Source: Mogibacterium sp.
GTDB taxonomy: Bacteria; Bacillota; Clostridia; Peptostreptococcales; Anaerovoracaceae
Assembly (NCBI GenBank): GCA_017434025.1
Contig: JAFRGC010000048.1
Coordinates: 1-32,974, forward strand
Length of the DNA: 32,974 nt
Reading direction: 5' to 3'
Part shown: positions 1 to 32,974 of the stretch, in pieces
How positions within the stretch are numbered: the stretch's first letter is position 1
How the letters are laid out: every line of letters begins with the position of its first letter
Made by a program: the position numbers and the translations under genes
The notes under the pieces: model-generated
The model's input: only the letters and a program-made list of their open reading frames with translations
What the model was told of the DNA's origin: nothing
The model's database searches: none

Positions 1-20
1 AGACCACAGGAGGTGTCAAC

Positions 21-308
21 ATGAGAGATTATGAACTTCTATTCGTGCTTGATCCAACTCTGGACGAGGAGAAGAAGGCTGCGATCGTTGAGGCAGTTAA
101 GGGTGTCATCAACGCTGGCGGCGAGGCAGGCGAAGCTGATGTATGGGGCGAGAGAAGACTTGCTTACAGCATCAACAAGAAGAACACTGGATACTATGTA
201 GTTATCCCGTTCAAGGCTGAGGCTGAACTTCCGAAGGAACTCGACAGAAGACTCAGGATCAATGAGAACGTAATGAGACATATCATCGTATGCCAGGACG
301 AAGAGTAG
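21..308 (+). CDS. rpsF: 30S ribosomal protein S6 (bS6)
   Basis: This 95-residue protein is a full-length bS6, the small-subunit protein that pairs with S18 on the platform of the 30S subunit. The N-terminus MRDYELLFVLDP and the middle segment WGERRLAYSINKKNTGYY are characteristic of the family. The ATG is preceded by a strong AGGAGGTG ribosome binding site seven to eight bases upstream. It is the first gene of the classic rpsF-ssb-rpsR cluster; the ssb start follows its stop by 20 bases, so the three are almost certainly co-transcribed. The promoter lies upstream of the window. The assignment rests on sequence recognition and on the conserved gene order. Confidence 0.97.
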   Translation: MRDYELLFVLDPTLDEEKKAAIVEAVKGVINAGGEAGEADVWGERRLAYSINKKNTGYYVVIPFKAEAELPKELDRRLRINENVMRHIIVCQDEE

Positions 309-328
309 TGAAAGGGTAAGGTCAACCA

Positions 329-826
329 ATGAACAGCGTAGTACTTATCGGAAGACTTGCAAGAGATCCGGAACTCAGTTATACGCCTAGCACTCAGACT
401 GCAGTCGCTCACTTCACCATCGCTGTCGACAGACCGAGAAGACAGGGCGAGGACCAGGGCGCGGACTTCATCCGCATCACTGTGTTCGGAAGACAGGCTG
501 AGACATGTGACCGTTATCTGTCTAAGGGCAGACAGGTCGCTGTTCAGGGAAGGATACAGACCGGAAGCTATAAGAACAGAGAAGGTGTCACCGTCTACAC
601 AACAGATGTAGTTGCGGACAGAGTCGAGTTCCTCGGCAGCGGACAGGGCGGCCAGAGTCAGGGTCAGAGCCAGAATCAGGGCTCTTACCAGGGCAGCTAC
701 AGTTCGCAGAGCAGAGGCGGATTCGGCGAAGTACAGGACACCGGCTTCAGCCAGCCGGCTGGTTTTGACGGATTCGATGATCTGCCGGACACATTCCAGG
801 CTGCTGAGGATGACATTCCATTCTAA
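329..826 (+). CDS. ssb: Single-stranded DNA-binding protein
   Basis: This 165-residue SSB binds single-stranded DNA during replication, recombination and repair. Residues 1 to about 105 form the OB fold, starting [16 protein letters not shown] and including the family segment [20 protein letters not shown]. Residues about 106-140 are a low-complexity linker rich in Gly, Gln and Ser. The protein ends in the acidic tip DDIPF, which in the family docks partner proteins such as PriA, RecG and polymerase III chi. A GGGTAAGG site precedes the ATG. It sits between rpsF and rpsR, the standard position for the housekeeping ssb, which argues against a plasmid or phage copy. Confidence 0.97.
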
Positions 827-846
827 GAAAGGGGAAAGCACGAATC

Positions 847-1095
847 ATGATGAACAACAGACCTAAGCGCGTTAATACAGGCATGAGAAGACGTAAAGTC
901 TGCCAGTTCTGTGCTGACAAGGATAAGAAGATCGACTATAAGGATGCTGAGACTCTCAAGAAGTACATCACAGAGAGAGGCAAGATCCTGCCGAGAAGAG
1001 TAACTGGTACCTGTGCTATGCACCAGAGAGCAGTTGCTAAGGCTATCAAGAGAGCCAGAGTAGTCGCTATCCTGCCGTTCGACGCAGAGCAGTAA
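847..1095 (+). CDS. rpsR: 30S ribosomal protein S18 (bS18), zinc-ligand form
   Basis: The protein is bS18, partner of S6 on the 30S platform. The core segment [20 protein letters not shown] and the following RRVTGT are nearly invariant in the family. It is the C+ (zinc-binding) form: a CxxC pair (C19, C22) and a CxxH pair (C56, H59) are all present, whereas the E. coli form has lost most of these ligands. The start is one of two adjacent ATG codons (847 or 850) behind a GAAAGGGG site; either gives a normal S18, of 82 or 81 residues. It is the last gene of the cluster and is followed 42 bases later by a terminator. Confidence 0.96.
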
Positions 1096-1136
1096 GAAGC
1101 GCCGCTGCGAGCGCAGCGAATGATCTCACACAATGG

Positions 1137-1171
1137 ACTCCCGGAGCGCGAGAGCGCAGCCGGGAGTTTTT
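1137..1171 (+). terminator. Rho-independent terminator of rpsF-ssb-rpsR
   Basis: An 8-bp stem ACTCCCGG (1137-1144) pairs with CCGGGAGT (1160-1167) and is followed by a run of T. The loop is itself GC-rich. An additional small palindrome, CGCTGCG-AG-CGCAGCG, lies just upstream near 1102-1117 without a T run. Confidence 0.85.
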
Positions 1172-1273
1172 ACTTGGCCGGAAGTGACATGCGGAGAAGT
1201 GAGGAAGAATCTGGCCGATACATTGTATTAAATTTAAAGATATTGTGAAAATTGTACATCTGCATCCTGATCT

Positions 1274-1283
1274 GTGGTAAAAT
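1274..1283 (+). promoter_or_regulatory. Candidate extended -10 promoter for the C40 peptidase gene
   Basis: TAAAAT at 1278-1283 is preceded by TGG, giving the TGn extended -10 pattern. A TTGTAC at 1252-1257 would be a -35 with a 20-base spacer, which is long, so recognition would rest mainly on the extended -10. It lies 59 bases before the TTG start at 1342 and after the upstream terminator, as expected for a new transcription unit. It is inferred from sequence only. Confidence 0.4.
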
Positions 1284-1341
1284 GTGAAAGCTTTTATGGA
1301 TCGGCGATAACTGATCGAAACGATACGTAAGGAGACTTACC

Positions 1342-2487
1342 TTGGAAGAAATCAGAGAAGATATAATAACCACTACGGAAGAGAATACTGAGAACCCCGA
1401 GCAGACGATCGAAGCGGTCAGCGAAGATTCGATCGAGATGGATTTCGAGGTCACCAGAGAACCAGTCAAGGCTAAGAAACGCGGTGTCCCGGGCATCAGG
1501 AGATCCGGCAGGAAGATCGCAGTAGCAACGATCGCTGCATGCGCAGTTCTGTGCTCAACGATCATCGGGAGCAACAAGTTCGTTGCGATGTACCCTTACG
1601 CACTGACGATGGACAACGAGCCGATCTGCTACGTTGAGAGCAAGGAAGCTGCTGAGGAAGTAATGGCGGAACTTGTACAGTCGTTCTCAGAAGAAGGAAC
1701 AGAGGTCAAGGCTGTCAACAGCGACAACAGACTCCAGGTTGCCAGAGCAGAGGACCGCAATGTAGATGAGGACCAGCTCAAGACCAAGGAAGAGGCCGTT
1801 GAACTCGTAGCGCAGGCTGCGGAAGAGACCAAGGACACGGACAAACCGCTTGAGTTCACCATTACCAGCACGAAGATCGCAGACAGAGACGTTACTCTGG
1901 ACACTGTATACGAGAAGGACGAGACGATGCTCGCAGGCACCGGATACGTCAAGGTCGAAGGTGAGGACAGGAAGGAGAAAGTCCTGGAGTATTATACGAC
2001 CACCAACGGCGAAGTCGTAGATAAGGACGTCACTGTTCTGGAAGTCATGGATGAAGGCGTTAATGAAGTCATCGTTAAGGGAACTCTCGGAGTGCCTGAC
2101 GGTGAAGACTGGAGGACCTATGAAGGCGACCCGGTATTCAATAGCGGCGATGATCTCGTAACGACCGGCAAACAGTATATCGGCAAAGTCAGATATAAGC
2201 TGGGCGGCATGGACCTGACAAGAGGGGTCAGCTGTCTGGGGCTCGTCAAGGCTCTGTACGCTAAGTACGGCATTTATCTGCCGATGAGCCATCCTGGCAT
2301 GAAGAAAGCCGGCATCGGCGTTTCCTATTCCAATGCCCGTCCGGGAGATATCATCTGCTACAAAGCGCATGTAGGCATATACGTCGGCAACGGCAAGATG
2401 CTGGATGCGACAAGCGGATCCGGAGTCAGCATCAGATCGGTGAGCACCAAGAAGCTGGTTACCGTAAGAAGGATCGTGGGGAACTGA
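1342..2487 (+). CDS. Membrane-anchored G5 domain / NlpC-P60 (C40) cell-wall peptidase
   Basis: A 381-residue predicted cell-wall hydrolase. The start is a TTG behind a well-placed AAGGAGA site; no in-frame ATG exists upstream before a stop. Residues 1-55 are cytoplasmic and acidic, then a basic stretch leads into one transmembrane segment (about 59-76), so the rest should be outside. Residues about 174-248 look like a G5 domain, a beta-rich module common in wall-binding enzymes. Residues about 270-381 are an NlpC/P60 fold, with nucleophile C298 in GVSCLGLV and H343 in AHVGIYVGNG. Two details differ from the textbook family: the residue before the cysteine is Ser rather than Asp (DCSG), and the position usually giving the third polar residue is in MLDATSG. 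The likely role is cleavage of stem peptides in peptidoglycan; the substrate is not determined. It has its own promoter and terminator. Confidence 0.82.
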   Translation: MEEIREDIITTTEENTENPEQTIEAVSEDSIEMDFEVTREPVKAKKRGVPGIRRSGRKIAVATIAACAVLCSTIIGSNKFVAMYPYALTMDNEPICYVESKEAAEEVMAELVQSFSEEGTEVKAVNSDNRLQVARAEDRNVDEDQLKTKEEAVELVAQAAEETKDTDKPLEFTITSTKIADRDVTLDTVYEKDETMLAGTGYVKVEGEDRKEKVLEYYTTTNGEVVDKDVTVLEVMDEGVNEVIVKGTLGVPDGEDWRTYEGDPVFNSGDDLVTTGKQYIGKVRYKLGGMDLTRGVSCLGLVKALYAKYGIYLPMSHPGMKKAGIGVSYSNARPGDIICYKAHVGIYVGNGKMLDATSGSGVSIRSVSTKKLVTVRRIVGN

Positions 2488-2529
2488 TCAGGCTCCTGAC
2501 AACTGAAGTATAGAATCATGAAAGTAACA

Positions 2530-2567
2530 AACGGGTGTCACTTGCGAGTGACACCCGTTATTGTTTT
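2530..2567 (+). terminator. Rho-independent terminator between convergent genes
   Basis: A perfect 13-bp stem, AACGGGTGTCACT (2530-2542) with AGTGACACCCGTT (2547-2559), and a TGCG tetraloop are followed by ATTGTTTT on the plus strand. The same stem could also stop leftward transcription from the minus-strand gene ending at 2615, although the T run on that side is weaker. Confidence 0.88.
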
Positions 2568-2614
2568 GCTCGGATCATTAATGTTCAGGAAGATCGTTGA
2601 ACGTCTGCTGCAGC

Positions 2615-4408
2615 CTAGTTCGATGCGGTCACCTTGAGGTCGTTGACGTTGAGCGGCGTTTTCCAGACGTAGTCGGTTTTGCCCGAGGTGTTGATGAGCA
2701 GCTGCAGGTAACCGTCGTTGCCTACAACAGCACTTTCGATCTCGCCGATGGTGATCTTGATGGAGCCGAGGTATTTACCGTCCTGAGCTCTGTAGATGTC
2801 CAGGAAGTTAGTCTTCTGCTTGTTGGAGCCGCTGATCCCGTGGAATACGAAGCCGTCCTGCGCGCCGCAGTCCTGGATGTAGTGCTTGATGCCGTGACTG
2901 CATCTGCTGAAGAGCTTCTTGTGGCTGAACTTACCGTCTGCACTGTACACTCTTACACCGCTCTGCGATGTAGCATAGATATCGCCGGTGGTCTGGTCAT
3001 ATGCGACGCCGGAGGAAGAGTATGGCGTTGTGGCCTTGCCGTACTTGTTGGCCTTAGGATCCCAGGTGTAGATCGTCTTCTGGTTGCCCTTGAAGATGTA
3101 GCATATGCCTGTGACAGGGTCCCATGTGATGCCGTTCGGGTGGCCCATGTTGAACGAGAACCCTCCGGATGTGACTCTCTTGCCGTCTGCCGAGTAGGTG
3201 ACGATGGCCTGAGCGGAACTCATTCCGTATACGATGTAGTATTCAGAACCGGTGAAGGTCATTCCCTGCGGTACGACCGCTTTGCTGTGGCCGCTGACAC
3301 TGAACAGCTTCTTGCAGTTGGATGTGCTGAAAGTATATACGTTGCGGGCTTTGCCGCCTGAAGTCGGGTTGCCGAGCAGCTTGGCTGTCAGCTCGTTCTT
3401 CGCAACCCTGAACTGTGAGTCGACCTTGGTAAATGACTGGCCGCCTGCTGTGATGTCGATCCTGTATTTGTAAAATCCTTCTGCCAGCTTGCCGAACTTG
3501 ATGTCACTGTCGACTTTGTGGATGTCGAAAGATTTGGATTTGACATTGACCTTCTTCGAGGTGAGCCAGTTTCCGCTCAGATCGACAATACCGACGGTTA
3601 CGGTATCGATGTTTACAGGAGACTTGATGGTACCGTTCAGCCCAAATCCTTTTCCGACCTGCACGCACTCCGGATATGTGAGCCCGGTGATCTTGACTGA
3701 CGCCGGGTCGAACGGTTTGTTAGCGGTCGTTGTCTGAGCAGTACTTGAACTTGCCGCAGTGCTCTTCGAAGTGCTTGCTGCCGCTGCTGCGGTGCCGCCC
3801 GAAGTGAGCTTGACAAATTCACTGCTGAGGTAGTATGTATTCTTACCGATCGTCGATCTGTACCAGATCGTGTCAGAACCTTTGAGTCTGGCAGGGAGCA
3901 GGACTGTCAGGCTCTTGCCTTTATCAAGAGTGCCTTTCTTGGTCATTTCCGTGTCAGGGCCGATCCTGTAATTGACAGCGGTAGTGGTCTGAGCTGCCAG
4001 GCTGGCGAACTTGATATCCCCAACCAGATCAGATCTGATATAGCCTTTCTTGTTTCCGGAACTGACATAATACCAGCGGTCCTCAGCCTTGGTGCTCTTC
4101 TTGCTGTTGAACACCTCCTGGATGATGGTGATCTTGCTGCCGTTGTTGAGCACTGTGACCTGACCGGATGATGTCGACGTGTCTTTGCGGAGATACGCGC
4201 CGCCGTCAGCCTTGACTTTGGCGGTCGCATCCGTAGAAGCCGCGTCAACACTGACAGCGTCCCGGCCGCCAGGGAGGAACGATGCTCCTGAGATCGGTCC
4301 TGCGAAGATCAGTCCGGCTGTCAGGATCATGATCAGGGCAAAGGAGAACAGGCTGCGATGCCTTGCTCTGCTGGATCTATCGAATCGGGTTTTTCGGCAA
4401 TGTTTCAT
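2615..4408 (-). CDS. Secreted protein with two SH3-like domains and a beta-propeller-like C-terminus
   Basis: A 597-residue exported protein of unknown biochemical function. A long basic N-terminus leads into a hydrophobic signal segment at about residues 20-38. Residues about 62-130 and 140-205 are two bacterial SH3-type modules (AYLRKDTSTSSGQVTVL and NYRIGPDTEMTKKGTL are typical openings), usually used for cell-wall attachment. A Ser/Thr/Ala linker (about 206-232) follows, then an Ig-like segment (about 240-335). The C-terminal 250 residues carry repeated blades such as GITWDPVTGICYIF and GVAYDQTTGDIYAT, as in NHL/YVTN-type propellers. No catalytic motif is visible. The ATG has an AGGAG site about nine bases upstream, and a TATAAT at 4473-4468 on the minus strand could be its -10. 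It is monocistronic and convergent with the C40 peptidase gene. Confidence 0.75.
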   Translation of the reverse strand: MKHCRKTRFDRSSRARHRSLFSFALIMILTAGLIFAGPISGASFLPGGRDAVSVDAASTDATAKVKADGGAYLRKDTSTSSGQVTVLNNGSKITIIQEVFNSKKSTKAEDRWYYVSSGNKKGYIRSDLVGDIKFASLAAQTTTAVNYRIGPDTEMTKKGTLDKGKSLTVLLPARLKGSDTIWYRSTIGKNTYYLSSEFVKLTSGGTAAAAASTSKSTAASSSTAQTTTANKPFDPASVKITGLTYPECVQVGKGFGLNGTIKSPVNIDTVTVGIVDLSGNWLTSKKVNVKSKSFDIHKVDSDIKFGKLAEGFYKYRIDITAGGQSFTKVDSQFRVAKNELTAKLLGNPTSGGKARNVYTFSTSNCKKLFSVSGHSKAVVPQGMTFTGSEYYIVYGMSSAQAIVTYSADGKRVTSGGFSFNMGHPNGITWDPVTGICYIFKGNQKTIYTWDPKANKYGKATTPYSSSGVAYDQTTGDIYATSQSGVRVYSADGKFSHKKLFSRCSHGIKHYIQDCGAQDGFVFHGISGSNKQKTNFLDIYRAQDGKYLGSIKITIGEIESAVVGNDGYLQLLINTSGKTDYVWKTPLNVNDLKVTASN

Positions 4409-4563
4409 AACGGTTTGCTCCTAACTGGTACAGAAGTAATCAAATTTTTAAAAGAAAGTGTACATTGATTATAGAAATTAGGAGAGTACGTTATCTATAT
4501 AGCTAAAAATTCTTAAAGCTTAAAAAACTTTAAAGAAACCCCATGTTCTCAACACTTTGGGGG

Positions 4564-4582
4564 TTGACTTGCGGAGTATAAT
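4564..4582 (+). promoter_or_regulatory. Possible promoter region of the VanZ-like gene
   Basis: A perfect TATAAT lies at 4577-4582, 63 bases before the gene start. The nearby TTGACT (4564-4569) is only seven bases away and cannot serve as its -35, and no good hexamer sits at 16-18 bases. A small leader hairpin, GCTCC-TGC-GGGAGC, follows. This intergenic stretch (4409-4644) is AT-rich and divergent; nothing else stands out in it. Confidence 0.3.
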
Positions 4583-4644
4583 GAATGAACCGATGCGCTC
4601 CTGCGGGAGCTGCATGATGATATTAGAAGAGAGGTTTATTACTT

Positions 4645-5052
4645 ATGATAGATTTGATGTACAAGATTATTTACTGGATAGCAGGTATCGAGAACAAGAT
4701 CATCAGCATCAATGATGCGGGCGGATACTATTTCGATGACAAGCAGCTGCACTTCATCGTGATCGGAGGACTGGGACTGCTGATGATCTTCATCACATAT
4801 CCGCTGTTCAAGCTGCTCGCGAAGCATAACCACACTATGGTCATCTCGTGGATCTATGTATTCACACTGCTGATCGTGATCACGTTCGCGATCGAGATCG
4901 GCCAGTGGCTTACCGGAACAGGCCGGATGGAGATGGCCGATGCTACATACGGGCTCGCGGGTTTCCTGGTGATGTTCTTCATTTTCGCAGTCATCAGGGC
5001 GATCTTCCACTTCATTGTCAATGCTTTCAAGGAGGACGAAGGCAAGCATTAG
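4645..5052 (+). CDS. Small VanZ-like membrane protein
   Basis: A 135-residue protein with three clear membrane segments at about 36-54, 66-88 and 102-125. The stretch E84-IGQ-87 followed by R94, D99 and G103 resembles the conserved VanZ pattern (acidic residue, Gln, Arg, Asp, Gly across two helices). VanZ of the Tn1546 cluster gives low-level teicoplanin resistance, but most chromosomal VanZ-like proteins have no known role and resistance should not be assumed. The start is the first ATG behind GAGAGG. It is shorter than classic VanZ (about 160 residues), and its first 30 residues are poorly hydrophobic. It stands alone between an envelope gene and the purine cluster. Confidence 0.55.
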   Translation: MIDLMYKIIYWIAGIENKIISINDAGGYYFDDKQLHFIVIGGLGLLMIFITYPLFKLLAKHNHTMVISWIYVFTLLIVITFAIEIGQWLTGTGRMEMADATYGLAGFLVMFFIFAVIRAIFHFIVNAFKEDEGKH

Positions 5053-5055
5053 AAT

Positions 5056-5118
5056 GCGAATCGTTGAAATCCGAACGAATCGCGCCGAAGTCGTGGAATA
5101 TATCGACAAAGGCCGAAC
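5056..5118 (+). promoter_or_regulatory. PurBox-like CCGAAC motifs upstream of purE
   Basis: CCGAAC occurs at 5071-5076 and 5113-5118, exactly 42 bases apart (about four helical turns), with a near copy CCGAAG at 5085-5090. The first has an AAAT flank, close to the PurR PurBox consensus AWWWCCGAACWWT known in Bacillus and Lactococcus. It also lies within an imperfect inverted repeat, GCGAATCGTT / AACGAATCGC. The location 140-185 bases before the first pur gene fits an operator. No PurR gene is in the window, so the role is inference. Confidence 0.38.
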
Positions 5119-5254
5119 AAAACAAGGCACTAATATAAAAACATAGCGGAAAATAACCATTTTTGTTTGATTCAGACTGGACAAGGTGGGAGAATAATCG
5201 CGTATTTTTCAACACTGAACTATACTGGAATATTCAGAATCAAGGAGTGAGATC

Positions 5255-5743
5255 ATGAAGAAGGTCGGACTAATCATGGGAAGCGACAGCGACCTGCCTG
5301 TAGTAAGGAAGGCAGCTGCTGTACTGGACGAACTGCAGATCCCTTATGAAGCGCACGTGTATTCCGCGCACCGGACGCCGGCAGAGGCAAGAGCCTTCTC
5401 GCTGTCCGCGAGAGATGAGGGATTTGGTGTCATCATCGCGTTTGCCGGAATGGCCGCGCACCTCGCCGGAGCGATCGCCGCGAATACGACTTTGCCGGTG
5501 ATAGGCGTTCCGTGCAAAAGCGCAGTGCTCGAAGGCGTGGACGCACTGCTTTCGACAGTCATGATGCCTAGCGGCATCCCAGTCGCGACGGTTGCGATCG
5601 ACGGCGGCAAAAACGCTGCGCTGCTCGCCGCGGAGATACTCGCGGTGGCTGACCGGGATCTCGCGGAGATGCTCGATGCGAGGAGATCCTCCGAAGCCGA
5701 GGCTGTCCTCGAGAAGGACGCCGGCATCATGGATCGACTGTAG
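5255..5743 (+). CDS. purE: N5-carboxyaminoimidazole ribonucleotide mutase (PurE)
   Basis: PurE shifts the carboxyl group of N5-CAIR to give CAIR in purine synthesis. The 162-residue length is typical. The N-terminus [17 protein letters not shown] binds the phosphate end of the substrate, and H39 in [10 protein letters not shown] is the conserved active-site histidine. The later segments [20 protein letters not shown] and [19 protein letters not shown] match class I PurE, although [11 protein letters not shown] departs slightly from the common GAGGAAHLPG. No purK (N5-CAIR synthetase) is adjacent, so it is elsewhere, or this PurE works from AIR and CO2. An AAGGAGTGAG site precedes the ATG. It is the first gene of the purine cluster, 84 bases before purC. 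Confidence 0.95.
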
Positions 5744-5826
5744 CCGGCACCGGGCACACATAGCTCAACCAATATAACCAGATCATATAAACGGCAAGAA
5801 CTAGAGAATCAAAGGAGAAAGCTGCT

Positions 5827-6510
5827 ATGAAACTTGTTTACACAGGAAAGACCAAGAACGTATTTGAACTCGAGAACGGCAATTATCTGCTGAAGTTCAA
5901 GGATGATGTTACCGGCAAGGACGGTAAGTTCGATCCGGGCGAGAACTCCATCGGACTGACCATCGAAGGAGTCGGCGATATCAACCTCCAGATGACTGAC
6001 TACTATTTCAAGAAGATCAACGAGGCAGGCATCAGAACACACTTCGTTAAGGCAAACTTTGAAGATACCACCATGGAAGTCAAGCCGGCGAAAGTCTTCG
6101 GACACGGACTTGAGGTCATCTGCAGACTGAGAGCAGTAGGTAGCTTTATCAGAAGATACGGTGAGTATATCGAGAACGGAGCTGAGCTTCCTGCATATGT
6201 TGAGACTACCTTCAAGAACGACGCACTCGGCGACCCGCTGGTCACCAAGGACGGTCTGGTAGTTCTCGGCGTCATGACCGAAGAGCAGTATGACGATCTC
6301 AAGTCCATGACACAGCAGATCACCAAGATCGTTGCTGATGACATGAAAGAGAAAGGCCTCGACCTCTACGACATCAAGTTCGAATTCGGCTATGATGCAG
6401 AGGGCAAAGTCATGCTCATCGACGAGATCGCATCCGGCAACATGAGAGTATACAAGGACGGCGAATACATCGAGCCGCTCAAGCTGAACGAACTTTTCTT
6501 CGCAAAATAG
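5827..6510 (+). CDS. purC: SAICAR synthetase (PurC)
   Basis: Phosphoribosylaminoimidazole-succinocarboxamide synthase joins CAIR and aspartate using ATP. At 227 residues it is close to the usual 235. The ATP-binding opening [18 protein letters not shown], the segment [16 protein letters not shown] and the signature [16 protein letters not shown] near residue 200 are all present. The AAAGGAGAAA site before the ATG decides the start. The product SAICAR would next be used by PurB, which is not encoded here. purF begins 16 bases downstream, so the genes are transcriptionally linked. Confidence 0.97.
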
Positions 6511-6525
6511 AGAAGAGGGGGCTTT

Positions 6526-7953
6526 ATGGGTGGATTTTTCGGAATAACTTCCCGCGAAGACTGCATCCTTGACGTGTATTTCGGTGTCGATTACCACTCG
6601 CACCTCGGTACACGCAGAGGCGGCATCGCTGCTTATGACAGGGAACTCGGCCTCCAGCGGGAGATCCACAATATAGAGAATGCTCCGTTCCGCACCAAAT
6701 TCGAGGGGATCACCAATCACATGAAGGGTACGGCAGCGATCGGGTGCATCAGCGACATGGACCCTCAGCCGCTGCTGTTCCGTTCGGCAAGCGGGACCTA
6801 CGCGATTTCCACAATCGGTATCATCAACAATCAGGATGAGATCGTGGATCTGATCCTGCACAGAGGTCACGGACATCTCGAGGCCAAGACAGGCGGCAGG
6901 ATCAATCAGACCGAACTGGTCGCGGCACTCATGTCTGAGAAAGATGATCTTGTCGAGGGCATCCGCTTTGCGCAGGAGAAGATCAACGGGACGGCGTCGA
7001 TCCTGGTCCTCAAAGAGGACGGGACTATCATCGCGGCACGTGATCTCGTCGGAAGGCTGCCGATCAGGATCGGTATGGGACGGGATTCGAATGCAGTAGC
7101 GTTTGAGTCATTTACCCTGTCCAAAATGGGTTACGAGGACCAGCGCGACCTCGGTCCGGGCGAGATCGTCGAGATGACACCGGATGGCGTCAGGACGGTA
7201 GTGGAGCCGGGCGACAAGATGCGGATCTGCGCGTTCCTATGGAGCTACTACGGCTACCCGACGACGACCTACGAAGGCATCAATGTCGAGATGATGAGGT
7301 ATAAGAACGGCCATATCCTGGCGCGCAACGATATCGAGAACGGTTTTGACATGAGCGGGATCGACTACGTCGGAGGCGTTCCGGACAGCGGTACGCCGCA
7401 CGCGATAGGCTATTCGAATGAGACGCATCTGCCTTTCGCCAGAGCGTTCATCAAATACACTCCGACATGGGCGAGGAGCTTCATGCCTACGACCCAGGAG
7501 GAGCGCAACAAAGTCGCCAAAATGAAGCAGATCCCGGTCATCGAACTGATCAAGGACAACAACCTGCTGTTCGTTGACGACTCGATCGTCAGAGGCACCC
7601 AGCTCAAAGAGACGGTAGACTTCCTCTACGACAACGGCGCGAGGTCCGTACATATGAGGTCGGCATGTCCGCCTATCATGTACGCGTGCAAATATCTCAA
7701 TTTCTCCAGGAACAACAGCGACATGGACCTGCTCTGCAGAAGAGTCGTGATGCAGCTCGAAGGTGAGACCGGAATGGAACACCTCGATGAATACGCAGAC
7801 GGCAGCACAGAGAGAGGCCGCAGGCTGAGAGCGGCGATTGCAAGGAAGATGGGATTCGAGACACTCGAGTTCCAGACCCTTGAAGGCGTTACAGAAGCGA
7901 TCGGCATCGACAGATGCAAGCTCTGTACGTACTGCTGGAACGGCAGAGAATAG
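6526..7953 (+). CDS. purF: Amidophosphoribosyltransferase (PurF) lacking the N-terminal catalytic cysteine
   Basis: PurF makes phosphoribosylamine from PRPP and ammonia released from glutamine. The phosphoribosyltransferase half is intact: LLFVDDSIVRGTQ with D351-D352 is the PRPP-binding loop. C464, C467 and C470 in CKLCTYC, plus upstream cysteines, could hold the iron-sulfur cluster found in the Bacillus enzyme. The glutaminase half is abnormal. Family members begin MCG or are processed to a free N-terminal Cys, but this one begins MGGFFGIT. The next Cys is C13, and no in-frame start exists upstream before the TAG at 6508-6510. The oxyanion-hole motif NGN is replaced by N101-N102-Q, while the glutamine-site region GTRRGG remains. 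A GAGGGGG site precedes the ATG. Its place between purC and purM supports a real biosynthetic role, perhaps with free ammonia. Confidence 0.9.
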   Translation: MGGFFGITSREDCILDVYFGVDYHSHLGTRRGGIAAYDRELGLQREIHNIENAPFRTKFEGITNHMKGTAAIGCISDMDPQPLLFRSASGTYAISTIGIINNQDEIVDLILHRGHGHLEAKTGGRINQTELVAALMSEKDDLVEGIRFAQEKINGTASILVLKEDGTIIAARDLVGRLPIRIGMGRDSNAVAFESFTLSKMGYEDQRDLGPGEIVEMTPDGVRTVVEPGDKMRICAFLWSYYGYPTTTYEGINVEMMRYKNGHILARNDIENGFDMSGIDYVGGVPDSGTPHAIGYSNETHLPFARAFIKYTPTWARSFMPTTQEERNKVAKMKQIPVIELIKDNNLLFVDDSIVRGTQLKETVDFLYDNGARSVHMRSACPPIMYACKYLNFSRNNSDMDLLCRRVVMQLEGETGMEHLDEYADGSTERGRRLRAAIARKMGFETLEFQTLEGVTEAIGIDRCKLCTYCWNGRE

Positions 7954-7971
7954 CAGCAATGATATAAGACA

Positions 7972-8003
7972 ATAGTCGGATCACGGATCCCGGATCCGGC
8001 TAT
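7972..8003 (+). other. Hairpin between purF and purM
   Basis: ATAGTCGGATC (7972-7982) pairs with GATCCGGCTAT (7993-8003) with one G-T wobble. The following sequence ATTTGTCTG is too poor in T for a confident terminator. It could attenuate or protect the transcript. Confidence 0.4.
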
Positions 8004-8048
8004 ATTTGTCTGATGACGGGATCGATAGTAACAGGATGTGAGGGCACA

Positions 8049-9101
8049 ATGAATACAAAATCCAGATCTGACAGCTATGCAGCAGCCGGCGTGGATATCA
8101 CCGCCGGATACAGAGCCGTTGAACTCATGAAGAGCCATATCGCAAGAACCGTGACGCCGGGAGTGATGTCGGCGATAGGAGGTTTTGGCGGGCTGTTCGA
8201 ACTCGACCTTGAAGGCATCAACAAGCCTGTCCTGGTCAGCGGTACGGACGGCGTTGGCACCAAGCTCAAGCTGGCGTTCCTGCTGGACAAGCACGACACG
8301 ATCGGCATCGACTGCGTTGCGATGTGCGTCAACGACGTACTTTGCGTAGGAGCCAAACCACTCTTCTTCCTCGACTACATCGCCTGCGGCAAGAACGTTC
8401 CTGAGAGGATCGAACAGATCGTCGCGGGAGTCTGCGAAGGATGCGTGCAGTCTGGCGCTGCGCTGATCGGCGGAGAGACAGCAGAGATGCCGGGATTCTA
8501 CCCGGAAGACGAGTACGACCTGGCCGGTTATGTCACAGGTGTGGTCGACAAAGACGCCATCATCGACAACAACAGAATGGCTGCCGGCGATGTGGTGATC
8601 GCGCTGCCGTCCAGCGGAGTCCACTCGAACGGATTCTCCCTGGTGCGCAAAGTGTTCAATCTTGCCAAGCCTGACATGAAAGCACTGGTTGCCCCGAACA
8701 CAAGACTCGGCGGCAGATCCCTCGGAGATGCCCTGCTCGAGCCGACGAAGATCTACGTCAAACCGGTGCTGGCACTTCTCGAGCAAGTCAAAGTCAAAGG
8801 TATCTCGCACATCACAGGCGGCGGATTCTACGAGAACATCCCGAGGAGCATCCCTGACGGACTCGGCGCGAGGATAGAGAAGAAGGCCGTCAGAGTTTTG
8901 CCGATATTCGACATGATACAGGAGGTCGGAGCGATCTCGGAGCACGACATGTTCAACACTTTCAACATGGGAGTCGGAATGTCGATCATCGTCGCACCGG
9001 AAGATGTCGAAAAGACACTCGAAGTGCTCAGAGAGAACGGTGAAGACCCGTATATCATCGGTCAGATCGTCAGTTCGGACGAGAAGATCGAAATAATATA
9101 A
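8049..9101 (+). CDS. purM: Phosphoribosylformylglycinamidine cyclo-ligase (AIR synthetase, PurM)
   Basis: PurM closes FGAM to AIR using ATP. The 350-residue protein shows the family landmarks DSYAAAGVDITAGYRAVELM near the N-terminus, KPVLVSGTDGVGTKLKLAF (the ATP-loop region), CVNDVLCVGAKPLFFLDYIA, GGETAEMPGFY and HITGGGFYENIPR. An ATG 36 bases upstream (8013) is in frame but has no ribosome binding site and adds 12 residues unlike the family. The ATG at 8049 behind GTGAGGG gives the usual N-terminus and is preferred. It lies 95 bases after purF, with a hairpin in the gap, and 105 bases before purN. Confidence 0.96.
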   Translation: MNTKSRSDSYAAAGVDITAGYRAVELMKSHIARTVTPGVMSAIGGFGGLFELDLEGINKPVLVSGTDGVGTKLKLAFLLDKHDTIGIDCVAMCVNDVLCVGAKPLFFLDYIACGKNVPERIEQIVAGVCEGCVQSGAALIGGETAEMPGFYPEDEYDLAGYVTGVVDKDAIIDNNRMAAGDVVIALPSSGVHSNGFSLVRKVFNLAKPDMKALVAPNTRLGGRSLGDALLEPTKIYVKPVLALLEQVKVKGISHITGGGFYENIPRSIPDGLGARIEKKAVRVLPIFDMIQEVGAISEHDMFNTFNMGVGMSIIVAPEDVEKTLEVLRENGEDPYIIGQIVSSDEKIEII

Positions 9102-9146
9102 TCTTAACAATTCGCTATTTATATTCAGTTTTGATGTATCAGATAA

Positions 9147-9181
9147 TATAATATAGGGAGGAATGCATACGCTGACCTCCC
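9147..9181 (+). promoter_or_regulatory. Candidate internal promoter and leader hairpin before purN
   Basis: The 105-base purM-purN gap is AT-rich and contains a perfect TATAAT (9147-9152) with only a weak -35 (TTCAGT, 9124-9129, 17-base spacer). Just downstream GGGAGG (9156-9161) can pair with CCTCCC (9176-9181). The left arm looks like a ribosome binding site but serves no gene here. The arrangement could be an internal promoter with a structured leader; this is inference. Confidence 0.3.
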
Positions 9182-9206
9182 TGGACTGATGTCCGGAAAG
9201 GATATT

Positions 9207-9818
9207 ATGGGAGACAAAGCGAGAATAGCGGTGCTCGTCAGCGGAGGCGGTACGAATCTGCAGGCGCTCATCGACGCGCAGAACTCCGGGCTGATCGACG
9301 CGGGCGAGATCGTGCTGGTCATCAGCAACCGGGAGAACGCCTATGCACTGGAGCGCGCACGCAATGCAGGCATAGAGGCATACGCGGTCACACGCAAATC
9401 CTGCGGAGGGCAGGAAGGCTGGGAAGCCAGAGTCACGGAACTCTTCGACTCGAAGGAGATCGATCTCATCGTGCTGGCAGGATTCCTGATGATACTCAGC
9501 AAGGACTTTGTGACCCGCTACGACCACAAGATCATCAATGTTCATCCTTCGCTCATTCCGGCTTTCTGCGGAGAAGGGTATTACGGACTCATCCCGCATC
9601 AGGAAGCACTGAAGCGCGGCGTCAAAGTCACAGGAGCGACCGTCCATTACGTCAACGAGATCGCAGACGGAGGCGAGATCATCGCACAGAGAGCAGTTTA
9701 TGTCGAGGACGGAGATACACCTGAGACACTGCAGAGAAGGGTGATGGAACAGGCAGAATGGCAGATACTGCCGGAGGCAGTAGCGAAGCTGTGTAATAAT
9801 ATAGTCAGCAGCAGATAG
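9207..9818 (+). CDS. purN: Phosphoribosylglycinamide formyltransferase (PurN)
   Basis: GAR transformylase transfers a formyl group from 10-formyltetrahydrofolate to GAR. The opening IAVLVSGGGTNLQALIDAQ, the catalytic pair N111 and H113 in INVHPSLIPAF, and D154 in EIADGGEII correspond to the Asn-His-Asp triad of the E. coli enzyme. The segment after the PSLIP motif, CGEGYYGLIPHQEAL, replaces the more usual GxHA but keeps the loop length. The ATG at 9207 behind GGAAAGG is preferred (203 residues); an in-frame ATG at 9189 would add six residues without a useful binding site. purO begins 17 bases after the stop. Confidence 0.95.
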   Translation: MGDKARIAVLVSGGGTNLQALIDAQNSGLIDAGEIVLVISNRENAYALERARNAGIEAYAVTRKSCGGQEGWEARVTELFDSKEIDLIVLAGFLMILSKDFVTRYDHKIINVHPSLIPAFCGEGYYGLIPHQEALKRGVKVTGATVHYVNEIADGGEIIAQRAVYVEDGDTPETLQRRVMEQAEWQILPEAVAKLCNNIVSSR

Positions 9819-9835
9819 GGCACAGGAGGCAGAGA

Positions 9836-10561
9836 ATGAGTATATACGATATCAGACAATTCAGAGAAATCGTTGAAGGCAACAGTTATCCGGGACGCGG
9901 TATTGTCGTGGGCGAGTCAGCAGACGGGACCAAGGCAGTCATCGCGTATTTTATTATGGGAAGATCCGAGAACTCGAGGAACAGAGTTTTCGTCAAGAAA
10001 GACGGCGCAGTGTTCACAGAGCCGTTCGACGTGTCCAAACTCAAAGACCCTAGCCTGATCATCTACGCAGCAGTCAGAACATGGAAGAACCATCTGGTCG
10101 TCACCAACGGCAACCAGACAGACACCGTCGCAGACGGACTGGCAGAAGGCATCAACTTCCACAGATCCCTCGCATCCAGATGCTTCGAGCCGGACGGCCC
10201 GAACTTCACCCCGAGGATCAGCGCAGAAGCAGTCTTCGGAGACGAAGGCAAATTCACATACAAGATGAGCATCCTCAAGAGCGCAGATGCAGAGGGAACC
10301 GCCTGCAACAGATACGGATACGATTACGAGCCGGTCGCAGGAGTCGGACACTTTATCCATACATACGAGTGCGACGGCAATCCACTGCCGACATTCCAGG
10401 GAGAGCCGAGAAGAGTAGCAATTCCGGACGACATCGACGAGTTCACAGAAGAGATCTGGAACGCACTCGACACAGATAATAAGATCTCACTGTACGTACG
10501 CTATACCGATCTGGCGACCGGAGAAGTTGAAGATAGACTGGTCAATAAACACGAGAAGTAG
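9836..10561 (+). CDS. purO: IMP cyclohydrolase of the PurO family
   Basis: A 241-residue protein resembling archaeal PurO, which closes the ring of FAICAR to give IMP and has an Ntn-hydrolase-like fold unrelated to the PurH cyclohydrolase domain. Recognisable parts are YPGRGIVVGESADG at the N-terminus, AYFIMGRSENSRNR, LIIYAAVRTWKNHLVVTNGN and GPNFTPRISAEAVF. It lies nine bases before a gene for an AICAR transformylase that lacks its own cyclohydrolase domain, so the two together do the work of bifunctional PurH. The ATG follows a strong AGGAGG site. It is longer than the roughly 200-residue archaeal enzymes. Its position between the GAR and AICAR transformylase genes is strong support. Confidence 0.88.
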   Translation: MSIYDIRQFREIVEGNSYPGRGIVVGESADGTKAVIAYFIMGRSENSRNRVFVKKDGAVFTEPFDVSKLKDPSLIIYAAVRTWKNHLVVTNGNQTDTVADGLAEGINFHRSLASRCFEPDGPNFTPRISAEAVFGDEGKFTYKMSILKSADAEGTACNRYGYDYEPVAGVGHFIHTYECDGNPLPTFQGEPRRVAIPDDIDEFTEEIWNALDTDNKISLYVRYTDLATGEVEDRLVNKHEK

Positions 10562-10570
10562 GAGAAAGCT

Positions 10571-11755
10571 ATGAAAGAATTCGAACTCAAATACGGTTGT
10601 AACCCTAATCAGAAACCTGCCCGCATCTTCATGGACGACGGCAGCGACCTCCCTCTGGAAGTCCTGAACGGAAGACCGGGATACATCAACTTCCTGGACG
10701 CACTCAATTCCTGGCAGCTGGTCAAGGAACTCAAGGAAGCACTCGGCATGCCGGCCGCAGCTTCATTCAAGCACGTCAGCCCTACCAGCGCTGCAGTCGG
10801 AACCGTACTGCCGGCCAAACTCAAGAAAGCCTGCTTCGTTGACGACATCGAAGGCCTCGACGATTCACCGCTTGCCTGCGCATACGCGAGAGCAAGAGGA
10901 ACAGACAGGATGTGCTCGTTTGGTGACTGGGTCGCTCTGTCCGATGAGTGCGATCTCACGACCGCCCTCCTGATCAAGAGAGAAGTCTCCGACGGAGTCA
11001 TCGCTCCAGGATATACTGACGAAGCCCTTGAAGTGCTGCGCAAGAAGAGAAAAGGCGGATACAATATCGTCAAGATCGACCCTGACTATATGCCGCCTGA
11101 GAAGGAGCACAAGCAGGTATTCGGCGTGACCTTCGAACAGGGACACAACTTCTTCAGGATCGACAGAGAACTCCTGAGCAACGTAGTCACCGAGAAGAAG
11201 GATCTGCCGGAAGAAGCAGTTCGCGACCTGATCGTTTCACTGATCACACTCAAGTATACACAGTCCAATTCCGTATGTTTCGCATTTGACGGACAGGCGA
11301 TCGGCGTAGGCGCCGGCCAGCAGTCGAGAGTCCACTGCACGAGACTCGCAGGAGGCAAAGCGGACACATGGTTCCTGCGCCAGCACGACAAAGTCCTGAA
11401 CCTCCCGTTCAAGCCGGAACTCGGACGTCCTGACAGAGACAACGTCATTGACGCATATATCAACAAGAATGAAGAAGACTGCTGCGCTGACGGAGTATGG
11501 CAGAAATACTTCACAGAGCAGCCGGAGAGATTTACTGACGAAGAGCAGAGAGCATATCTCGATACGATCACAGGCGTCAGCTGCGGATCCGACGCATTCT
11601 TCCCGTTCTTCGACAACGTTCAGAGAGCGGCGGCATCCGGCGTCAGCTATATCGCGGAGCCGGGCGGATCCATCAGAGACGATCTGGTCATCGAGTGCTG
11701 CAACGAACTTGGCATCACAATGGCATTTACAGGAATGAGACTTTTCCACCACTGA
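10571..11755 (+). CDS. purH: AICAR transformylase, stand-alone (PurH formyltransferase domain only)
   Basis: This 394-residue enzyme formylates AICAR to FAICAR using 10-formyltetrahydrofolate. It begins almost directly at LKYGCNPNQKPARIFM, the equivalent of LRYGENPHQ at the start of the transformylase domain of PurH. The N-terminal MGS-like cyclohydrolase domain (about 200 residues in classic 510-residue PurH) is absent. The catalytic Lys-His pair is K67-H68 in SFKHVSPTSAAVG. Other family features are SVCFAFDGQAIGVGAGQQSRVHC and SDAFFPFFDNVQRAAASGV. The start has a TAGGAGAAA site and lies nine bases after purO. The missing domain is replaced by that neighbour. Confidence 0.93.
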   Translation: MKEFELKYGCNPNQKPARIFMDDGSDLPLEVLNGRPGYINFLDALNSWQLVKELKEALGMPAAASFKHVSPTSAAVGTVLPAKLKKACFVDDIEGLDDSPLACAYARARGTDRMCSFGDWVALSDECDLTTALLIKREVSDGVIAPGYTDEALEVLRKKRKGGYNIVKIDPDYMPPEKEHKQVFGVTFEQGHNFFRIDRELLSNVVTEKKDLPEEAVRDLIVSLITLKYTQSNSVCFAFDGQAIGVGAGQQSRVHCTRLAGGKADTWFLRQHDKVLNLPFKPELGRPDRDNVIDAYINKNEEDCCADGVWQKYFTEQPERFTDEEQRAYLDTITGVSCGSDAFFPFFDNVQRAAASGVSYIAEPGGSIRDDLVIECCNELGITMAFTGMRLFHH

Positions 11756-11776
11756 TCCCGAAGTAAGGAGGACAAT

Positions 11777-13042
11777 ATGGATATCCTCGTTGTAGGCGGC
11801 GGCGGCCGCGAGCATGCGATCATCAAGAAGTTAAGAGAGAACAAGTCAGTCGACAGGATCTACGCTCTACCGGGCAACGGCGGCATCGCCAAGGATGCAG
11901 AGTGCTTCCCGGTCAAAGCGACAGATATCGACGGCATCGTAGCTTTCGCGAAGAAGTACAGACCGGACTACGCGGTAGTCGCTCCTGACGATCCGCTGGT
12001 CATGGGGTGCGTCGATGCGCTGACGAATATAGGGATCCCTTGTTTTGGCCCGGAAGCCAAGGCGGCGATCATCGAAGGCAGCAAGGTTTTCGCCAAAAAC
12101 CTCATGAAGAAGTACGGGATACCGACGGCGAGATACGCGACGTTCGACGACATGCAGGACGCGCTGTACTATCTGGAATCCGCACCGATCCCGACCGTCA
12201 TCAAAGCTGACGGACTGGCGCTCGGCAAGGGCGTTATCATCGCGGAGACACGTGCGGAGGCGAAGAACGCTGTTACCATGATGATGCAGGACCACAAGTT
12301 CGGCAAGAGCGGCGATAAGATCGTCATCGAGGAATTCCTCGAGGGACCGGAAGTGTCCGTTCTGAGCTTTACCGACGGCAAGACCATCGTGCCGATGATC
12401 AGCTCGATGGACCACAAGCGCGCCGGCGACGGAGACACAGGACTCAACACCGGAGGTATGGGAACGGTTGCGCCGAACCCATACTATACTGATGAGATCG
12501 CGGCGAGATGCATGGAAGAGATCTTCCTGCCGACTGTCCGTGCGATGAACGAGGAAGGGCGTACATTCAAAGGATGCCTGTATTTTGGCCTGATGATCAC
12601 CAAGGACGGGCCTAAAGTCATCGAGTACAACTGCAGATTCGGCGACCCTGAGACACAGGTCGTGCTGCCGCTGCTCGAGACGGACCTGCTTACGGTGATG
12701 CAGGCTGTGACAGAAGAACGCCTCGCAGATGTCGAGGTGAGCTGGTCGGACGGATGCGCATGCTGCGTAGTCGCGGCTTCGGAAGGATATCCGGTCAGCT
12801 ATGAGAAAGGATATGAGATCACCATACCGGACGAGGTATGGCCTTATGTATATATCGCCGGCGCCGAGGATGAGGACGGCAGGCTGCTGACATCAGGCGG
12901 CAGAGTGCTCGGAGTCACCGCGGTGATGCCGACACTGGCAGAAGCGATCGAAGCATCGTACGGGATGTTGGACGAGATCGATTTTGCCAACAAGTATTAC
13001 AGAGTAGATATCGGACAGAGAGCACTCAGAGCGCTGAGGTAG
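11777..13042 (+). CDS. purD: Phosphoribosylamine-glycine ligase (GAR synthetase, PurD)
   Basis: PurD joins phosphoribosylamine and glycine with ATP, the second step of the pathway. The 421-residue length is typical. Visible features are the N-terminal MDILVVGGGGREHAI, the ATP-grasp segment VIKADGLALGKGVIIAETRA, the loop IEEFLEGPEVSVLSFTDG, and the metal and substrate site DTGLNTGGMGTVAPNPYY followed by VIEYNCRFGDPETQ. The ATG has an AAGGAGGA site. purL begins 17 bases after the stop. Phosphoribosylamine is very unstable, so channelling from PurF is often proposed for the family. Confidence 0.97.
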   Translation: MDILVVGGGGREHAIIKKLRENKSVDRIYALPGNGGIAKDAECFPVKATDIDGIVAFAKKYRPDYAVVAPDDPLVMGCVDALTNIGIPCFGPEAKAAIIEGSKVFAKNLMKKYGIPTARYATFDDMQDALYYLESAPIPTVIKADGLALGKGVIIAETRAEAKNAVTMMMQDHKFGKSGDKIVIEEFLEGPEVSVLSFTDGKTIVPMISSMDHKRAGDGDTGLNTGGMGTVAPNPYYTDEIAARCMEEIFLPTVRAMNEEGRTFKGCLYFGLMITKDGPKVIEYNCRFGDPETQVVLPLLETDLLTVMQAVTEERLADVEVSWSDGCACCVVAASEGYPVSYEKGYEITIPDEVWPYVYIAGAEDEDGRLLTSGGRVLGVTAVMPTLAEAIEASYGMLDEIDFANKYYRVDIGQRALRALR

Positions 13043-13059
13043 CACGACAGGAGAAACTT

Positions 13060-16000
13060 ATGGTTTACAGGATCTATGTGGAGAAGAAACCGGGACTGGC
13101 CAACGAAGCGGCAAGTCTCAGGAGCGATGCCCGCACACTGCTCGGGATCGGGAGTCTTGAAGACGTACGCGTCATCAACAGGTATGACGCGGAGAATATC
13201 GATGAGGCACTCTTTGCAGACTGCGTTTACAAGGTCTTCGCTGAGCCGCAGCTGGACAACACAGCTTCCGATCTTGCAGAGCTGATCGGGACGGATTCAG
13301 ATTATGTGTTCGCGGTAGAAGCACTTCCGGGACAGTTCGATCAGAGAGCGGATTCGGCGGAACAGTGCATCCAGATCATCTCGCAGGGCGAGAGACCGAC
13401 GATCAAATACGCGAAACTCTACGTGCTGTACGGACAGCTCACTGAGGACGAGATCAACACGCTCAAGGGTTATGTGATCAACCCGGTCGAGGCCAGAGAA
13501 GCGAGCCTCGAAATGCCTGAGACTCTCACAGCCGTGTACGCTATGCCGGAGACAGTAGAGACGCTCTGGGGCTTCACGGACATGCAGGACGGAGAGCTCG
13601 CCGGATACATCAGGAAGAAAGGCCTGGCCATGGACGAGGCTGACCTCAAGATGTGCATCGAGTACTTCCGTGACGTAGAGCAGAGAGACCCTACGGTGAC
13701 AGAACTCAGGATGATCGACACCTACTGGTCCGATCACTGCAGACATACGACATTCGGAACGGTCATCGACGACGCGAAGTTCGAAGACGAGCTGCTGCAG
13801 AAAGCATGGCGCGATTACCTCATGACGCGCAAAGTCCTCGGCAGCAACAAACCGGTCTGCCTGATGGACCTCGCTACGATCGCGGTCAAAGTGCTCAGGA
13901 GACAGGGCAAACTCGACAAGCTCGACGCTTCCGAAGAGATCAACGCGTGCACAGTCAAGATCAACGTGCAGGTAAACGGCGAGGATGAGCCGTGGCTCCT
14001 CCTCTTCAAGAACGAAACACACAATCATCCGACAGAGATCGAGCCGTTCGGCGGCGCGGCGACCTGCCTCGGCGGATGCATCAGAGATCCGCTCTCGGGA
14101 AGAGCTTACGCTTATTCGGCAATGAGAGTCACCGGTGCTGCGGATCCGCTCCAGCCGGTTTCCGAGACGCTGCCTGGCAAACTGCCTCAGCGCTCGATCA
14201 CGACTGCTGCCGCGCGCGGGTATTCCAGCTACGGCAATCAGATCGGACTCTGCACAGGTATCGTAGACGAGATCTACCATCCGGGTTACGCAGCCAAAAG
14301 AATGGAAGTCGGCGCTGTTATGGCTGCCGCTCCGGCTGTGAATGTCCGCAGAGAGCGTCCGGAGCCGGGCGATGTGGTACTGCTGGTCGGTGGTTCGACC
14401 GGACGTGACGGCATCGGCGGAGCAACGGGATCATCCAAAGCTCACAACACGCAGTCTGTCGAGACCTGCGGCGCTGAAGTGCAGAAAGGTAATGCGCCTG
14501 AAGAGCGCAAACTCCAGAGACTCTTCCGCAACGGCAACGCGACGAGACTCATCAAGAGATGCAATGACTTTGGCGCAGGCGGCGTCAGCGTCGCTATAGG
14601 CGAGCTGGCAGACGGACTCGAGATCGATCTCGATGCTGTTCCTAAGAAATATGAAGGCCTTGATGGTACCGAACTGGCGATCTCCGAATCCCAGGAGAGG
14701 ATGGCCTGCGTAGTCGAGGCTCAGAACAAATACCTGTTCATGCATCTGGCTGCAGATGAGAACCTGCAGTGCGTTCAGGTCGCTGTAGTGACCGAAGAAC
14801 CGCGTCTGGTCATGAACTGGAAAGGCAACAAGATAGTAAACATCTCCAGGGAATTCCTCAATTCCAACGGAGCTGACAAACATATCGAAGTAGCACCTGC
14901 CGCACCGCAGGATTGGGAGAGCACAAGCTTCTACGGCAAGATGGCCGAGGAGAAGGCGCAGGCAGGCGAGGGCGAACCGACTTTCGGCGAGCTGTACGCT
15001 AAAGTCGCTGCAGACCTCAACACATGTTCCAAGAGAGGTCTCTCGGAGCGTTTCGACTCCACGATAGGAGCCGGGACAGTGCTGATGCCATTTGGCGGTC
15101 ACAACCAGCTGACACCGATCCAGGCGATGGTCCACAAGATCCCGCTCGAGTACGGCAGTACGGATGACTGTTCGCTGATGGCATGGGGCTACAACCCATT
15201 CATCTCGAGTGCTTCGCCATATCACGGAGCATACCTCGCAGTCATCGAGTCGGTATCCAAACTGATCGCGACCGGCGCGTCATTCAACGATGTTTACCTC
15301 TCATTCCAGGAGTACTTCCCGTCGCTGAGACAGGATCCTGAAAGATGGGGCAGACCGCTGGCGGCACTGCTCGGAGCTTTCGAGGCGCAGGTCAATCTGG
15401 GTATCGGAGCGATCGGCGGCAAGGATTCGATGAGCGGCACGTTCGAGGACATCGATGTCCCTCCGACACTGATCTCCTTCGCTGTCACCACCGACAAAGT
15501 GCAGGATATCATCTCGCCTGAATTCAAAGGCTCCGGACATAAAGTCGTCATGCTGACCCCGGAGACCGAGAAGGACAACAGCAGTGTCGGCGCAGGACTT
15601 CCGAGACCTGCTTCACTGGTCAGAGTATGGGAGAAGACTGCTGATCTGGTACATCAGGGTAAGGTCGCCGCAGCGTACACCCCTGGCATCGGCGGAGTGG
15701 CTGAGGCCATCATGAAGATGACCTACGGCAACGGCATAGGATTTGACTATATCAGCGGAACACCGGACGAGCTCTCGCTCGACGAGATGTTCGGATACTC
15801 TTACGGCAGCATCATTCTCGAGCTGACCGACGACGATATCACTTTTGGCAGAGGCTACGACAAGAGAGCGCTCGGAACGACTACTGACAAGCACAGGATC
15901 ACGCTGGGCGAGGAGTCAGTCGGGATCGGCGACCTCCTGATCCTCTACGAGGGCAAGCTCGAGAGCGTGTTCCCGAACAACGTAGACAGCAGGGTCGGCA

Positions 16001-16857
16001 ACCCTGAGAACTTTGCATACAGGACGAGGAGCTACCCGACACCGATCTTCAAGAGATCGGAACCGAAGGTCCTCATTCCGGTATTCCCGGGCACGAACTG
16101 CGAGTACGACAGTGCGCGTGCAGTCAGAGAGGCCGGCGCTAAGCCGGAGATCATGATCGTCAGGAACCGTTCCTCCGAGGATATTAAGAAATCAGTCGAG
16201 GAATTCGCGGCATCGCTCAAGGATTCCCAGATGGTGTTCATACCTGGCGGATTCTCAGGCGGAGATGAACCAGACGGTTCTGCCAAATTCATCACTGCGT
16301 TCTTCCGCAATGCCGAGATCAAGGACGCTGTGACTGAGCTGCTCGACAAGAGAGCCGGCCTGATGTGCGGAGTCTGCAACGGATTCCAGGCGCTGATCAA
16401 GCTGGGACTCGTGCCGTACGGCAAGATCATCGACACCGATGAGGACTGTCCGACGCTGACATACAATACGATCGGATGTCACCAGTCCAGGATCGTCAGA
16501 GTCAGGGTCGCTTCGAACAAATCGCCTTGGCTGAGGAGCTGCAACGTCGGAGAGGTGTTCTCGGCGCCGATCTCGCACGGCGAAGGCAGATTTATCGCAT
16601 CCGACGAGCTGATCCACAAACTGGCGGTCAACGGGCAGATCGCTACACAGTACGTCGATCTGGAAGGCAATGCGTCGGGAGACATCAGGTTCAACCCGAA
16701 CGGTTCGGTCCAGGCGATCGAAGGTATCACCAGCCCGGACGGCAGAGTGTTCGGCAAGATGGCTCACGCAGAGAGAGTCGGAGAAGGCCTGTATAAGAAT
16801 GTAGAAGGCAATTACTTCATCAAGATGTTTGAGAACGCAGTAAGATACTTCAAGTAA
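13060..16857 (+). CDS. purL: Phosphoribosylformylglycinamidine synthase, single-chain (PurL, clade II)
   Basis: FGAM synthase converts FGAR to FGAM with glutamine and ATP. At 1,265 residues it is the large single-chain form, not the PurS-PurQ-PurL set of Bacillus. The N-terminal 200 residues look like the clostridial clade, rather than the E. coli one. The synthetase signature TYWSDHCRHTTF lies near residue 225, followed by two AIRS-like halves (KNETHNHPTEIEPFGGAATC; LGIGAIGGKDSMSGTFED). The C-terminal glutaminase starts near residue 1005 (VLIPVFPGTNCEYDSARA), with nucleophile C1106 in GVCNGFQALIKLG and the His region ISHGEGRF. An AGGAGAAA site precedes the ATG. The stop codon lies in a 21-bp tandem duplication. 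Unlike PurF, this protein keeps its glutaminase nucleophile. Confidence 0.96.
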   Translation: MVYRIYVEKKPGLANEAASLRSDARTLLGIGSLEDVRVINRYDAENIDEALFADCVYKVFAEPQLDNTASDLAELIGTDSDYVFAVEALPGQFDQRADSAEQCIQIISQGERPTIKYAKLYVLYGQLTEDEINTLKGYVINPVEAREASLEMPETLTAVYAMPETVETLWGFTDMQDGELAGYIRKKGLAMDEADLKMCIEYFRDVEQRDPTVTELRMIDTYWSDHCRHTTFGTVIDDAKFEDELLQKAWRDYLMTRKVLGSNKPVCLMDLATIAVKVLRRQGKLDKLDASEEINACTVKINVQVNGEDEPWLLLFKNETHNHPTEIEPFGGAATCLGGCIRDPLSGRAYAYSAMRVTGAADPLQPVSETLPGKLPQRSITTAAARGYSSYGNQIGLCTGIVDEIYHPGYAAKRMEVGAVMAAAPAVNVRRERPEPGDVVLLVGGSTGRDGIGGATGSSKAHNTQSVETCGAEVQKGNAPEERKLQRLFRNGNATRLIKRCNDFGAGGVSVAIGELADGLEIDLDAVPKKYEGLDGTELAISESQERMACVVEAQNKYLFMHLAADENLQCVQVAVVTEEPRLVMNWKGNKIVNISREFLNSNGADKHIEVAPAAPQDWESTSFYGKMAEEKAQAGEGEPTFGELYAKVAADLNTCSKRGLSERFDSTIGAGTVLMPFGGHNQLTPIQAMVHKIPLEYGSTDDCSLMAWGYNPFISSASPYHGAYLAVIESVSKLIATGASFNDVYLSFQEYFPSLRQDPERWGRPLAALLGAFEAQVNLGIGAIGGKDSMSGTFEDIDVPPTLISFAVTTDKVQDIISPEFKGSGHKVVMLTPETEKDNSSVGAGLPRPASLVRVWEKTADLVHQGKVAAAYTPGIGGVAEAIMKMTYGNGIGFDYISGTPDELSLDEMFGYSYGSIILELTDDDITFGRGYDKRALGTTTDKHRITLGEESVGIGDLLILYEGKLESVFPNNVDSRVGNPENFAYRTRSYPTPIFKRSEPKVLIPVFPGTNCEYDSARAVREAGAKPEIMIVRNRSSEDIKKSVEEFAASLKDSQMVFIPGGFSGGDEPDGSAKFITAFFRNAEIKDAVTELLDKRAGLMCGVCNGFQALIKLGLVPYGKIIDTDEDCPTLTYNTIGCHQSRIVRVRVASNKSPWLRSCNVGEVFSAPISHGEGRFIASDELIHKLAVNGQIATQYVDLEGNASGDIRFNPNGSVQAIEGITSPDGRVFGKMAHAERVGEGLYKNVEGNYFIKMFENAVRYFK

Positions 16858-16878
16858 GCAGTAAGATACTTCAAGTAT
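16837..16878 (+). repeat. 21-bp tandem duplication across the purL stop codon
   Basis: Two adjacent 21-base copies begin GCAGTAAGATACTTCAAG and differ only in the last base. The first copy supplies the last PurL residues and the TAA stop (16855-16857). In the second, TAT replaces TAA, and the same frame would continue to a TAG at 16885-16887. Confidence 0.9.
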
Positions 16879-16919
16879 TTCAAGTAGAAGGAAAGATCCG
16901 GTCCGGAGGTCCATCTGTT

Positions 16920-17798
16920 ATGGAGAATTCACGCTGCAAAGCATTCATCGAATGCGTCAACAGCGGCAGCATCAAAGGCGCCGCAGACACCCTGGGTTAT
17001 ACTCCTTCGGCGATCAGCCAGCTGATCACAGCGTTCGAGAAGGAGCTCGGACTCAAACTTTTCGTGCGCACACAGAGAGGGGTCATCCTGACACAGGAAG
17101 GCCGCGAACTCGTTCCGCTCGTCCGTTCTTATCTCGAGCGCGAGCAGGAGATCTACCGTTATGCTGCTGAGACCAGAGGCATAACCATGGGCAAAATCAC
17201 GATCGCGACTTACCCGAGTGTGGCGACGACGTGGCTGCCGGAGATCGTAAGGCGTTTCAAGAACGACTATCCGGGCATCCAGTTCAGTATCAGGGAGTGC
17301 ATCAGAGAGGATATCTTCCACTATCTGGATCAGAACGAGGCGGACCTCGGATTCCTGGCATGGTCGGAACCGATGCCTTATGACTGGATCCCGCTTGCTG
17401 AAGAGCAGGTGATCGCGGCAGTACCGGAGGATCATCCGCTTGCCGGTGCTGCAAGCTTCCCGGTCAGAGAGTGCGAGAACTACGATTTCATTCTCGGATC
17501 TTGGGGCAGGGAGCTCGAGATCCTGAACATCCTCGAGCAGAACGATGCCCATCCGGAGATCAAATACACGACCTACGACACACCTGCGACAATGGCGATG
17601 GTGCGCATGGGACTCGGGATCAGTTTTGTCAACGCCTTGAGCGCGCAGTACTGGAACGAGCATCTGGTCAAAATGCCGCTCGATCCACCGGCAAGCATCG
17701 AATTCGGCATCGCCGTTCCATCGCGCGAACACATGACCAGCGCAGCGAAGAAATTCCTTGATTACGCAGTCAGCTATATGGCAGACATAGAGAAATAG
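16920..17798 (+). CDS. LysR-family transcriptional regulator
   Basis: A 292-residue LysR-type regulator. Residues 1-60 form the winged helix-turn-helix (AADTLGYTPSAISQLITAFE is the recognition region, KLFVRTQRGVILTQEG the wing). Residues about 90-292 form the periplasmic-binding-protein-like effector domain, opening GKITIATYPSVATTWLPEIV. The effector cannot be deduced. It lies 62 bases after purL on the same strand with no terminator between, so read-through from the purine cluster is likely. LysR proteins usually act on a divergent neighbour, but none is present: upstream is purL and downstream is an intergenic repeat region. The ATG has a GGAGG site 10 bases upstream. It may act at a distance. 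Confidence 0.88.
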   Translation: MENSRCKAFIECVNSGSIKGAADTLGYTPSAISQLITAFEKELGLKLFVRTQRGVILTQEGRELVPLVRSYLEREQEIYRYAAETRGITMGKITIATYPSVATTWLPEIVRRFKNDYPGIQFSIRECIREDIFHYLDQNEADLGFLAWSEPMPYDWIPLAEEQVIAAVPEDHPLAGAASFPVRECENYDFILGSWGRELEILNILEQNDAHPEIKYTTYDTPATMAMVRMGLGISFVNALSAQYWNEHLVKMPLDPPASIEFGIAVPSREHMTSAAKKFLDYAVSYMADIEK

Positions 17799-17804
17799 CG
17801 GGGA

Positions 17805-17869
17805 GACAGGGGACGGTTCTCTGTCCCCTTTTTGCTGCCCAGAAAAGAGACAGAGAACCGTCCCCTGTC
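17805..17869. repeat. REP-like inverted repeat (perfect 21-bp arms)
   Basis: GACAGGGGACGGTTCTCTGT plus C (17805-17825) is the exact reverse complement of 17849-17869, with 23 bases between. The arms extend imperfectly on both sides (about 17800-17875). The sequence type, GGGGACGGTTCTCTGTCCCC, resembles REP elements scattered in many bacterial genomes. A T-rich run after the right arm (17878-17885) may let it also act as the LysR terminator. Confidence 0.85.
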
Positions 17870-17885
17870 CCCTCTCTTGTTTTTT

Positions 17886-17926
17886 CACACAAACAAAAGC
17901 CCCGTCCTTGCTCAAGGGACGGGGCT
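17886..17926 (-). terminator. Rho-independent terminator of the minus-strand small gene
   Basis: A perfect 10-bp stem, AGCCCCGTCC (17898-17907) with GGACGGGGCT (17917-17926). Read on the minus strand, the stem is followed by TTTTGTTTGTGTG, as a terminator for leftward transcription requires. On the plus strand the 3' side lacks a T run, which fixes the orientation. Confidence 0.8.
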
Positions 17927-18018
17927 CTGCTATTATCTAAAACCTTTTTCGAGACAGTGCTTAGGTGCCTATATGAGAGGCTCAGGATAATATGTGATGA
18001 GGTTGAATGAATAATTGA

Positions 18019-18102
18019 TTACTTGTGATAAGCCTTTGAATAAAATACCCACTTGCAAACGAGTACTGCTACATAAGCTGCTACTACGATTACTGTCATC
18101 AT
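18019..18102 (-). CDS. 27-residue hydrophobic small protein, unrecognised family
   Basis: A small gene not recognised by family. The minus-strand ATG (18102-18100) is followed by a second ATG and ends at TAA (18021-18019). The peptide begins MMTVIVVAAYVAVLV, a continuous membrane-spanning stretch, then C16-K17-W18 and an aromatic, basic tail ending YHK. The size and layout fit small membrane proteins or type I toxin peptides, but no specific family is assigned. Support comes from its signals: AGGAGGAGGT eight bases before the ATG, a near-consensus promoter with a 17-base spacer (18228-18200), and a terminator (17926-17886), together defining a transcript of about 300 bases. A 5' leader hairpin, CCGGC-CCGGC type, lies near 18165-18180. 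It is flanked on both sides by REP-like repeats. The weak point is the short length; conservation in relatives would settle it. Confidence 0.68.
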   Translation of the reverse strand: MMTVIVVAAYVAVLVCKWVFYSKAYHK

Positions 18103-18199
18103 GGTCCTGTACCTCCTCCTGTTGGTCCGCTGATAATACCTAAGAGTATATGTCGATCCGGCAATTCCAGCCGGCGTGTCTGTATCTCTTTACAAGTGC

Positions 18200-18228
18200 A
18201 TTCTATCGCTAAGCCAGCTTAAAGTAAA
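18200..18228 (-). promoter_or_regulatory. Sigma-A-type promoter of the minus-strand small gene
   Basis: On the minus strand TTTACT (18228-18223) and TAGAAT (18205-18200) are separated by exactly 17 bases. Each hexamer has one or two differences from consensus. Transcription would start near 18193, leaving a leader of about 90 bases before the ATG at 18102. Confidence 0.65.
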
Positions 18229-18282
18229 ATAAATGTTTTTGACGAACTCTTTAAGTTGCACTTAATTTGATGCATCGGGAAG

Positions 18283-18309
18283 GAGACAGAGAACCGTCCC
18301 CTGTCCCCT
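18283..18309. repeat. Third, solitary copy of the REP-like repeat
   Basis: These 27 bases are identical to 17847-17873, the right arm of the inverted repeat on the other side of the small gene. This copy has no inverted partner nearby. It lies just upstream of the kinase-operon promoter. Confidence 0.85.
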
Positions 18310-18354
18310 GTGTTCCCTCCCTTACTGGCTCCTCGCCTTATGTTATGATATTAT

Positions 18355-18363
18355 TGATATAAT
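18355..18363 (+). promoter_or_regulatory. Candidate extended -10 promoter of the kinase operon
   Basis: TGA followed by a perfect TATAAT (18358-18363) forms an extended -10 element. It lies 59 bases before the ATG at 18423. No good -35 hexamer is visible at 17 bases (GCCTTA), so the call depends on the extended -10. Confidence 0.5.
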
Positions 18364-18422
18364 ATATACAATTCAACATTGTCGAAACCTTATTGGCAGT
18401 TCGCTTCAGGAGGAAATGCCGT

Positions 18423-21400
18423 ATGGAAAACAGGAGAAAGAGTATAAGAACGATTGCGATCGCAGGAGCTTTCATATTGCTCCTGTTAGTGGTTGCCGGC
18501 ACATACTGGCTGGGCCATGCAGCAAGGCAGGATACGGACAAGGCTGTGCATACTGTCAGCCTGCTGTATCTGGATGAGCTGGCTGGCCGCCGTGAGCAGG
18601 TCGTCAGAGCCAATCTTGACAACAGGATCGAGACGATCGAGATCGCCGTAGACCTGATGACGGACGAAGACCTCCGCGATGAGGAACACCGCCGGGCTTA
18701 CCAGCGCAGGATGAAAGCCCTGTATCATCTGGACAAATTCGCTTTCGTAGGCGAGAGCGGCACGGTGTACAAAGCGACCGGCCCGTCCGACGAGATCGGC
18801 AACTACTCTTTCGACTACAGAACGATGACAGAGCCTGACATCTCCATACTGAATTTACACGGCGATGAGAAGAAAGTCGTGATCGCAGTACCTATCGAGC
18901 ATAAGAAGTTTCTCGACGACACGCTCGTTGTCTGTTTCATGGAGATGGACATGGATCACATGCTCCACGGAGTATCGATGGAGTCAAGTGAGGACGATGC
19001 GACTTTCTGCAATCTGTACACAAGCGACGGCTACCCGCTGAGCAATGCAGTACTGGGAGGTTTTGCAGAAGAAGACAATCTGCTCGAGGCACTGAAAAGC
19101 GCAGAGTTTGAAAACGGTTATTCACTGGACAAGGTGATCGCCGACTTCGACTCAAAGTCGAAAGGAGTAGTATCTTTCATATATAAAGACAGAAAAGAAA
19201 CGCTGACATATGTGCCGGTAGCAGGTACAGACTGGCTGCTGACTTACCTGATAAGGGAGTCGCTCATAAGCGACAAGATCAGCAGCATAACGAACGGAAC
19301 CATTATGAGGAGCACGGTGCAGATGCTGTTCACGATGCTCGTGATGCTCACAATGTTCTGGTTCATAATCCGACAGAACCGCAAGAACGCGGAGATCATG
19401 GCGAATCATGAGGCTGCTGAGGCCGAAGCGAGGGTAAAGCAGGAAGAAATGGAGCACAGGCTCGCGCTGCAGGAGGAGATCCTCGCGCAGAAGGCCCAGG
19501 GCGAGCAGCAGGACAAAATGATCAAGGCGCTGGCGTCGGACTACCGCAGCGTTTATTACCTGGAACTGGATAGAAATGAAGGCGTGTGCTATCAGGCGCG
19601 CAGCGACATGCCGGGATTGAAGGAAGGCGAGAGCTTCAATTATCTTGAGGCGGTGACGGATTACTGTAACCATTACGTAACAGAGCCTTACCGTGAGGAA
19701 TTCCTCAGGTTCATACAGCCTGATAATGTAAGGAAGGGACTGGAAGAGAATCTGGTCATCTCGTACCGTTACATGATAAATATCGACGGCAAAGAATCCT
19801 GGGAGGTCGTGAAGTTCGCAGGCGTCCGTCATCCGGACGAACGCGAGGACCATCTGGTACATACGGTCGGAGCGTGCTTTGCCGATGTCGATGCCGAAAC
19901 GAGAAGCTCTCTGGAACAGCAGCAGATGCTGACCGACGCGCTTGAGAATGCTGAGCAGGCCAACAAGGCTAAGACCGCGTTCCTGTCCAACATGAGCCAC
20001 GAGATAAGAACTCCTATGAACGCCATCATAGGACTCGACAACATAGCGATCAATGACCCGGAAACACCGGAGAAGACCAGAGGTTATCTCGAGAAGATCG
20101 GTGCATCGGCAGAACACCTGCTGAACCTGATCAACGACATCCTCGACATGTCGAGGATCGAGTCCGGCCGCATGGTACTGAAAAACGAAGAATTTTCGTT
20201 CTCAGAACTGCTTGAGATGGTCAATACCATGTTCAGCGGACAGTGTTCCGACAAGGGGCTGGACTATCAGTGCCATATAACGGGCGATATCGATGACTGC
20301 TATGTCGGCGATAAAATGAAGCTGCGCCAGGTGCTGATCAACATACTCGGCAATGCCGTCAAGTTCACGCCGGAGGGAGGCAAGGTAGATCTGACCGTCG
20401 AACGGACTGCGCAGTTCAACAAACAGTCCACACTGCAATTTACCATATCCGACACAGGCATAGGAATGAGCAAGGAATACCTGCCGAAACTATTCGATAC
20501 ATTCTCGCAGGAAGATTCCTCGATGACCAATAAATACGGAAGCTCGGGTCTCGGAATGCCTATCACGAAGAGCATCGTTGAGATGATGAACGGCAACATA
20601 GAAGTCGAGAGCGAGAAGGGTGTGGGTACGACCTTCCGCGTGACTGTCACATTGATGGATGCCGCAAAACACAATACGCGCGAAGAGAGAGCTGACCTCC
20701 GCCCTGAGGATATGACCGTTCTGGTCGTCGATGACGATCCGGTCGCCTGTGAACACGCGAAGCTAGTCCTCGAGAAGGTAGGCATAGCTGCCGAGATCGC
20801 GGGATCAGGCGCAGAAGCGATCGACAAAGTACAGCTGCGCCACGCAAGGCGCGTCCCGTACAACCTGATACTGGTTGACTGGAAGATGCCTGACATGGAC
20901 GGCGTCGAGACCACGCGCAGGATGCGCGAGATCATCGGTCATGAGTCGGCGATAATCATACTGACAGCATACCGCTGGGACGATGTGCTCGACGAAGCGA
21001 TGGAGGCAGGCGTAGACAGCTTCCTCCCTAAGCCTCTGTTCGCCACTACAGTTATTGAGGAGTTCCGGAGCGCAATGCAGCGCAAAGGTATATCCACATC
21101 ATCGCAGAAGGACAAGGCCGAACTCGAGGGCCGTCATATACTGCTTGCAGAGGACGTGCAGATCAACGCAGAGATCATGATGATGGTGCTCGCAGTGCGC
21201 TCCATCGACGTTGATCTCGCAGAGAATGGAAGGATCGCTGTAGAGAAGTTCGGAGCAAGCGACCCGGGATACTACGATGCCATACTCATGGATATGCGCA
21301 TGCCAGAGATGGACGGACTGGAAGCCACACGGATCATCCGTGCCATGGACAGAGCTGATGCTAAGAAGATCCCTATCATTGCTCTGACAGCGAATGCCTT

Positions 21401-21509
21401 CGATGAAGATGTACAGCGCAGTCTGCAGGCGGGTCTCAACGCACATCTCACGAAACCGGTACAGCCTGAAGACCTCTATGAGACGCTCGAGAGTCTCATA
21501 GAGCAGTAA
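18423..21509 (+). CDS. Hybrid histidine kinase with Cache-like sensor and two receiver domains
   Basis: A 1,028-residue membrane kinase. The ATG at 18423 has an AGGAGGA site eight bases upstream; a TTG 30 bases earlier is in frame but lacks one. A transmembrane helix (about 10-31) and a second (about 297-316) enclose an extracellular domain of about 260 residues resembling Cache sensors. A cytoplasmic coiled coil and a PAS-like segment (about 365-490) follow. The HisKA domain carries H526 in SNMSHEIRTPMNAIIGL, and the HATPase shows GNAVKFTPEGG, DTGIGMSKEYL and SSGLGMPITK. Two receivers follow with phosphorylatable D819 (LVDWKMPDMDG) and D957 (LMDMRMPEMDG); their conserved Lys residues lie in LPKP and LTKP. 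No Hpt or DNA-binding domain is present, so phosphate must move to a partner elsewhere. It is the first gene of a three-kinase operon; the next start is 15 bases downstream. Confidence 0.92.
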   Translation: MENRRKSIRTIAIAGAFILLLLVVAGTYWLGHAARQDTDKAVHTVSLLYLDELAGRREQVVRANLDNRIETIEIAVDLMTDEDLRDEEHRRAYQRRMKALYHLDKFAFVGESGTVYKATGPSDEIGNYSFDYRTMTEPDISILNLHGDEKKVVIAVPIEHKKFLDDTLVVCFMEMDMDHMLHGVSMESSEDDATFCNLYTSDGYPLSNAVLGGFAEEDNLLEALKSAEFENGYSLDKVIADFDSKSKGVVSFIYKDRKETLTYVPVAGTDWLLTYLIRESLISDKISSITNGTIMRSTVQMLFTMLVMLTMFWFIIRQNRKNAEIMANHEAAEAEARVKQEEMEHRLALQEEILAQKAQGEQQDKMIKALASDYRSVYYLELDRNEGVCYQARSDMPGLKEGESFNYLEAVTDYCNHYVTEPYREEFLRFIQPDNVRKGLEENLVISYRYMINIDGKESWEVVKFAGVRHPDEREDHLVHTVGACFADVDAETRSSLEQQQMLTDALENAEQANKAKTAFLSNMSHEIRTPMNAIIGLDNIAINDPETPEKTRGYLEKIGASAEHLLNLINDILDMSRIESGRMVLKNEEFSFSELLEMVNTMFSGQCSDKGLDYQCHITGDIDDCYVGDKMKLRQVLINILGNAVKFTPEGGKVDLTVERTAQFNKQSTLQFTISDTGIGMSKEYLPKLFDTFSQEDSSMTNKYGSSGLGMPITKSIVEMMNGNIEVESEKGVGTTFRVTVTLMDAAKHNTREERADLRPEDMTVLVVDDDPVACEHAKLVLEKVGIAAEIAGSGAEAIDKVQLRHARRVPYNLILVDWKMPDMDGVETTRRMREIIGHESAIIILTAYRWDDVLDEAMEAGVDSFLPKPLFATTVIEEFRSAMQRKGISTSSQKDKAELEGRHILLAEDVQINAEIMMMVLAVRSIDVDLAENGRIAVEKFGASDPGYYDAILMDMRMPEMDGLEATRIIRAMDRADAKKIPIIALTANAFDEDVQRSLQAGLNAHLTKPVQPEDLYETLESLIEQ

Positions 21510-21524
21510 TGAGGATCTGCATCT

Positions 21525-24329
21525 ATGGATAATTACGACAGAAATCATACAAAACCGCTCGACCGGTATCTGACACCGCTCGATGTATGGGCTATGGCTT
21601 TCGGCTGCATGGTCGGCTGGAGCGCATTTGTCATGCCGGGAACGACTTTTCTGCCTATCGCCGGACCGCTCGGAACGATCATCGCCATGCTGCTCGGACT
21701 TCTGGTCATACTGGTGATCGGGTACAGTGTCTGTTATCTGATGGAAAGAAGCCCGCGCACGGGCGGCATGTATTCATATACCAAAGAAGCATTTGGGCGT
21801 GATCACGCGTTCCTCTGCTCCTGGTTCCTCTGCCTGTCATACCTGACAATAGTCTTCCTCAACGGAACAGCATTGTTCCTGGTGATACGCACATTGATGG
21901 GCGATTCCATGACAGGGGAACCGCTTTACACCGTAGCCGGCAATCCGATCTATACCAAAGAGATCGTGCTGTCTGTCGGCGCACTGGCCGGTATAGGAGT
22001 GCTCTTCATCGTAGCGAAGCCTGTACTGCAGCGCCTGCATACGGTGCTGGCTGTGATCCTTGCGCTTGGAACAGTCATTACGTCGGTCTGCTGCCTGCCG
22101 GCTGCTCTGGCGTCAGGCGCCATTGGCTCCTACGGATTTACCGGCGTCAGCAAGGGATATGCGATCTTCAGCCTGATCATCCTGGCGCCGTGGGCCTTTG
22201 TAGGATTTGAAATAACTTCATTTGAAACTGCGCACTTCAAGTTCAGCGTCAGGAAATCAAGGCCGGTCATTTTCACAGCGATCATCCTGGCGGCCTTTGT
22301 ATATACCGCGATGGCTCTGGTGAGCATCTCCGTTGTTCCGGATGGATATGCATCGTGGGTGGACTATATCGGGAGTCTCAATGAGTTCAGCGGAGTCATG
22401 TCGGTACCGACCTTCTATGCCGCCAGACAGATGATGGGCACAGCCGGACTTGCTCTCATAGGGATCACGGCACTCGCTGCCATACTGACAGGCATCATCG
22501 GAGCATACAGAGCTACTATGCGAGTGCTTTCTACGATGGCCGAAGACAGGATCCTCCATGGGGTCTTCTCCAACACCGCCGTCAGCATCATGTTCATCAT
22601 GGTGCTGTCGATACTGATATCGCTTCTCGGCAGGAATACTCTCGGCTGGTTTGTAGACCTCACATCATTCGGTGCGATCGTCGCTTACGGATACACTTCC
22701 GCGGCAGCATTCAAGATCGCAAGGATCGAGGGCAAGCGCAAAATCATGATCACCGGCGCGATAGGCACCGCGATCTCGGCCATGTTCGCGTTCGTACAGT
22801 TAGTGCCTCATATGCTGGCGCTTGACGCGATGGGGAGCGAAGCTTTCCTACTCCTTTCCCTGTGGTGCCTGCTGGGATTCGTATTCTACTGGCGCACCAT
22901 CAGGCGCAGCACACTGACGGAGTACAGCGGGATGTCCACTTCGGGAACAGTCCTCTTCGCGCTGCTGGTATACGCAGCGATCCTGTGGCTTGCCAAGAGG
23001 ATCGAGCAGCAGGCGAGTCCAGAGCTGGTGCGCGGCATACTCCATCCGGGAGGAGTCGTGGTCCTGATCATAATCTTTATCGGGCTGACCGTCATGCTGT
23101 ATATACAGAACCTTGTGCGTGTCAAGCATGAGGCGGCCGAGAGAGAGAAGATTCGCGCGGTGGAAGGGAGCCTGGCGAAGAGCCAGTTCCTCTTCAACAT
23201 GTCGCACGACATCCGCACACCTATGAATGCGATCCTCGGCTACACGAGTCTCGCCCTTAAGGAGCCAACATCAGACGAACAGCGGGACTACCTGACCAAA
23301 ATAGAAGCATCCAGTCAGCATCTGCTGGCGCTCATCAACGATATCCTCGAAATGAGCCGTATCGAGAGCGGCAAGATCGAACTCGATTATGCTCCGGCAG
23401 ATCTGTGCGGGATCGTCGAAGACCTATATGATCTGTTCGCAGAGCAGATGAAGCAGAAGAACATGGACTTCTCCATCCACACGACACAGGTCCAGAACCG
23501 CTGCGTGTGGTGTGACAGGAAGAACCTCAACCGCGTGCTTCTGAACATCATCTCCAATGCGTACAAATTCACTCCTGAGAATGGTACTATCTCGGTCTCG
23601 ATCCATGAGACCGGAGCCGTTGCGAATGGATACGGCTCTTATGAGCTGCGCGTCAAGGACAGCGGCATAGGGATGTCCAAGGAGTTCGTCGAGAAGATGT
23701 TCAATGCATTTGAGCGCGAACGCTCCTCTACAGACAGCGGAATCGAAGGAACCGGTCTCGGACTTGCGATCACCAAGAGTATCGTAGATCTCATGGGCGG
23801 CACCATCGATGTATTCACATCACCGGGCAGCGGCACAGAGATCGTTCTCAGATTCAAGTTCAGAACGGCAAGCGAGGAAGATATCCAGATCGAGACCGCA
23901 GCAGGCGGAACAGATGATGGAGACGATATTGACTTTGCGGGAATGCGCCTCCTGCTGGTCGAAGACAACGCTATCAATATGGAGATCGCCAAAATGATCC
24001 TCGAGCAGATGGGATTTGTCGTAGAGACCGCGGAGAATGGCAGGATCGCAGTGGATATGGTCACGGCATCACAAGCGGGATACTATGATGCGATCCTGAT
24101 GGATATACAGATGCCTGTAATGGACGGATATGCCGCAGCCAGAGAGATCCGTTCGCTGGCAGATGAAGAGCTTGCAACCATACCTATACTGGCGATGACA
24201 GCCAATGCGTTCAAAGAAGACGTACAGGATGCCGAAGATGCAGGCATGCAGGCGCACATTGCTAAGCCTATAGATATAGGAACTCTATCCGAGACGCTAA
24301 GATCGGTATTGAGAAGAAACGGGAGATGA
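21525..24329 (+). CDS. APC amino-acid permease fused to a hybrid histidine kinase
   Basis: A 934-residue fusion. Residues 1 to about 530 are an APC-superfamily transporter: LTPLDVWAMAFGCMVGWSAF and VMPGTTFLPIAGPLG form the first, substrate-binding helix region, and SPRTGGMYSYTKEAFG is the classic loop after helix 2. Roughly 12 membrane segments follow. A short charged linker (RVKHEAAEREKIRAVEGSLA) leads to HisKA with H561 in FNMSHDIRTPMNAILGY. The HATPase shows NAYKFTPENG, DSGIGMSKEFV and GTGLGLAITKS. A single receiver has D860 in LMDIQMPVMDG and Lys in IAKP. The substrate is unknown; an amino acid or amine is inferred from the family. It may transport, sense, or both, comparable in principle to CbrA, which joins an SSS-family transporter to a kinase. 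Its kinase half differs clearly from those on either side. Confidence 0.92.
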   Translation: MDNYDRNHTKPLDRYLTPLDVWAMAFGCMVGWSAFVMPGTTFLPIAGPLGTIIAMLLGLLVILVIGYSVCYLMERSPRTGGMYSYTKEAFGRDHAFLCSWFLCLSYLTIVFLNGTALFLVIRTLMGDSMTGEPLYTVAGNPIYTKEIVLSVGALAGIGVLFIVAKPVLQRLHTVLAVILALGTVITSVCCLPAALASGAIGSYGFTGVSKGYAIFSLIILAPWAFVGFEITSFETAHFKFSVRKSRPVIFTAIILAAFVYTAMALVSISVVPDGYASWVDYIGSLNEFSGVMSVPTFYAARQMMGTAGLALIGITALAAILTGIIGAYRATMRVLSTMAEDRILHGVFSNTAVSIMFIMVLSILISLLGRNTLGWFVDLTSFGAIVAYGYTSAAAFKIARIEGKRKIMITGAIGTAISAMFAFVQLVPHMLALDAMGSEAFLLLSLWCLLGFVFYWRTIRRSTLTEYSGMSTSGTVLFALLVYAAILWLAKRIEQQASPELVRGILHPGGVVVLIIIFIGLTVMLYIQNLVRVKHEAAEREKIRAVEGSLAKSQFLFNMSHDIRTPMNAILGYTSLALKEPTSDEQRDYLTKIEASSQHLLALINDILEMSRIESGKIELDYAPADLCGIVEDLYDLFAEQMKQKNMDFSIHTTQVQNRCVWCDRKNLNRVLLNIISNAYKFTPENGTISVSIHETGAVANGYGSYELRVKDSGIGMSKEFVEKMFNAFERERSSTDSGIEGTGLGLAITKSIVDLMGGTIDVFTSPGSGTEIVLRFKFRTASEEDIQIETAAGGTDDGDDIDFAGMRLLLVEDNAINMEIAKMILEQMGFVVETAENGRIAVDMVTASQAGYYDAILMDIQMPVMDGYAAAREIRSLADEELATIPILAMTANAFKEDVQDAEDAGMQAHIAKPIDIGTLSETLRSVLRRNGR

Positions 24330-24335
24330 TCGACG

Positions 24336-26648
24336 ATGACATATTCGATTATTGGGATCCTGGCAGCGATGATACTGCTTATAATCAACAGGGATATTCT
24401 GTGGATCAGTGACGGCCGCAAGCTTTCACAGACACAGAGGACTTACTGTTGGTTTCTGATGGGGATACTGGCCTATCTCATAACAGATATGCTGTGGGGG
24501 ATACTGGAGTCGCACCGCCTCACGGCAGCACTGTACGTGGATACGGTGATACACTTTGCGGCGATGGCTGCCGCAGTCATGCTGTGGACGAGGTATGTCG
24601 TATCATACCTCGAGAGCAGGAATCGTTTTGGCGTGTTTCTTTCTGCAACAGGGCGGGCCTTTCTGGCATTTGTTCTCATTGCCCTTGCAGTCAATCTGTT
24701 CCAGCCGGTCATCTTCTGGTTCGATGAGACTGGCGCCTATCACGCGGGTACAGTGCGGTATCTGATCCTGGCGATACAGATCCTGCTGTTCCTGTTATCT
24801 TCTATTTATACTATATATATGTCCCGGCGCTCTGAAGGATCGGTCAGACGCAGACATCTTACGATCGGACTCTTCGGCATCGCCATGGTGGTCATGATCG
24901 CGATCCAGGTGTTCTTCCCGCTGCTGCCTTTCTATGCGATGGGGTATATGCTCGGTACCTGCCTCCTCCACAGTTATGTAGTGGAGGATGAGAAAGAGGA
25001 ATACCGCCATGAGCTGGAGGAGTCGCTGCAGAGGGAAAGACTGCAGAAGCAGGAACTCAGCGAGAGCCGTGAGGCGCTGAATGACGCGCTGGCTGCAGCT
25101 GAGGAGGCCAACAGGGCAAAGACAGCGTTCCTGTCCAATATGAGCCATGAGATCCGCACTCCGATGAATGCCATCATAGGGCTCAACAACATAGCAATGA
25201 ATGACCCTTCGGCTTCTGACAAACTGAAGGAACACCTGATCAGGATCGACGATTCCGCCCAGCATCTGCTGGGGATCATCAACGAGATACTGGACATGTC
25301 GCGTATCGAATCCGGGAGGATGGTGATCAAGAACGAAGAGTTCTCATTCGCCAAATGCCTTGAGCAGGTGAACATCATCATCAGCGGGCAGTGCAGGGAT
25401 AAAGGCCTGCGCTACGACTGCAGAACGAAGGGCAGGATCGACGAGTATTATATCGGCGACGGCATGAAGCTCAAACAGGTGCTGATCAACATTCTGGGGA
25501 ACGCCGTGAAGTTCACGCCTGAAGGAGGCTCGGTCGACTTTGACATAGAGGAAGTCGCCAGGTTTGACGGCAATGCAACCCTCCGATTCATCATCCAGGA
25601 TACGGGCATAGGTATGAGCAAGGAGTATCTGCCGCACATTTTTGACGCGTTCAGCCAGGAAGATTCTTCTTCGACCAGCCAGTACGGCAGCACCGGACTC
25701 GGCATGCCTATCACGAAGAGCATCGTTGAACTCATGAACGGCCATATCGAGGTCGAGAGCGAGAAGGGAGAGGGCAGCACCTTCACGGTAACACTGACGT
25801 TTGGTGAATCCCACCGGAAGAGCAGGAACGCAGCAGACAGCGACCTCGACCCGGATGAAATGAACGTGCTGGTCATAGATGACGATCCGATCGCGCTCGA
25901 ACATGCCAGGATCGTGCTCAGCAAGGTCGGCATCCATTGCGAGACCGCAGAGTCGGGCTCTGATGGAGTAGAGCTGGTCAGGCTCCGCCATGCCCGCAGG
26001 GAGAACTACAACCTGATACTGATCGACTGGCGCATGCCTGAGATGGACGGAGTAGAGACAACGCGTCAGATAAGGTCGGTCGCAGGCAATGATACCCCTA
26101 TAATAATACTGACATCCTTCAACTGGGACGATATCGCTGATGAAGCCAGGGCGGCGGGAGTCGACACCTTCGTGCCAAAACCGCTGTTCGCAGAGAGCGT
26201 CCTTGACGAGTTCCGCGAAGCATTCAAACGCAAGAATGAGGATCTCGTAACAGACCGGACGGATCTTACAGGGCGTCACATACTTCTTGCAGAGGATGTT
26301 GCTGTGAATGCAGAGATCATCGTCATGGTGCTCAGCATGCGGGAGGTCGATGTTGACGTCGCGGAGAACGGCAAAGTCGCAGTCGAGATGTTTGAGACCC
26401 ACCCAGCCGGTTATTATGATGCCATCCTGATGGATATGCGCATGCCGGTAATGGACGGACTTGAGGCGACCAGGGCGATAAGGGCATCGGATCATTCCGA
26501 TGCGAAGACCATACCGGTCATCGCCCTGACAGCAAACGCGTTCGACGAAGACGTGCAGCGCAGTATGCAGGCGGGACTCAATGCGCATCTCAGCAAGCCT
26601 GTAGAACCGGATGATCTGTTCAAAACACTGGAAACACTGATCAAATAG
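24336..26648 (+). CDS. Hybrid histidine kinase with multi-TM sensor and two receiver domains
   Basis: A 770-residue kinase starting six bases after the previous stop; its binding site GGGAG lies in the end of the upstream gene, indicating translational coupling. Residues 1 to about 220 contain six to seven hydrophobic segments with short loops, an integral-membrane sensor seen on many clostridial kinases. A coiled coil (about 225-260) joins HisKA with H271 in SNMSHEIRTPMNAIIGL. The HATPase carries GNAVKFTPEGG, DTGIGMSKEYL and TGLGMPITKS. Receivers have D564 (LIDWRMPEMDG) and D700 (LMDMRMPVMDG), with Lys in VPKP and LSKP. From the coiled coil onward it is closely paralogous to the kinase at 18423, including the unusual two-receiver arrangement and stretches of identical DNA. 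No Hpt or output domain is present. A strong terminator follows. Confidence 0.92.
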   Translation: MTYSIIGILAAMILLIINRDILWISDGRKLSQTQRTYCWFLMGILAYLITDMLWGILESHRLTAALYVDTVIHFAAMAAAVMLWTRYVVSYLESRNRFGVFLSATGRAFLAFVLIALAVNLFQPVIFWFDETGAYHAGTVRYLILAIQILLFLLSSIYTIYMSRRSEGSVRRRHLTIGLFGIAMVVMIAIQVFFPLLPFYAMGYMLGTCLLHSYVVEDEKEEYRHELEESLQRERLQKQELSESREALNDALAAAEEANRAKTAFLSNMSHEIRTPMNAIIGLNNIAMNDPSASDKLKEHLIRIDDSAQHLLGIINEILDMSRIESGRMVIKNEEFSFAKCLEQVNIIISGQCRDKGLRYDCRTKGRIDEYYIGDGMKLKQVLINILGNAVKFTPEGGSVDFDIEEVARFDGNATLRFIIQDTGIGMSKEYLPHIFDAFSQEDSSSTSQYGSTGLGMPITKSIVELMNGHIEVESEKGEGSTFTVTLTFGESHRKSRNAADSDLDPDEMNVLVIDDDPIALEHARIVLSKVGIHCETAESGSDGVELVRLRHARRENYNLILIDWRMPEMDGVETTRQIRSVAGNDTPIIILTSFNWDDIADEARAAGVDTFVPKPLFAESVLDEFREAFKRKNEDLVTDRTDLTGRHILLAEDVAVNAEIIVMVLSMREVDVDVAENGKVAVEMFETHPAGYYDAILMDMRMPVMDGLEATRAIRASDHSDAKTIPVIALTANAFDEDVQRSMQAGLNAHLSKPVEPDDLFKTLETLIK

Positions 26649-26719
26649 AGGGTGCGCGTGATACGCACACCATGAAATAAGATAGAAATATAGGAGTGCC
26701 GAAACACTGACGTTAGCAG

Positions 26720-26752
26720 AGCGGGAGACAGTCAACTGTCTCCCGCTTTTTC
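26720..26752 (+). terminator. Rho-independent terminator of the kinase operon
   Basis: A 13-base arm, AGCGGGAGACAGT (26720-26732), is perfectly complementary to ACTGTCTCCCGCT (26735-26747); the innermost pairs open to form the loop. TTTTTCT follows. It separates the kinases from the surface-protein gene. Confidence 0.93.
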
Positions 26753-26755
26753 TAT

Positions 26756-26991
26756 TGACGTTTTATGCAGAAATTGCTCCGTGAAGTGCCGTAACGTTTG
26801 TTCCTTTAAATTTTAAGCATTACAAAGTGTGACATGACAGAAATTGACGGTTTAAATGACGGTATTTATATATCATATAACCTGAGAAGAGCAGAAACTC
26901 TGTGTTCCTGCAGGTTTTGACGTGCACCAAAACGTCATTTACTATTTAAAAAACCGTCAAATATAATTTATAACTGACGGATATATTGACG
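26756..26991. promoter_or_regulatory. Cluster of TGACG/CGTCA half-sites upstream of the giant surface-protein gene
   Basis: This AT-rich region (26753-27074, no gene seen) holds at least seven TGACG or CGTCA half-sites. They are TGACG at 26756, TGACGG at 26845 and 26857 (12-base direct repeat), TGACGT at 26918 with ACGTCA at 26932 (inverted), CCGTCA at 26954 with TGACGG at 26975 (inverted), and TGACG at 26987. This density is far above what is seen elsewhere in the window. Bases 26986-26991 (TTGACG) might be a -35, with only a poor -10 (TGTACA, 27009-27014) 17 bases on. The likely meaning is a multi-site operator for an unidentified regulator. Confidence 0.5.
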
Positions 26992-27074
26992 CTTTGTAAC
27001 GTATACTGTGTACAACAGAGAGAGAGCTCTGACAATTAACTATTTCAATATTTCTTTTGCAAAGGAGGAAAACT

Positions 27075-30000
27075 ATGAAACTAAAAGAATCTCTTAAGAA
27101 GTTTCTGGCGTTTCTTCTTAGCACGGCGATGATCATCACTTATATGCCGGTTTCAGTTTTCGCGCTGGAAAATGACGAAAGTGGTGAGGAGACCTCCACT
27201 GAGGTCACAGTAGAATCGAAAGAAGATAAGAGCGATGATGCTCCTAAGAATGTCGAGACTGCTGCGCCGGCGACGGAAGTAAAGGAACCTGCTCCTGTCA
27301 AGGAGAATGAATCGACAGTAGTAGTTCCTGACAGCCAGAAACAGGATCAGGAGCCAGCAGAGACTCCTGACACACGCGGTCCGCCTGAATCGGAAACACC
27401 GAATGATCAGGGTGCAGACAATGCGGTGCAGGCAGGAAACGAGAATGCTGCTCCGGCAGATGCGGGCGAAACCGAAGCTCTGAGAAATGCTGAAGGAGAA
27501 CTGACAAAAGGCGCAGACGCAGCACTTCTCGCAGCTGAAGGAAACGCTAAAGCAGATGCTGAGGAGGACAAGACCTGGACCGTCACTTTCTATGACAGAG
27601 ACGCAGACGTGCACAAAGTCGTAGAAGTGACTAAGGGTGAAGCGATCGGCGAAGATATGCCGTCACCAATTGCACGTGAAGACTACATTGCATATTGGGC
27701 GATCGGTGAAAGAGTGTCGAACGGACAGGGCTATACGACTAAGGTCACCGGACCTCGCGTCACCTCATCCTATGTACCTACGGCTGACACAACGCTCGTT
27801 CCTGACTACGCTAAGATCACTTACACTGTGACGTTCCTTGACGGCAAGAACGGTTCTGTTGTAACAACCAGAACGGTCGATGTCGACACCAGCTATTGCC
27901 TGAATGACATTCCTGCTGTTCCTCACCAGGACGGAAGCGTAGGCAAGTGGGTCTACAGCGGTGGAGACTTCACGAACAGTGTCACAGCCACCGGTAATAT
28001 GGAAGTCTGGGCAGAGTACGAGGAGACAGCATTTACCGTCACCTATAAGTACATGATCGACGGCGCTGAGAAAACTTATCAGACTGACAAATACTCCAAG
28101 GGAGACCAGCTCGAGCTGCCTACAGCTCCTGTAGAGGAAGGTCATGAGTTTATCGGCTGGTATGTCGGAGAGACAAAGTACAACGGCGGTGAAGTGGTCA
28201 ATGGAAATATGGTACTCCAGGGCAGATTCACCAACATGTACTCCGTAAGCTTCGTCGTACTCAACGATAACGGTTCCGTTAAGGAGACCCTCACCCAGTA
28301 CTTCAGAACTTCGGGCGACAAGATCGAAACCATGCCGCAGAGCCCATTTGTATCCGGCAAGCATTTCGTAAAATGGGTCATCCAAGGCACTGACACTGAA
28401 GTGACCGCAGATACAGTAGTCACCGAGAACTTCACAGCAGTAGCAGTATTCGAAGAGGTTGAATCGTACAAGATCACTGTTGATTACTGGTACGAAGCCG
28501 ACAATGGCGCTCATCATACTTTTGATACCGTAATAACCGAGATCGCTTCCGGCGATTTCAACGAAGACGGCAAGTATATCATTACGCCTCCGGCTTCCAC
28601 ACAGACGGATTCAGAGCTGGTAAACGAAGGCCCAAGGTACTACGCAAGCAAGTCTTCTATCGAAATCAAGAAAACTGATTTCAATGCAGACCATGAATAT
28701 GCAACAGATGTAGAGTATGTCGCTTACACAGCGCAGTATGACGTTGTATACCTCCTGAAAGATCTTGATGGAAACGGATATACAGAGATCGAACGCGAGA
28801 GCGGAGTCAAGGGAGTACTTGGTACTTATGCTGCTCCGTCCGTCAAGGATTATCCGTACGCAACTCTTGAGGCTGCTGAAGGAGCAGTGATCACTCAGGC
28901 AGAAGGACAGGAGCTTGAGGTCAAGTACAACAGAAAGAGCTTCCAGCTCACATATGAGACGAACGGCGGCTCCTACGTTGGCGGAACAAGCGCTCCTTAC
29001 GGAACAAACGTGAGACTTTCCTCAACCGTTCCGACTAAGGCCGGCTACACATTCGGTGGCTGGTATCTCGATGAGGGACTCACACAGCCTGCAGGCTCAA
29101 GTGTCACACTCGAAGGCAATACCACAGTCTACGCAAAGTGGAATGGTGCTACTGTCAACTATACGATCGTCTATCTGTTCGAGAAGTATAATGACGCCGG
29201 CACAAGCAGCAGCTATGTGTATGACAACTCCAGAGATGCAACAGGTACTGTCGGAAGCACAGTGCAGGCATCCAGCACACCTACTGTCACTAGAAAGGGA
29301 TGGGAGAAAGATACTGCAAGGAACGCAGCATCCAGCGTTGAGATTGCAGCTGATGGATCTTCAGTACTCTATGTTTACTACAAACTTACAGAGTACACAT
29401 TCCATTTCAGACCTGGTACGTACTCCTACAACTACACTAATTATAATGTCACTGCTCCTCTGAATGGAGAGTCCAAGACAGGCAATAATAACTGGTCGTA
29501 TACATTTACGGCGAAGCTCGGTCAGGACATCTCTTCAAAGTGGATCAGTGCAGGAAATGGTACTTACAGAAGAAACGGAAGTGACCGCAGTGTCAGCTTC
29601 AGCGGATGGCTTCCTTCTGGCGGCAGTACTGTATATGTAACAAAGCGTCTGACACTTGCTGAGGACATGCTCCCAAGCAGCGGCACCAGCATTACCTATA
29701 CCGGCTATTGGCTGACAAACACTGTTACATATACGGTAAACTACATGCTGCAGAATGCAGACAATGACGAGTACACAAGGTCTGCAGATTATAGCCAGAC
29801 ATATAATTATTCTTCCGGCTCATCCCTTAGCCCGACGGATATTCAAGGCTATCCATACGTCCGTAGAACTGACAGTGGTAATACTACAACGTTCTATTAC
29901 AACCGCGATAAGTTCAAGATCGACTACTACTATGGCAGCAGGAATCTGAAGACGATCAGCGACATCAAGTTTGATGCAGCGATCACAAGCGGTACATACA

Positions 30001-32974
30001 ACTGGAGACCGACTGCCGCACAGTGTGGAGTCGACAGCGACTACACATTCGCAGGCTGGTATTCAGACTCCGGTCTGACCACACCGTATACCTTCAGCAC
30101 AATGCCGGCATCCAACCTGGTGCTGTATGCAAAGTGGACTGCTCCTTCATTTACGGTCAGCTTTGTTGACGAGGACGGTACGACTCAGCTTGCAGACAGC
30201 CAGACTGTAGAGAAGTACAAGAAAGCTGAGAAGCCGGCTGCTCCAACCAAGAACGGATATACATTCGAAGGCTGGTATACAGCTGCTGAAGGCGGCCAGA
30301 TGTATGACTGGAATACCCAGATCATAGCTAATACTACGATCTATGCACACTGGACGCAGGATCCGCTGAGCTATACAGTCCACTATGTCATGGGCTCAGA
30401 AGACGGCGAAGAAGTGGCTCCGGCTAAGACAGTCACCAACCCGAACTGGGTCGAAGGCGAAGAGATCACTGAGAAGGCGCTCGCTGTATCCGGATATCGT
30501 CCGGACGCAGGTGAGAAGAGCGTGAAGCTCAGCATCGGATCGACCAATGATATCTACTTCATATACAGCGTAAAGGGTGAAACAACTGGCTACACAGTAC
30601 AGTATTTCGCGGAAGGAACCACAACTCCGGTACATGATCCGAAAGTAGTGAATAACGTTTCCGGCGACACAACTTCTGTTGTTGAGTTCGCTGTTGAAGT
30701 CGAAGGACTCTATCCTGACGTTGAGGAGATCACTTATACGCTCGGATCAGATCCGGCAAAGAACATCATCACTTTCTACTATTCAAAGTATAAGAGCATC
30801 AATGTCACGGTCAATTTCGTTGACATGAACGGAGCAGCGATTGCTGATTCTGATACCAAGACTCTGAAAGTAGGAACAACGTTTACCCTGAGCCGCACAC
30901 CGATTCCGGAATGGGAACTCAATAAGGCGGTCAAAGGCAAGTCATACAACGGCGAGGCTGCCGGAGCATCTGTCAAGATCACGGAAGAGCTGGTTAACCA
31001 GAATCCTAATGGCCTTGAGTTCACACTCTTCTATCAGAAGAGACTGACGATCACCGCGAACAGCTTCTCGCAGCAGTATAACGGAAAAGCGCTAACAATG
31101 CCTGCAGCTCTGGCAGATCAGGTAACGGTTGAAGGTCTGATGGACGGAGATTCCCTGACCAGCATCTCGTTCAGATATCAGGGCGCTGACAATACTGCTA
31201 TGAACGGCAGGATCAACGCAGGTGTTGCGACCGTTACACCAGTTGCTCCGCAGATCAGCGGCGTACATGATACCAACTATTATAAGATTCGCGCTTTGAG
31301 CGGATCATTGGAAGTAACTAAGATCAACGTCACCATCCGTATCGAGCCTGACCGCTGGACTGGGCTGGAATATACAGGTGAGGTTTACAAGGCTGGATTC
31401 ACCAATCCGACCAAAGAAGTTTCCGATTACATCATCATCAGCCATGAAGGTTACAGGAATGAATACCTGGATGACGTATGGGCAGCAGTAAAGGAGAAGG
31501 CAACATATGATGCATCCGCTGCCGGCCAGAAGTACTACGGACTCGCTGAGAGTGATGCAGGAGACTACACATGGAATCTGACGCTGACAACCGCAGAGCT
31601 GCCTCAGAACGACAACTACAGCGTAAGCCTGTACGTCCGTCCGGGAAGACTACAGATCCTGGCAAGGGAGATCACAGTAACGGCAAATGGCGGCAGCAAG
31701 CCATATGACGGAACAGCGATCACTGCAGAAGGCACAGGTTATGCCATCACTTCCGGCTCTCTTGCTAAAGGCGATGCTATCTCTGTAGCACTCTCCGGAT
31801 CTCAGACTGATCTCGGAAGATCCCCTGCAACTGTAGGAGCGGTCACGATCACAAGAGGCGAAGGCGACGCAGCGGAAAATGTAACTAAAAACTATAAGAT
31901 TACTACAGTAGACGGAACACTGGAGATCACACCGGTCACATCCGAGTACGTGATCACAGTAACCGGAAAGAACGCAAGCTATCAGTACGATGGTTCTGAG
32001 AAGAGCGTAAACGGCTACTCAGTAAGTGATTATGATTCTAAGATCAATTTCACAGGCATCGCAGAGGACGACGCGAAGGCAACCGCTAAGGGAACCGCTG
32101 CTGGCACCTACACGATGACGATGAGCGAGGCTGACTTCAACGCAACATCAGAGTATTACACGAATATCAAGATCGTGGTAGTACCTGGAAAGCTGACGAT
32201 CAGCGCGGCTACAGAGCCATATGTGATCACAGTAACCGGAAACTCTGACACGAAGACCTATAACGGATCCGAGCAGAGCGTAAACGGCTACACCGTGAGC
32301 GAGCATGATGCTTCGATCACAGTAACAGGTCCGGCGCAGAATGATGCGAAGGCAACCGCTAAGGGAACCAACGCAGGCACTTACAAGATGGCACTGAGCG
32401 AAGCTGATTTCACAGCAACATCAGACAACTACGACAACATCGAGATCGTGGTAGTTCCTGGAACACTGACGATCACACCGATCACAGACGAGTATGAGAT
32501 CAAAGTAACCGGTAACTCCGACACGAAGGTCTACAACGGATCTGAGCAGAGCGTAAACGGCTATTCGGTCAGCAACTACGACTCGACGATCAACTTCACA
32601 GGCATCGCACAGGACGACGCGAAGGCAACCGCTAAGGGAACCAACGCAGGCACCTACACGATGACAATGGCTGAGGCTGACTTCAGCGCAACATCAGTCA
32701 ACTACACGAACATCAAGATCACAGTAGTACCTGGAACGCTGACGATCACACCGATCACAGACGAGTACGAGATCACCGTAACCGGTAACTCCGACACTAA
32801 GGTCTACAACAGATCCGAGCAGAGCGTATCCGGCTACACAGTAAGCGAGTACGACGAGTCGATCAACTTCACAGGCATTGCACAGGACGACGCTAAGGCA
32901 ACCGCTAAGGGAACCAACGCAGGCACCTACACAATGACGATGAGCGCAGCTGACTTCAGCGCAGCATCAGTCAA
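27075..32974 (+). CDS. Giant secreted repeat-rich surface protein, partial (runs off the window)
   Basis: The frame is open for 1,966 codons to the window end, so the C-terminus is missing. The ATG has an AAAGGAGGAAA site. Residues 1-30 are a signal peptide (basic start, hydrophobic core, cut after VFA). Residues 31 to about 155 are an acidic, Pro/Ala/Glu-rich linker. Beta-rich repeats follow, including InlB-type B repeats at about 623-690, 946-1021 and 1026-1093, with the hallmarks GYTF-GGWY or FEGWY and YAKW or YAHW. A MucBP-like stretch lies at about 1169-1238 (YTVQYFAEGTTTPVHDPK), and MBG/YDG-type modules at about 1324-1620 (TANGGSKPYDGTAI). From 31938 there are four 91-residue tandem repeats. 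The protein is probably an adhesin exposed on the cell surface. No LPXTG or other anchor is seen because the end is outside the window. It follows the kinase terminator. Confidence 0.9.
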   Translation, partial: MKLKESLKKFLAFLLSTAMIITYMPVSVFALENDESGEETSTEVTVESKEDKSDDAPKNVETAAPATEVKEPAPVKENESTVVVPDSQKQDQEPAETPDTRGPPESETPNDQGADNAVQAGNENAAPADAGETEALRNAEGELTKGADAALLAAEGNAKADAEEDKTWTVTFYDRDADVHKVVEVTKGEAIGEDMPSPIAREDYIAYWAIGERVSNGQGYTTKVTGPRVTSSYVPTADTTLVPDYAKITYTVTFLDGKNGSVVTTRTVDVDTSYCLNDIPAVPHQDGSVGKWVYSGGDFTNSVTATGNMEVWAEYEETAFTVTYKYMIDGAEKTYQTDKYSKGDQLELPTAPVEEGHEFIGWYVGETKYNGGEVVNGNMVLQGRFTNMYSVSFVVLNDNGSVKETLTQYFRTSGDKIETMPQSPFVSGKHFVKWVIQGTDTEVTADTVVTENFTAVAVFEEVESYKITVDYWYEADNGAHHTFDTVITEIASGDFNEDGKYIITPPASTQTDSELVNEGPRYYASKSSIEIKKTDFNADHEYATDVEYVAYTAQYDVVYLLKDLDGNGYTEIERESGVKGVLGTYAAPSVKDYPYATLEAAEGAVITQAEGQELEVKYNRKSFQLTYETNGGSYVGGTSAPYGTNVRLSSTVPTKAGYTFGGWYLDEGLTQPAGSSVTLEGNTTVYAKWNGATVNYTIVYLFEKYNDAGTSSSYVYDNSRDATGTVGSTVQASSTPTVTRKGWEKDTARNAASSVEIAADGSSVLYVYYKLTEYTFHFRPGTYSYNYTNYNVTAPLNGESKTGNNNWSYTFTAKLGQDISSKWISAGNGTYRRNGSDRSVSFSGWLPSGGSTVYVTKRLTLAEDMLPSSGTSITYTGYWLTNTVTYTVNYMLQNADNDEYTRSADYSQTYNYSSGSSLSPTDIQGYPYVRRTDSGNTTTFYYNRDKFKIDYYYGSRNLKTISDIKFDAAITSGTYNWRPTAAQCGVDSDYTFAGWYSDSGLTTPYTFSTMPASNLVLYAKWTAPSFTVSFVDEDGTTQLADSQTVEKYKKAEKPAAPTKNGYTFEGWYTAAEGGQMYDWNTQIIANTTIYAHWTQDPLSYTVHYVMGSEDGEEVAPAKTVTNPNWVEGEEITEKALAVSGYRPDAGEKSVKLSIGSTNDIYFIYSVKGETTGYTVQYFAEGTTTPVHDPKVVNNVSGDTTSVVEFAVEVEGLYPDVEEITYTLGSDPAKNIITFYYSKYKSINVTVNFVDMNGAAIADSDTKTLKVGTTFTLSRTPIPEWELNKAVKGKSYNGEAAGASVKITEELVNQNPNGLEFTLFYQKRLTITANSFSQQYNGKALTMPAALADQVTVEGLMDGDSLTSISFRYQGADNTAMNGRINAGVATVTPVAPQISGVHDTNYYKIRALSGSLEVTKINVTIRIEPDRWTGLEYTGEVYKAGFTNPTKEVSDYIIISHEGYRNEYLDDVWAAVKEKATYDASAAGQKYYGLAESDAGDYTWNLTLTTAELPQNDNYSVSLYVRPGRLQILAREITVTANGGSKPYDGTAITAEGTGYAITSGSLAKGDAISVALSGSQTDLGRSPATVGAVTITRGEGDAAENVTKNYKITTVDGTLEITPVTSEYVITVTGKNASYQYDGSEKSVNGYSVSDYDSKINFTGIAEDDAKATAKGTAAGTYTMTMSEADFNATSEYYTNIKIVVVPGKLTISAATEPYVITVTGNSDTKTYNGSEQSVNGYTVSEHDASITVTGPAQNDAKATAKGTNAGTYKMALSEADFTATSDNYDNIEIVVVPGTLTITPITDEYEIKVTGNSDTKVYNGSEQSVNGYSVSNYDSTINFTGIAQDDAKATAKGTNAGTYTMTMAEADFSATSVNYTNIKITVVPGTLTITPITDEYEITVTGNSDTKVYNRSEQSVSGYTVSEYDESINFTGIAQDDAKATAKGTNAGTYTMTMSAADFSAASV
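31938..32974 (+). repeat. Tandem 273-bp repeat array within the surface-protein gene
   Basis: Units begin at 31938, 32211, 32484 and 32757, with a constant period of 273 bases (91 codons). The fourth is cut by the window end after 218 bases. Each unit encodes ITVTGNSD-TYNGSEQSVNGY, then DDAKATAKGTNAGTY and VVPGTLTITPI. Units 3 and 4 are nearly identical in DNA; unit 1 is the most diverged. Exact register and rising similarity suggest recent unequal recombination. Confidence 0.95.

Follow-up and report, generated by a model that had tools for sequence, protein, structure and literature searches.

The minus strand of a 32,974-nt stretch of Mogibacterium sp. DNA (contig JAFRGC010000048.1; the whole stretch is hereafter called the window) carries a mini-gene for a 27-residue peptide. 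On comparative analysis, its product is probably a small membrane regulator or subunit induced by a LysR-type protein, in the manner of WatR and WatS. According to this account, LysR-A, encoded convergently, would occupy a dyad centred at -66 together with an imperfect dyad over the -35 box and, once bound to its co-inducer, would activate the peptide promoter. The resulting message, with its strong Shine–Dalgarno (SD) site, would yield a 27-aa peptide that inserts as a single membrane helix, with the basic tail inside by the positive-inside rule. There, as a regulator or accessory subunit, it would tune a membrane partner, for which a transporter is the likeliest candidate. The elements of the locus are as follows.

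16920–17798, plus strand: LysR-A, 292 aa, with HTH_1 and LysR_substrate domains (Pfam); convergent with the peptide gene; proposed activator
17890–17928, minus strand: intrinsic terminator read from the sequence, a GC-rich hairpin (about 17897–17928) followed by CTTTTGTTTG
18019–18102, minus strand: 27-codon ORF for the predicted basic membrane peptide MMTVIVVAAYVAVLVCKWVFYSKAYHK; 30 homologues in 27 of 47 genus genomes
18111–18120, minus strand: ribosome-binding site AGGAGGAGGT, 8 nt 5′ of the ATG (18102)
18200–18205, minus strand: -10 box TAGAAT, with a 17-nt spacer to the -35 box; predicted start at about 18193
18219–18233, minus strand: imperfect dyad TTTATTTTACTTTAA over the -35 box; candidate LysR activation site
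18223–18228, minus strand: -35 box TTTACT, read from the sequence; same geometry in the homologues
18251–18265, no strand assigned: operator dyad TTAAGTTGCACTTAA; candidate LysR recognition site, centred at -66 from the predicted start

The mini-gene and its peptide family

Every signal described in the original prediction was present: a minus-strand promoter, a leader of about 90 nt from the promoter to the SD site and ATG, the SD site itself, the 27-codon ORF, and the terminator. The accompanying argument was that four such signals would rarely be aligned by chance. Within 801 bases, two promoter-like sites were observed against 1.4 expected, so that the promoter match alone is not significant, and four terminator-like sites were observed against 0.5 expected. 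What takes the signals beyond chance is their conservation in relatives, which extends to the ORF, the promoter geometry, the dN/dS ratio, and the hairpin. The mini-gene is almost certainly a real gene, and the sequences compared here document its family, the selection on it, its promoter geometry, and its pairing with a LysR.

With the 27 residues as the query, a first search hit 25 of 60 relatives at E ≤ 10, including a genome (G011) that was later dropped as a homologue because its match lacked both an SD site and a dyad. A profile built from 19 sequences then recovered, at E ≤ 1.8e-10, 30 copies of the ORF in 27 of the 47 genus genomes. The E value then rose to 5e-4, and matches at or above that value, mostly partial or within longer frames, were discarded. 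Among 297 genomes sampled from the order, none outside the genus scored below E 1e-3 (best outsider, 0.0026). The relatives are Mogibacterium-like gut metagenome-assembled genomes (MAGs). Many of the genomes are incomplete MAGs, so that absences are soft. Ribosomal protein L2 was not found in the window's own, incomplete genome.

The 30 basic peptides are 27–36 aa long, with net charges of +3 to +5. In the 19 that were aligned, a hydrophobic core is followed by an invariant Lys. Hydropathy, the only criterion used here, predicts one membrane helix, with window values of 2.2–2.8. A G-rich SD sequence lies 5′ of the listed start in the homologues, and a terminator-like hairpin was detected 3′ of 19 of the 30 copies and, by that scan, in none of the other 11. 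As in the original prediction, in which no family was recognised, none of the 10 peptides compared with each library exceeded a curated cut-off in Pfam or NCBIfam; the best scores were 13.7 bits against cut-offs of 27 and 23.8 in Pfam, and 13.5 bits against 38 in NCBIfam.

Conservation and dN/dS at the locus had been proposed as a check on the gene. Besides the homologues described above, dN/dS values of 0.06, 0.33, 0.15, 0.28, 0.13, and 0.12 were obtained for six groups of close relatives covering 20 of the 30 copies, indicating from substitution patterns that the family is under purifying selection. No ORF frameshifted between conserved flanks, the case named as counting against the gene, occurred among the 30 copies, all of which were chosen for having the ORF.

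The possibility that the locus specifies a dual-function RNA, which had also been raised, is unlikely because predicted leader lengths range between 36 and 98 nt across the 30 copies and the fold is unremarkable: the whole transcript has a z score of -1.78, and 4 of 100 shuffles were as stable. No Rfam family reached its gathering score for the mini-gene; the loose matches, all under that score, were mostly microRNA models on an inverted repeat at 17797–17877. This inverted pair of the GACAGGGGACGGTTCTCTGTC repeat lies just downstream of the mini-gene, and one further copy lies just upstream (18280–18314). Similar sites number at least 20 in the same genome, and GACAGGGGACGGTTCTCTGTC has the appearance of a dispersed REP-like element bracketing the mini-gene. 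Elsewhere in the window, positions 21525–24329 encode a 934-aa protein in which an amino acid permease domain is fused with histidine kinase and receiver domains (Pfam).

The candidate operator dyad and LysR-A

The original prediction described the promoter but missed both the operator dyad at 18251–18265 and the acidic sister module considered below. Every one of the 30 basic copies has the operator TTAAGT-N3-ACTTAA, with 9–12 of 12 matches, at precisely the same distance of 37 nt 5′ of the -35 box, and its centre falls at -65 or -66 from the predicted start. At least 10 of 12 positions matched in 29 of the 30 copies, compared with 3.3% of dinucleotide-shuffled upstream regions (the initial shuffles for the dyad and for antisense sites were mononucleotide; dinucleotide shuffles were made later, for the operator only). 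The -35/-10 geometry is the same in all 30. In the consensus of these upstream regions, TTAAGTgcaACTTAA is followed by an imperfect TTAAcTTTACTTA over the -35 box and by the -10 box; TTAAcTTTACTTA would represent, by sequence, a second and weaker site toward the -35. The dyad at 18251–18265 is the sole perfect one in its own genome. Across the genus, 15 perfect dyads in 11 of 47 genomes amount to the background level, given 13 for a reversed-pattern control. Five of these are at basic promoters, three are upstream of acidic genes, and seven are elsewhere.

LysR proteins with at least 55% identity to LysR-A were found in 32 of the 47 genomes, namely in 26 of the 27 with the basic peptide and in 6 of the 20 without it (p = 1.4e-6, uncorrected for kinship). 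In 16 of the 27 genomes, the LysR-A gene converges directly on the peptide gene. In the other 11, the peptide lies away from LysR-A among varying neighbours, including genes for URO-D family proteins with RACo and a 2-hydroxyglutaryl-CoA dehydratase-like gene with a Na+/H+ antiporter. Clustering of 20 loci revealed no neighbour gene common to all peptide loci. One genome (G009) encodes a pair of basic peptides but lacks a LysR at ≥55% identity, and four (G063, G012, G006, and G021) contain LysR-A without the basic peptide. In G063, inspection by eye of the region 3′ of LysR-A showed that the dyad, TTAACTTTACTTAA with the 37-nt spacing unchanged, and a terminator are kept; as this region contains no peptide ORF bearing an SD site, the peptide has likely been lost.

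The main argument for control is that the dyad follows the LysR family across genera. It was present at 11 of 12 matches within 150 nt upstream of 9 of 10 checked LysR-A orthologues that are unlinked to the peptide. Among 14 LysR relatives from other genera (39–48% identity), seven have a dyad with 11–12 of 12 matches 25–115 nt before their start and seven lack a good one; a fifteenth (L201), excluded from the 14, showed no dyad in a looser scan. The peptide gene is very probably under LysR control. The 18 named loci with a LysR relative comprise seven from Mogibacterium sp. and six from Clostridiales MAGs, all 13 at 60–80% identity, and five from Oscillospiraceae, Tissierella, and Megasphaera at 39–45%. 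In two other genera, hydrophobic ORFs of 29 and 46 aa (L206 and L207) are divergent from the LysR, with AGGAGGTGTCGA before the ATG. These were rejected as further partners: the L206 peptide had no relative beyond its own genome among 246 family genomes (best other E, 0.029).

Type I toxins are short hydrophobic peptides made from small transcripts, and a toxin of this kind had been among the options originally offered. The peptide resembles them in its length, hydrophobicity, and small transcript, and it has a basic tail. One result leans toward that option: antisense promoter-like sites are slightly more frequent than expected, 14 of 30 copies having one compared with 8.3 expected from mononucleotide shuffles. 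However, these sites are scattered and no position-conserved antisense signal was found, and TTGATT, the antisense promoter proposed in support of the toxin, lies near the stop codon in 5 of 30 copies. Furthermore, each genome with the peptide carries only one or two copies, the promoter is of the activator (LysR) type, and the 27 residues had no match in plasmid and phage collections at E ≤ 1. A type I toxin, or a LysR-gated self-killing peptide that harms the membrane, is thus unlikely.

The acidic sister module

A paralogous LysR group (LysR-B), approximately 58–65% identical to LysR-A, is convergent with a second small gene that has an AGGAGG site. The peptides of this second family are 25–35 aa long, mostly with an acidic tail at the end, and have net charges of -6 to +1. 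The family occurs in 20 of the 47 genomes, including that of the window (contig C13). In sequence, the acidic promoters are a poor match to the dyad: at the place 37 nt 5′ of the -35 box, at least 8 of 12 positions match in 19 of 20 promoters, at least 9 in 13, and at least 10 in 2, with null expectations at one place of 0.75% for 8/12 and 0.17% for 9/12. An automatic best-match scan picked this place in 12 of the 20. The perfect dyads upstream of three acidic genes (L186, L191, and L193) are at other positions. For dN/dS, the groups compared span 14 of the 20 copies; values of 0.47 and 0.71 were obtained for two pairs with 14–15 differences, and in one pair synonymous changes were absent. An ORF with an integrase core, resembling an insertion sequence, lies between LysR-B and its acidic peptide (L148 and G012:C114:17280-17360), and the peptide ORF is still open. 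Many acidic leaders (L181–L200) contain an inverted repeat, ACGCC...GGCGT, between the promoter and the SD site.

In a tree of 58 LysR proteins, all 16 basic-linked proteins fell in clade A (30 rows, support 100/99) and all 17 acidic-linked proteins in clade B (20 rows, support 95/80), and peptide partners were not exchanged between the two clades. These clade-specific peptide types, together with the fixed operator spacing, make LysR control look central. Both also argue against the peptide being a small subunit, made constitutively, of a membrane enzyme or carrier, for which LysR control would be one input among others, as does the lack of a neighbour gene common to all loci. Such a subunit would fit the conserved core and invariant Lys of the 19 aligned sequences and the location of several loci near one-carbon genes (purL, RACo, and genes for a formiminotransferase-cyclodeaminase domain protein, a THF dehydrogenase, and a URO-D family protein). 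On balance, we consider it unlikely.

Both peptides are encoded in 17 of the 47 genomes, only the basic one in 10, only the acidic one in 3, and neither in 17. In two genomes (G015 and G066), the basic and acidic modules are adjacent, accompanied by a second basic copy. Two small families of opposite mean charge under parallel control, both present in 17 genomes, could be the partners of a leaderless secreted system, such as a two-peptide bacteriocin or a signal. However, no exporter or immunity gene was common to the 20 clustered loci, 13 genomes (10 and 3) hold one family only, and the segment looks membrane-spanning, so that secretion is very unlikely. It is also conceivable, though rather doubtful, that the basic and acidic peptides pair through their charged tails within the membrane and that the activity of a partner common to both follows the ratio of two metabolic signals. 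If true, such pairing would constitute a switch with two inputs, made of peptides about 27 residues long, each owned by one LysR paralogue.

Proposed function and comparison with known systems

The reading that we favour, a LysR-induced small membrane regulator or subunit, agrees with the membrane-protein regulator that was one option of the original prediction. Binding, activation, topology, partner, and function are its inferred components. A transporter is suggested as the partner because EamA genes adjoin several related LysRs, which is a hint only: they are divergent at three loci (L136, L203, and L211) and upstream on the same strand at two (L151 and L180). In several genomes (L170–L178), a pair of TRAP transporter genes precedes the unlinked LysR-A; Pfam confirmed the DctP protein at L170.

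The two unnamed microprotein families come with a candidate regulator, an operator, and a sister module in uncultured gut bacteria. Their pairing with LysRs turns an orphan peptide into a testable chain of ligand, LysR, peptide, and partner. It also suggests that microproteins can be discovered through the operator of a LysR clade rather than through the peptide sequence; the acidic family surfaced in this manner. Searches of the open-access literature found nothing describing this exact LysR–peptide system. LysR-controlled membrane microproteins have a precedent, but no paired LysR paralogues with microproteins of opposite charge came up in these searches.

The usual LysR layout (PMC8407307, PMC3382589) consists of a T-N11-A recognition dyad upstream and a second activation site nearer the -35, with the PltR box, for instance, at -74 to -53. 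The promoters described here share this layout but differ in that they serve a microprotein gene, with a convergent rather than divergent regulator gene. The closest precedent is WatR of Methylomonas sp. DH-1, a LysR-type protein that (PMC10355033) directly controls unannotated small ORFs encoding one-helix membrane peptides (WatS) and also binds its own promoter; overexpression of WatS1 raised acetate tolerance only when the WatABO pump was present. The two systems are alike in combining a LysR-type regulator with one-helix membrane peptides from small ORFs, a likeness at the level of description. They differ in that the WatS peptides are about 50 aa long and their sites overlap that of RNA polymerase, whereas the peptides here are 27–36 aa long with the dyad at -66. 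Moreover, the present system would have one genomic target site and a pair of LysR paralogues, each linked to a separate peptide, the two peptides differing in charge. One-helix small proteins of E. coli offer a further parallel by description, with AcrZ tuning a pump (PMC10355033) and MgrB tuning a sensor kinase; they are similar as small membrane regulators and differ in the regulators that control them.
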